DNA of 51,533 bases. Origin: Succinatimonas hippei YIT 12066. Lineage in GTDB: Bacteria > Pseudomonadota > Gammaproteobacteria > Enterobacterales > Succinivibrionaceae. The DNA lies in the NCBI RefSeq assembly GCF_000188195.1, contig NZ_GL831071.1, positions 1-51,533 on the forward strand, given 5' to 3'. The notes under the pieces were generated by a model. That model was not told the DNA's origin. It saw nothing but the letters and a program-made list of their open reading frames with translations, and did no database searches. Of this stretch, positions 1 through 51,533 are shown in pieces (positions within the stretch are counted from its first letter, which is position 1; every line of letters starts with the position of its first letter). The position numbers and the translations under genes were made by a program.

Positions 1-8
1 TAAAAGGG

Positions 9-40
9 ATTTTACCTAGACTGTAAATTTCGGGTAAAAA
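9..40. repeat. Inverted copy of the repeat near the window's right end
   Basis: This segment is, in reverse complement, almost identical (about three differences in 31 bases) to 51216-51246. It is itself an imperfect palindrome with outer arms TTTTACC and GGTAAAA about 16 bases apart. The right-hand copy lies just after a transposase remnant, so both are best read as ends of a mobile element or a small derivative of one. Which side the element lies on here cannot be decided from this window. Confidence 0.6.
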
Positions 41-65
41 TGACAAGAATTAAAAATTGAAGAGT

Positions 66-155
66 TGGTGCCCGGGACCGGGGTCGAACCGGTACGAACT
101 TTTAAGGTTCGAGGGATTTTAAGTCCCTTGTGTCTACCAATTTCACCACCCGGGC
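66..155 (-). tRNA. leuZ: tRNA-Leu (anticodon UAA)
   Basis: On the minus strand the gene starts with the acceptor GCCCGGG, pairs with CCCGGGC and ends in an encoded CCA. A long variable arm typical of class II tRNAs is present, and the anticodon loop reads CTTAAAA, giving anticodon UAA. It is the last gene of a Gly-Cys-Leu cluster in the same order as E. coli glyW-cysT-leuZ. Confidence 0.95.
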
Positions 156-165
156 GGCTTGTTTG

Positions 166-239
166 TGGAGGCGCGTTCCAGAGTCGAACTGGACTATACG
201 AATTTGCAATCCGCTGTATAACCGCTTTACTAACGCGCC
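166..239 (-). tRNA. cysT: tRNA-Cys (anticodon GCA)
   Basis: The minus strand shows acceptor GGCGCGT pairing with ACGCGCC, a TTCGA-type T loop, the anticodon loop with GCA, discriminator U and an encoded CCA. It is the middle gene of the three-tRNA operon, ten bases upstream of tRNA-Leu. Confidence 0.95.
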
Positions 240-242
240 CTT

Positions 243-318
243 TGGAGCGGGAAACGAGGTTCGAACTCGCGACCCTAACCATGGCAAGGTTATGCTCTAC
301 CAACTGAGCTATTCCCGC
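243..318 (-). tRNA. glyW: tRNA-Gly (anticodon GCC)
   Basis: The minus strand begins GCGGGAATAGCTCAGTTGGT, has anticodon GCC in the loop TTGCCAT, a GTTCGAA T loop and an encoded CCA end. It is the promoter-proximal gene of the operon, three bases from tRNA-Cys. Confidence 0.96.
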
Positions 319-337
319 ATCACATCAAGCGGAGACT

Positions 338-365
338 ATTATATATGAACTTTACTAAGAGTCAA
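338..365 (-). promoter_or_regulatory. Promoter of the tRNA operon
   Basis: Reading the minus strand, a -35 box TTGACT (360-365) and a perfect -10 box TATAAT (338-343) are 16 bases apart. The -10 lies about 20 bases upstream of the tRNA-Gly 5' end and is followed by GTCTCCGC, a GC-rich discriminator of the type found at stringently controlled stable-RNA promoters. That control is inferred. Confidence 0.85.
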
Positions 366-636
366 CAAATTTTTTAAACTTTTTTCATCAAACAAGATTA
401 TTTCAATAGGCAAACATATCAATAAACAAGATATAAATCAGCTTCTTTTAAAGAAAAAAATTTTTTAAATTAACATTATTTTTTAGGTGCATTACATTAA
501 TATGTGAGCTTATACTGACAGCAAAACTATACTTCTTGTATATTTATTTATTTTTTAAAGCTTTTTGCTCACGCTCACAGCTTTATAAGCCTGTTTCATT
601 ACAATCTTTTTAACAAATTTAATAAGGAGAAACAAA
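366..636. other. AT-rich intergenic region between tRNA operon and HIT gene
   Basis: Very AT-rich sequence separating the leftward tRNA operon from the rightward HIT gene. I see no gene or clear terminator. The HIT gene's Shine-Dalgarno sequence AAGGAG sits at about 623-628. Its promoter presumably lies here but no box pair is convincing. Confidence 0.6.
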
Positions 637-1065
637 ATGTCCGAACCATGCATGTACTGTGAAGAAACTGAGAAGCTTCATTCTTTAATGTTTCGCGTAG
701 GTGAGCTTGATCACAGCATTTTATATTTAATGAAGGATCAAAAATTTAGAGGCCGCTGTGTTCTTGCTGCAAAAAAACACTACGACGAAATGTATGAAAT
801 GCCTGCTGAAGAGCGTAACGGCTTTTTTGCCGATTTAGCAAAAGCAAGTAAAGCTATAGCTGAAATTTTTAAACCGGGTAAAATCAATCTCGGTGCATAT
901 GGCGATTTAGTCAAGCATTTTCATGTTCATATAGTTCCTAAATATGAAGGCGGACTTCAATGGGGGGCTTTCGTATGGGATAAAGATGTTCCGGTGGTAC
1001 ACCTTGAACAGGCAGAATATGACGCTATGATTCAAGAACTTAAAGCAAAACTTAATATTGCTTAG
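637..1065 (+). CDS. HIT (histidine triad) family protein
   Basis: A 142-residue protein of the histidine triad superfamily, small cytoplasmic nucleotide hydrolases or transferases. The triad HFHVHIVP is visible around residues 94-101, preceded by the usual hydrophobic and Gly-rich strand (KINLGAYGDLVKHFH). The start ATG has a good Shine-Dalgarno sequence (AAGGAG, about eight bases upstream). The N-terminal CxxC (CMYC) is found in many HIT proteins and may bind zinc. The exact substrate (AMP-lysine-type phosphoramidates or dinucleotide polyphosphates) cannot be told from sequence. It stands alone, with 77 AT-rich bases before the next gene. Confidence 0.88.
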   Translation: MSEPCMYCEETEKLHSLMFRVGELDHSILYLMKDQKFRGRCVLAAKKHYDEMYEMPAEERNGFFADLAKASKAIAEIFKPGKINLGAYGDLVKHFHVHIVPKYEGGLQWGAFVWDKDVPVVHLEQAEYDAMIQELKAKLNIA

Positions 1066-1142
1066 TTTATTTAATGAAATAAAATCAATTACATTGTATT
1101 TATTATCTAATAATTAAATACAGTTATTGAGGATTTTAAAAG

Positions 1143-2015
1143 ATGCCGAAGCTTTGCAGAATATGTAATACCGCTTGTGTTTGCGCTTTTACCTTTATTG
1201 CTTCAGCTTCGGCAGAAACATATTTTAACTACAATCAAACATATGATTTATCCACAGCTCCGGAATTAAAAATTGTTACCTATGCCATAGATAATCTTAA
1301 AGCCGATAAAATAGGAACGCTTGCTTCAGGACTTTATTTACTTGATGCTGATGTCATTGCTTTAAATGAAAGCTCTGAAAATATGACTTCCGAATATTTT
1401 TCAGAAGCCGTTAAAGAGTTATCACGCCTTATAAATTATTCTTACGTTTTATCTGATAAAACCGATACCGGAAACTGTTCTGTAGGGCTCATCAGCCGTT
1501 ACCCTATATACAACGTCGTTTCTCTTAATTATCAGGATGTCAGCCAGCATCTGCCGCCAATACTTTGTGCTGAAGTAAAACTGCCTCAATTTGACTCACC
1601 TGTTCTATTTTTAAATACTGCTTTTGAAAATAATGAAGATCTTGAATCTAAAATCGCAGCAATACGTTCTATCAATGATTTTGTAAAAAATCCGTATGAT
1701 AATAGCAATGCAATAACCGACAAAGATTTAAAAATAAAAATATTAACCGGAAATTTCAACGATACGGCAAACGGACCTGTCCTTTATGAGCTTTCACGAT
1801 ATTTTAACCTTGTTGATTCTCAGAATAATGAAGATTTTCGCACTTATCCTGCATTAAATCCTGCTCTTGATTTATCGCACATCTTAACCTATCGCGGACA
1901 GGTATGGAAAACCACCGCTATTACCGTTATAAAAGGTAATCACGGTCACATGCCTTGGCAGGAGTTTTCTTCTCACCTGCCTATTTTTGCTACCTTAAAA
2001 TTAATTGAACAATAA
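1143..2015 (+). CDS. Secreted endonuclease/exonuclease/phosphatase-fold protein, degenerate active site
   Basis: A 290-residue protein with an N-terminal signal-like segment (about residues 1-24, ending ASASA). The rest resembles the EEP (DNase I-like) fold: a first strand with KIVTYAIDNLKADKI, a DADVIALNES segment carrying the usual metal-ligand glutamate, ISRYPIYNV, then TGNFND and SSHLPIFATL near the C terminus. In active EEP enzymes the last two are normally GDFN and SDHxP. Here the first Asp is Asn and the Asp next to the catalytic His is Ser, so activity is doubtful. Expected location is the periplasm or outside the cell. It ends 17 bases before the convergent uvrC end, and no terminator is evident between them. 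Confidence 0.7.
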   Translation: MPKLCRICNTACVCAFTFIASASAETYFNYNQTYDLSTAPELKIVTYAIDNLKADKIGTLASGLYLLDADVIALNESSENMTSEYFSEAVKELSRLINYSYVLSDKTDTGNCSVGLISRYPIYNVVSLNYQDVSQHLPPILCAEVKLPQFDSPVLFLNTAFENNEDLESKIAAIRSINDFVKNPYDNSNAITDKDLKIKILTGNFNDTANGPVLYELSRYFNLVDSQNNEDFRTYPALNPALDLSHILTYRGQVWKTTAITVIKGNHGHMPWQEFSSHLPIFATLKLIEQ

Positions 2016-2032
2016 ATGCCGCAGAGAAATAA

Positions 2033-3982
2033 TTAATCTATCGCATGTAAAGCATCATATATTTTCTGTGCCAATGCCTTGCTTATTCCAGGAACTTTAG
2101 CAAGCTCATCAACGCCTGCGCGCATTACTTCCTGACGCCCGCCCAGATGCTGCAGCAAAGCCTGCCTGCGTTTGGTTCCTACTCCTTCAATTCCTTCAAG
2201 AGCTGAAGTTCTCCGTGCTTTTGATCTTCTTCCGCGATGCCCCGTAATCGCAAACCGATGGGATTCATCACGGATATGCAAAATAAGCTGCAATGCCGGA
2301 TCACTTAAATCAAGATGATATCTCTCATGAGTAAACCCCATGATAAGCGTCTCCAAGCCCTCTTTTCGTCCTTCCCCCTTTGCAACAGCAACAATTTTCG
2401 GTAAAGAACTTTTTGCATGTAAAAAGCTTTCAGTTAAAACTTCCTCTGCTTGTTTTAACTGTCCCGGCCCTCCGTCAATAAACACCAAATCAGGAATCTC
2501 AGAATGATCAGGATCTTTAAAACGACGGGTTAAAACCTGATGCATTGCTGCAAAATCATCCCCCGGAGTTATACCTTCAATATTAAAACGTCTGTATCTT
2601 GAAGTATCCGGACCTTCTCTATCGAAGACAACGCAGGAAGCTACAGTTAATTCTCCTTGAGTATGTGAAATATCAAAACACTCCATTCGATGTATATCTT
2701 TTATATTTAAGATTTTCTCTAAACTGTTTATGCGATCTTGTGCAGTAAGAGAAGATGCTATTTTCGAAGTTAAAGAGGCTTTAGCGTTTGCTTTTGCCAA
2801 AGTCAGATATTTCGCCCTCTCTGCACGCACATTAATTAAAAATTTAACCTCCCGTCCTGATACCTGATTTATTGCATTTTGCAGCACGCCAATTTCATTC
2901 ACAGCAACATCTATAACTATTTCCTGAGGGAACATAGCCGAACGGTTTTCACTTAAATAAAATTGACTTAAAAAAGACATCATCAATTCATCAAGAGAAC
3001 CTTCCCGAGGAAGTTTCGGATAATATGAACGTGTTCCTAAAATTCTTCCCTTTCTTATAAACAGCACATGTACGCAAGCAAGTCCGTCCTGAACAGCGTG
3101 TCCTATTACATCAATATCAAATTTAATATCACTTGAAACGGATTGCGCTTCTTGAACCCTACGCAAAGCAAGAAGTTGATCCCTACATTTTGCAGCTTCT
3201 TCAAATTGAAGATTTTTAGAAAAGCTTTGCATAAGTACAGTCAAATTATTTAATAATTCTTGATTTTGTCCGCGTAAGAATAACTTCACCAACTCTACCT
3301 GTTTGGCATAGCTCTCTTCTCCTTTCTCTCCCATAGGAACACAAGGAGCAAGACACTTACCTAATTGTGCCATTAGACACGGACGAGAACGATGAGCATA
3401 TACCGTGTCGGCACATTGCCTGATAGGAAAAATTTTCTGTAAAAGACGAAGACTTTCCTTTACAGCACTTGAATCAGGAAAAGGACCGAAATAATCACCG
3501 ACAATTCTTTTTGCACCCCGATGATAAAAAAGACCGGGATGCTTATCTTTAGTTAAAAGAATATAAGGATACGACTTATCATCACGTAAAAGGATGTTAT
3601 ATCGCGGCTGATATTTCTTAATTAAATTATTTTCAAGAATTAAAGCTTCCGTTTCTGAAAAAGTAACGGTAAATTCTATGTGAGCAATATGTGACACCAG
3701 AGCTCTGGTTTTTATCGAATCGACACCTTTTAAAAAATACTGCGACAGTCTTTTTTTCAGATCTTTTGCTTTCCCGACATAAATAACAGTTTCATTTTTA
3801 TCATACATACGATATGAGCCGGGTCGGTTAGGAACAGTTTTTAAAAAAGTCTTATAATCAAAATCCGTTGTATCCTTTGATTTTTCTGATTTCTGAACAC
3901 TTTGTTTTTTTACGTCTGAATCGTCATTTAAAGCATCATCAATAAAATACAAAGATTGAGACGGAGTTTTTTCTTCTTTCAT
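2033..3982 (-). CDS. uvrC: Excinuclease ABC subunit C
   Basis: UvrC makes the two incisions flanking bulky DNA lesions in nucleotide excision repair with UvrA and UvrB. Visible in order: a GIY-YIG domain (GSYRMY...VIYVGKAKDLKKRL, about residues 55-85); a UVR motif (FEEAAKCRDQLLAL, about 255-270); the RNase H-like nuclease with ECFDISHTQG, FIDGGPGQLKQA and HIRDESHRFAI; and a C-terminal double helix-hairpin-helix (LEGIEGVGTKRRQALL and KVPGISKALAQKI). At 649 residues it is longer than the usual ~610 because of a hydrophilic N-terminal extension of about 45 residues. The start codon overlaps the upstream macrodomain stop (ATGA), implying translational coupling. In E. coli uvrC also lies near the glyW-cysT-leuZ tRNAs. 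Confidence 0.97.
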   Translation of the reverse strand: MKEEKTPSQSLYFIDDALNDDSDVKKQSVQKSEKSKDTTDFDYKTFLKTVPNRPGSYRMYDKNETVIYVGKAKDLKKRLSQYFLKGVDSIKTRALVSHIAHIEFTVTFSETEALILENNLIKKYQPRYNILLRDDKSYPYILLTKDKHPGLFYHRGAKRIVGDYFGPFPDSSAVKESLRLLQKIFPIRQCADTVYAHRSRPCLMAQLGKCLAPCVPMGEKGEESYAKQVELVKLFLRGQNQELLNNLTVLMQSFSKNLQFEEAAKCRDQLLALRRVQEAQSVSSDIKFDIDVIGHAVQDGLACVHVLFIRKGRILGTRSYYPKLPREGSLDELMMSFLSQFYLSENRSAMFPQEIVIDVAVNEIGVLQNAINQVSGREVKFLINVRAERAKYLTLAKANAKASLTSKIASSLTAQDRINSLEKILNIKDIHRMECFDISHTQGELTVASCVVFDREGPDTSRYRRFNIEGITPGDDFAAMHQVLTRRFKDPDHSEIPDLVFIDGGPGQLKQAEEVLTESFLHAKSSLPKIVAVAKGEGRKEGLETLIMGFTHERYHLDLSDPALQLILHIRDESHRFAITGHRGRRSKARRTSALEGIEGVGTKRRQALLQHLGGRQEVMRAGVDELAKVPGISKALAQKIYDALHAID

Positions 3983-4770
3983 TGAGTACCTAAAAGTTCG
4001 ATGTAAATTGACAAATCACTATCTTTAAACACATTAAAAACTACTTTAAAAGGATAATCATGTGCTTTAAGAAACTCTCTTACACAATCTACAGCAATAA
4101 TTGCCGCTTCCTTTTGCGGAAAATGAAATTCTCCTGTGGAAATACACGGGAAAACAATGCTCTTACACTTGTTTTCTAATGCCAAATTCATAGAGTTTAA
4201 ATAACAGGATCTAAGCTCTTCTTTCTTTTTATTATTTACATCAACAAATATTATCGGTCCTACTGTATGAATAACATAACGTGCAGGTAAATTAAAACCG
4301 GGAGTAATAATTGCTTCGCCTGTAAATAATTCTTTGTTTCGTTTCTTTATAAGATCATGACAATATAGACGAAGCTGCATTCCTGCAAAGGTATGAATTA
4401 CATTATCTATACAGTTATGCCCGGGAATAAAACATCCTTGTGCAGCACTGTTTGCAGCATTAACGATAACATCAGCATTAAGACGCGTGATATCTCCTTG
4501 AAATAAAGAAATCCCTTTTTCTTTTTCAGAAAGATTGAAAATATCAACAATTCCCCGCTCTTTAATTAAAGAACTTAAAACTAAATTCTGTGCTTTTACT
4601 ACTTCTTCAGAAAGTGATTTTGCAGGTCTTAAATTCATATAAGCGCGAGCAATATTAAAGCGTTTTGCAAATGGAAATGTAAAAACATCCCTATCAAGTT
4701 TTTCCTTTCTTTCTTCACTTAATTTTAAAATTAAAAAATTAAGATTTTCATCAACAGCATGCATACTCAT
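3979..4770 (-). CDS. Zinc-type macrodomain protein-ADP-ribose hydrolase
   Basis: A 263-residue macrodomain protein. The ADP-ribose-binding core is clear: LFQGDITRLNADVIVNAANS (about 92-111), then CFIPGHNCIDNVIH (about 115-128), RYVIHTVGP (about 163-171) and the phosphate loop IVFPCISTGEFHFP (about 204-217). The Cys-His-Cys pattern in CFIPGHNC matches the zinc-binding macrodomain subclass known to remove ADP-ribose from proteins. The first 85 residues form the N-terminal region usual for these ~260-residue enzymes. Expected role: cytoplasmic reversal of mono-ADP-ribosylation. It is the first gene of an operon with uvrC (four-base overlap). No sirtuin-type transferase or lipoyl ligase, the partners known in Gram-positive bacteria, is next to it. 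Confidence 0.88.
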   Translation of the reverse strand: MSMHAVDENLNFLILKLSEERKEKLDRDVFTFPFAKRFNIARAYMNLRPAKSLSEEVVKAQNLVLSSLIKERGIVDIFNLSEKEKGISLFQGDITRLNADVIVNAANSAAQGCFIPGHNCIDNVIHTFAGMQLRLYCHDLIKKRNKELFTGEAIITPGFNLPARYVIHTVGPIIFVDVNNKKKEELRSCYLNSMNLALENKCKSIVFPCISTGEFHFPQKEAAIIAVDCVREFLKAHDYPFKVVFNVFKDSDLSIYIELLGTQ

Positions 4771-4773
4771 ACC

Positions 4774-4807
4774 AAAGTAAAGGGGACATATAAGTCCCCT
4801 TTACTTT
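4774..4807. terminator. Strong hairpin after metQ
   Basis: A perfect 14-bp stem (AAAGTAAAGGGGAC / GTCCCCTTTACTTT) with a six-base loop lies between the metQ stop and the macrodomain start, both on the minus strand. Its outer arms are T/A-rich. It most likely ends metQ transcription and insulates the macrodomain-uvrC operon. Confidence 0.75.
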
Positions 4808-4826
4808 AGCACTAATTCAAAATGAA

Positions 4827-5606
4827 TTAAAAGGCCGGTAAAACTGCACCTTTATACTGTTTCTCAATAAATGCCCTGGTTTCTTCAGACTGCACAGCCT
4901 TAATTAAAATCTTCATGTCTTCTTTTTTAGCGCTCTCAGGATTTGCCACCAAAATATTCACATAAGGCGAATCTGCGCCTTCAATAACAATGGCATCACG
5001 CTGCGGAATTAAATCAGCCTGCATAGCAAAATTAGTGTTAATAACGGCAGCGTCTACATCTTCAAGAGCACGCGGCAGCTGAGCTGCTTCTAACTCACGG
5101 ATTTCTATGTTTTTAGGATTATCTTTAATATCCATCACAGTGGCAGTGATATCGGTAGGATCTTCTAAAGTAATAACACCGGCTTTATTAAGCAGTAATA
5201 AAGCACGACCGCCGTTGGTCGGATCATTTGGAATTGCGATAACTGCGCCATCCTTCAATTCATTGATCTTTTTAATCTGCTTGGAATAAACGCCCATAGG
5301 CTCAATATGAACGGCAGCAACCTCTACAAGGTTAATTCCATGATCTTTGGTAAACTCTTCCAAATAAGGACGATGCTGGAAATAATTTGCATCAAGCTCA
5401 CCGTCATCAGTTGCTAAATTCGGCTGTACATAATCATTGAACTCAACAATTTTTAAATCAACGCCCTGTTTTGCAACTATTGGCTTAACGAACTCCATAA
5501 CCTCTCCATGCGGCACCGGAGTTACGCCTACGGAAATTTCACCTGCATTAGCGGCAGAAACGGAACAAAGAACAGCAGCTGACAATGCTACAACAATGGC
5601 TTTCAT
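4827..5606 (-). CDS. metQ: Methionine ABC transporter substrate-binding protein (MetQ/NlpA family)
   Basis: A 259-residue periplasmic binding protein of the NlpA/MetQ family, delivering methionine to MetNI. Family signatures include GVTPVPHGEVMEFVKP, ANYFQHRPYLEEF, PNDPTNGGRALLLL and AAVINTNFA. The N-terminal signal peptide ends in ANA-GE. Unlike many MetQ proteins it has no clear lipobox: the only early Cys follows AVL, a poor match, so it may be soluble in the periplasm. It follows metI after 221 bases that contain a terminator-like hairpin and a promoter, so it is probably also expressed on its own. The start is set by the Shine-Dalgarno AGGAGC at 5613-5618. Confidence 0.93.
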   Translation of the reverse strand: MKAIVVALSAAVLCSVSAANAGEISVGVTPVPHGEVMEFVKPIVAKQGVDLKIVEFNDYVQPNLATDDGELDANYFQHRPYLEEFTKDHGINLVEVAAVHIEPMGVYSKQIKKINELKDGAVIAIPNDPTNGGRALLLLNKAGVITLEDPTDITATVMDIKDNPKNIEIRELEAAQLPRALEDVDAAVINTNFAMQADLIPQRDAIVIEGADSPYVNILVANPESAKKEDMKILIKAVQSEETRAFIEKQYKGAVLPAF

Positions 5607-5632
5607 TTATTAGCTCCTCATATTCTATATTT

Positions 5633-5656
5633 GAGCTTTATTTCAACTTAAAGCTC
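5633..5656 (-). promoter_or_regulatory. metQ leader hairpin competing with a Shine-Dalgarno hairpin
   Basis: On the minus strand GAGCTTT and AAAGCTC form a 7-bp stem with a ten-base loop in the metQ leader. The 3' arm contains AGCTC, which could instead pair with GAGCT in the Shine-Dalgarno region (around 5613-5618). Two mutually exclusive structures are therefore drawable. This is inference from pairing alone; no known riboswitch class is recognised. Confidence 0.4.
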
Positions 5657-5668
5657 CACAATGATTCT

Positions 5669-5697
5669 ATTAAAATCGTTTAAATACCATTATGCAA
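5669..5697 (-). promoter_or_regulatory. Probable metQ promoter
   Basis: On the minus strand TTGCAT (5692-5697) and TTTAAT (5669-5674) are separated by 17 bases, downstream of the metI terminator-like hairpin and upstream of the metQ leader. Transcription would begin near 5661, giving a leader of about 55 bases. Confidence 0.5.
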
Positions 5698-5741
5698 GGG
5701 AAATACGGAATTAAGCACCAAAAAGGAGCAAAAAGCGAAAT

Positions 5742-5793
5742 AAAAGAAAAAATAAAAATAAAGCTCCAATCCTCAACATGAAAATCGGAGCTT
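5742..5793 (-). terminator. Terminator-like hairpin between metI and metQ
   Basis: Read on the minus strand, AAGCTCCGAT pairs with ATTGGAGCTT (ten pairs including one G-T) around a 13-base loop and is followed by TTTATTTTTATTTTTT. This is a good intrinsic terminator or attenuator that would reduce metNI read-through into metQ. Confidence 0.7.
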
Positions 5794-5827
5794 AAAATAT
5801 TTTTTGATAATATTGGAATATCAGAGT

Positions 5828-6520
5828 CTATCGATGATCATAGTGACGGGAAAGCATATCGCCAATCCACTGTACTAACTGAACCATCAAAATCAAAATA
5901 AGAACAGTTGCAATCATCATATCTGCTCTAAAACGCATATATCCGTATCGGATAGCCAAATCACCGAGGCCTCCGCCGCCGATTGTTCCTGCCATAGCAG
6001 AACTGCCGATAATTACAATCACGGTAATAGTAAAATTCTGAATAATCTCAGGCATTGCCTCGGGCAAAAGAACTCTGCGTATAATCTGCCACGGAGTAGC
6101 CCCCATGGAAGTTGCTGCTTCAATCAATCCATAAGGTACGGTTCTTAAAGAAGTTTCGATAAGTCGGCCGGTAAAAGGTATGGTTGAAACAGTCAAAGGT
6201 ACGATTGCTGCAGTAGTTCCGATAGATGTGCCGACCAGCATTTTAGTAAACGGAATAATCGCAACCATCAGAATAATAAAAGGAATAGAGCGCAATGCAT
6301 TTACTATCGTACCTAAAATACGATAAAAATTAGGAGATTCCCAAAAATAACCGCGGGACGTGACTAAAAGCAAAACACCTAAGGGCACACCGAAAATAGC
6401 GGTAATTACAGACGCTAAAAGCACCATGTAAAAAGTTTCGAGTGTACCGTCAAACAGTAATCCGGACATTTTAGACCATGCGGATAAATCAATATTCAGC
6501 CAGTTGCTTACGGCGGTCAT
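5828..6520 (-). CDS. metI: Methionine ABC transporter permease MetI
   Basis: A 230-residue inner-membrane permease with five predicted hydrophobic segments. The family features include RSIPFIILMVAIIPFTK, VGTSIGTTAAIVPLTV and the EAA-loop sequence GLIEAATSMGATPWQI followed by LLPEAMP, which contacts the ATPase. The first 32 bases overlap the end of metN. GGAGG nine bases before the first ATG supports this start over the internal Met18. It forms the transport channel with MetN. Confidence 0.94.
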   Translation of the reverse strand: MTAVSNWLNIDLSAWSKMSGLLFDGTLETFYMVLLASVITAIFGVPLGVLLLVTSRGYFWESPNFYRILGTIVNALRSIPFIILMVAIIPFTKMLVGTSIGTTAAIVPLTVSTIPFTGRLIETSLRTVPYGLIEAATSMGATPWQIIRRVLLPEAMPEIIQNFTITVIVIIGSSAMAGTIGGGGLGDLAIRYGYMRFRADMMIATVLILILMVQLVQWIGDMLSRHYDHR

Positions 6521-7553
6521 AGCCTAAAACCTCCACTTTGTGAACGCGCTTTTTAAGTTCTTCAATAGCAATATGAATAGTTTCTTCATCACCGTCAATT
6601 TCAACAACCAAAAGTCCGAACGGAACTTTACGGATATGATCTATACTACCTGCCAAAATACTTATCTTGGCATTACAGCATTTAGAAACATCAGCAATTA
6701 CCGGACTATCAGCCTTAGGCCCTAAGAACAGAATTTCCACAACGGCTTTATATCCGTTCTCATAATTAGGGACGATTTGCGTATGACGAAGTAATTCCGG
6801 CATACCGCGACGTACGGCAGAAGATACCAATCGCTTGGTTAATTCCTCTTTAGGCTCAGTAAAAATATCAAGAGTACTACCCATTTCGGCAATAACACCG
6901 CCGTCTAATACGGCAACTCGATCACAGCACTCTTTAATAACTTCCATCTGATGAGTGATAATAACGATAGTAAGCTTAAGCTTATCTCTAAGATCAAGCA
7001 GCAATTCCAAAATCGAACTTGTAGTCTTCGGATCAAGAGCTGAAGTTGCCTCATCACATAAAAGAACTTTTGGTTCAGCGGCAAGAGCTCTGGCAATACC
7101 GACGCGCTGCTTTTGACCGCCTGATAATTGAGCAGGATACATATCTGCTTTATCTGAAAGCCCTACTAACTCAAGAAGATGAGCAACACGCTTATTAATC
7201 GCCTCTTTATCAAGTCTGCCTTCAAGTTCCAAAGGAAAAGCTACATTTTTAGCAACGGTAAGCGACGACAATAAATTGAAGCTCTGAAAAATCATTCCGA
7301 TTTTTCTTCTTTCAACTCTCAGCTGCACCTGTTTCATAGCTGTAAGATCTTTTCCGTCTACTTCAACTGTTCCTGAAGTGGGACGTTCAAGAAGATTAAT
7401 ATTACGGATAAGAGTGGATTTTCCTGCACCGGACAATCCTATCACTCCGAAAATTTCACCTTCTTCAATAGTCAAAGATACGTCTTTTAAGGCTTTAACC
7501 TCACGTTTAGTGCCTTTTGCGTAAATCTTTTCTATATGGGTAAGTTTAATCAC
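6489..7553 (-). CDS. metN: Methionine ABC transporter ATP-binding protein MetN
   Basis: A 354-residue ABC ATPase. Walker A GLSGAGKST (about 38-46), the Q-loop IGMIFQSFNLL, the signature LSGGQKQRVGIARAL (about 143-157), Walker B VLLCDEATSAL and the switch His in IITHQ are all visible. The C-terminal ~90 residues form the NIL domain, the methionine-sensing domain that trans-inhibits this transporter family. It is the first gene of metNIQ. The 288-base upstream region has an 8-bp AT-rich hairpin (7609-7628) but no recognisable MetJ boxes or SAM riboswitch. Confidence 0.95.
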   Translation of the reverse strand: MIKLTHIEKIYAKGTKREVKALKDVSLTIEEGEIFGVIGLSGAGKSTLIRNINLLERPTSGTVEVDGKDLTAMKQVQLRVERRKIGMIFQSFNLLSSLTVAKNVAFPLELEGRLDKEAINKRVAHLLELVGLSDKADMYPAQLSGGQKQRVGIARALAAEPKVLLCDEATSALDPKTTSSILELLLDLRDKLKLTIVIITHQMEVIKECCDRVAVLDGGVIAEMGSTLDIFTEPKEELTKRLVSSAVRRGMPELLRHTQIVPNYENGYKAVVEILFLGPKADSPVIADVSKCCNAKISILAGSIDHIRKVPFGLLVVEIDGDEETIHIAIEELKKRVHKVEVLGYDRRKQLAEY

Positions 7554-7841
7554 AAATAAATCCCATTATTTAATAACTGTGTAAACCTATTTCACCACAA
7601 ATCTTTCCATTTCTTTTCGGAAAGAAATTCACGGTCAATGCGGATAAATATAATATTGTAACACTACCGGAAGTTTTAAAAAAACTCACAATTCAGGTTC
7701 TGAAAAGCTATCAAAAATTGTAAGCAAGCTGCAGCTTAACAAAGTTAAATGACAAATACACCTTTCATTTAGATAAGGAGAAAATGACAAAAACGACTTT
7801 TTACGCTATTATGCAAAAGTGATTTTTTCGAGATTCCGACT

Positions 7842-9056
7842 ATGGCGCTAAATATTAACGTTTTAAAAAACGTAACGGATAAGTTCATAAAAAAAACCGG
7901 CAGCAGCGCACGATCGACAAACACTGAACCGACTGCCGACGCTTCAATTTTTAAAAATGTAAGTCTTAATCAGACAAAAGATGAATCTTTGTTTAAAGAT
8001 CCTACCGATAACATCTTAGAAACGGACAATCCGGTTCCTGAGCAAAGTACTAGAGTATTTACGGGTAACCAGACTATTTTCAGTGAGCTTAAGCAAGAAT
8101 CGGCTGACACCTTTAATAAAACAGCAAATATAGATAAAAATGAATTGACTTCCGATGTTGAACCGCTCACCGAAACATTTGCAAAAAGTGTTAAAGAGCA
8201 TACTGAAAAAAATTTAGACAATGATATTGACGTGGATCCGAGTCCTATTGATTTAAATTTGTCTGCATACAATGACAAAGAAACTATTTCTTTAAAATTA
8301 TCATCAATTTTGTTTTTCCGTCAGTTTTTTGCCTCTTTCTTTCAGTACACTACATTATCACTGTGTTTTCCGCAAACTGCATCGCGTCTTGGCCCCAGTT
8401 ACCCTAGCTCAATGCCTTTTGCTTATTTGCTTATCGGCCTTATTTCAGGAGCGGCAGCAGGATTTACTTCAAATGTAAATTTAAAAATTATCTCAGGCGG
8501 CCTTATTTTCTGCGTTTTCATCACTTTATCAGGCTTGAGTTCTTTTCGCGGTATTTGTACTTTGATGTGTTTATTCAGTCAAAGACGAGCCGATGAAATA
8601 ATCTCCGGAGTAGCAGTGGCAATCCCCTGCATTATTTTTACAGTGGTTGCTTCAGCCCTGGCAATGATCGTAAGCCCTTTAGAGCTGTTTTTAAGCTTTG
8701 CCTTGATTTCAATGTTAAGCGCAGCCTTCGCCGTAACTTTAGTATTCACTCTCGAGCAGGATCCGGTAAACTCCATCGGTACAATTACGATTGGAGGGAT
8801 GATAATAAGTGCACTCTTGACCTTAGCCTTATGCTTTTTAATTTTAAACCCGTTAGTTATGGTGTCTTTATTAGGAACAGGTTTATTAGTCAGGGTAATT
8901 ATCGGCTATTTTCTGCATTTAAATCATGTTGCAGCCTCCCGAGATTTGATATTGGCGGCAACGCAAATCAGCGTAATTGCCATGCTGCTTGATTTAGCTT
9001 GCATCGGCTCTTCTCTTCCCGTTATCAATACTTGCGTTATCTCACTCTTTAACTAA
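7842..9056 (+). CDS. Multi-pass membrane protein with an acidic N-terminal region, distantly CobS-like
   Basis: A 404-residue protein. Residues 1-145 are hydrophilic, Thr/Asp/Asn-rich and probably disordered. From about residue 150 there are seven or eight hydrophobic segments. The membrane part loosely follows adenosylcobinamide-GDP ribazoletransferase (CobS): FFRQFFASFFQYTTLSL, then PFAYLLIGLISGAAAG, then a segment at the position of the CobS Asp-rich motif. That segment reads SGLSSFRGICTLMC, so the H-x-DGL-x-D catalytic acids are absent. If the relationship is real this is not an active CobS. Function unknown. The last 15 bases overlap the convergent nth end. Confidence 0.55.
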   Translation: MALNINVLKNVTDKFIKKTGSSARSTNTEPTADASIFKNVSLNQTKDESLFKDPTDNILETDNPVPEQSTRVFTGNQTIFSELKQESADTFNKTANIDKNELTSDVEPLTETFAKSVKEHTEKNLDNDIDVDPSPIDLNLSAYNDKETISLKLSSILFFRQFFASFFQYTTLSLCFPQTASRLGPSYPSSMPFAYLLIGLISGAAAGFTSNVNLKIISGGLIFCVFITLSGLSSFRGICTLMCLFSQRRADEIISGVAVAIPCIIFTVVASALAMIVSPLELFLSFALISMLSAAFAVTLVFTLEQDPVNSIGTITIGGMIISALLTLALCFLILNPLVMVSLLGTGLLVRVIIGYFLHLNHVAASRDLILAATQISVIAMLLDLACIGSSLPVINTCVISLFN

Positions 9057-9758
9057 AGGATAACTTTTGCAGTACTCTCGAATTACACAGGAGCTGCATT
9101 GCGGCCTCTGTGCTTTACACACGTAACGTCCATGCAGAAGAATATAGTGATGAGCATCCTGAATAAATTCCTTATCAATAAGCGCAGGTAAATTATCTTC
9201 TACTTCTTTTACTGTTTTTCCTACACACAGTCCAGTACGATTGCAAACTCTGAAAATATGAGTATCAACGGCAATATAAGGCTTCTTAAAAGCAACATTT
9301 AATACTACTTTTGCCGTTTTTGATCCGACACCTGGCAATTTTATGAGTTCTTCATAAGTATCAGGAACTTGTGAATTATATTTTTCATATAAAATTTGTG
9401 ATAATATCTGCAAATTTTTTGCTTTATTGCGCCATAAACCTATTGTTTTGATATATGGAGCAATTCCTTCCGCACCTAATTTACACATTAATTCAGGTGT
9501 CGGAGCAACTTTAAACAAAGCAGGAGTTGCTTTATTGACTGAAGCATCAGTAGCTTGAGCCGACAAAACAACTGCGCATAAAAGTTCAAACGGATTGTTG
9601 TATTTAAGCTCACTTTGAGGATTAGGGTTTTGTTCCCTTAAAACCGACATCAAAGAATATCTTATGGCTTTGCTTAATAAAGATGATTTTTTTTCGCACT
9701 GCCTCTTATTCTTAAGTGCGGTAAGATCTTCATTCTGATGAATCATAATTAAATGCAT
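9042..9758 (-). CDS. nth: Endonuclease III
   Basis: A DNA glycosylase/AP lyase removing oxidised pyrimidines in base excision repair. The helix-hairpin-helix LPGVGSKTAKVVL contains the catalytic Lys, VDTHIFRVCNRTGL contains the catalytic Asp, and the C-terminal Cys pattern C-x6-C-x2-C-x5-C binds a [4Fe-4S] cluster. As drawn it is 238 residues, about 27 longer than E. coli Nth. The real start may be the fifth-codon Met (9746) or further in. The drawn start leaves only 15 bases to the divergent rsxA start. In E. coli nth is the last gene of the rsx operon; here it is beside rsxA but in opposite orientation. Confidence 0.95.
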   Translation of the reverse strand: MHLIMIHQNEDLTALKNKRQCEKKSSLLSKAIRYSLMSVLREQNPNPQSELKYNNPFELLCAVVLSAQATDASVNKATPALFKVAPTPELMCKLGAEGIAPYIKTIGLWRNKAKNLQILSQILYEKYNSQVPDTYEELIKLPGVGSKTAKVVLNVAFKKPYIAVDTHIFRVCNRTGLCVGKTVKEVEDNLPALIDKEFIQDAHHYILLHGRYVCKAQRPQCSSCVIREYCKSYPLVKE

Positions 9759-9773
9759 TAATGAGAAAATAAA

Positions 9774-10361
9774 GTGTTAGATGCCATTATTCTCTTTTTC
9801 AGCGCGGCAATAGTCAATAACTTCGTGCTGGTTCGTTTTTTAGGATTATGCCCTTTTATCGGCGTGTCTAACCATTTATCCGCGGCTTTAGGCATGGGTG
9901 GAGCAACCACTTTCGTACTGACATTAACTGCAGGCTGCTGTTATGGCGTAAATAATCTTATTCTTGATCCTTTAGGCTTATCCTCTCTTGATCTTATCGT
10001 TGATATCGTAATTATCGCTATAGCAGTACAGCTTGTTGAGATTTTAATCAAAAAAATCTCTTACGATCTTTACAATGCTTTAGGTATTTATCTGCCTCTT
10101 ATTACAACTAACTGCATCGTCTTAGGTCTGGTTTTGTTGAATGTCTCCCTCCATCATTCTTTTATAAATTCTATTGTTTATGCTTTAGGAGCCGGAAGCG
10201 GATTTACATTAGTCCTAACTCTTTTTGCCGCTATCAGGGAAAGACTGCAGATAGCCGACGTTCCGCTTCCTTTTAAAGGCACACCCGTAGCACTTATTGC
10301 CGCAGGTCTTATGTCGCTTGCATTTATGGGCTTTGCCGGATTTACAGGAAGTGCCGTATGA
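9774..10361 (+). CDS. rsxA: Rnf/Rsx electron transport complex subunit A
   Basis: A 195-residue inner-membrane subunit of the Rnf (Rsx) complex, which couples electron transfer between ferredoxin and NAD to ion movement and in E. coli also keeps SoxR reduced. FSAAIVNNFVLVRFLGLCPF at the N terminus, ALGIYLPLITTNCIVLG and AAIRERLQIADVP match RsxA, including the conserved membrane Cys residues. Six transmembrane segments are expected. The start is GTG with a weak upstream GAG. It overlaps rsxB by four bases and is first of a six-gene operon. Confidence 0.95.
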   Translation: MLDAIILFFSAAIVNNFVLVRFLGLCPFIGVSNHLSAALGMGGATTFVLTLTAGCCYGVNNLILDPLGLSSLDLIVDIVIIAIAVQLVEILIKKISYDLYNALGIYLPLITTNCIVLGLVLLNVSLHHSFINSIVYALGAGSGFTLVLTLFAAIRERLQIADVPLPFKGTPVALIAAGLMSLAFMGFAGFTGSAV

Positions 10362-10927
10362 TTTCAAGCAATGAAAGTTTATTTATATTAGGTCTAAGCA
10401 TTGTTCTTCTGCTGCTGGGAGCCTTTCTTTCTTTCATTGCAAAAAACTCAAAACAAGGCAATGAAAGCACGGCTTCTAAAATTGAAAAAATACTTCCCGG
10501 CGTTCAATGTGCTCAATGCGGATTCCCAGGATGTTCTGCTTATGCGGAGGCCGTAGCTTCAGGCGCTGCTTTATGCAATAAATGTATTCCGGGAGGACCT
10601 GACACCGTCAAGGAAATTGCTGCATTATTAGGCATTGCCCCGCCATCTGAAGAAGATGAAGATTTAGTATTCCTCCCGCGCCTTGTTGCGGTAATTGATG
10701 AAAACAAATGCACCGGCTGCTCAAAATGTTTAAAGCATTGTCCGGTAGATGCTATTGAAGGAAAAATAAAAACAGTACATCACATTAATTCTGAAGAGTG
10801 TATCGGATGTGCCGACTGCTCAAAAATCTGTCCTGAACAATGTATTTCCATGCAGCGTCTAAAGCCTACTTCTGCCAATTTCAATTGGGACATTAAAGCC
10901 GTAACCGTAAAAGGAGACAAGCAGTAA
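10358..10927 (+). CDS. rsxB: Rnf/Rsx electron transport complex subunit B (ferredoxin-like)
   Basis: A 189-residue iron-sulfur subunit. It has an N-terminal membrane anchor (about residues 7-27), a [4Fe-4S] domain with CAQCGFPGCSAYAEA and a fourth Cys in LCNKCIPGG, and two ferredoxin-type motifs, CTGCSKCLKHCP and CIGCADCSKICP. Its role is electron entry or relay at the cytoplasmic face. It overlaps rsxA by four bases and its stop abuts the rsxC start. Confidence 0.95.
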   Translation: MISSNESLFILGLSIVLLLLGAFLSFIAKNSKQGNESTASKIEKILPGVQCAQCGFPGCSAYAEAVASGAALCNKCIPGGPDTVKEIAALLGIAPPSEEDEDLVFLPRLVAVIDENKCTGCSKCLKHCPVDAIEGKIKTVHHINSEECIGCADCSKICPEQCISMQRLKPTSANFNWDIKAVTVKGDKQ

Positions 10928-12829
10928 ATGGCTCAATCCAAACAGCTTGCCAAAATTTTAAAAGGAAAAATCTGGAAATTTTTCGGAGGAATAAAACCTC
11001 AGGAATTAAAAAAAACGGGAGATATCCCGATTAGAGAATTACCGCTTCCGGACTCCGTCTCATTACCGGTTAATCGCTATTTAGGACAAGGCGGAAAAAT
11101 TATCGTATCAGTAGGAGACAAAGTAAAAGTCGGACAACCTTTAACAATTCCCGGAGGAAATAGGAATGTTCCGCTGCACGCCTCTATTTCCGGAGAAATC
11201 GTTGCTATTTCCGATCATATAATAGCGCATCCAAGCGGAGCTCTTGAAACATGCATTACCATCAAAAACGACGGTAAAGACGATATTTATCCGCCGGAGC
11301 CTTTAAAAGACTGGGAAACAAGTGATGCCGATACTTTATTAAAGCGTATTCGTGATTACGGTGTTGAAGGATTAGGCGGAGCTCAATTTCAAACTGCAGC
11401 CAAACTCGGTTCTTCAATCAAAGGCAACAGAAACTGCAATATCTTTATTGTAAACGGATGTGAATGTGAACCTGTTGCAACTTGTGATGATCGTTTAATG
11501 CAGGAAAGAGCAAAAGATATAGTATCCGGAATTAAAGTCATCAAAAGAATTCTTAAACCCAAAGCTGTAATAATTGCCATTGAAGATAATAAAACGAATG
11601 CAATTAAAGCAATTAAGAATGCAGCAAAAGATGAAGCCATTGTTAGAGTACTGCCTACGCTATACCCGTCAGGAGCGGCACGCAACCTTATCAAAATTGT
11701 TACCGGAATTGAAATTCCATACAGTGAACACACATCAGACTGCGGCATAGTAGTTGATAATGTCGAAACCGTTTTTGCAGTAAAACAAGCAGTTATTGAC
11801 GGTATTCCTCTTACTAAGCGTACGGTTACGGTCGACGGAGAAAAGCTTTCTGATCACGGCAATGCCTGGATACGTCTTGGCAGCAGTGTAAATTTTGTTT
11901 TAAAACAATTCGGTTATACAGAGCAACCTAGCAATAAGGTTATTTTCGGCGGACCGTTTATGGGGTTTACTCTTCCTGATTTGAGTATTCCCGTAACTAA
12001 AAGCTGTACTTGTCTTTTTACTCCTTCTGAAAAAGAACTTCCTCCTGCAGGCATTGAACGCAATTGCATACGCTGCGGACGCTGCGCCAGGGTTTGCCCG
12101 TCACGCTTAGTACCTTATCGTATGTATGCTTTATCAAAAGCAGGTGATCACAAAAAGACTTTAAATTGCGGAATAAAAGACTGTACCGAATGCGGATGCT
12201 GTGCTTATGTATGTCCAAGTAAAATTCCTTTAACTTCACAATTTAGAAAAGAAAAGGCCATTATCAGAATATTGGATGACAAACAAAGACGTACCGATAG
12301 AGCAAAAGAAAGAATGAAACTTCACGATGAAAGACTGAAAGAGGAAGCAAAAATTCGTGAAGCCAAACGTCAAGCAGCTCTTGCGCGTATTGCAAAGCAA
12401 AAAGAAGCAGCAACTAAAAACGCCGAACCATCAAATTCTGAAAATAAGATATCGGATTCCGCACGCAAAGCAGCAATCGCTGCAGCGCTTGCCCGCAAGA
12501 AAAACCAAGATAAAAACTCTGCTGCAGCTGCAAATTTATCCCCTGAAGAGCTGCAACAACGCAGACAGGCGGCTATTGCTGCAGCACTTGCTCGCAAAAA
12601 AGCGCAAAGCGCAGCCGAAAAAACTAATACTGTTATTAACGAGACTGCAGAAAAAACAGATAAAAATTTAACTGTACAAAGTACAGATGGCTTAAAGCCA
12701 AAAGCTTACCAAGAGATTTCTCCTGAAGAGCTAAAGCGCCGCAGACAAGCAGCTATTGCTGCAGCCTTAGCCCGTAAAAAAGCACAAAGCCTGACCGTAG
12801 ACAAACAAACGAATACTAAGCAGGATTAA
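10928..12829 (+). CDS. rsxC: Rnf/Rsx electron transport complex subunit C
   Basis: A 633-residue peripheral subunit proposed to take electrons from or give them to NAD(H). The N-terminal RnfC barrel-sandwich part is followed by a Rossmann-like region (GVEGLGGAQFQTAAKL, IFIVNGCECEP) and two [4Fe-4S] motifs, CIRCGRCARVCP and CTECGCCAYVCP. The C-terminal ~180 residues are Lys/Ala-rich coiled-coil sequence with three near-identical repeats of the form R-x-AAIAAALARKK. Such tails are usual in gammaproteobacterial RsxC and vary in length. It directly follows rsxB. Confidence 0.95.
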   Translation: MAQSKQLAKILKGKIWKFFGGIKPQELKKTGDIPIRELPLPDSVSLPVNRYLGQGGKIIVSVGDKVKVGQPLTIPGGNRNVPLHASISGEIVAISDHIIAHPSGALETCITIKNDGKDDIYPPEPLKDWETSDADTLLKRIRDYGVEGLGGAQFQTAAKLGSSIKGNRNCNIFIVNGCECEPVATCDDRLMQERAKDIVSGIKVIKRILKPKAVIIAIEDNKTNAIKAIKNAAKDEAIVRVLPTLYPSGAARNLIKIVTGIEIPYSEHTSDCGIVVDNVETVFAVKQAVIDGIPLTKRTVTVDGEKLSDHGNAWIRLGSSVNFVLKQFGYTEQPSNKVIFGGPFMGFTLPDLSIPVTKSCTCLFTPSEKELPPAGIERNCIRCGRCARVCPSRLVPYRMYALSKAGDHKKTLNCGIKDCTECGCCAYVCPSKIPLTSQFRKEKAIIRILDDKQRRTDRAKERMKLHDERLKEEAKIREAKRQAALARIAKQKEAATKNAEPSNSENKISDSARKAAIAAALARKKNQDKNSAAAANLSPEELQQRRQAAIAAALARKKAQSAAEKTNTVINETAEKTDKNLTVQSTDGLKPKAYQEISPEELKRRRQAAIAAALARKKAQSLTVDKQTNTKQD

Positions 12830-12835
12830 TTTAAT

Positions 12836-13933
12836 ATGACAATAAATAATTCACCTGATATTAAGTTCGATTTGGAGCCTGCTCCACATATTCACAGCCG
12901 CATGACAACCTCCAAAATGATGGGGATTGTTCTGGGCGCCCTGATTCCGGCATACTGCGTAATGATTTATTTTTTCGGCTACGGAGTTTTAATTCAATTT
13001 CTCATATGCGCAATTTCATGCTGCGTTGCCGAGAGTATTGCCGCTCTTTTACGTAAAAGAAAACCTGTTTTTTATATAACAGATTTATCTGCACTTGTTA
13101 CTGCAGCTATTTTAGGTTTGACCCTACCAGCCTTCTTACCTTGGTATTTAAGCGTATCGGCTTCATTCTTTGCTATTTTACTTGTCAAACATACATTCGG
13201 CGGACTCGGTATGAATATTTTTAATCCCGCCATGGCAGGATTTATTTTCCTTGTAATATCTGCACCAGGAATATTCTTCTCAACATGGGTATCACCGGCA
13301 CCGGGAGCCTATAGCATAGCAACAATTGAGCAACGCTCCGATGTAATATTCAGCGACAAAGATCCTATTATGCTTCGCAATAAAATAAAAGAATTAAACA
13401 CCAATGCTGACATCCTTACTGGTGCTACTTATCTTGAAAGCATCAAAACGGCAAGAAAAGCAGGAGCTGTAGGCAATGTTGAGACAATTGATTTTTCTCT
13501 TGACTCCTATAAGGCTTATGGATATTTGGCAATAGCTTATCTTTTAGGCGGAATAATTTTAATCGGATTTAAAGTAATTCCTTTTCAAATGCCGCTATCC
13601 TTCCTTGCTACCATTTTTATTGGCGGAAGCATCTGGCATGCGCTTGATCCGGGAATGTCAATAAACGGTATTGAACATATTCTTTTCGGCGGCACGATGC
13701 TCGGTGCTTTTTTTATTATTACCGATCCGGTCACGAATTCGGGAACATTTAAGGGCCGTATATGCTTTGCAATATTTACAGGTCTGCTTGTTCTTTTGAT
13801 CCGAGTTCAAGGCTCTTATTCTGACTCAGTAGCCTTTGCTGTCATGCTCGCAAATGCAGCTGCCCCTTTGCTTGACGTTTTAACCCGCCGCCGTCCTTTC
13901 GGCATCGGGTATAGAAAAGGAGGTCTTGATTAA
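12836..13933 (+). CDS. rsxD: Rnf/Rsx electron transport complex subunit D
   Basis: A 365-residue integral membrane flavoprotein of the NqrB/RnfD family with about nine transmembrane segments. HTFGGLGMNIFNPAMAGF and LTGATYLES are family features; the Thr in the latter region is where FMN is attached covalently in homologues. FGGTMLGAFFIITDPVT is conserved. It starts six bases after rsxC and its stop overlaps the rsxG start by one base. Confidence 0.94.
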   Translation: MTINNSPDIKFDLEPAPHIHSRMTTSKMMGIVLGALIPAYCVMIYFFGYGVLIQFLICAISCCVAESIAALLRKRKPVFYITDLSALVTAAILGLTLPAFLPWYLSVSASFFAILLVKHTFGGLGMNIFNPAMAGFIFLVISAPGIFFSTWVSPAPGAYSIATIEQRSDVIFSDKDPIMLRNKIKELNTNADILTGATYLESIKTARKAGAVGNVETIDFSLDSYKAYGYLAIAYLLGGIILIGFKVIPFQMPLSFLATIFIGGSIWHALDPGMSINGIEHILFGGTMLGAFFIITDPVTNSGTFKGRICFAIFTGLLVLLIRVQGSYSDSVAFAVMLANAAAPLLDVLTRRRPFGIGYRKGGLD

Positions 13934-14568
13934 TGATTAAATCCTTTTCTTCTCCTTTTACAAGAGCAATAGCTGCAGGCTTTACTCTTGCCTTTATCGC
14001 CGCTTTATGCGTATTTTTTATTTTACATGCTCAACACAATACTTCAGAGAAAATTTCTGCCAATCAAAATGCCCGAATGATGCAAGTAATAAACGATCTA
14101 TTGCCGGCTGAAACATTAACTGAAGATACAATTACTGTATGTAAATTATTTTCACATAAAAAAATCGGTAAAAATATGCCGTTTCTTACCGTAACGGATA
14201 AAAACAATAAACCTTTAGGTTATATTGCAACTTTTTCAACATCTCGCGGATATTCAAATCCTTTAATCTTAATAGCAGGACTTACATCGGACCTGAAAAT
14301 TTATAAAGTAGATATTCAAGCATCAAAAGAAACACCGGGGATCGGCGATAAAGTTGACAGGAATCACGGCAATTTCCTTGACCAATTTGACAATCAAAAT
14401 TTAGAGTCCATTCATTGGGAAGTAAAAAAATTCGGTGGGGACTTTGATTATATAACAGGAGCAACCGTAACCTCACGCGCCATCGTACTTGCAAGCCGTG
14501 ATTTACTTAAAGCCGTTAATGAAACAGATTTATCTTCTTTGCCGTTATGTAAAGGAGCTTTGCAATAA
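13933..14568 (+). CDS. rsxG: Rnf/Rsx electron transport complex subunit G
   Basis: A 211-residue FMN-binding subunit with one N-terminal membrane helix (about residues 12-31) and a periplasmic FMN-binding domain. KETPGIGDKV and ITGATVTSRAIV contain the conserved sequence in which the last Thr of SGAT-like TGATVT carries covalent FMN. The gene overlaps rsxD and rsxE by one base each (TAATG). Confidence 0.94.
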   Translation: MIKSFSSPFTRAIAAGFTLAFIAALCVFFILHAQHNTSEKISANQNARMMQVINDLLPAETLTEDTITVCKLFSHKKIGKNMPFLTVTDKNNKPLGYIATFSTSRGYSNPLILIAGLTSDLKIYKVDIQASKETPGIGDKVDRNHGNFLDQFDNQNLESIHWEVKKFGGDFDYITGATVTSRAIVLASRDLLKAVNETDLSSLPLCKGALQ

Positions 14569-15305
14569 TGACCGACAATATTGATACCGTACATGGGACT
14601 AAAGAGTCTGAATTCACCCCTGCTGAAAGCAAAAATTCACTGCTTATAATCATTATCAAGGGGCTGTGGAAAGAGAATCCCGGACTTTGTCAGCTTCTGG
14701 GGTTATGTCCGCTGCTTGCCGTTACCACCACAGCAGTTTCTGCTCTGGGGCTTGGCATTGCTACAACCTTGGTTGTTATTTTAAGTTCTACATTAATTTC
14801 CTGTCTTCGTTCAGTTATCTTCACAGAAGTGCGCATTCCTATTTATGTAATAGTAATTGCAACCTTAGTTACCGTAGTGCGTTTTTACGTAGAAGCCTAT
14901 TTCCCTGAACTTTATAATGCCCTTGGCATTTATCTTGCCCTAATTGTCACCAACTGCATCATCATGGGACGAGCTGAAGCCTTTGCAGGACGCAATCGTC
15001 CACTCCAAGCTGCCGTTGACGGACTTGCCTGCGGCGTAGGTTTTTCTCTTGTTCTTTTTACTTTAGGATCCATCCGTGAAGTTTTAGGCAGCGGAACTTG
15101 GATGTTCGGGGCTCATGACTTCTTAGGTGATTGGGCTTACGCTCTCGAAATAAATTTGATAAGTTCCGATCATACTTATTTAATTGCAATTTTACCGCCG
15201 GGAGGTTTCTTCATTCTTGCCATGCTTATCGCAGCGAAAAACGCTTTAGATCAAAGAAAACAACATAAAGAACAATCTCTTGCAATCAAATCAAAGCAAA
15301 TTTAA
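14568..15305 (+). CDS. rsxE: Rnf/Rsx electron transport complex subunit E
   Basis: A 245-residue membrane subunit related to RsxA. Typical sequence includes GLWKENPGLCQLLGLCPLLA, ALGIYLALIVTNCIIMGRAE and TLGSIREVLGSGT, with six expected helices and a hydrophilic tail. It is last in the operon; in E. coli nth follows here, but here it is a TudS-like gene 31 bases on. Confidence 0.95.
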   Translation: MTDNIDTVHGTKESEFTPAESKNSLLIIIIKGLWKENPGLCQLLGLCPLLAVTTTAVSALGLGIATTLVVILSSTLISCLRSVIFTEVRIPIYVIVIATLVTVVRFYVEAYFPELYNALGIYLALIVTNCIIMGRAEAFAGRNRPLQAAVDGLACGVGFSLVLFTLGSIREVLGSGTWMFGAHDFLGDWAYALEINLISSDHTYLIAILPPGGFFILAMLIAAKNALDQRKQHKEQSLAIKSKQI

Positions 15306-15336
15306 GGTTCAACACGTAAGTTATAATCTGTAAACC

Positions 15337-15882
15337 ATGTTTGATGATATTAGAAGCAAAAAAATTGTATTGATTGCTCATTGCTTAATCAATCAAAACG
15401 CAATTTCCGATGGAACGGCAGTCTATCCTGCTGCCTTTTCCGATCTAATAAACTTTCTAATGCAAAACAACATCGGAATACTGCAAATGCCTTGTCCTGA
15501 GCTTTGTTGCTTAGGTCTTGACCGGGGAAATCCATTAGGAGCAGCATCTCCGGTTTTAGTTGAAAACACTCGGATCCGCAGCGCAATGCAACAAAAAGAG
15601 ACAAAAGACAAACTGCAAAAATTAATTGATTATGTAATGCTGCAGATTTTAGAATACCGCAAACACGGCTTTAAAATTATTGCTATTATCGGTGCTAACC
15701 GTTCCCCCAACTGCGGAGTTGAAACAACGTCGGAAAACAATCAGGAAACCCAAGGAATGGGACTATTTATGGAAGAACTTGCCAAACGCCTTTATCAAAA
15801 TAAAATAAAAATCTCGTTTCTAGGCATTAAATCCTCTGACGGCATGGAAAAAATAAAGAAACTTTTAAGATTTGCAGATTAA
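15337..15882 (+). CDS. TudS-related putative desulfidase (DUF523-like, CD3072 type)
   Basis: A 181-residue cytoplasmic protein resembling DUF523/TudS thiouracil desulfidases. Conserved cysteines appear in the expected places: AHCLINQN (about residue 17), MPCPELCCLGL (about 51-56) and SPNCGVE (about 128). In TudS three Cys hold a [4Fe-4S] cluster that removes sulfur from thio-substrates. The substrate here is unknown. It follows rsxE by 31 bases on the same strand and could be read through from the rsx operon, a setting consistent with an iron-sulfur enzyme needing reducing power; that link is inference. Confidence 0.7.
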   Translation: MFDDIRSKKIVLIAHCLINQNAISDGTAVYPAAFSDLINFLMQNNIGILQMPCPELCCLGLDRGNPLGAASPVLVENTRIRSAMQQKETKDKLQKLIDYVMLQILEYRKHGFKIIAIIGANRSPNCGVETTSENNQETQGMGLFMEELAKRLYQNKIKISFLGIKSSDGMEKIKKLLRFAD

Positions 15883-15896
15883 TTAAAATATCAACA

Positions 15897-15924
15897 GCTT
15901 TAATTAAGTAAAACTTATTAAAGC
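15897..15924. terminator. Hairpin between convergent genes
   Basis: GCTTTAATTAAGT pairs with ACTTATTAAAGC (one bulged base, loop AAA) in the 81 bases between the TudS-like gene and the convergent glycosidase gene. The stem is AT-rich and no long T-run follows, so it is only a possible bidirectional terminator. Confidence 0.45.
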
Positions 15925-15963
15925 CGTCGCTATTCTTATTGCTACTGTGCAATGCAGACTAAT

Positions 15964-18660
15964 CTACATAATCAGCTTAAGGATCGGAGCTGCCAAAATA
16001 CCGCAACTGTCCGGTCCGCTTTTACGCCACTTGCTATGTTGATAATAATAGTTGGCAGCCGAAGTATATAATTCAATTTCCAAAAGATTAGCCCCTATCT
16101 TAAGCTCTGTATTCAAAGAAAAACAATAGTCTTGACCTAAGCTTTGTCCAACTAAAACTTTATTTAAATAAATCTTTACTCCGTCATGACATGACGGCAA
16201 CAATAACTTAGCCTCTTTACATGAGCTTTCAAGTAAAAAATTTATCTGATATAAAGCCTTTCCTGCAAAGTTTTCAAATCCTTGTTTTTCAAGACCGCAT
16301 TCTACACTGATGGGACAAAACTCACGTTCTACTGTTGTAACTGACCATCCGTCTTTAAGCGTACGATAAATTTCTTTATCAAAATCGCTAAGAATAAAAC
16401 AAGCAATCTCATACGGATTAAGGAAAACGGAATGTACGCGTTGTTTGTACGACTCTTTAGCAAACTCAGCACCGGAAAAATCCAGCTTACTGAGCAGTGA
16501 ACTTTTATCACCGACAATATTAAGAGCAAGATAATTGTGACTGTCATTAAAAATGCACAACGCATAACCGTCATCAGTTCTTAATATTTTTGACCACACC
16601 GGATCTTTACGTGGGGAAAATTCAAGATGAATTCTTTCTTCTTTTAAAAATGATAACGCCTTTTCTAATTTAGGAGCATAAGCTTCATTGAGCTCTTCTA
16701 ATGAAAAATCAATTGGATGTACAAGCAAATCAGATATTAAATCGCTCACCTCTCTTGCAGCTTCATCGTCCTCACCGTAAGCTACAATACGAGGCAAAGA
16801 TCCGACAAAAAAGATTTTAAGCCCGTCTTCGGCAAATTCTTTAATAAGCTTAAGAGTCTTAGCTGATTTTACTACCTTAACATCCGGCAATAGCAAAGCA
16901 CTAAAACTCTCTTTTCCTAATATAAGTTTCCCATTCTCTACATGAGCCTTATCAAGATAGTCTTCATCTAAAAATAGATAATCATAAGCATGAGTACTTA
17001 AATATTTAGCTACATCAGCACAAATGCTGCCGTATTCCCGATTCATTCCGCTTACGTAAAAATTTCGGCGCGGATAGAAAATTGCCAAATCAAAAACAGG
17101 ATTTCCGGCATCAAGAAATTCCGCAACTATTGCAGAATCCTTACAAATTTTCGTAAAAAACGGTCGATACCAAGGTTCAAAATTAATCCCCGGAGAAAAA
17201 TCCAAACGCGGATTCTTAAAAATTTCATCATTATCTAAAGTTCCGTCATCAAGATAAAAAGCGTGCATCAAAAATTGACGCATTCCTAAAATATGATGAC
17301 GCATGACTTGAGCATAAAGCTCCAGCGGCTTTAACTCCCAAAAACCGGCACCGAAATGTGATCCTTTTTCCTCCCGACCGTAGTATTGTTCTAAAATACA
17401 GCCGCTTCTTCCATTTGCTCGTGCTACAGAATCACCCATTTTGGCTGAAATCTGAGAAATTGAGTTCTTCGCATCTACAGCAGTGATATCACGTAAGGCG
17501 TCCAATGCAAAATAATCAAGTGCAAAGTTGCAGCGGTTATCTTCAGTAATTACCGTATCGGCAAAATTCCATGAATGCACATGACCTAAAACCTCATGCC
17601 CGCTGAATAATAAATTATGATCACTACACCATTTTCTTAAAGGTTCAAAATAGTTTCTAAAAGCAAGATGAGCGTAGGTTTCAAACACGCAGCAGCGTTT
17701 AGCGGCACTATCGTTAAAATAATCCCCTAACAAAGAAATAAGACAATGCGCTTTTTCTAACTCACCCCCTGCTGATAAAAGATCCGAAAACTCTTTTGAA
17801 AACATTAAAGAAGAACGGACTTGAGAGGTATTTTCTCGCCATTGATAAAAACATGAATGCGGTTGATCAAAAAATGTATAACGTACCGTAGTACCTAAAT
17901 GGTCACCCAGTGCCTTTGCATAAGGTTCATACGTTGTTTTAATAAAAGCTTGAGCCGTCTGCGGTAACAGATAATTCACCATACGTGAGCTTTTACAGCG
18001 AGCTGCAGCAAAAAGTGCCAATTTGCTTTCAGAATTCAAATACGGAAGAAATTCTTTTTTTACTTTAATTTTTATCCCTTGATCATCACAGCAGCAATCA
18101 AATTGTGTTTTATCAAGTATCGCCAGTTTTTTACCGTCTGCCGTAAAATTATAAACTCCTACAATCTCCCACTCATCCCATAAAGCTTTTCCGCCTTCAT
18201 AAATCCAGTTTTTACCTATTTCAAACAAACATTGGGCATCTCCTGAGCTTATTGAGCTTATCTTAAGTTCAGCATATGCGTCACTATCGTCAATATTCTT
18301 AAGGCTCCAAAACAGATGGCGTTCTTTTACTGTGGGATCAAGCTTTACGCACAATCCTCCTGCATGACCTGACTGCCAATTATAATCATCATAAATTCCC
18401 ATCATGAGCTTTAGCTCACGTGCCCTATCGGCGCAATAACGATAAGCCGTTAAAAAACGATCACTTAAATAATCATTTATAGGAGTAGCAAGTCTTGCTG
18501 CAATTTGAAATGATCCGAACCCTCCGCTTTTAAGTTCTTTTAACTTGGCATCTATTTCATCGCATGCAGGAATACGCTGCCAAAACCAATAACATGCAGG
18601 CAGATGCCATTTATCCGGATGTTTGATCCTTTCAGCTAACTTACCTCTTACCTTACACAT
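15964..18660 (-). CDS. Putative glycoside hydrolase (GH106-like) with C-terminal sugar-binding domain
   Basis: An 898-residue protein without a signal peptide. The N terminus (WHLPACYWFWQRIP, then a Gly-rich GGFGSFQIAAR) and a long alpha/beta region with GIYDDYNWQSGHAGG, FSGHEVLGHVHSW and FEPWYRPF recall GH106-type and related uncharacterised glycosyl hydrolases. The last ~110 residues look like a galactose-binding jelly-roll domain (LLLPSCHDGVKIYLNKVLVG, GANLLEIELYT). Cytoplasmic location is expected, so the substrate should be a small imported glycoside. The start overlaps the upstream permease gene by 13 bases, so the two are translated as a unit. Family membership is moderately supported and substrate is unknown. 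Confidence 0.6.
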   Translation of the reverse strand: MCKVRGKLAERIKHPDKWHLPACYWFWQRIPACDEIDAKLKELKSGGFGSFQIAARLATPINDYLSDRFLTAYRYCADRARELKLMMGIYDDYNWQSGHAGGLCVKLDPTVKERHLFWSLKNIDDSDAYAELKISSISSGDAQCLFEIGKNWIYEGGKALWDEWEIVGVYNFTADGKKLAILDKTQFDCCCDDQGIKIKVKKEFLPYLNSESKLALFAAARCKSSRMVNYLLPQTAQAFIKTTYEPYAKALGDHLGTTVRYTFFDQPHSCFYQWRENTSQVRSSLMFSKEFSDLLSAGGELEKAHCLISLLGDYFNDSAAKRCCVFETYAHLAFRNYFEPLRKWCSDHNLLFSGHEVLGHVHSWNFADTVITEDNRCNFALDYFALDALRDITAVDAKNSISQISAKMGDSVARANGRSGCILEQYYGREEKGSHFGAGFWELKPLELYAQVMRHHILGMRQFLMHAFYLDDGTLDNDEIFKNPRLDFSPGINFEPWYRPFFTKICKDSAIVAEFLDAGNPVFDLAIFYPRRNFYVSGMNREYGSICADVAKYLSTHAYDYLFLDEDYLDKAHVENGKLILGKESFSALLLPDVKVVKSAKTLKLIKEFAEDGLKIFFVGSLPRIVAYGEDDEAAREVSDLISDLLVHPIDFSLEELNEAYAPKLEKALSFLKEERIHLEFSPRKDPVWSKILRTDDGYALCIFNDSHNYLALNIVGDKSSLLSKLDFSGAEFAKESYKQRVHSVFLNPYEIACFILSDFDKEIYRTLKDGWSVTTVEREFCPISVECGLEKQGFENFAGKALYQINFLLESSCKEAKLLLPSCHDGVKIYLNKVLVGQSLGQDYCFSLNTELKIGANLLEIELYTSAANYYYQHSKWRKSGPDSCGILAAPILKLIM

Positions 18661-20144
18661 TTAGGTCTTTTCTCCGCATAATTGTTCGGCAATTCGGTTT
18701 TTCCTAAAACAAAAGTTATAATCGCATAAATTGCAGCACCTGCTGCCATTGACACAATGACACCGACATTAGCAGATGCAAACACACTTTGTTTAGTTTC
18801 CTCAGTTAACAAGAAGCCGACAAAATGAGCGATATTCGGATCCCATGAGGTGATGGTACCCAAACCGATAATCGATGCCGCAATTAAACTGAAAAGTGCT
18901 CCTTTGCGATAATTCAGTCCCCCGCTGCCTAAAGGCTGAGCCAATGAAACATCCCAGTTAAGTCGTTTTTGTCTTATAAAATCAACAAGCTCAATAGCAC
19001 CCATTGACCCCAAAACCACAGATACCGCAGCTAAGAAAGCTTGAAAAGTCGATAAGAAAGAATCTGAGACGAACAAAAGATAAAAAGCTCCAAAAGCAAT
19101 AATAAGCGCATTTAATGCCGTAGTTACTGCTCGCGATGTAGGAAGTCCCAAAGCCATTAAGGCAAGCCCTGAACTATAAACTCCTGTCATCGCAGCAGAA
19201 AGCAAAGATATGATAATAACAATGCAAAAAGGAACATAAAACCAAAAAGGCAGCAAAGCGGTAAGTGCGCCTATAGGCTGAGATGCGGCAGCAGCTGTCA
19301 AATCCGGATTAGAGTCTGCAAGCAGTACTCCTAAGATTAACAAAACGGCAACCGGCAACGAAATACCCAAAGAAGTCCAAAAAATAATGCCTCCGGCTTT
19401 AGTGTTTTTAGGCAGATAACGACAAAAATCCCCGCCGTAATTTAAAAATCCTAAACCGACCATGGTCATTGCCATAACCATACCGCCGATACAGGTTATA
19501 AAATCTGCAGACTCATGTGATCCTAAAGCAGAAAAATTAATATGCGGAATAATCATGAAAATAAAAATCACCGTCATGATGCTTGTAACAACAGCGATAT
19601 ATTTTTCAACACGAACAATAAGTTGATACCCGTATACGGCAACTGACATGCTCAAAAAAAGAACAACAATAAACCAACAAACAAGACACGTTGTGGTATA
19701 AGTACCGTCAGCATTGGCACACAATGACGGAAACAGTTTGGCAAACAAATCGGCACCGGTAGTTGCCGAAAGCGTAATAATCGTGACTTTCCAACCCATA
19801 TTGGAAATATAGGCAAAAAGAGTCGGAAATTTATTTCCTTTAAAGCCGAAAGCCATGCGCGTCTGGGTTAAGGTAGGAAGTCCCGTACGCGGTCCGCCCA
19901 CAGCTAAAATACCCACTAATGTACTTGATAAAAAATACCCTATAACCCCAAAAGCAATAGCTTGTAAAAAGCTCATGCCTAAACTGTAAACATAAATACC
20001 GTAGGTAATCCCCAAAATAGATACATTCCAGGAAAACCACACCGGGAAAAGACCGAACGGAGTACCGTAACGCTCATTTTCAGGGATCGGATTAACACCG
20101 TTGGTCTCCAGCCTAACGCCCGTGTTGCCGCTATTGCTTGACAT
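18648..20144 (-). CDS. NCS1-family permease (cytosine/purine/hydantoin-like)
   Basis: A 498-residue membrane protein with about twelve hydrophobic segments and a hydrophilic N terminus. The N-terminal stretch NERYGTPFGLFPVWFSWNV, then LVGILAVGGPRTGLPTLTQTR and NYGGDFCRYLP match the NCS1 nucleobase-cation symporter family (CodB/PurP-like). Substrates in the family include cytosine, hydantoins, allantoin and thiamine precursors. Here the gene directly precedes and overlaps a cytoplasmic glycosidase, suggesting the imported molecule is a glycoside or nucleoside-like compound. Specificity cannot be assigned. Confidence 0.85.
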   Translation of the reverse strand: MSSNSGNTGVRLETNGVNPIPENERYGTPFGLFPVWFSWNVSILGITYGIYVYSLGMSFLQAIAFGVIGYFLSSTLVGILAVGGPRTGLPTLTQTRMAFGFKGNKFPTLFAYISNMGWKVTIITLSATTGADLFAKLFPSLCANADGTYTTTCLVCWFIVVLFLSMSVAVYGYQLIVRVEKYIAVVTSIMTVIFIFMIIPHINFSALGSHESADFITCIGGMVMAMTMVGLGFLNYGGDFCRYLPKNTKAGGIIFWTSLGISLPVAVLLILGVLLADSNPDLTAAAASQPIGALTALLPFWFYVPFCIVIIISLLSAAMTGVYSSGLALMALGLPTSRAVTTALNALIIAFGAFYLLFVSDSFLSTFQAFLAAVSVVLGSMGAIELVDFIRQKRLNWDVSLAQPLGSGGLNYRKGALFSLIAASIIGLGTITSWDPNIAHFVGFLLTEETKQSVFASANVGVIVSMAAGAAIYAIITFVLGKTELPNNYAEKRPKCVR

Positions 20145-20289
20145 AATATGTTCCTATCTGTAAAAGATGATGAAATTTAAACGTACAATTATACCCATTT
20201 TGCCGGTTATGCTTTCTAATGGAACACAAAGGTGCAAAACAGTTAATTCTATCAAAAGAGCTACAAAATTTAGCTTACTATAAGCTGAC

Positions 20290-20318
20290 TTGACGGCATG
20301 ATAGTTAGCATTAATAAT
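20290..20318 (+). promoter_or_regulatory. Probable promoter of the phosphatase-tag operon
   Basis: TTGACG (20290-20295) and AATAAT (20313-20318) are 17 bases apart in the divergent region upstream of the rightward phosphatase gene. The spacing and boxes fit sigma-70, and the leader would be about 60 bases. Confidence 0.5.
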
Positions 20319-20382
20319 TACAACAACTCTTTCAATTTCATCTCTTAAATCAATTTAATAATTTCAACCAGCTAATACGAAT

Positions 20383-20862
20383 ATGATTAATATAATTTTT
20401 GTCTGTCACGGCAATATATGCCGCTCACCTATGGCCGAATTCATATTTAAAGATATGATAAAAAAAGAACATCTTGAGCACGAATTCAATATTGCCTCAG
20501 CCGCAACTTCGACAGAAGAAATCGGAAATCCGGTTTATCCGCCGGTTAAAGCATTGCTCGAAAGTAAAGGTTTATCTTGTAAAGGTAAACGCGCTCGTCA
20601 AATAACTAAAGATGATTTAGATTTTTATGATTATATTATCCTTATGGATAATAATAATTTACGCAATCTGTCTTATCTTTATCCGCAAGCTAACCAAAAT
20701 AAAATCCATCTTTTAATGGACTTTACCGGAACAAAAGGACAAGAAGTCGACGATCCGTGGTATACCGATAACTTTGCTCTTGCTTATAATGATATTAAAC
20801 AAGGCTGTACTGCTCTGCTACATTTTTTAAAAGAAAAACATGATAAAAAAACATCGCTGTAA
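20383..20862 (+). CDS. Low-molecular-weight protein tyrosine phosphatase
   Basis: A 159-residue cytoplasmic phosphatase. The P-loop CHGNICRSPMAEF (C-x5-R, about residues 8-20) is at the N terminus and the general-acid segment DDPWYTDNF is near residue 126. Both match the LMW-PTP family. Standalone LMW-PTPs of this kind act on phosphotyrosine or arginine phosphate; there is no tyrosine kinase or exopolysaccharide gene nearby, so a housekeeping role is likelier than capsule control. Its last 23 bases overlap the next gene, tag. Confidence 0.93.
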   Translation: MINIIFVCHGNICRSPMAEFIFKDMIKKEHLEHEFNIASAATSTEEIGNPVYPPVKALLESKGLSCKGKRARQITKDDLDFYDYIILMDNNNLRNLSYLYPQANQNKIHLLMDFTGTKGQEVDDPWYTDNFALAYNDIKQGCTALLHFLKEKHDKKTSL

Positions 20863-21394
20863 ATGGGTTAATCTTAATAACCCGTTATATGTTGCTTACC
20901 ACGATACGGAGTGGGGAAATCCGGTCTTTGACGATCACTGTCTTTTTGAAATGCTTATTCTTGAGTCATTTCAGGCCGGACTTTCCTGGGAATGTGTTTT
21001 AAATAAAAGAAAAGATTTTAAAATCGCCTTCGATAATTTTGAGCTGAATAAAGTCATTAATTATGATGACAATAAAATAGCTGAACTATTAAGTAATGAA
21101 AAAATAATCCGCAATCGCCTTAAAATTAAAGCCGCCATCAGTAACGCTAAGATTTTTAAAGAGATACAAAAAGAGACTAAATCATTCAGCAACTATCTAT
21201 GGCACTGGACAGATTACAAAATAATCCATGAAACGGGAAAAACCTCATCGGCCCTTTCTGATGCAATTTCTAAAGATTTACAAAAACGTGGAATGAAATT
21301 TGTCGGAACAACAATTATTTATTCATATCTACAAGCTGTGGGAGTAATAAACTCCCACGAAAAAGATTGTTTTTTAGCGCCCCAAATCCGCTAA
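20840..21394 (+). CDS. tag: DNA-3-methyladenine glycosylase I
   Basis: A 184-residue base-excision enzyme removing 3-methyladenine. HRCKWVNLNNPLYVAYHDTEWG at the N terminus (given here as two parts, HRCKW and YHDTEWG), LFEMLILESFQAGLSWECVL and the C-terminal SHEKDCF are diagnostic. The Cys and His at both ends form the zinc snap. It overlaps the phosphatase gene by 23 bases and its end overlaps the convergent pdxB end by four bases. Confidence 0.95.
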   Translation: MIKKHRCKWVNLNNPLYVAYHDTEWGNPVFDDHCLFEMLILESFQAGLSWECVLNKRKDFKIAFDNFELNKVINYDDNKIAELLSNEKIIRNRLKIKAAISNAKIFKEIQKETKSFSNYLWHWTDYKIIHETGKTSSALSDAISKDLQKRGMKFVGTTIIYSYLQAVGVINSHEKDCFLAPQIR

Positions 21395-22521
21395 TCGCCG
21401 CTTAAAGAAAAGCCAAGCCCTTTTAACGTCTCTTTATATTCTATCGGGACATTTTGCAATGTAAGTGATGATAATTCACGCCTTTCCCGATAGTTTTTCC
21501 GCAAAGCATCAAAACTCTTACCGTCAACGCAACGATTTTTAAATAGATAACTATCACGGCGAACATCATAAATAGAAAAAACCAAGCGAGAAATCAAATC
21601 GCGGTCAAGACTATCAATTCTGCCTATATCAAGTTCAGAAAACTCAGGCAAAGGAACAATAAAAGAACTTTTTAAAGGGATATTCAAATATTTGCACATA
21701 CTTACTGCAAGCATATACGCAGCTCTACGCTTTGACTCATATGAATATCCGGCAATATGAGCAGTTGCCCCTTCAAGAAAAGGAATCAACTTCTTATATG
21801 AAATGTCAGGCTCTCCCTCAAATACATCAAGCCATACTCTTAATTTCTCTCCTTTTTCAAACAACGTAAGCAATGCCTTATTATCAAGTACCGGTCCGCG
21901 TGACGCATTTATAAGAAAGCCCTTGCCGATCTTTGTTTGTAACGCACTCTCATCAATAAGATGGTAAGTTTTATATTTACCTTCTTTAATAAGCGGAACA
22001 TGAAAAGTCGTAAAATCACAGTTAAGACATTCTTCAAGACTTGCTCCATATTCCTTTTGTCCTGCGGCAAATAAAGGAGGATCGCGTTTAACAACACGCA
22101 TATTCAAAGCATGTGCCTTTTTAATCACTTCAGAGCCTGTATTGCCGCAGCCCACTACCCCTATAGACATTCCGTCAAGTTTTAAATCATAGCGCTGAGC
22201 AAAAACCAACAGCACGGACAAAATATAATCGCCAACACTTTCTTTATTTGCCCCGGGAGCTGAAGCAAAACCGATCTTAAGCTGTTTTAACAATTCCTCA
22301 TCAACATGATCACAACCTGCAGTGGCAGTCCCAATAAATCTTAGCTTTGCAGCGTGTGCAAGCAGCTCTCTATCAACTTTTGTCACTGAACGAATCATCA
22401 AAGCATCAATATCTTTAAGATCGTCTCCTGCAATATCGCGCCCCGGTTTTAACACGACTTCACCATATGGAGAAAAAACTTCCATAGCATTCGGCATGGC
22501 GCTATCGACTAAAATCTTCAT
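21391..22521 (-). CDS. pdxB: Erythronate-4-phosphate dehydrogenase
   Basis: Second step of the DXP-dependent pyridoxal phosphate pathway: NAD-dependent oxidation of 4-phosphoerythronate. The D-2-hydroxyacid dehydrogenase signs are GVVGCGNTGSEV (NAD-binding, about 124-135), FLINASRGPVLDNKAL, LDVFEGEPDI and HIAGYSYESKRRAA with the catalytic His. The C-terminal ~80 residues form the PdxB-specific dimerisation region, shorter and divergent here. The open frame extends ten codons upstream to 22551, but MKILVDSAMPNA at 22521 matches the usual PdxB N terminus, so that start is used. Confidence 0.93.
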   Translation of the reverse strand: MKILVDSAMPNAMEVFSPYGEVVLKPGRDIAGDDLKDIDALMIRSVTKVDRELLAHAAKLRFIGTATAGCDHVDEELLKQLKIGFASAPGANKESVGDYILSVLLVFAQRYDLKLDGMSIGVVGCGNTGSEVIKKAHALNMRVVKRDPPLFAAGQKEYGASLEECLNCDFTTFHVPLIKEGKYKTYHLIDESALQTKIGKGFLINASRGPVLDNKALLTLFEKGEKLRVWLDVFEGEPDISYKKLIPFLEGATAHIAGYSYESKRRAAYMLAVSMCKYLNIPLKSSFIVPLPEFSELDIGRIDSLDRDLISRLVFSIYDVRRDSYLFKNRCVDGKSFDALRKNYRERRELSSLTLQNVPIEYKETLKGLGFSLSGD

Positions 22522-22698
22522 GTTTCTTTTGTCCGCAAAGTACTTAAGCACAATTTTTGCAGTAAATTATATGAATTTTTCTTATAAATAAAAAAAGTCC
22601 CAGTTCACACTATTAAACGCTTACTGCTTAAATCACTATAAGGCATGATAGAAAAAACATTTTAGTCCGTTCAATTTTTTCTTAAACCCATAAGAGCA

Positions 22699-22707
22699 TG
22701 TTATAAT
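22699..22707 (+). promoter_or_regulatory. Probable extended -10 promoter of purT
   Basis: TGTTATAAT is a perfect extended -10 element (TGn plus TATAAT at 22702-22707). The -35 position is weak, as is common with extended -10 promoters. The purT leader would be about 100 bases. No E. coli-type PurR box is visible. Confidence 0.5.
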
Positions 22708-22812
22708 TTTAATTTAGGTTAAGGAAATAAAAATCCTTTTTTATTTTAATAAGTTAGCTTTTACAAGTACTTATCTTATTAATACATTTCAGAGCTAAAA
22801 GAAGGTTTACTT

Positions 22813-24012
22813 ATGGCATCAGCTATCAGCATTCATAATACCGTTAACGGTCGCCCGACCACCGCTTTACTTTTAGGTTCGGGAGAATTAGGTAAAGAAG
22901 TTGCCATTGAACTTATACGCCTGGGAATAAAAGTAATAGCCTGCGATCGCTATGACAATGCCCCTGCTATGCAAGTTGCCCAAGACAAAGCTGTTATTAA
23001 CATGAAAGATCACGATGAGCTTTCAGCTTTAATTCATAAAGTAAAACCTGATTTTGTAATTCCCGAGATTGAGGCAATCTCCACTTCTACATTAATGGAA
23101 CTTGAAGAAAAAGAAGGCCTTCATGTGGTTCCGTGCGCGCACGCCGCTCATATTACAATGAACCGCGAAGCAATAAGAACATTAGCCGCAGAAAAATTGG
23201 GATTACCTACTTCAAAATATTTCTTTGCCTCTTCTCTTGCAGAAATTAAAGCTAATATCGATAAAATCGGTTTTCCCTGCATAATGAAGCCTACTATGAG
23301 CTCTTCTGGTAAAGGTCAGAGTACGGTAAAAGCTCCTGAAGATGTTGAAAAGGCTTGGGACTACGCTTTAAAAGCCGGCCGCGGCGGTGAGCAGAGAGTA
23401 ATTGTGGAAAGCATGGTAAAATTTGACCGTGAAATAACTCTACTAACCGTTCATGCCGTAGACGGGATTCACTTCTGCCAACCCATCGGCCACCGTCAGG
23501 AAAACGGTGATTACCGAGAATCATGGCAGCCTGAACCTTTAACTGATACCGTTTTAGATGAATGCAAACGCATCGCTTCAACTGTTGTTAAGGCATTAGG
23601 CGGATACGGAATTTTCGGTGTGGAATTATTCATTTGCGGCGATAAAGTAATTTTCTCGGAATTATCTCCTCGCCCGCATGATACCGGCATGGTAACTTTA
23701 ATTTCTCAAGACATGTCAGAATTTGCTCTGCATGTTCGTGCCTTATTAGGTCTTCCTATAGGTAATATAGCTTTCTACGGACCTTCAGCATCAGCAGCCG
23801 TCTTAGTGAAAGGTGAAGGCAATAATCTTACCTATTCAAATCTTGATAAAGCTTTGAGCATGGCTCCTGATTGTGCCGTCAGAATTTTCGGTAAACCCGA
23901 AATCCATGGAGAAAGACGTATGGGAGTGGCTTTAGCACGCGGATCCGACGTTAAAGACGCTGTAGCAAAGGCCTGCGCTGTACGAGATAATATTGTTTTT
24001 GAGGCCAAATAA
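22813..24012 (+). CDS. purT: Formate-dependent phosphoribosylglycinamide formyltransferase (PurT)
   Basis: A 399-residue ATP-grasp enzyme making formyl-GAR from GAR, formate and ATP in purine synthesis. It shows the N-terminal [19 protein letters not shown], the ATP-grasp loop [13 protein letters not shown] (about 158-170), [20 protein letters not shown] and PHDTGMVTL. Use of formate fits a fermenting organism. Its stop overlaps the next ATG by one base (TAATG), making purT the first gene of a tight three-gene unit. Confidence 0.97.
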
Positions 24013-24203
24013 TGTTTTCTCTTGATAACTACGAAAAAATGGATCCTTTTATCTTATTGTCTGCAGTTAATATGCAGCTGCGAGATAATTATCCATCTCT
24101 AGAAGATCTTTGCAAAAGCTTCGATATCGACGAAGAAAAATTAAAAACCCGTTTAAATAACGCGGGATTTACCTACGATAAAGCTCAAAATCAATTTAAA
24201 TAA
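24012..24203 (+). CDS. DUF4250 domain small protein
   Basis: A 63-residue protein matching the small DUF4250 family: it begins near [20 protein letters not shown] and continues MQLRDNYPSLEDLCKSFDID. The pattern of a leading helix followed by a helix-turn-helix-like half is typical. Function is unknown. It overlaps purT by one base and its stop is followed immediately by the ATG of the ExoI-like gene, so all three should be translationally coupled. Confidence 0.75.
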   Translation: MFSLDNYEKMDPFILLSAVNMQLRDNYPSLEDLCKSFDIDEEKLKTRLNNAGFTYDKAQNQFK

Positions 24204-25436
24204 ATGCTAAATCGTCTTGACGGGCAGTACCTTTTCGTACTGCCTTTACCCCTTACTGCGCCCGGCAAAAACGCCAGACTTTACGGCGTTGTTTTATGCC
24301 GTACAGATGCCAATCTAAATCCATTAAGCGAATACGAAATTTTAAGGTGCAAACTGCCGTATAACGCTTTACCCAGTCCTGCATATCTATACACTTTAGA
24401 TCTTAATGTGGATCTCTTGCGCGACGGGATTTGTGAAAGCAAATTCATCAATTGTCTAAAATCTCATTTTGACAACAAAAATCTTACCGTCGTTACTTTT
24501 TCAGCAAGACATCTGCAGGCATTGAATGCTATATCCCTACGTTGTTTCCTTGTACCCGATATACTGCAAAAACCTAAAAGCGTATTTGACGTAAAAACAG
24601 CACTTAACGTAGCTTCAATTTTCGGCACACAAAGCTTCACTGCACAAAGTGATCTGATTGCCAACGCCAAAATTCTTGAACTTTACGAAAATGAAAAAGC
24701 AAATGATCATATTGCACGACTTAAGCTTCTTATAAAACTTTTTAAAAAGCTTATTACCGACAATTACAAGATCGCTGCGTATTTATTAAGGCCGACTGCT
24801 GACAAAATAAACTTTATAAGAAAATCAATCAGTACCCGTGATTGCTTGGCTCTGCTTGATAATACCGAAATAAAAATAATAAAACCAATAAAACTGCAAA
24901 ATACGTTGCTTTATGCGCTGACTTGCAATAATGAAGAAGAACTGAAGTATGAAGCAATAGATCTTGATTTAATGTATATGATTGCTCCTCTTAGTATTTT
25001 GACCCCCGATCGCTTACAAAAATTACATTTTAATTTATCTAATACTTTGTCAATTTTAAAAAGCTCATCTGAAGATCTTATATTTAATACGGACACACTT
25101 CCTTATAAAGACAAATTTTTTATGAATCTTAATGCAGCAGATATGGCTTTTTATGAATCAATAGGCAAAAAAGATCCACACAGCTTATATCCCAATATGG
25201 AAACTGACTCTCAAGTTTTAAGCAATCATTTATTTTTATATCGCTGTGAAAACTTTCAAGGAACACTTACCGATCAAGAGCTTAATAAATATTATGAATA
25301 CTGTGTAAAAAAAATGCGCAAAGATCTTCCGGTATTCTTAAAAGAAGCAAAAATATTGGCTAACAATCTTGAAGAAAATGATGAAGCCGGATTAAAGCGA
25401 ATACGCAATATTATTAGGTTTGCTGAAGAGCTTTAA
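24204..25436 (+). CDS. Catalytically degenerate exonuclease I (SbcB) homologue
   Basis: A 410-residue protein aligning along much of its length with E. coli exonuclease I (475 residues). Supporting matches include VVLCRTDANLNPLSEYEILRC near the N terminus (shown as LCRTDANLN and SEYEILRC), APLSILTPDRLQKLHFNLS, DMAFYESIGKKDPHSLYP and LFLYRCENFQGTLTDQEL near the C terminus. The active site is gone: the DYET position reads LPLPL, the second acidic motif reads TFSARHLQAL, and the motif normally ending HDAMADV reads QSDLIAN. All DEDDh residues appear replaced. The SH3-like and C-terminal helical regions, which bind ssDNA and SSB in ExoI, are better kept. Likely a non-catalytic DNA- or SSB-binding protein (inference). 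Confidence 0.65.
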   Translation: MLNRLDGQYLFVLPLPLTAPGKNARLYGVVLCRTDANLNPLSEYEILRCKLPYNALPSPAYLYTLDLNVDLLRDGICESKFINCLKSHFDNKNLTVVTFSARHLQALNAISLRCFLVPDILQKPKSVFDVKTALNVASIFGTQSFTAQSDLIANAKILELYENEKANDHIARLKLLIKLFKKLITDNYKIAAYLLRPTADKINFIRKSISTRDCLALLDNTEIKIIKPIKLQNTLLYALTCNNEEELKYEAIDLDLMYMIAPLSILTPDRLQKLHFNLSNTLSILKSSSEDLIFNTDTLPYKDKFFMNLNAADMAFYESIGKKDPHSLYPNMETDSQVLSNHLFLYRCENFQGTLTDQELNKYYEYCVKKMRKDLPVFLKEAKILANNLEENDEAGLKRIRNIIRFAEEL

Positions 25437-25460
25437 AGGCGGTTGTTTTTTACCGCCTTT
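25435..25460. terminator. Bidirectional terminator between ExoI-like gene and topA
   Basis: AAAGGCGGT and ACCGCCTTT form a perfect 9-bp stem around a T-rich loop in the 31 bases between two convergent gene ends. It can serve both genes. Confidence 0.8.
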
Positions 25461-25467
25461 TAACCGA

Positions 25468-28119
25468 TTATTTTTTAGATGATTTTTGAACTGTCTGTTT
25501 TTTCTTTACCGTAGATTTTTTTACTACAGGTAAATTTATTTCCCATTTTTCTTCTTTTTCATTGTAAAAAGCAGTCCACCCGGTAGGCTTCCCGTTAGAC
25601 TCAGTCATCAAATATTGTTTTTTAACCTTTCGCGAAAATCTTACTTCTGCAGGATTTCCGTTTTCATCGGCTTCAGGGCCGTCTGCCAAATAATAAAATT
25701 TTGGTGAAATTCTATCTCTAAAGCGCTTGAGCTCTTTTACCAAAACAGGACGGGTTTCACGTACTTTAGGGAAATTATGCGCAGCCAAGAACAATCCGGC
25801 AGCGCCGTCTCTTAAAACATAATGGGAACCTGGCGTTTTACATTCTAGCTCCGGTAAATCAACGGCCGGCTCTTTAGGCGGTGCAACTTCTCCGCTTTTT
25901 AAAATTTTACGCGTATTACCGCATTCGGTATTGGTACATGCCATATATTTACCGAATCGCCCGTCTTTAAGAACCATTGGAGCTCCGCAGCGATCACACT
26001 CGATAACAGGCCCCTGATTCTGTTCTGCAGCAAAATTCCCTTCTTCAAGAACAGTTCCTGAACAAGCAGGAGAGTTAGCGCAAACATAAAGTTTGTGAGA
26101 ATCATCAATAAAGAAAGCATCCATAACAGAGCCGCATATTGGACAGCGCTTACGTTTACGCATCAACTCTGCTTCATCTGTTTCAGACAAATCTTTTTTA
26201 CTAAAGTCATTAAGATCAATTTCCTTTAAATTTAAAGTCTTTTTACACCGTTTATCTGCAGAAACCGTCTTATCATAATAACCTTGGCAGGCAAGAAATG
26301 TACCGGTACGCCCGGTATGCAATGCCATCTTGTACTTTCCGCACTCGGGACAAATCAAATCAGTCACGATTGCCTTATTTTCCGGCATACCGCCTTCACT
26401 AGCAGGCTTTTTGGCTTCTTCCAAGGTCTTGCTGAAACGACCGTAAAACTTATTCAGACTATCAATCCAATCAGCCTTACCGCTTGCAATCTCATCAAGA
26501 TTATCCTCCATTGATGCGGTAAAATTAAGATCCATTAATTCTTTAAAACTCTTGCGAAGTCTATCTGTAACGATTTCTCCCATCTTCTCAGCATAAAAAC
26601 GTCCGCGTTCAATCTTCACGTAACCGCGATCCTGTATCGTACTGATGATGGCAGCATAAGTAGAAGGTCTGCCGATACCATCTTTTTCAAGCTCTTTTAC
26701 TAAAGTGGCTTCGGAAAAGCGAGCCGGAGGCTGAGTAAAGTGCTGCTGCGGAATAATTTCTTTTAACTTAAGGATCTCTCCTACACAGACTTTAGGCAAT
26801 AGATTGCTGTCTTTAGATGATGAAGGCAAAGCAGCTCTGAAACCTTCAAATAATACGGTTTTGCCGCTAGTTCTTAACAAATAGTCACCAGCCTCAACAC
26901 TTATTGTGGTAGTTTCATAAGTTTGCGGAGCCATTTGACAAGCTAAATATCGAGCATAAATCAAAGCATATAAACGCTGCCCGTCCCGATCAACCGATGC
27001 CGGCAAATCTTTTGCTGAAAGTTCAGGGTGAGATGGCCGTATAGCCTCATGAGCTTCCTGTGCTGATTCTTTTGATTTATAAAAATTAGGTTTTTCCGGC
27101 AAATATTCTTTTCCGAAATTCTTTTCAATCTGCTCGCGTGCAGCACTTATTGCCTCTGCTGACAAATTAACACTGTCAGTTCTCATATAAGTAATAAGAC
27201 CGTTTTCATAAAGGCGCTGCGCAACCATCATAGTACGTTTTACAGAAAAACCCAATTTCTGATTAGCGCTTTGCTGCAAGGTTGATGTGGTAAACGGAGC
27301 TGGAGCATGAAGCGAACCTTTTTTAGCTTCAACCTTTGCTACCTTAAAAACATTTACTTTTAATTCATCTTTAATAAAGTTCGCAGCTTTTTCATCAGCT
27401 ATTTCAAGCTTTTTGCCGTTTTTACTTATAAGCTGCAATTTTAAAAATGCTTCGTGTGTTGTTAGAGTATCGGCATCAATAGTCCAATATTCTTTAGGAA
27501 TAAATGCCTTTATCTCTCTTTCTCTGTCAACAATAAGCTCAACAGCTACCGATTGAACACGACCTGCAGACAGACCTCTTGCAACCTTAGTCCATAAAAG
27601 AGGAGAAACCATAAAACCAACAACGCGATCTAAAAAACGTCTGGTCTGCTGCGCATTAACCAGATCCATATTAATGGTACCTGGATTTTCAAAGGCTTTA
27701 TTAATAGCGGCTTTTGTGATTTCAGGATACTTAACACGTAAATAACGATCTTTTTTACCGCCTAAAACCTCACGTAAATGCCAGGCAATTGCTTCTCCCT
27801 CACGATCCAAGTCAGTTGCCAAATAAACTTTATCGGCATCTTTTGATAATTTTTTTAATTCACTTACAACATTTTCTTTACCAGGCATAATTTCGTAACG
27901 TGCCTGCCAATTATTTTCAGGGTCTATTCCCATTCTGTCAAAAAGCGGATTCGTTTTCTTATCTTTAGCCGTAGTTTTTTTTCCACGTCCTGACGACGAG
28001 CTTACCGGTAAATCCCTTATATGTCCGACACTCGCCTTTACAACAAAGTCCTCTCCCAAATAACGATTTATAATTTTGGCCTTAGAAGGAGACTCAACGA
28101 TAACTAAAGACTTACTCAT
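25468..28119 (-). CDS. topA: DNA topoisomerase I
   Basis: An 883-residue type IA topoisomerase that relaxes negative supercoils. The Toprim domain is at the N terminus (VESPSKAKIINRYLG and YLATDLDREGEAIAWHL), the catalytic Tyr lies in LITYMRTDSVNLS (about residue 320), and three C-terminal zinc-ribbon motifs are visible (CPECGKYKM..., CPICGSVMDAF..., CDRCGAPMVLKDGRFGKYMAC split by the usual spacing). The tail is Lys-rich. Length is close to E. coli (865). It starts 21 bases after sohB, so the two form an operon; sohB and topA are also near neighbours in E. coli. Confidence 0.97.
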   Translation of the reverse strand: MSKSLVIVESPSKAKIINRYLGEDFVVKASVGHIRDLPVSSSSGRGKKTTAKDKKTNPLFDRMGIDPENNWQARYEIMPGKENVVSELKKLSKDADKVYLATDLDREGEAIAWHLREVLGGKKDRYLRVKYPEITKAAINKAFENPGTINMDLVNAQQTRRFLDRVVGFMVSPLLWTKVARGLSAGRVQSVAVELIVDREREIKAFIPKEYWTIDADTLTTHEAFLKLQLISKNGKKLEIADEKAANFIKDELKVNVFKVAKVEAKKGSLHAPAPFTTSTLQQSANQKLGFSVKRTMMVAQRLYENGLITYMRTDSVNLSAEAISAAREQIEKNFGKEYLPEKPNFYKSKESAQEAHEAIRPSHPELSAKDLPASVDRDGQRLYALIYARYLACQMAPQTYETTTISVEAGDYLLRTSGKTVLFEGFRAALPSSSKDSNLLPKVCVGEILKLKEIIPQQHFTQPPARFSEATLVKELEKDGIGRPSTYAAIISTIQDRGYVKIERGRFYAEKMGEIVTDRLRKSFKELMDLNFTASMEDNLDEIASGKADWIDSLNKFYGRFSKTLEEAKKPASEGGMPENKAIVTDLICPECGKYKMALHTGRTGTFLACQGYYDKTVSADKRCKKTLNLKEIDLNDFSKKDLSETDEAELMRKRKRCPICGSVMDAFFIDDSHKLYVCANSPACSGTVLEEGNFAAEQNQGPVIECDRCGAPMVLKDGRFGKYMACTNTECGNTRKILKSGEVAPPKEPAVDLPELECKTPGSHYVLRDGAAGLFLAAHNFPKVRETRPVLVKELKRFRDRISPKFYYLADGPEADENGNPAEVRFSRKVKKQYLMTESNGKPTGWTAFYNEKEEKWEINLPVVKKSTVKKKQTVQKSSKK

Positions 28120-28140
28120 CAGCTTACAACCTTATAATTT

Positions 28141-29307
28141 TTAACGTATTCCTGTAAATTCGTCATCTTTTGCAGATAACAAAAGCTTACCGATGTCGCT
28201 CTTTATATGTTTTAGCAAAATTAATTGTTTAAGTTTAGACAGTAACGACCTTTTTTGCTTGCGGGCGCACATAATTTGCAGAGCGCAACCATAAGTTTGT
28301 GCTACTTTTTTACTGATATATTCATCAGAAGTAGCTATTTCATCAACCAGTTTTAATTTAAGAGCATCACTTGCAAGCCAATACTCACCTGTAGCAACTT
28401 CATCAATATTAATGAAAGGACGGTACTTTTGTACCTGCTCTTTAAAACGGGCATGAATGGCTTCTAACTCTTCTTTGAATTTTTTTCGACCTTCCTGTGT
28501 GTTTTCTCCGAGCATTGACAGCGTACGTTTATATTTGCCTGCTGTTATTTGTTCATACTCGACATCATATTTATCAAGTACTTTTCTAAAATTAGGGATT
28601 CCCGCTATAACCCCTATCGAGCCGATATAAGAAAAAGGCGCCGCTACAATATGATCGGCTACTGACGCCATCAGATAACCGCCAGATGCTGCAACACTAT
28701 CTACAGTGCAGGTAAGTTTTATGCCGCGATCTCGGATCCTTGCAAGTTGTGAAGCACACAATCCGTAAGAATTTACCATACCGCCAGGTGATGTTAAATT
28801 TACTATAACTTCGTCCTTTGGGGTTGCTACATCTAAAATTGCATCAATTTCTTTGCGTAATTTTTTAACTTCATTACCCTTCGTTGAACCGACAAAATTT
28901 ACTACATATAAATTCTGCGGACAAAAAACACCTTCATCTTCAAGTTTTTTTAAATTCTCAATAAAACTTTGACGATCCTTTATTTTCAAATCTTTATCTT
29001 CTTTTTTATCTTTTTTCTTCTTTTTCTTTTCATCAAGCGACGCAATTTTCTTATCAGGATCATAGACGCTCAAAGCTTTTACCATAGACTTCTTGCGTTT
29101 TTCATAAACCGACTTTAAATCACGGATAATTAGTTTGGAGTCTGCATACGTTGAAGGATTTTTTTTACCTTTTGATTTTAAAACAGCAGCAAAGACCAAA
29201 CCGACAGGTATTGAAACAACCAAGATGACAATCAGAGTTTTTAAGAAAAATGAGAGTAAATCAACGAAAAAAGGAACCATTCTTGACCTTAATTTTAATT
29301 TAAGCAA
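28141..29307 (-). CDS. sohB: S49-family serine protease SohB
   Basis: A 388-residue inner-membrane-anchored protease. One transmembrane helix (about residues 13-42) precedes a Lys-rich stretch (around residues 95-110, a run of Lys/Asp/Glu) and the ClpP-like protease domain. The catalytic Ser is in DSVAASGGYLMAS and the Lys in TAGKYKRTLS, a Ser-Lys dyad. TSPGGMVNSYG and YIGSIGVIAGIPNF are family features. In E. coli SohB is a poorly understood periplasmic protease able to suppress htrA loss. First gene of the sohB-topA operon. Confidence 0.93.
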   Translation of the reverse strand: MLKLKLRSRMVPFFVDLLSFFLKTLIVILVVSIPVGLVFAAVLKSKGKKNPSTYADSKLIIRDLKSVYEKRKKSMVKALSVYDPDKKIASLDEKKKKKKDKKEDKDLKIKDRQSFIENLKKLEDEGVFCPQNLYVVNFVGSTKGNEVKKLRKEIDAILDVATPKDEVIVNLTSPGGMVNSYGLCASQLARIRDRGIKLTCTVDSVAASGGYLMASVADHIVAAPFSYIGSIGVIAGIPNFRKVLDKYDVEYEQITAGKYKRTLSMLGENTQEGRKKFKEELEAIHARFKEQVQKYRPFINIDEVATGEYWLASDALKLKLVDEIATSDEYISKKVAQTYGCALQIMCARKQKRSLLSKLKQLILLKHIKSDIGKLLLSAKDDEFTGIR

Positions 29308-29639
29308 ATTCTACTTATATTAGTAATAACGTTAATTAAGTTATCTTGCAATATCCAAAATAAATCTTTATTAAGAATTTAAAAGAAAACTGCTCATTTT
29401 TAATCATAAACAACTAAAAATGAGCACTATAAAAATCTGCCAAGCAGATTTTACCTATTTACTTACAAAAGAAAAATAGTCAATGCAAAGCTTTAAAATA
29501 AATACTACAAACAGATAAGTAAAGAACTTTTTGATAATTTTGTATCACACATGTAAATTACATTAATAAATTCATGAAAACATTGAAACATCAACGTTTT
29601 TTTGATAAATTAGCATCCAAGGTAATTGAGTTACCTAAA
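29308..29639. other. Divergent intergenic region between sohB and 6S RNA
   Basis: About 330 AT-rich bases. They hold two tandem hairpins (29391-29452, listed separately) and must contain the leftward sohB promoter and the rightward 6S RNA promoter, for which no box pair is convincing. A short open frame beginning at 29574 runs into the 6S RNA gene and is not considered real. Confidence 0.55.
29391..29452. repeat. Two tandem perfect hairpins upstream of 6S RNA
   Basis: The first has a perfect 12-bp stem (TGCTCATTTTTA / TAAAAATGAGCA, 12-base loop). Five bases later comes a perfect 9-bp stem (AAAATCTGC / GCAGATTTT, loop CAA). Either could act as a terminator, but the flanking annotated transcripts both point away from them, so what they terminate is unclear. 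Confidence 0.6.
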
Positions 29640-29821
29640 AATTTCCCTGGGGTGTTGGCCAGTCGCATTTACCCTGAGCCGATAATACCAGATCGGGGCG
29701 TCTCCCTGGTGATTGTTGTGCAGGCCTGCTTTTTAGTACAGGAAGCCTTATTTCATCACAGGTGCTCCACTTGAACTTCATGGTTCAAGGAGTCATATCG
29801 ACAGCGGCACTTCCGGGGTCC
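29640..29821 (+). ncRNA. ssrS: 6S RNA
   Basis: About 182 bases, clearly more GC-rich than the flanks. Landmarks shared with E. coli 6S RNA: a start like ATTTCCCTGGGGTG, the segment CCCTGAGCCGATA, GAAGCCTTA, a hairpin CTTGAACTTCATGGTTCAAG, and an end CGGCACTTCCGGGGTCC that pairs with the 5' end (CCCTGGGGTG) as the closing stem. 6S RNA binds sigma-70 RNA polymerase in stationary phase by mimicking an open promoter. The downstream ygfA gene usual in E. coli is absent here. Ends are estimated to within a few bases. Confidence 0.9.
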
Positions 29822-29992
29822 TATAAAAAATAAAACACAAAATCATATAAGTAGCTAAGCTGTCTTCTTTATTGCTTTTTTATTCTAACCATAATCATCC
29901 CACCATAGCGCACGAGAGAATTTCCTTTTATTTAAATAATTGCTCATAAAGTTATAAAGAGCAAAAGATTTTCTGAATTTATACACAAAAAT

Positions 29993-30039
29993 AAAAAACC
30001 CGCAGAACTCGAAATTTATCTCGATATCAACGGGTTTTT
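29993..30039 (-). terminator. Terminator of the GGGtGRT operon
   Basis: On the minus strand AAAAACCCG pairs with CGGGTTTTTT, with an inner hairpin TCGAGA/TTTCGA, and is followed by a T-rich run. It lies 27 bases after the GGGtGRT stop codon. Confidence 0.85.
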
Positions 30040-30065
30040 AATATATGTTTAAAAGTTTCTACAAA

Positions 30066-31070
30066 TTACTTGTTTTTCAAAGCTTCAGAAACTGCAACGG
30101 CAATTGCTACGGTAGCACCAACCATCGGGTTGTTGCCCATACCTAAAAAGCCCATCATTTCTACGTGAGCAGGTACGGAAGAAGAGCCGGCAAACTGGGC
30201 ATCTGAATGCATACGACCCATGGTGTCGGTCATACCGTAAGAAGCAGGACCTGCAGCCATGTTGTCCGGGTGAAGAGTACGGCCGGTACCGCCGCCTGAT
30301 GCAACGGAGAAGTACTTCTTACCCTGTTCAACACACTCTTTCTTATAAGTGCCGGCAACCGGATGCTGGAAACGAGTCGGGTTGGTAGAGTTTCCGGTAA
30401 TAGAAACGTCAACACCTTCTTTATGCATAATTGCAACGCCTTCACGGACATCGTCTGCACCATAGCAACGAACAGCGGCACGCTCACCGTTAGAGTAAGC
30501 GATTTCACGTACAATGTTTAACTCGCCGGTGAAGTAATCGAACTTGGTCTGGACGTAAGTAAAGCCGTTAATGCGAGAAATAATCTGAGCAGCATCTTTA
30601 CCAAGACCGTTCAAAATAACGCGCAACGGAGTCTTACGAGCTTTATTTGCATTACGAACGATACCGATAGCGCCTTCAGCTGCAGCAAAAGACTCATGAC
30701 CGGCCAAGAAAGCAAAGCACTTGGTCTCGTCACGAAGAAGCATTGCACCCAAATTGCCGTGACCCAAACCTACTTTACGATCCTCGGCAACAGAGCCGGG
30801 AATGCAGAAAGCCTGTAAACCGATACCAATTGCTTCAGCTGCATCTGCGGCGTTTACACAATTTTTCTTAATTGCAATAGCTGCACCTGCAGTATATGCC
30901 CAGCAAGCATTCTCAAAGGCAATCGGCTGAATTTCACGAACCTTGTCATACGGATTGATGCCATGATCTTTACAAATCTGCATGGCTTCATCCAAAGAGG
31001 CAATACCGTTCTCGTTTAAAACTTTATTTACTTTGTCAATACGACGCTCATAACTTTCAAATAATGCCAT
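30066..31070 (-). CDS. GGGtGRT protein
   Basis: A 334-residue protein of the family named after the motif GGGTGRT, seen here within FSVASGGGTGRTLHPDN (about residue 260). Other conserved stretches are AFLAGHESFAAAEGAIG, GLGKDAAQIISRINGF and FLGMGNNPMVGATVAIAVAV. The biochemical function is not known to me. The family is typically found next to an IscU-like scaffold protein, exactly as here (15 bases apart, same operon). The coding sequence is less AT-rich than its neighbours, consistent with high expression. Predicted cytoplasmic; no membrane segments. Confidence 0.88.
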   Translation of the reverse strand: MALFESYERRIDKVNKVLNENGIASLDEAMQICKDHGINPYDKVREIQPIAFENACWAYTAGAAIAIKKNCVNAADAAEAIGIGLQAFCIPGSVAEDRKVGLGHGNLGAMLLRDETKCFAFLAGHESFAAAEGAIGIVRNANKARKTPLRVILNGLGKDAAQIISRINGFTYVQTKFDYFTGELNIVREIAYSNGERAAVRCYGADDVREGVAIMHKEGVDVSITGNSTNPTRFQHPVAGTYKKECVEQGKKYFSVASGGGTGRTLHPDNMAAGPASYGMTDTMGRMHSDAQFAGSSSVPAHVEMMGFLGMGNNPMVGATVAIAVAVSEALKNK

Positions 31071-31084
31071 TTTCAGTACACCTC

Positions 31085-31783
31085 TTATTCTTTTCTCGGA
31101 TCAATGTACTTGGCAGCGTTATCGAACTGTCCATAGTGTCCACGGATCTTGGCGATTGCGTCAGAGCCTTTCATGTCGGGATTAGCTTTGAGCAAATCGA
31201 TAAGTTTGCCTAAGTTTACAAACTCGTAACCGACAATCTCATTCTGCTCATTTAAAGCCAAACGAGTTACATAACCTTCGGTCATTTCGAGATAACGTGA
31301 GCCTTTTGCTCTGGTACCGAACATAGTGCCAACCTGGCTGCGAAGGTTCTTGCCCAAATCTTCAAGCGAGGCACCAATAGGGAGACCGCCTTCAGAGAAC
31401 GCAGTCTGAGTACGTCCGTATACAATCTGCAGGAATAATTCACGCATTGCGGTATTGATAGCATCGCAAACGAGATCGGTATTTAAAGCCTCAAGTAAAG
31501 TCTTACCCGGAAGAATTTCTGAAGCCATTGCAGCAGAGTGAGTCATACCGGTGCAGCCGATAGTCTCGACCAAGGCTTCTTCAATAATACCGTCCTTAAC
31601 GTTCAAGGTGAGCTTGCAGGTGCCCTGCTCAGGAGCACACCAGCCGATACCATGAGTAAGGCCACTGATATCTTTGATTTCTTTTGCCTGAACCCATTTG
31701 CCTTCTTCAGGAATAGGAGCAGGACCATGATATGCGCCTTTGGTGACCGGGCACATATTCTCTACTTCTTTTGAATAGATCAT
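31085..31783 (-). CDS. IscU/NifU-like iron-sulfur scaffold family protein paired with GGGtGRT
   Basis: A 232-residue protein. Residues ~50-130 resemble the NifU/IscU N-terminal domain: CKLTLNVKDGIIEEALVETIGCTGMTHSAAMASEIL (conserved pieces TIGCTG and HSAAMASE), with further Cys in MCPVTKG, GWCAPEQGTC and LVCDAIN. The canonical three-Cys IscU set is altered, so a role as a general Fe-S scaffold is uncertain. The C-terminal ~100 residues are specific to this subgroup. It precedes the GGGtGRT gene by 15 bases. The start is weakly supported; Met10 (31756) has a better upstream purine run. Confidence 0.8.
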   Translation of the reverse strand: MIYSKEVENMCPVTKGAYHGPAPIPEEGKWVQAKEIKDISGLTHGIGWCAPEQGTCKLTLNVKDGIIEEALVETIGCTGMTHSAAMASEILPGKTLLEALNTDLVCDAINTAMRELFLQIVYGRTQTAFSEGGLPIGASLEDLGKNLRSQVGTMFGTRAKGSRYLEMTEGYVTRLALNEQNEIVGYEFVNLGKLIDLLKANPDMKGSDAIAKIRGHYGQFDNAAKYIDPRKE

Positions 31784-31929
31784 TGGTGGTACCTAAACTT
31801 AATGCTGTGTTTTATATAAATTTTATTACCGAAAAACGAACGTCTTTATATCCGTTTATTAGGCCCCCATATAATACCACGGATAAGTCATTCAGATAAG
31901 AGAGCAAAAGCGAAGCTTTTAAAGAGATC

Positions 31930-32526
31930 TCAAAACTGCGACGAATTTACGAACTTTAAAGCATCAATCTCAATTTTTTTCTGAAGTGAAGGCGTGATTT
32001 CTAAAGTAGCAGCAAACAGCTCTAAAAAATGCCGTTCCATGAAATTGTCTCCCTGCAAAATCATTGCTGCAATAAAATAGGCATCCACTGCTTCTTCTTT
32101 AAAAAGTATTTTGGAAGATATTTTCCTAACATCAAGATCTTCTGTAAGCATAGTATCGACTATACCGTACATATCCTCTTCTTTAGCAAACTTTTTCAAA
32201 ACACTGATTATCGAATTGTGCTCATCTTTATCAATTTTTCCATCGGCACGACTGGCAAAAATCAAAGTCCGCAGTAGAATCTCAAAACAATCATCGCTAA
32301 TCGACCTTTTTTGCAAAACATCTCTGCCGCCAATCACATCCGTACAGCGCCTTTGTATCCATTTTTCACATAAAGAAATTGCTTTAGATGTAATTAAAGA
32401 GTTTTTTGGATCTGTTTCTTTCGTAAAAGCAGTGTCTAAATTACGATAATATGCAAATAACCCGGATGAAGCATTTTTATTAAAATCACGCATACTCTGC
32501 GCATTATCATCTTCAATATTTTTCAT
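31930..32526 (-). CDS. DUF533/TerB-like protein
   Basis: A 198-residue soluble protein. Residues ~80-195 match the DUF533 (YebE-like, TerB fold) pattern: LLRTLIFASRADGKIDKDEH, then DAYFIAAMILQGDNFMERHFLELFA. The acidic ADGKIDKDE stretch is the usual TerB metal-binding-like loop. The N-terminal ~75 residues are unrelated and hydrophilic, and there is no N-terminal membrane helix. Function unknown; homologues often respond to envelope stress. It is transcribed divergently from crp across a 243-base region with a perfect palindrome. Confidence 0.75.
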   Translation of the reverse strand: MKNIEDDNAQSMRDFNKNASSGLFAYYRNLDTAFTKETDPKNSLITSKAISLCEKWIQRRCTDVIGGRDVLQKRSISDDCFEILLRTLIFASRADGKIDKDEHNSIISVLKKFAKEEDMYGIVDTMLTEDLDVRKISSKILFKEEAVDAYFIAAMILQGDNFMERHFLELFAATLEITPSLQKKIEIDALKFVNSSQF

Positions 32527-32627
32527 AATTATTATTTTAAAATTATATTAATTTTGCATTGATTTATTTTCAAAGTTATCTGATTATTAGATTATATCTA
32601 CAACAGAACAACATTTATTTTAAAATT

Positions 32628-32657
32628 TGATCAAAATTTTTGCTCAAATTTTGATCA
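32628..32657. repeat. Perfect palindrome between DUF533 gene and crp
   Basis: TGATCAAAATTT and AAATTTTGATCA are perfect 12-base arms separated by six bases (TTGCTC). No T-run follows, and it lies in a divergent promoter region, 113 bases before the crp ATG and 102 bases before the DUF533 start. That position fits an operator better than a terminator. The cognate regulator is unknown. Confidence 0.55.
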
Positions 32658-32769
32658 GAGTAAGGTTTTAACGGCTTCTACTGTTAAATCTGTGATGAAT
32701 TCTGTTATTATCAAAAAAAAATATATTTTTACCTTTAAACAATAAGTTAAGGTCATATAGCTATAAATT

Positions 32770-33411
32770 ATGAGCAGTATTATAAAACCGCAAACAGACA
32801 GCACTATCAGCTGGTTCATAAGCCAGTGCCACATCCATAAGTATCCTGCTAAAAGTTCAATTATGCACGCCGGAGAAAAAGCCGAAACCTTATACTACAT
32901 TGTTAAGGGATCGGTTGTTGTCTTAATTAAAGATGCCGAAGGGCGCGAAATGATTCTTACCTACTTGAATCAAGGTGATTTCATAGGAGAAGTAGGACTT
33001 TTCGATCAATCTGAAAACCCAATCAGAACTGCTTGGGTACGTGCAAAGACTCAATGTGAAGTTGCAGAGGTTTCCTACAGCAAATTCAAACAATTAGTTC
33101 AAGTTAACCCCGAAATCTTAATGCGTCTATCTGCTCAAATGTCTCGTCGTCTTGCTGCGACATCAAAAAAAGTCGGTAACTTAGCATTCCTTGACGTGAC
33201 TGGACGTATTGCTCAAACCTTAATCAATTTAGCGCACCAACCGGAAGCTATGACCCATCCGAATGGAATGCAGATTAAGATCACTCGCCAAGAAATAGGA
33301 CAGATTGTAGGCTGCTCAAGAGAAACTGTCGGACGTATTCTTAAAATGATGGAGGAACAGCATCTTATTACAGCTCACGGCAAGACTATTGTTGTTTTTG
33401 GTACTCGCTAA
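32770..33411 (+). CDS. crp: cAMP receptor protein
   Basis: A 213-residue global regulator very close to E. coli Crp (210). The cAMP pocket ([43 protein letters not shown]), the C-helix region ([20 protein letters not shown]) and the recognition helix [20 protein letters not shown] are present. It has a two-residue insertion after the Gly-Glu loop ([12 protein letters not shown]). The recognition helix is unchanged, so it should bind TGTGA-N6-TCACA. I see no clear full site upstream, only a half-site TGTGA near 32691. Confidence 0.98.
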
Positions 33412-33416
33412 TCATT

Positions 33417-33445
33417 AAAAAAGTCCGCACGGTCGGACTTTTATT
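33417..33445 (+). terminator. Terminator of crp
   Basis: AAAAGTCCG pairs with CGGACTTTT around a six-base loop, followed by ATTATT. It sits six bases after the crp stop codon and upstream of fabA. Confidence 0.85.
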
Positions 33446-33463
33446 ATTTAAAGGAGTTTATTA

Positions 33464-33991
33464 ATGGCTTCACTGCTTGAACGCGGAATCCATTCTTTTT
33501 CAAAAGAAGATTTATTAGCCTGCAGTCGCGGCGAACTTTTCGGACCCGGCAATAGTCAGCTTCCTGCTCCCAATATGCTGATGTTCGACCGAATTACACA
33601 TATAGATGACACTGGCGGAGAGCATGGTCTTGGTTTTATTCAGGCTGAACTTGATATAACACCTGATTTGTGGTTTTTCGCATGTCATTTCCCGGGAGAT
33701 CCTGTTATGCCGGGTTGTCTCGGACTTGATGCCATGTGGCAATTAGTAGGTTTCTTCCTTGGCTGGCGCGGAGGCCCCGGAAAAGGGAGAGCCCTTGGCG
33801 TTAACAAAGTTAAGTTCAAAGGTGAAGTTATAGATAGTTGCAAGCTTGTTACCTATGAAATCACTATAAAACGCATTATTGAACGCGGAAAATTGATTAT
33901 GGGTGTAGCAGATGGAAAAGTGTTTGCTGACGGCAAACATATCTATACTGCGGAAGATTTACAGGTAGGATTAATTCCTCCTGCTAAATAA
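33464..33991 (+). CDS. fabA: 3-hydroxydecanoyl-ACP dehydratase/isomerase
   Basis: A 175-residue hot-dog-fold enzyme that dehydrates 3-hydroxydecanoyl-ACP and isomerises the product, starting unsaturated fatty acid synthesis. The active-site His is in [20 protein letters not shown] and the Asp in the same stretch. [15 protein letters not shown] is also typical. The start has AAGGAG seven to nine bases upstream. Separated from crp by a terminator and followed by its own. Confidence 0.97.
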
Positions 33992-34015
33992 TTATTATTT
34001 ATTACTTTATAAGTA

Positions 34016-34050
34016 GGGCCTCTTATTTAAGATAAGCGGCCTTTATTTTA
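34016..34050 (+). terminator. Terminator of fabA
   Basis: GGCCTCTTAT pairs with ATAAGCGGCC (one mismatch) around TTAAG, followed by TTTATTTTA. It lies 25 bases after the fabA stop. Confidence 0.75.
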
Positions 34051-34323
34051 TGTAATAGATTCCAGCAAAAAATTAAATATATATTTATTAATACATTATT
34101 TTATAAAGAAAAAATATTTACAGTTTTAGAATTAAATTAAAATCCGTATATATCTAATAATAAAAATTATTATAATTTTTATGTTTATATAAAATTATTT
34201 GACTTTTGTTTTTTTATCAGTATATTTACGCTTACTCATATAAAACAAACAATTAACTTCATTTAAGTTATTGTATTCCCAATCCATTTAAATTAGATAA
34301 TATTAATTATATATAAATATAAA
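34051..34323. other. Extremely AT-rich stretch before the FlhC-like gene
   Basis: About 270 bases that are almost all A and T, with no open frame or clear hairpin. It must hold the promoter of the FlhC-like gene. Such sequence is the kind of target bound by H-NS-type silencers, though this is inference only. Confidence 0.5.
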
Positions 34324-35532
34324 ATGACTAATTATTCTAATAAATTTACTCATCACAAACTTTTTGCTGATCGCGCTGATAGAATAGATATTTCCCCACA
34401 AAGAATAACAGACTGCTCACAAAGCGACCTATTTCTACCACCCCAAATAAAAAAAGATAATCATTTTTCTTCAGAAAAGAATCTAAATTACAAAAATTTT
34501 TATTACGACTTATCCGGCAAAGATCTTAACATTCACGTCGCATATTCAATTTACAGATCCGTTTCATCTCATATTCCTATTACTTTATCGCAATATGTTT
34601 ATTTCACATATCTTTTAAACAAAAAAAGATTTCCTCGATTTCAACTGTTTTTAAACAGATATGCCGAATATGATCCTTGTGCTAACAAACTTACTGCTAA
34701 AACCGGTAATGAAAATTTTATAAACTCTTTAAATTTCGGCAACTTTAACATAAATACAATAGCCAATTACTTTAATAAATCAGAAAGAAATCCCTATTTA
34801 TTACTGGCAAATTTATGCAATCCCAATAAAGGCTTTTTTCAAATTATTGAAAATTTCATTCGCGATTTTGCATACGACAACTTCTCGTCTTTCATTTTAT
34901 CCGGAGAATATGAGCTTAAACTTCACTTAAGCAAAATCATGTTAATAGCCGGCGTACCTTACGGAAACATATACAAAGCCACCCGTATATCATTTAGAAA
35001 ATTACATGAACTTATAGAAGAAACAAAGACGGCAGCAGTTTCTGATAAGAAATTTAACCGTGGATCTAATAAATTATGTTTAAGTGCCTGTGATCACCCG
35101 GCAAAAGCTTTATTTTGCAACATTATGATAAGTTTTTATCAAATGGGCTTTAGAGTATTACATAATCATAATTTATCTACTCCGTTAAATGAATCCGGAC
35201 GACATAACTCGCATTTAATAGAACACACTTTAGCTATTGGCGCATATATGTCCGGCAAAACAATTTTTAAACGTATAGATTTTTATAAACCTTGGCACGG
35301 AAAATCACACTTTATTTTCTTTCCTTCATATGTAGAGTTTTTCTCTATTTTAAAACTGTTTTTAGAGAAAAATTGCGAAAGTTTAGTATGTGGTGACTGC
35401 GGAACACATTACGTTTATTTTGAAGAACTGCATAATGAATGGTTTAAAATATTAAAAAGCAATACATTTAATACTTGTCCTTACTGTCGTTCTTCTCAAA
35501 TAGATAAGATAAAAAATTATAAATTCTTTTAA
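34324..35532 (+). CDS. FlhC-like zinc-ribbon protein with long N-terminal region
   Basis: A 402-residue protein. From about residue 195 it recalls FlhC, the flagellar master activator subunit: a helical segment YELKLHLSKIMLIAGVPYGN followed by KATRISFRKLHELIEE (the helix-turn-helix-like part), then HPAKALFCNIMISFYQMGF (compare HASMFCNAWQFLLKTG in E. coli FlhC), and a C-terminal ribbon CGDC...CPYC, matching the FlhC four-Cys zinc site though the loop is longer. The first ~190 residues have no match I recognise. FlhC itself is about 190 residues and works with FlhD; no flhD or flagellar gene is nearby. AT-rich composition and isolated position suggest acquired or fast-evolving DNA. Confidence 0.5.
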   Translation: MTNYSNKFTHHKLFADRADRIDISPQRITDCSQSDLFLPPQIKKDNHFSSEKNLNYKNFYYDLSGKDLNIHVAYSIYRSVSSHIPITLSQYVYFTYLLNKKRFPRFQLFLNRYAEYDPCANKLTAKTGNENFINSLNFGNFNINTIANYFNKSERNPYLLLANLCNPNKGFFQIIENFIRDFAYDNFSSFILSGEYELKLHLSKIMLIAGVPYGNIYKATRISFRKLHELIEETKTAAVSDKKFNRGSNKLCLSACDHPAKALFCNIMISFYQMGFRVLHNHNLSTPLNESGRHNSHLIEHTLAIGAYMSGKTIFKRIDFYKPWHGKSHFIFFPSYVEFFSILKLFLEKNCESLVCGDCGTHYVYFEELHNEWFKILKSNTFNTCPYCRSSQIDKIKNYKFF

Positions 35533-35944
35533 TAAATATTTGTTATGTCTCGAACTAAAGACCAAAGGCATACTGCCAAATAACAATTAATGATGTTTTA
35601 AATTATGACGAACTCTTACGGCAAACCTACAGCAACTCAGACTTTGATAAATCTTCTGCCATAAATGATCCGTGCAGCATCAAAGTAAACGTTTTTATTA
35701 CATCTATACTTTATTATTGAATTCTCAACAATGCCATTTTCTTTATTGCATGATGGCCCTGCTTTCTAATATTAGACAATATATTACTGTAAGAAATAAT
35801 AAGGTTAACTAATAAGTTCTTTGTATAGAAAAACAAAAATGAACTGGCTTATAATTCAATTAATTTTCGGAAATTTCTTAAAATTCTACATAATGCAGAT
35901 GATCTATTTTGAAAAACACATTCACATTACTAGAAAATAAAATA
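35533..35944. other. Gene-free region, possibly a decayed coding sequence
   Basis: About 410 bases between the FlhC-like gene and the umuC end. Parts are less AT-rich and one frame reads protein-like for about 40 codons (around 35588-35720), with stops on both sides. No family is recognised and no good terminator is visible. Confidence 0.35.
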
Positions 35945-37300
35945 TTATTTTTCTTTGTTTTCCTCTATTGCATAAGAAACTTCAGGCAAATTATAAAAAT
36001 CAGCAAACGATTTGGATAAAAATTGGCGATTTAAATATTTTTTATCTTTTAATAAACCGCCTTGGGCTCCTAAATAAACAGTATTGCTTATTCTGCTATT
36101 CAACACATCAAGCGCCTGCATCAACGAATCTGCTTTCTGTTGTGAACCGATTTCAGGAGCTCTACAAAACAAATCACTTTGTTCTGTACGGGTAAAAGAA
36201 AAATCAGTCAAAATCACGCCGGCCTTCATATATTCATATCCCGGACGATACATTAAATCCAAAGCTTTTTTAGCTGCATTTATGAAATCACGCGTATCAT
36301 TGCTAAGATACGGCAAAACTATTGTCTCATCTGCAGAGTATTTCGCCTTGCTGCCATATAGCGATGTTCTTATATGAAAATGAAGACATTTACAATATTT
36401 TTGCTGACTCCTTAACTTTTCAGCAGCTTTAACAGTGTAATTAGCCAAAGCCTCAAAAATTTCTTCCTTGGTTAACAATCTTTCTTTAAAAGATCGTGAC
36501 CACATAATCTGGGATTGATTTTCTTCAGAAATATCTTCAACAATACAATTAATCCCGTTTAATTCTTTAGCTGTTTGTACTGCATTTATATTAAAATCTC
36601 TGCGTAATTTATTAAGATCTATCTGAGCAAATTGCCATGCTGTAAAAATGCCCATAGATTGAAGTTTTAAACTAAGCCTTTTACCTATTCCCCATATTTC
36701 TGACACAGGATTATTTTTTAAAAGAAAAAGTCTGGCTTTTTCATTTAATCCTGAAAAATAAGCACCGGAACGTTTTACTTTTCTTTTTGCATAATAACTT
36801 GCAAGCTTTGCTAATGTTTTCGTCGTTCCAATACCTATTCCAACCGGGATCCCTAAAGAATAAGCTAACGTATTTCTTACTTTGCATGCCAAATCTTTTG
36901 CACTTTCCTCTGTAGCTTTTTCTAAATAAATAAAAGACTCATCTATAGAATATTGTTCGACATGCGGACACATACTTTCCAAAGTTTTTACCACCCGACT
37001 GGAAATATCCAAATACAAATTAAAATTAGAGGAAAAAACCACTATATTTTTAGAATCTATTAAATTTTTAATTTTAAATACCGCCTCTCCCATTTTTATG
37101 CCTAAAGCTTTTGCTTCATCTGATCTGGCCACCACACAGCCATCATTATTAGAAAGAACTATTACCGGTTTAAAATTTAAATCAGGATGAAGTAAACGCT
37201 CACAAGAAACAAAAAAATTATTGCAATCCACTAATAAATATACGTGACAAAATTCTTTGCACAAATCTTCCTGATAAAACGAGAACATAATTAAAACCAA
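35945..37300 (-). CDS. umuC: Y-family DNA polymerase (UmuC-like)
   Basis: A 451-residue translesion polymerase. Motifs in order: YLLVDCNNFFVSCERLLHP (catalytic Asp), VVLSNNDGCVVARSDEAK, EQYSIDESFIYLE with the catalytic DE pair (about residues 115-120), GIPVGIGIGTTKTLAKLAS and the helix-hairpin-helix region SEIWGIGKRLSLKLQSMGI. The C-terminal DUF4113-type tail usual in UmuC seems present (LGAQGG...). The protein is about 25-30 residues longer than E. coli UmuC, partly from an N-terminal extension before CHVYLLVD; Met5 is an alternative start. There is no umuD next to it and no E. coli-type LexA box (CTGT-N8-ACAG) upstream. Confidence 0.92.
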   Translation of the reverse strand: MVLIMFSFYQEDLCKEFCHVYLLVDCNNFFVSCERLLHPDLNFKPVIVLSNNDGCVVARSDEAKALGIKMGEAVFKIKNLIDSKNIVVFSSNFNLYLDISSRVVKTLESMCPHVEQYSIDESFIYLEKATEESAKDLACKVRNTLAYSLGIPVGIGIGTTKTLAKLASYYAKRKVKRSGAYFSGLNEKARLFLLKNNPVSEIWGIGKRLSLKLQSMGIFTAWQFAQIDLNKLRRDFNINAVQTAKELNGINCIVEDISEENQSQIMWSRSFKERLLTKEEIFEALANYTVKAAEKLRSQQKYCKCLHFHIRTSLYGSKAKYSADETIVLPYLSNDTRDFINAAKKALDLMYRPGYEYMKAGVILTDFSFTRTEQSDLFCRAPEIGSQQKADSLMQALDVLNSRISNTVYLGAQGGLLKDKKYLNRQFLSKSFADFYNLPEVSYAIEENKEK

Positions 37301-37376
37301 AAGAAGCTAACTTGCGATAATTAATATAACAATCAGTCTACAAAGAATACATAATTATTTTTAAGTTTTTTTTAAA

Positions 37377-37396
37377 ATGATTTACACGTAAATCAT
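37377..37396. repeat. Perfect 20-base palindrome between umuC and M48 gene
   Basis: ATGATTTAC and GTAAATCAT are perfect nine-base arms with a two-base centre. It lies 76 bases upstream of umuC and about 100 upstream of the protease gene, upstream of a TATAAT at 37427-37432. Its position in a divergent region fits an operator. It does not match the gammaproteobacterial LexA box. Confidence 0.5.
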
Positions 37397-37494
37397 GATA
37401 AGATATTACAGACATATAAAAACTTATATAATAAAAACAAGAAGTTAATTTTATAAATATCACTATATACAGCAATAAAAGGACCAATTTTTCC

Positions 37495-38295
37495 ATGAAA
37501 AAACTGCTTATCGTTTTATTTTTTATCACAACTCTTAGCAGTTGTACTTATACAACATTATCCGGTTTTACCAATTACAATCGATCTCAATTAATGCTGA
37601 CTTCTGCGGACCAAATCAATACTCAAGCTGATCAAGCTTATTCACAAGTAATAAAACAAGCAAAAGATAAAAAACTTTTAAACACAAATAAACAAACAAC
37701 GGCAAGAGTAAAGCGTATTGCTAATAAGCTTATAGCAGCCACTTCCGCTTTTCGTCCTGACGCCAAACAATGGAATTGGGAAGTCAATGTAATTACCAGT
37801 GATACTGTAAATGCTTGGTGTATGCCAGGAGGTAAAATTGTCGTTTATTCAGGTATCATTAACAAATTAAAACTAACTGATGATGAAATAGCCATTGTGG
37901 TCGGTCACGAAATAGTTCACGCTCTGCGCGAACACAGCAGAGAACAGCAAAGTCGTGAAATGATAAAAAGCGGTATTATAGCTATAGCTGCCATAATGGG
38001 AGCAGATCGCGGAACATTAGCTCTTGGCAACACCGTAGCCAATCTAGGTTTCTCCTTGCCATTTAACCGCCAACAAGAAACAGAAGCTGATACAATCGGT
38101 TTAGAGCTTGCATACCGGGCCGGTTTTAATCCTGATGCTGCGGTAAGTGTATGGCAAAAAATGAGTAAAATGGGAGGAGAGCAACCTCCTGAATTTTTAA
38201 GTACTCATCCGTCTTATGAACACAGAATTGACAATTTGCAGCAAATTGCCAACCAATTGAAATTAATGAAGAGAAAAAACAGCTCCAAAATCTGA
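37495..38295 (+). CDS. M48-family lipoprotein metalloprotease (LoiP/YggG-like)
   Basis: A 266-residue zinc metalloprotease. A lipoprotein signal (LSSC, Cys at residue 17) should anchor it to a membrane facing the periplasm. The catalytic HExxH is in VVGHEIVHALREHSRE (about residues 138-145) and the third ligand Glu in RQQETEADTIGLELAYRAG. MPGGKIVVYSGII and STHPSYEHRI are standard for the family. Related E. coli proteins LoiP and BepA degrade or assist outer-membrane proteins. It stands alone with a terminator shared with convergent eno. Confidence 0.92.
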   Translation: MKKLLIVLFFITTLSSCTYTTLSGFTNYNRSQLMLTSADQINTQADQAYSQVIKQAKDKKLLNTNKQTTARVKRIANKLIAATSAFRPDAKQWNWEVNVITSDTVNAWCMPGGKIVVYSGIINKLKLTDDEIAIVVGHEIVHALREHSREQQSREMIKSGIIAIAAIMGADRGTLALGNTVANLGFSLPFNRQQETEADTIGLELAYRAGFNPDAAVSVWQKMSKMGGEQPPEFLSTHPSYEHRIDNLQQIANQLKLMKRKNSSKI

Positions 38296-38330
38296 TAAAA
38301 AACTTGTCAAGAAAAAACCTCACTTATCAT

Positions 38331-38370
38331 AAACCCCGCTATTTGATCACTTAATCGATAACGGGGTTTT
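38331..38370. terminator. Bidirectional terminator between M48 gene and eno
   Basis: AAACCCCGCTAT pairs with ATAACGGGGTTT, one of two flanking sides being T-rich in each direction (TTTTATAT rightward, TTTATGAT leftward). It lies between convergent gene ends. Confidence 0.85.
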
Positions 38371-38396
38371 ATATAGCAAAAAACTCTAAACAAGAA

Positions 38397-39704
<1,308 letters not shown>

Positions 39705-39767
39705 TTAACTAACTTATGTTAGTTTAACCTAACCAATAAAAACTTTAAAGACTACTGCATATTTTTA

Positions 39768-40550
39768 TTAATTATGACGAAGCCAAAACGGACTTTTATA
39801 AATAAATTCAGAGCATAACTTTCTAAATGCCTTAGCAGCAGGACTATCCGGCATGGCGGTTACAAGAGGGCGACCTAAAATAATACTTTCATCAAGAGAT
39901 TTATCTTCGGGAATAATAGCTTTAAATACATTTTTTCTAAATATTCTTACTACTTCATTTTGAATTTCATTTAAAACAGATTCACCATTGCTTCCATAAC
40001 TGCGTAAAATCCCAGCCAAAACAGCATGACAAAGACCTTTTTCTTCTAAAGAATTTACATACTCAACCACTGTACTTAAAGCAGATGTGGAGTAATATTC
40101 ACAAGGAAGAGGAACGATAAAAGCGTGACTTGCGCATAAAGCATTGAGAGTTAAAACATCAAAAGTCGAAGGACAATCTATAAAAATATAATCATAATTT
40201 TTATTAAGAACATCTAGTTTTCTTTTTAAAGTCAAAAATCCTTCTTTTTGATTATAAAGAGCCACTTGAACAGCCACTAAATCATCAGAAGCTTTTATAA
40301 CATCCAAATTAGTATTTGCGGTTTTCTCAACAAAGTCATAAATATCATCATCTGCAATAAGAGCTCCGGCAAAACCTAATTTGGGATCTTTTTTAAGACC
40401 TAAAGCTAACGAAGCACTTGCGTGAGCATCTAAATCTACCAATAAAACTTTATATGCAAGATCGGCAATACCTGCTGCAAGATTAACTGCCGCAACAGTT
40501 TTGCCGCTACCGCCCTTAGGATTAACAAATGATGTAATTAATGCTGTCAT
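39768..40550 (-). CDS. Orphan ParA-family ATPase
   Basis: A 260-residue deviant-Walker ATPase. FVNPKGGSGKTVAAVNLAAG (residues ~8-27) carries the signature Lys before GG, VLLVDLDAHASASLAL is the A' motif and DYIFIDCPSTFDVLTLNAL is Walker B. It matches Soj/ParA proteins that position chromosomes, plasmids or protein clusters. No parB or centromere-like repeats are adjacent, so the cargo is unknown. It is upstream of eno on the same strand, 84 bases apart. A mobile-element remnant lies upstream. Confidence 0.88.
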   Translation of the reverse strand: MTALITSFVNPKGGSGKTVAAVNLAAGIADLAYKVLLVDLDAHASASLALGLKKDPKLGFAGALIADDDIYDFVEKTANTNLDVIKASDDLVAVQVALYNQKEGFLTLKRKLDVLNKNYDYIFIDCPSTFDVLTLNALCASHAFIVPLPCEYYSTSALSTVVEYVNSLEEKGLCHAVLAGILRSYGSNGESVLNEIQNEVVRIFRKNVFKAIIPEDKSLDESIILGRPLVTAMPDSPAAKAFRKLCSEFIYKSPFWLRHN

Positions 40551-41210
40551 TTCACTATTCTTTTTTAATCATGATATCCTCATCATACCTGTCCTAAGAC
40601 ATCTATTCCACTCATTCATAGCTCATCGTGATCAAATTAATTGACGTTCCGGACTAAAGGCCTGAGATCCTTCCGCAAAACAACAATACTGTTGTAAGCT
40701 GCAGCTGGTTCCTACTGCCGACATCCAACGAGATTTTCTTGTCGAGATATCCGGGCAAATCCTACCCTTCTGATATGTTTTGTGCGGCATTGTGGTCGAC
40801 ATTAGCCTCATACCTGCACTTTACGCACTTGAATTCTGTCTGCTATTTGAGCTGATCTTTTTTTAACAAATTGATACATAATCTATATTGCCAATCAATT
40901 ATGAACATTCTTTTACAAACAAATTTTGCCATATTGTTAAAGATCTCTGCTGTAAAATAATTGTGATTTCATACTTTGGGCTGTTAATGAAATAATTTGT
41001 TACAATGATTCTCGCATCATAATGATGCAAAATTTTTTTGCCGCAAATAAGCGGTAAAGACATAGTGCAAATTCTTTAGTGACGATACTCTTTCTGTGTT
41101 TTTTCTTCTATCGTCAATGTATTTGCCTTATAAAGCTTGTCTTATATAAGTATTTACAAAAGCAAGTATTTTCCTATAATTCAAAAATTTTGCTTAAACG
41201 AGGTCAATTA
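40551..41210. other. Intergenic region with decayed insertion sequence
   Basis: 660 bases without an intact gene. About 40610-40860 is less AT-rich than the flanks and contains the TnpB remnant (listed separately) and its 3' flank. From about 40930 to 41210 the sequence is AT-rich and should include the promoter of the polyamine-binding protein. The open frame beginning at 41079 is an upstream extension of that gene without Shine-Dalgarno support. Confidence 0.6.
40762..40842 (-). pseudogene. IS200/IS605-type TnpB remnant (C-terminal end)
   Basis: On the minus strand 26 codons read QTEFKCVKC followed by YEANVDHNAAQNIS and a stop. This is the characteristic end of TnpB: the second CxxC of its zinc ribbon followed by the D-x-NAA-x-NI motif that carries the last RuvC Asp. 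The rest of tnpB is missing, with a stop codon immediately upstream in frame. The sequence beyond the stop toward ~40610 is probably the old element's right end and guide-RNA region. Confidence 0.55.
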
Positions 41211-42326
41211 ATGAAAAACGTAAAATACTGCTTATCCGCTGCTCTTTTAACAGCTTCAGCCTCTTGCGTTTTTGCAGCGGATTTGAATATATGGAACTGG
41301 AGTGATTATATTGCTGAAGATACAGTTGATAACTTTATAAAAGAAACAAAAATAGATGCCAACTATGTTTTATTTGATTCCAATGAGCTGGTAGAAGCAC
41401 GACTTCTGTCAGGCAGCTCAGGGTTTGATGCTTGTATGATGACAAGCTATTATGTACCGCGTTTAGCAAAAGCTGGTGCGATTGAAAAAATTGATAAAAC
41501 CAAAATACCTAATTGGTCGCATTTGGAAGAAAAACGCATGAAACTGCTTGCAACATTAGATCCGAATAACGATTACGCATATCCCTACACTGAAATTTCG
41601 TTAGGAATAGGATACAACAAAGAAAAAATTGCTGAAATTTTCGGACCTGAGTATAAAGTAGATTCTTGGGATTTTCTCTTTAAAAAAGAGAATTCGGATA
41701 AATTAAAAAAATGCGGTATCGCTGTTTTAGATTCGCCTATAGAAATAGTATCTGCCGTAATGCATTATTTAGGAAAAGATCCAGCATCAGAAAAATCCTC
41801 TGACTATAAAGAAGCAAAAGCTTTATTAACCGCTTTTGCTTCAAATGTAGCATATTTTCATTCTTCGCGTTATATCAATGATTTAGCTTCTGGAGAGATC
41901 TGTGCAGCTATAGGATATTCTGGCGATATATTGCAAGCAGCCAACCGCGCAGCTCTTGCCAATCAAAATTACACTATAGAATATACTTTCCCCAAAGAAG
42001 GCAGTCTTTTATGGTTTGACTGCTGGACAATTCCGCGCGGAGCAAAAAACAAAGATAATGCTTATAAGTGGTTTAATTATCTAATGAAAGATGATGTGGC
42101 CAGCAGCGTTTCCAATGAAATCAAATACATTTTGCCGGTAAAAGGAGCAATTAATTTGCTTTCTGACAATTTAAAAAATAATCCTAATGTCAATTTAACC
42201 GATGAAATGTACTCAAAAGCATATTTTCCGCAGACACCTACATCAAAAGTATCAAGAATAACCAATCGCATTTGGAACTCAATGAAATTAAATTCTTCTG
42301 CAGAAGATGAATCCGGATGGAATTAA
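41211..42326 (+). CDS. Polyamine ABC transporter substrate-binding protein (PotD/PotF-like)
   Basis: A periplasmic spermidine/putrescine-binding family protein of 371 residues from this start, which has GAGGT seven to eleven bases upstream and is followed by a good signal peptide ending VFAAD. NIWNWSDYIAEDTVDNF, DACMMTSYYVPRLAKAGAI, YAYPYTEISLGIGYN and WFDCWTIPRGAKN are typical. The open frame extends 44 codons further upstream but that part is not protein-like in context. The permease and ATPase genes are not adjacent, so it is an orphan binding protein. Ligand not determined. Confidence 0.9.
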   Translation: MKNVKYCLSAALLTASASCVFAADLNIWNWSDYIAEDTVDNFIKETKIDANYVLFDSNELVEARLLSGSSGFDACMMTSYYVPRLAKAGAIEKIDKTKIPNWSHLEEKRMKLLATLDPNNDYAYPYTEISLGIGYNKEKIAEIFGPEYKVDSWDFLFKKENSDKLKKCGIAVLDSPIEIVSAVMHYLGKDPASEKSSDYKEAKALLTAFASNVAYFHSSRYINDLASGEICAAIGYSGDILQAANRAALANQNYTIEYTFPKEGSLLWFDCWTIPRGAKNKDNAYKWFNYLMKDDVASSVSNEIKYILPVKGAINLLSDNLKNNPNVNLTDEMYSKAYFPQTPTSKVSRITNRIWNSMKLNSSAEDESGWN

Positions 42327-42349
42327 TATTAACTTGATATACTAACCTT

Positions 42350-42385
42350 GGCCGCACAACATATAGCGGCCTATTATTTTATATT
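42350..42385 (+). terminator. Terminator of the polyamine-binding protein gene
   Basis: GGCCGC pairs with GCGGCC around a ten-base loop, followed by TATTATTTTATATTT. It lies 24 bases after the stop codon and just before the convergent end of the dnaX tau frame. Confidence 0.8.
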
Positions 42386-42392
42386 TATCTCA

Positions 42393-44363
42393 TTAGTGAA
42401 CATCAGTATATAAATCTATACGCATCTTGTATAAATCTTCACCAAGATCATTTAAAAGCTCTGTAAGTTTACGATTAGACAATAAAGCATTTCTCGTTGC
42501 ATTTAATTGTTTGATAAACAAAGCACAAGCCTGTAAATAAGGGCACCCTTCCGGAGCTTGAGAAGTTAACTCAATATCAATATCCACCGGTTTTGAGTTG
42601 GATATTGAGAACTTCGTTACTAAATTATGTTTCCAAGTTGGATCGGTAGCCAACAATTTAAAATCATCACTTATATATATAATCCACTTATTCGGATCCG
42701 CCTCATTTTGTTTTCTAATAGTGTACAGTAAAGCTGCAAAATCCGGCCCTGACGAATAACCGGCTTTTAATATTGTTTGATACCAAGGATCAATTTTCGC
42801 TACTTCATCTAAAAAATCATTGGGCTCTAGCAAGCGTTTTCCTTTAAAAGATAATTGATTTTGAAAACTTTGCTGATAAGCATTTTGAACCTGCTGTTTT
42901 GAGACTTTCGCGGGATTGCCGTCTTGAATTTCATTTACAACAGCATCTTCAACATCAGCATAAAACAACATATCCTGTGAATTATCAAGAGGCATATCAG
43001 TGTAATCTATTTCACTATCATCAACTGAAATTTCAGAATCTACTTGTTGGTTTTCAACTTCATCTGCCTCATTTAAAAGGATCTGTTGACCATGCTTATC
43101 TGATAAATCATTATTTTCTGAAACAGGCAAATTAGCTGCATCATTACCTTTTTTATAAACATCTTGCTCTTTAAAATATAAAGCACGTTTATCAATAGCA
43201 GCCTTTTGAATTTGCTTTAAAGCAAAATTCAAAATTTCTTCCTTAGAAGTTTCTTTTAGTAATTTTGTATTACTATAATTTTTCCCTTTAGGAATAATTA
43301 ATTTACAACCAAAATCCGAATCAGAAAAAATAATATCTTTGCAATTTAGCGGTGATTCATCATCAAAAGGATCACTTTCTATTGTTTTTAATGTATATTC
43401 GCAAGCTGCGCCATGATCTGTAAAAGAGTTTTCGCTCTTAATATGCTTTAAACTAAAATCATCTTGAGTATTTAAACCTTCATTTGAAAATTTTATTTCT
43501 TGTGCCTTTGCTATTATTTCACTCTTAAGTTTATTTTTCTGCTCTGCTTCATCGGGCGCATACTCAAGATCTTCATCAATAAAAAAGTTATCGCTATTTT
43601 TATCCGATTGTTTCTCTTCTAATGCTTCATTATTTACTGCACTTTGAGCTTCGCTTTCAGACTTACTTATAGAATCATGCGACACGTCCAAAAGAGATAA
43701 AGATCCATTGTCATCATCTTTATCTTCTAACTCTTGACTATTATCCAGATCTATTGGGGCCTCTTGAGGAGCAACTAAAGATAAGGCAGAAACATCTCCG
43801 CCTGAAAAAGGATCATTTAAAAATACCTCCTTATCCTCAACCATATTTTTTGCATAAGAAGATCTTGATTCTTGAGGTTGTACTGAACGTCCTAATTCGA
43901 TTCCTAAAGAGGTAATTTTAGCAAGCTGACCGGATATTCCATCTTCTTTAACATTGACTTCGTGATCTTGCATAATTTGCAAAGCTGAAGTTATATCCGT
44001 TAAATAATTGTTTATATCCTCAGCCAATGATAAAAAATCTTGATCTTTCTTATCAAAAGAAGAAGCACTAGTTATTTTTCCTAAACCTTCCTTAACTGAT
44101 AATACTCCACTGGTATTTTTACTTTCAGGCGATAATATTTCTGTCTCAGTTTGTGTTTTAGTAGAAGTTGATGTCTTAACTATCACATCAGATTTAAGAT
44201 CAGAATTTTCGGCAAGAAGCTTCAAAGAGGCAGTAACATTATCAAGATTTAGCTTATGATTTGCCGTAGGAGGTTTGGGCAAATTATCTACCTGATATTG
44301 TAAAGTTTTAGATTGTAATGATACGTAATCAGGTGTTATAGGATTGTCTTCACCTATCCATTC
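42393..44363 (-). CDS. dnaX: dnaX -1 frame: tau-specific linker and C-terminal domain
   Basis: This frame is open from the slippery tract (first codon GAA at 44363) to 42393, 656 residues. Its own first plausible start is only a TTG at 44282 with no good Shine-Dalgarno sequence, so it is best read as the downstream part of dnaX reached by frameshift. Most of it (about 500 residues) is an Asp/Glu/Ser/Lys-rich, probably disordered linker. The last ~130 residues resemble E. coli tau domain V, which binds polymerase alpha: DFLDEVAKIDPWYQTILKAG (compare DPWAAQVSQL), KWIIYISDDFKLL and KPVDIDIELTSQAPEGCPY. Joined to the gamma part it would give a protein of about 1026 residues against 643 in E. coli. 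Confidence 0.75.
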   Translation of the reverse strand, partial: EWIGEDNPITPDYVSLQSKTLQYQVDNLPKPPTANHKLNLDNVTASLKLLAENSDLKSDVIVKTSTSTKTQTETEILSPESKNTSGVLSVKEGLGKITSASSFDKKDQDFLSLAEDINNYLTDITSALQIMQDHEVNVKEDGISGQLAKITSLGIELGRSVQPQESRSSYAKNMVEDKEVFLNDPFSGGDVSALSLVAPQEAPIDLDNSQELEDKDDDNGSLSLLDVSHDSISKSESEAQSAVNNEALEEKQSDKNSDNFFIDEDLEYAPDEAEQKNKLKSEIIAKAQEIKFSNEGLNTQDDFSLKHIKSENSFTDHGAACEYTLKTIESDPFDDESPLNCKDIIFSDSDFGCKLIIPKGKNYSNTKLLKETSKEEILNFALKQIQKAAIDKRALYFKEQDVYKKGNDAANLPVSENNDLSDKHGQQILLNEADEVENQQVDSEISVDDSEIDYTDMPLDNSQDMLFYADVEDAVVNEIQDGNPAKVSKQQVQNAYQQSFQNQLSFKGKRLLEPNDFLDEVAKIDPWYQTILKAGYSSGPDFAALLYTIRKQNEADPNKWIIYISDDFKLLATDPTWKHNLVTKFSISNSKPVDIDIELTSQAPEGCPYLQACALFIKQLNATRNALLSNRKLTELLNDLGEDLYKMRIDLYTDVH

Positions 44364-44373
44364 TTTTTTTTTT
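44338..44373 (-). promoter_or_regulatory. dnaX frameshift site (A10-G slippery tract with downstream hairpin)
   Basis: On the minus strand ten A residues (44364-44373) are followed by G. In the zero frame codons are GAA AAA AAA AAG AAT GGA TAG. A -1 slip on A-AAA-AAG puts GAA TGG in frame and opens the tau frame. Five bases further a small hairpin ATAGG/CCTAT (44338-44357, ten-base loop) covers the gamma stop codon. The tract is also long enough for transcriptional slippage, where one extra A gives the same tau frame. Confidence 0.7.
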
Positions 44374-45472
44374 CAGGTGAAAAAGCCAAAAGGCGCAGGA
44401 GTGTCATCTCAAAAGCACTCTTACCGTCCGGAGCTGCAGAATACTCTTTAATACCCTCAAGAACAATCTGATAGTAAAGCTGTACACTTTCAGGTGAAAA
44501 AACTTTTGCGTAAGTATTTAAAATATCCTGTGGTAATGTAAATACGCCAAGAGCGTTATCACCAATCATCTGATACAAAGCCAAATCATGAAAGGCTATG
44601 GCAAGATCGTCCAATACTGCTTTAAAATTAGGTGAAATCTGAGCGAATTTAGATAAAACACCAGCTAAATTGGCCTCAGTTTCCGGAGCTAACAGATCAA
44701 TAATTTCAGCAATCAATCCATCCCCAGCAGTACCTAGCATGGTTATAACACTCTTTCTTTCAAGAGCCCCTGATCCTAATGCTATCGCTTGATCACACAA
44801 CGATAAGGCATCTCTCATACTCCCTTTAGCTGCTCGTGCAATCAACTGAGCTGCTTCTATTTCACAAGGAACACCTTCTGTTGCTAAAATCGAGATAATG
44901 CGATTTTTAATTTCATCAACGCTTAAAGCTTTAAGCTGAAACTGCAGACAGCGAGATAAAACCGTAGTAGGGATCTTATGAGGATCCGTAGTAGCCAAAA
45001 TAAATTTCACATACGAAGGCGGCTCTTCCAAAGTCTTAAGCAAAGCATTAAAACTATTGTTAGTAAGCATATGCACTTCGTCAATAATATAAATCTTATA
45101 TCTGCCAGTAAGAGGAGGATACTGAGTATTCTCGAGCAACTGACGAGTATCATCTACTTTAGTTTGAGAAGCTGCATCTATTTCTATAACATCAGGATAA
45201 TTTCCTGCAGCTATCGCTTTACAGGCATCACATTGCAGACAAGGTTTAGACGTTATTCCTGTTTCACATTCAAGGCTTTTAGCGATAATTCTGGCAATTG
45301 TAGTCTTACCGATACCGCGAGTTCCCGTTAAAAGATAAGCGTGATGAATACGCTTTGCGTCAATAGTATTGCACAAAGCACTTAAAACATGATCTTGCCC
45401 TACAACATCTGCAAAGGTTTGCGGACGATATTTACGCGCTAATGCCTGATATTCGCCTATCTTCTCTGACAT
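44354..45472 (-). CDS. dnaX: DNA polymerase III clamp-loader subunit, zero-frame gamma-length product
   Basis: A 372-residue AAA+ clamp-loader ATPase covering domains I-III. Walker A is LLTGTRGIGKTTIARII, four Cys in CETG...CLQCDAC form the zinc module, Walker B is YIIDEVHMLT and sensor/arginine-finger sequence is TTVLSRCLQFQLK. It ends FSPEKKKNG at a TAG just after an A10 tract. This is shorter than E. coli gamma (431), ending near the close of domain III. It starts three bases after the apt stop, the same apt-dnaX order as in E. coli, but ybaB and recR do not follow. Confidence 0.93.
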   Translation of the reverse strand: MSEKIGEYQALARKYRPQTFADVVGQDHVLSALCNTIDAKRIHHAYLLTGTRGIGKTTIARIIAKSLECETGITSKPCLQCDACKAIAAGNYPDVIEIDAASQTKVDDTRQLLENTQYPPLTGRYKIYIIDEVHMLTNNSFNALLKTLEEPPSYVKFILATTDPHKIPTTVLSRCLQFQLKALSVDEIKNRIISILATEGVPCEIEAAQLIARAAKGSMRDALSLCDQAIALGSGALERKSVITMLGTAGDGLIAEIIDLLAPETEANLAGVLSKFAQISPNFKAVLDDLAIAFHDLALYQMIGDNALGVFTLPQDILNTYAKVFSPESVQLYYQIVLEGIKEYSAAPDGKSAFEMTLLRLLAFSPEKKKNG

Positions 45473-45475
45473 AAA

Positions 45476-46048
45476 TCAGTGTCCCGGAAACTCTACTAGA
45501 GAAAAAGTTTCTATATTGTAATCATTTTTAATTTTAACAGCCCCGCCCAAATCAAAAAGCTCAATGACAAATGCAGTACAGACAATCTCAACATCAAAAT
45601 GTTTACACAAACGAATCATGGCTTCAGCAGTTCCACCGGTTGCCAACAAATCATCTACGATAAGCACTCTTTGTCCGCTTTGCAATGCATCCTCAGTTAT
45701 CTGCAAAGTACTTGTGCCGTACTCCAAATCATAGCTCTCTTCAAGCGTTGAACGCGGTAATTTACCTGGTTTTCTTGCCATAGCAAAACCGGCATGAAGG
45801 CGCTGGGCAAGAGGTGCTCCGAAAACAAAACCTCTAGCTTCGGCCGCAACAACCATATCTATTTTTTCGTCTTTAAATGCCTCATACAACATGTCTATAC
45901 TTAAAGCAAAAGCATCTTTATCTTGACATAACGAACTAACATCACGGAATAAAATTCCCGGTTTCGGAAAATCAGGAATATTTTTTATAGAGTTTTTCAG
46001 TTTTACAACTTTTGCTTCAAATTCTCTAATTCTTGCTTTATAAGACAT
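45476..46048 (-). CDS. apt: Adenine phosphoribosyltransferase
   Basis: A 190-residue purine-salvage enzyme making AMP from adenine and PRPP. IPDFPKPGILFRDVSSL, EARGFVFGAPLAQRL and the PRPP-binding loop VLIVDDLLATGGTAEAM are diagnostic. The N terminus has about ten extra residues compared with E. coli. First gene of the apt-dnaX operon, three bases upstream of dnaX. Confidence 0.96.
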   Translation of the reverse strand: MSYKARIREFEAKVVKLKNSIKNIPDFPKPGILFRDVSSLCQDKDAFALSIDMLYEAFKDEKIDMVVAAEARGFVFGAPLAQRLHAGFAMARKPGKLPRSTLEESYDLEYGTSTLQITEDALQSGQRVLIVDDLLATGGTAEAMIRLCKHFDVEIVCTAFVIELFDLGGAVKIKNDYNIETFSLVEFPGH

Positions 46049-46309
46049 AGTTCACCGTTCTTAAACTATTGCATATCTATATAATATACAAATGCCTTTT
46101 ACTGAAAATTATAAGCTTTATTCTTTATAGAACAAAAATGCACTTTTTGTGAAAATAAACTGCTCTTTAAATTAAAAATAAAGCAAAATTCATATGTTTT
46201 TAAGCTTTAAGCCGCAAATGCTGAAGGTGTAGTTATACAGCGATTTTCAGTAAAAATGCTTTATAATTATAGGAATTAATAATCTAAGAGACAAGAAAAA
46301 AGAAATCTC

Positions 46310-47005
46310 ATGGCTGAAGCATCTAATAAATTACCGTTTCAAGCAATACTCTTCGACTTAGACGGAACATTGCTTGACACGGCATACGACATAATGGACG
46401 CATGTAATCATACTTTAATCAAATTCGGGTTTAATCCTGTTGCTGAAAATATTCTGCGTACCAAGGTTACTGCCGGCATGAGAGAAATGCTCAAACTCGG
46501 AATACCAGAACATCTCCGCAGCTCTGTTGATATTGAAGGAGCAATGCGTAATGAATTTGCGGCATATTACACCTCTCATATCTGCGATCGAACTCAAGAA
46601 TTCAACGGTGTTGAGTCATTATTCGAAAAACTTCAGCAAAACGGAATAAAAACAGCTGTTATTACAAACAAATATGAAAAGATGGCGCACAAAGTGCTTT
46701 CTAGTTTTACCTTTAGTAATAAATTAAGTCTTGTTTTAGGATGTGATAGCACAAAACATTCAAAGCCGCATCCTGAACCTCTGCTTAAAGCCCTTGAAAA
46801 AATTCAGACACCTCCCTCTCAAAGCTTATATGTAGGAGATCATCTTAACGACATACTGGCCGCCAAAAATGCCGGTTGCAAAAGCTGTGCCGCTCTTTGG
46901 GGTTACGGTCAAAATGAATGCGGTGACGCTTCAACTTGGAACAGCGATTATAAAGCTGATAATATCGAAGATTTAAGTAAACTCATTTTTAACCCGTTAA
47001 AATAA
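46310..47005 (+). CDS. gph: Phosphoglycolate phosphatase (HAD family)
   Basis: A 231-residue HAD hydrolase. Motif I LFDLDGTLLDT (residues ~14-24) has the nucleophile and acid Asp, motif II is AVITNK, motif III Lys is in HSKPHPEPL and motif IV is YVGDHLNDILAAKNAG. It fits Gph/MupP-type phosphatases; whether the substrate is 2-phosphoglycolate or MurNAc-6-phosphate cannot be settled here. The porin gene begins two bases after its stop. Confidence 0.85.
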   Translation: MAEASNKLPFQAILFDLDGTLLDTAYDIMDACNHTLIKFGFNPVAENILRTKVTAGMREMLKLGIPEHLRSSVDIEGAMRNEFAAYYTSHICDRTQEFNGVESLFEKLQQNGIKTAVITNKYEKMAHKVLSSFTFSNKLSLVLGCDSTKHSKPHPEPLLKALEKIQTPPSQSLYVGDHLNDILAAKNAGCKSCAALWGYGQNECGDASTWNSDYKADNIEDLSKLIFNPLK

Positions 47006-47007
47006 AA

Positions 47008-48132
47008 ATGAAAACATTAAAACTTTCCGTTCTGACATTATCTTTGTTAACGCCGTTTTGCACGTTTTCTGCCAATGTTTACATAACTGAAAACAGTTCT
47101 TTTGATGTTTTCGGCAGAGTTCAAGCATTAGTTATGAACGGTGATGGAGCTTATCCTGATTACCCCAGTCCAAATGCGGCCGGCGATAATTCAATAGTTG
47201 CCACCACGCGTTTTGGTATTGCCGGAAGAACTAAGCTTACCCATGGACTTGACGCTATTATGATGGGCGAGTGGGATATGCCGTCTACTACCTCAGGACG
47301 AACACATAATAGATATCTATATGTCGGAATTGATGCCTACCAATACGGCTCATTAACTGCAGGCACAGGAGACGGTGCTTTTTATACCGTAGCGGGAGCT
47401 ACTGATATCTATCACTATCTAAAAACAAGAGCCAACGATTATTTTGTCATGGGGGATCAGCTTCCCGGTCAAATAATGTACTCTTTATCAGGATTAGGAT
47501 GGGATCTGCGTATCTCTTATCAAACAGCAAATGAATATATAAACGATACACCGTTTTCCATACGCAACGCAGCCGGAATCGCCATATCGGGAAAACTTAC
47601 TCCTAAAATAACAATAGCCTACGGTATCGACTATTACGACCTGACTTATCAAGGAGGTCAGTCCAGTATTGCCATGGACAATTACTTTAGTCCGATGCTT
47701 AAAAATGACTATAACCTTTCTGAGGCACAGATTAAAGATTTTTCCAAAAACCATCGTCCCGGACATAAATATGATTATGGTGTTGCCCTATCGTATGGAT
47801 TTTTAGGTGAAGGACTCTACGGGGCCTTTGTTTTCACTGGAACTGATTATGAATATTTAAAGCATCAAATTTACACTTATGATTTGGCTTTAAATTATTC
47901 CTTTGCAAACGGCATTGGTATTGCAGGAGGATACAGTCTGCAAACATATAATGGGGATGCTACGGTATCCGATTTAAATCTGAGCCTATACTACAAAATT
48001 AATCCTTCATTTAAAGTATTTGCAGAAGCACAAATAGATTTAAACGCAGATCCGTTGAAACTATACGGAGAAAATGCAGTCCAATACGAAGCTCAAGACA
48101 AATTTGTCCTAGGTGCAGAGTATGATTTCTAA
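47008..48132 (+). CDS. General porin-like outer membrane protein
   Basis: A 374-residue beta-barrel protein with a signal peptide ending TFSA. The pattern is that of Gram-negative trimeric porins: FDVFGRVQALVM, VATTRFGIAGRTKLTHGLDA, YLYVGIDAYQYGSLTAGTG near the N terminus, amphipathic strands throughout, and a C-terminal strand ending in Phe (KFVLGAEYDF) as recognised by the BAM complex. It begins two bases after gph, an unusual coupling of a cytoplasmic phosphatase with a porin, though the porin's own promoter may lie inside gph. Confidence 0.88.
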   Translation: MKTLKLSVLTLSLLTPFCTFSANVYITENSSFDVFGRVQALVMNGDGAYPDYPSPNAAGDNSIVATTRFGIAGRTKLTHGLDAIMMGEWDMPSTTSGRTHNRYLYVGIDAYQYGSLTAGTGDGAFYTVAGATDIYHYLKTRANDYFVMGDQLPGQIMYSLSGLGWDLRISYQTANEYINDTPFSIRNAAGIAISGKLTPKITIAYGIDYYDLTYQGGQSSIAMDNYFSPMLKNDYNLSEAQIKDFSKNHRPGHKYDYGVALSYGFLGEGLYGAFVFTGTDYEYLKHQIYTYDLALNYSFANGIGIAGGYSLQTYNGDATVSDLNLSLYYKINPSFKVFAEAQIDLNADPLKLYGENAVQYEAQDKFVLGAEYDF

Positions 48133-48175
48133 AAAAATGCTAAGATCAGCTCATTCAAAAATAAGAGAGATGAAA

Positions 48176-48967
48176 ATGACTAATTTCAATTCATTTTTAA
48201 AAATAGGCGTTACAGCATGCGCTTTAACTTTTGCAGCCAATGCTTTTGCTGATGCACAATTTAAAGTTCCTACCTACTATTCAATTGAATTAGTTGACGG
48301 TTCAACCAACCAATACAACTATAGCAAATTTAACAGAACCATTACTCTTTCTCCCGGTCGCCATCAAATCGTACTGCTTTTTGAAGGACAATTCGGCTCC
48401 ATGAGTGAAGGAAGAATGATTGAAGCGGCTGATCCTATCGTTGTCGAAATAAGCGATATTCAAGACGGAGAAACTTATACTTTCAAGTATGAGATACCAC
48501 GCGACGAAGATCAGGCATCCAAATTTGCCCGTTCTCAAAAAATTCAGCTTACAGATCTCGACGGAAATGCTATTCCTGAAAGTAAAGCAAGTTACTACAT
48601 CTTAACATCTGAATCAGGTTTTGCGATTTTGCGTGATTATCGCCAAGATCTTATGTCATTAAACCGCCTGTATGCCCCTAACTACGTAGAAGGCTCAAAA
48701 CGCGGTATAGGCATGACCGCATATGGAGCTCCAACTATTCAAGCTGATGCTTCAGGAAATATTCTTAACAGCGGAGCTGCTCATTCTAATATGGCAATGG
48801 CTGCTCCCCAAGTTTCATACGAGCAAGAATCAAATCTTGCTACCTCTTCAGTTAACGGCGGAGCTGTTAACAGGGGTTCAGCTGCTTTTAGACAATTAGT
48901 AAAAATGTATGAAAGTGCAGATGATAAAACTAAGCTTGAATTTGTTAAATATGTAATGTCACATTAA
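48176..48967 (+). CDS. DUF2057 (YccT-like) periplasmic protein
   Basis: A 263-residue exported protein with signal peptide ending NAFADA. The N-terminal ~120 residues match the DUF2057 pattern: FKVPTYYSIELVDGS, TITLSPGRHQIVLLFEGQFG and EISDIQDGETYTFKYEIP. The C-terminal third is low-complexity (Ala/Gly/Ser/Asn) followed by a helix LVKMYESADDKTKLEFVKYV. Function is unknown; the E. coli relative YccT has been linked to curli control. The open frame extends to 48113 inside the porin gene, but AGAGAG seven bases before 48176 supports this start; ATG at 48170 is possible. Confidence 0.78.
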   Translation: MTNFNSFLKIGVTACALTFAANAFADAQFKVPTYYSIELVDGSTNQYNYSKFNRTITLSPGRHQIVLLFEGQFGSMSEGRMIEAADPIVVEISDIQDGETYTFKYEIPRDEDQASKFARSQKIQLTDLDGNAIPESKASYYILTSESGFAILRDYRQDLMSLNRLYAPNYVEGSKRGIGMTAYGAPTIQADASGNILNSGAAHSNMAMAAPQVSYEQESNLATSSVNGGAVNRGSAAFRQLVKMYESADDKTKLEFVKYVMSH

Positions 48968-48983
48968 CTTTCTTAAATTTTAA

Positions 48984-49013
48984 TAAGGCTTCATTATTTG
49001 AAGCCTTTTTTAT
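48984..49013 (+). terminator. Terminator after the DUF2057 gene
   Basis: AAGGCTTC pairs with GAAGCCTT around a seven-base AT loop, followed by TTTTATTT. It lies 17 bases after the stop codon. Confidence 0.85.
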
Positions 49014-49119
49014 TTGATCTGTTGCACTATTTTAGTACATGGTTAGCTTATAACAAATTTTTTAACTACTATAATAAATCTTAATTAACAAAATTACTTT
49101 TAAGCAAAAGGGAAAGAAA

Positions 49120-50385
49120 ATGTTAGAAAATATCAATCCACGAGCTCCTTTATCACAAACTTTAAATAAAATTCCATTTATACTTCAAATCGTAATAGGA
49201 TTAATAATTGGTATCTTTCTTGCTTTTATTTTCCCGAACGACAAATCAATTATCCCAACATTCGGAACTCTTTTTGTTAAAGCACTAAAAGCTGTTGCCC
49301 CAATCTTGGTTTTTGTCCTGGTTTCATCTGCAATTGCTCGTCACAAAAAAGGACAGCAGTCAAATATGAAGCCTATTATTGCTTTATATTTCATCAGCAT
49401 GCTTTTATCAGCAACTTTAGCTTTATTGATGAGCTATATTTTCCCAAGCTCTTTTAATATTTTGTCCGAGCATGTTGATAATGTATCTGCTCCTCAGGGT
49501 GTATCTGAAGTTATCATTAATTTTATTAATCAAGCGATCGATAACCCTTTTACTGCCATGATTAACGGCAACTATATTGCCATATTAATTTGGGCTATCT
49601 GCTTAGGTCTCATGTTCAGAGCTGCCCACGATAATACTAAGCGAGTACTTGAAGATCTTGCACAAAGCATCTCCGGTGTTGTTCGTATCGTAATACGTTT
49701 TGCTCCATTAGGTGTTATGGGCTTGGTTTATTCGTCATGTACAGCCGAAGGCGGTTTTACCAACCTGCTTAACTACGTCCACGTAGTCTGCGTATTACTC
49801 GGCACAATGCTATTAATCGCTTTTGTTCTTAACGCTATTATTGTCTTTATTGCTACTCGTGAAAATCCCTTCCCTCTAATTTTAACTTGTATTACAAGAA
49901 GTGCAGTAACTGCTTTCTTTACTCGTTCTTCTGCAGCAAATTTACCGGTCAATTTAGAATTATGTGAAAAACTCAATTTACCGCGTGAAACATATTCAAT
50001 TTCTATACCTTTAGGCTGTACCATCAATATGTCAGGAGCTGCTGTTACCATCGTAATTATGACTATGGCTGCGGTACATACTTTAGGCATTGAAGTTGAT
50101 TTCGGTTCTGCACTTTTGATGTGCATCTCCGCTGTTCTTTGTGCTTGTGGAGCATCAGGCGTCGCGGGAGGATCTTTAATGCTTATTCCTCTTGCCTGCT
50201 CTATTTTCGGTATCGGTAACGATATTGCTATGCAAGTTGTCGGTATTGGTTTTATTATCGGTGTTCTTCAAGATTCAACAGAAACAGCTTTAAACAGCTC
50301 GACTGATGTATTATTTACAGCAGCTGCCTGCAAACGAGCAGAGAGACTCAAAAAAGCAAAAGAAGCAAAAAACACTTCCGAATAA
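49120..50385 (+). CDS. sstT: Serine/threonine:Na+ symporter SstT
   Basis: A 421-residue member of the dicarboxylate/amino acid:cation symporter family. ILQIVIGLIIGIFLAF at the N terminus, VLVSSAIARHKKGQQ, TRSSAANLPVNLE (serine-rich hairpin), IPLGCTINMSGAAVTI and the second hairpin GASGVAGGSLMLIPLA with DSTETALNSSTDVLFTA are typical of SstT. Eight membrane helices plus two re-entrant loops are expected. Imports serine and threonine with sodium. AAGGGAAAG precedes the start. Confidence 0.95.
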   Translation: MLENINPRAPLSQTLNKIPFILQIVIGLIIGIFLAFIFPNDKSIIPTFGTLFVKALKAVAPILVFVLVSSAIARHKKGQQSNMKPIIALYFISMLLSATLALLMSYIFPSSFNILSEHVDNVSAPQGVSEVIINFINQAIDNPFTAMINGNYIAILIWAICLGLMFRAAHDNTKRVLEDLAQSISGVVRIVIRFAPLGVMGLVYSSCTAEGGFTNLLNYVHVVCVLLGTMLLIAFVLNAIIVFIATRENPFPLILTCITRSAVTAFFTRSSAANLPVNLELCEKLNLPRETYSISIPLGCTINMSGAAVTIVIMTMAAVHTLGIEVDFGSALLMCISAVLCACGASGVAGGSLMLIPLACSIFGIGNDIAMQVVGIGFIIGVLQDSTETALNSSTDVLFTAAACKRAERLKKAKEAKNTSE

Positions 50386-50402
50386 TTTATTATGACTATA
50401 TT

Positions 50403-50430
50403 AACCGGCGCTCAATACGCCGGTTTTATT
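50403..50430 (+). terminator. Terminator of sstT
   Basis: AACCGGCG pairs with CGCCGGTT around a six-base loop (CTCAATA region), followed by TTATTTTCTC. It lies 18 bases after the stop codon. Confidence 0.85.
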
Positions 50431-50758
50431 TTCTCTTTTTTTACCTTCTATATTCCCTCTGCTTTAATACTTTTTCATTCTTAAAAATTACAGTGCAGTT
50501 TTTACAAAAAAACTACACTTCTGTAAATATTTATACAAAACTCACTGTCGCCTAATACGGCCTCAATAAACAGGATTAAGCCCTGTCGTAAATCAATGTC
50601 ATAATGACAGATAACGGACGAAGACAGCTCCCGTCCTTTATATTATGTACTTCAAAGGCCCCATTACGAACATGATTGAATGCTCTCAACAACGCTGTAA
50701 AAATTATCCGCATGGAAAAAGTGCATACAAAAGTTGGATTTATTTTTTTAATTCATGA
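50431..50758. other. Gene-free region with several short inverted repeats
   Basis: About 330 bases. The section 50545-50640 is richer in G and C and has short hairpins (CAGG/CCTG, TGTCAT/ATGACA, GGACG/CGTCC). No open frame matches a family. It may be the eroded 5' part or flank of the adjacent transposase remnant. Confidence 0.45.
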
Positions 50759-51210
50759 TACATAAAGATTGTCATTATTGACTATCGGGCCTATACCCGC
50801 CGCAAGTGCATCGAAAATACTTTTACCACGCTTAAAAACTGCATACAGCTTAAGCGTTTGCGCGTTAGCTCAGAAGAATCATTGTGCAGTAAATGCTTTA
50901 TCGAATTCATCGCTCTTACACTGTATGCTTTTTTATACCGCAGACTTGAAGGCTCGGGAAAATCACGGCAGGAGCTGCCGCATCATACTCTTACCGGCAT
51001 TATGGATGAACTGCGCGGGATAAAAGAATACTACTTCAATGCCACTCATGAGCACGTGTTAAATCCGTTTTGTCCAAAAAACAGCGGGAATGCCTGGATT
51101 TATTTAACGTGAAATATCCTAAGTCCTATTATGATAATGAGCTTGCCGAAGCTAACCGCAGAAAAGAAGCACTCAAACCGCACGAGGATGATTTGCGCAG
51201 AGAAATCTAA
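50759..51210 (+). pseudogene. IS4-group (IS1634-like) transposase, C-terminal remnant with frameshift
   Basis: From a stop at 50756 the frame reads YRAYTRRKCIENTFTTLK, a perfect Y-(2)-R-(3)-E-(6)-K motif of IS4-type DDE transposases containing the last catalytic Glu. It continues KRLRVSSEESL and FIEFIALTLYAFLYRRLE, as in IS1634-like transposases. This frame stops at 51112, but the expected C-terminal tail continues in another frame (KKQRECLDLFNVKYPKSYY and on to a stop at 51210), so there is a frameshift near 51080. The N-terminal catalytic parts are missing. Confidence 0.75.
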
Positions 51211-51215
51211 AAGAG

Positions 51216-51246
51216 ATTTTACCCAAAATTTACAGTCTAGGTAAAA
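51216..51246. repeat. Probable right-end repeat of the IS remnant
   Basis: An imperfect palindrome (TTTTACC ... GGTAAAA) six bases after the transposase remnant stop. It is nearly identical in inverted orientation to 9-40. Position immediately after the transposase fits an element terminal repeat. Confidence 0.6.
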
Positions 51247-51334
51247 AGCTGATTTTTAATTTCTCCTGCCGGATTTAATTTTATTGTTTTTAAAGTATTT
51301 TTTATAACTTGAGCACATTTTTTTTATTAAATTT

Positions 51335-51356
51335 CTAGGTAAAATAATATACCTAG
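51335..51356. repeat. Palindrome before a second transposase fragment
   Basis: CTAGGTA and TACCTAG are perfect seven-base arms eight bases apart, sharing CTAGGTAAAA with the repeat at 51216-51246. It lies 12 bases before the start codon of a transposase-like frame and overlaps its probable leader (AGAAGGTG Shine-Dalgarno). It could be an element end or operator. Confidence 0.5.
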
Positions 51357-51368
51357 AAGGTGATATTT

Positions 51369-51503
51369 ATGTTAAAGGCTCCCGAGCTTCCCAAGCTCTA
51401 TTTCGTTAGGTCCGGAAATTACACTTACGCCCGCATGTACCGCAATGCCTGGCAGGATAAAAAGTCCGGCTCCGGCAAAACTGCGGTTAAAACTCATACC
51501 TGA
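51369..51503 (+). pseudogene. N-terminal fragment of an IS1634-like transposase
   Basis: A 44-codon frame beginning MLKAPELPKLYFVRSGNY and TYARMYRNAWQDKKSGSG, reminiscent of the N terminus of IS1634-like transposases (a strand with YTYARVVRN-like sequence). It has a good Shine-Dalgarno (AAGGTG) but ends in TGA at 51501, 30 bases before the window edge. Either it is a broken copy or the annotated frame is cut by a mutation. Confidence 0.5.
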
Positions 51504-51533
51504 AAAATCTACATAAAAAAGCACATAGATCCT

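Follow-up and report, generated by a model that had tools for sequence, protein, structure and literature searches.

A dnaX gene with gamma in its template frame and tau behind an A10 tract: a family-wide layout that probably depends on RNA polymerase slippage

The window analyzed here, a 51,533-nt stretch of the Succinatimonas hippei YIT 12066 genome, contains a dnaX gene on the minus strand, which in our reading of the open reading frames starts with an ATG at position 45472 (Table 1). The order apt-dnaX is the same in E. coli based on genome comparison. The frame-0 product gave Pfam matches above cut-off to DNA_pol3_delta2 (PF13177), DNAX_ATPase_lid (PF22608), and DNA_pol3_gamma3 (PF12169); clamp-loader domains I-III are thus present, which places the product within DnaX. 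The minus-strand junction reads ...TTT TCA CCT GAA AAA AAA AAG AAT GGA TAG, with exactly ten A residues followed by a G at 44363, and this G-A10-G string is built by the last Glu and Lys codons of frame 0 (...AFSPE KKK NG, then stop). Immediately downstream, the motif TGG ATA GGT GAA closes two frames, as its TAG ends frame 0 and its TGA ends the +1 frame. Stops in both non-tau frames, at +7 and +11, therefore follow the tract, which is the layout of Thermus dnaX. Frame 0 closes just past the poly-A junction and tau lies in frame -1, as in the reversed dnaX genes of the type described by Antonov et al. (2013). Entry into the tau frame from the tract would take either a ribosomal -1 shift or one additional nucleotide in the mRNA, and would yield a protein of ~1026 aa. 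An earlier, sequence-only reading of this DNA had reported the A10-G tract and an open -1 frame; the tract is exactly as reported, whereas the open frame runs for 658 codons rather than the 656 given.

Table 1. Features of the dnaX locus, in window coordinates
Feature	Position	Strand	Basis
apt (adenine phosphoribosyltransferase), directly upstream of dnaX	45476..46048	-	Name from sequence recognition and conserved position
gamma, the dnaX frame-0 ORF; 372 aa; AAA+ ATPase, lid, and domain III; ends EKKKNG, then stop	44354..45472	-	ORF translation and Pfam
A10 slippery tract; frame 0 reads GAA AAA AAA AAG	44364..44373	-	Sequence; tract at this position in 42 of the 53 family dnaX genes
Frame-0 stop TAG closing gamma, 7 nt past the tract	44354..44356	-	ORF reading
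Third-frame (+1) stop TGA, 11 nt past the tract, overlapping the GGT-GAA codons that are conserved in the tau frame	44350..44352	-	
tau-specific -1-frame ORF, 658 codons; stop at 42395-42393	42393..44370	-	ORF reading; purifying selection among relatives
C-terminal part of tau, a homologue of domain V in E. coli tau	42396..42953	-	Family profile (includes window sequence)

Within its own genome the tract is unusual. The assembly (2.3 Mb) has a single A10G string, A/T runs of at least 9 are rare (42 overlapping 9-mer matches), and among the A10/T10 runs inspected, the sole sense tract deep within a long ORF is that of dnaX. Sense A9 runs also occur inside open frames of 541 codons (L187) and 225 codons (L194), on contigs C19 and C34, and these are possible further slippage sites.

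When the tau-specific segment of the window was searched alone, it matched no Pfam family and no PDB chain, probably because the tau linker evolves too fast for single-segment searches. We therefore refer to a profile built from the last 190 residues of 36 family proteins; 34 of these come from genes with the reversed layout (window included), and two have tau in frame 0. This profile matched E. coli tau at residues ~516-636 (E = 2e-11), in agreement with the earlier suggestion that the -1 frame ends in a sequence like tau domain V. The profile also picked up uninterrupted tau proteins from several other families. Where species pairs had diverged measurably, the -1 frame proved to be under purifying selection, with pN well below pS (e.g., 0.059 vs 0.284 and 0.122 vs 0.424), whereas in the two shifted frames of the same pairs this contrast is mostly lost or reversed. 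Because the domain V profile matches and the -1 frame is under purifying selection, we regard the downstream frame as a real tau; judged by these comparisons, it encodes the tau C-terminus with domain V.

The same evidence bears on whether tau has been lost or split off in these genomes, the downstream ORF being either a decaying remnant or a protein translated from its own start. Two relatives, G060 and G063, do carry the tau C-terminus as a separate ORF; however, the -1 frame is elsewhere kept by purifying selection together with its domain V, and no conserved start codon lies near the break, so that we consider loss or splitting very unlikely. Separate initiation of tau was considered and rejected, as the first ATG, GTG, or TTG lies 10 to 83 codons from the break or does not occur in the first 150 codons. 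In the two exceptional genomes (G060, L232:1769-2097; G063, L233), dnaX is split after an inserted repeat, and a 492-aa gamma-like ORF is followed by a spacer and then by a 1565-aa ORF that carries tau domain V and has its own ribosome-binding-like site. The spacer is ~330 nt long in G060 and shorter in G063; that of G060 folds very strongly (~-135 kcal/mol), and many partial copies of it occur in the G060 genome.

We searched 57 genomes of the window's family, which gave 53 dnaX genes whose regions were then fetched and read. Defined as closure of frame 0 within 39 nt of the tract with tau in frame -1, the reversed layout was found in 42 of the 53 species and in 11 of the 14 genera of the family. 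Among these 42 genes the tract is A10 in 34, A9 in five, and A11, A13, and A7 in one each (the A7 in G078). Run length is thus 9-13 in 41 of the 42, which covers the conserved homopolymer of at least 8-9 A residues expected of transcriptional realignment, whereas E. coli has A6G. The sequence-only reading had proposed that the zero frame gives gamma and that tau needs slippage, and this is borne out across the family. Based on these comparisons, the slippage-dependent tau layout is a real and conserved property of the family.

Exceptions to the layout occur in several lineages. In genus g5 the tau frame is unbroken and no long tract is found at the equivalent place. In genus g11 (L169:1-5501, L170:1-5301) tau is also unbroken; an A10 lies ~85 codons beyond this place, and both other frames are closed by stops, which is a Thermus-like polarity with a displaced site inside the window's family. 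Tau is in frame 0 in G022, which has A12, and in G005, which has A8. On a tree of the gamma part, the family requires a minimum of four polarity changes.

A homopolymer error in sequencing or assembly, with 11 A residues and an unbroken tau frame in the true gene, had been the main alternative in the sequence-only reading; an uninterrupted tau frame in all close relatives would have spoken for it. Homopolymers are error-prone and this genome is a draft of 141 contigs; however, the A counts in relatives reveal the identical frame break in 42 of 53 independent species, including G066, a single-contig genome with the reversed layout, and an error is now extremely improbable. Phase variation at the DNA level, in which changes in the tract would turn tau on and off, is suggested by the A9, A11, A12, and A13 variants among relatives, and long A tracts mutate by slipped-strand mispairing. 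The constancy of A10 in 34 of the 42 reversed genes argues against it, as do the A9 and A13 variants, which preserve the frame relation via compensating bases. In addition, if tau is required as in E. coli, cells that switch it off should suffer severely, and we give phase variation hardly any credence.

The composition of the tract suggests what has been conserved. The codon before the Lys run varies among GAA, TTA, CAA, GTA, and TCA (Glu, Leu, Gln, Val, and Ser), and its third base is always A, whereas at conserved Lys columns elsewhere in gamma AAA is used in only 16-62% of species. Varied codons with a constant third base, together with low AAA usage elsewhere, argue that the tract is held as DNA and not as protein.

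Such a tract could be slipped on by either the ribosome or RNA polymerase, the two mechanisms that had been offered from the sequence. Programmed -1 ribosomal frameshifting on A_AAA_AAG would make tau from unaltered mRNA, as E. coli dnaX makes gamma. Of the 42 reversed genes, 27, the window's gene among them, contain this zero-frame heptamer, a sequence on which ribosomes can slip; the other 15 lack the AAG and with it the heptamer. The family also lacks the usual stimulators. No upstream Shine-Dalgarno stimulator was found in the family (median duplex -1.5 vs -7.4 kcal/mol in E. coli), nor any consistent downstream hairpin (across 45 genes, the best z per gene has a median of -1.1 even when the most favorable of three lengths is taken). 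The small hairpin that the sequence-only reading had pointed to downstream of the tract has an energy of -6 kcal/mol and a z of -0.1 against shuffles, which is chance level. A scan of the window and of relatives in the family gave no match to the Rfam DnaX element (RF00382), whereas E. coli scores 96.8 bits. Furthermore, runs of A9 or longer are conserved although a ribosomal site requires only A6G.

A separate line of evidence comes from the stop in the third frame. The GGT codon that creates this TGA is kept in 23 of the 25 species with Gly at that position, and among 48 invariant four-fold-degenerate columns of gamma, none is as strictly confined to one codon (highest 0.80). This constraint counts against a ribosomal slip because a -1 ribosomal mechanism needs no third-frame stop. 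In a synonymous-codon simulation, a nearby third-frame stop was not improbable per genome given the amino acids and codon use (genus-level Fisher p = 0.42); the signal lies in the conservation of the stop and not in its occurrence in individual genomes.

The direction of the shift gives a further test. By the criterion of Antonov et al. (PMC3711429), conflicting directions for one gene function indicate transcriptional slippage, whereas a single direction indicates ribosomal shifting. Every reversed gene in the window's family needs a -1 shift (or one added nucleotide), and this uniformity would by that criterion point to the ribosome. The other direction was seen only in f7, a second family of this order, in which we examined 30 dnaX genes. 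Each of the 30 carries an A9 or A10 tract close to the same position, and each non-tau frame is closed by a stop within 24 nt. Frame 0 holds tau in 26 of these genes; in three (G041, G087, G123) tau is held by frame -1, and in G231 by frame +1. In G231 (L259, genus g81), A9 is followed directly by TAG, the -1 frame is closed after 5 nt, and tau lies in +1, a layout that a -1 ribosomal shift could not serve; we found no description of this third polarity in the literature consulted. The conflicting directions in f7 make it a transcriptional case by the criterion of Antonov et al., and a minimum of two polarity changes is required among the ten f7 species on the gamma-part tree. Short frame-0 dnaX genes with A6-A8 runs near the break also occur in two further families, f18 (L223, L225) and f27 (L224), two of them in genomes of ~1 Mb.

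One possible reversed ribosomal case has been named, in Chlorobium phaeobacteroides (Atkins et al. 2016, PMC5009743), and together with the heptamer and the uniform -1 direction it is what speaks for ribosomal frameshifting in the window. Given the 15 genes without the AAG, the missing stimulators, the long conserved runs, the constrained third-frame stop, and the same layout with +1 polarity in G231, we regard ribosomal frameshifting as unlikely. The slip is most likely transcriptional, by RNA polymerase, as far as comparative data can indicate.

We consider it very probable that this is a functional dnaX in which the template frame gives gamma and programmed transcriptional realignment, with RNA polymerase slipping on A10, gives tau. 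Slippage would produce mRNAs with varied numbers of A residues. Those with 10 or 13 would be read to the TAG 7 nt beyond the tract and give gamma; those with 9 or 12 would be read to the TGA 11 nt beyond it and also give a gamma-like protein; and those with 11 or 8 would be read through the long frame and give tau of ~1026 aa. We infer that the slip is transcriptional in nature, that it is efficient enough to supply useful amounts of tau, and that the cell needs both products.

The sequence-only reading had deduced that the tau:gamma ratio is set by slippage in the opposite direction, which is formally right as an inference, and the comparative data suggest that polarity as such may be of little consequence, provided that RNA polymerase randomizes the tract length. 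We lean slightly toward a broader reading, in which template polarity is close to neutral in transcriptionally slipping dnaX genes because RNA polymerase mixes the frames anyway; selection would maintain at least nine A residues and the closure of both non-tau frames by stops, and the tau frame would drift among 0, -1, and +1. If so, f7 (26, 3, and 1 genes) and a 46-species clade of the window's family, reversed with separate returns to normal, would represent two natural experiments.

Reversed dnaX logic itself has been known since Antonov et al. 2013 (PMC3711429), a study cited by Atkins et al. 2016 (PMC5009743). Antonov et al. report 17 dnaX genes from 12 genera in which tau needs a frame transition, nine of them with 10 A residues, and propose transcriptional realignment. 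The window's gene resembles these in having gamma in frame 0 and tau after a -1 transition at poly-A. Their cases are scattered single genes, whereas here the layout holds for nearly a whole family of 14 genera; in addition, the third-frame stop is conserved, some members have lost A_AAA_AAG, and polarity has switched. We found no publication linking Succinivibrio with dnaX frameshifting, although the 12 genera may include the family. What appears to be new is that the arrangement is fixed family-wide and that it seems indifferent to the template frame.

Compared with E. coli dnaX (RF00382), the gene, its two products, and the lysine-run slip site are the same; however, E. coli has A6G with Shine-Dalgarno and hairpin stimulators and tau in frame 0, whereas here there is A10, no stimulators, and gamma in frame 0. 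In Thermus thermophilus, as described in PMC5009743 and PMC1088944, dnaX undergoes transcriptional slippage on A9, and each non-tau frame is closed by a stop close to the tract. The homopolymer of at least nine A residues and the paired stops are shared with the window, whereas in Thermus tau comes from the template frame and gamma from slippage. In Shigella mxiE, as here, the longer product requires slippage, which in mxiE is transcriptional (PMC1088944); unlike here, the run consists of Us and the product is a regulatory protein and not a replisome subunit.

In the output of gene callers, such dnaX genes will appear as truncated and their tau as a separate hypothetical protein. Comparative data of this kind offer a way to decide between transcriptional and ribosomal slippage ahead of experiments. 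Tau binds the polymerase and is essential in E. coli; across most of this bacterial family, a key replisome subunit appears to depend on an error-like slip of transcription.
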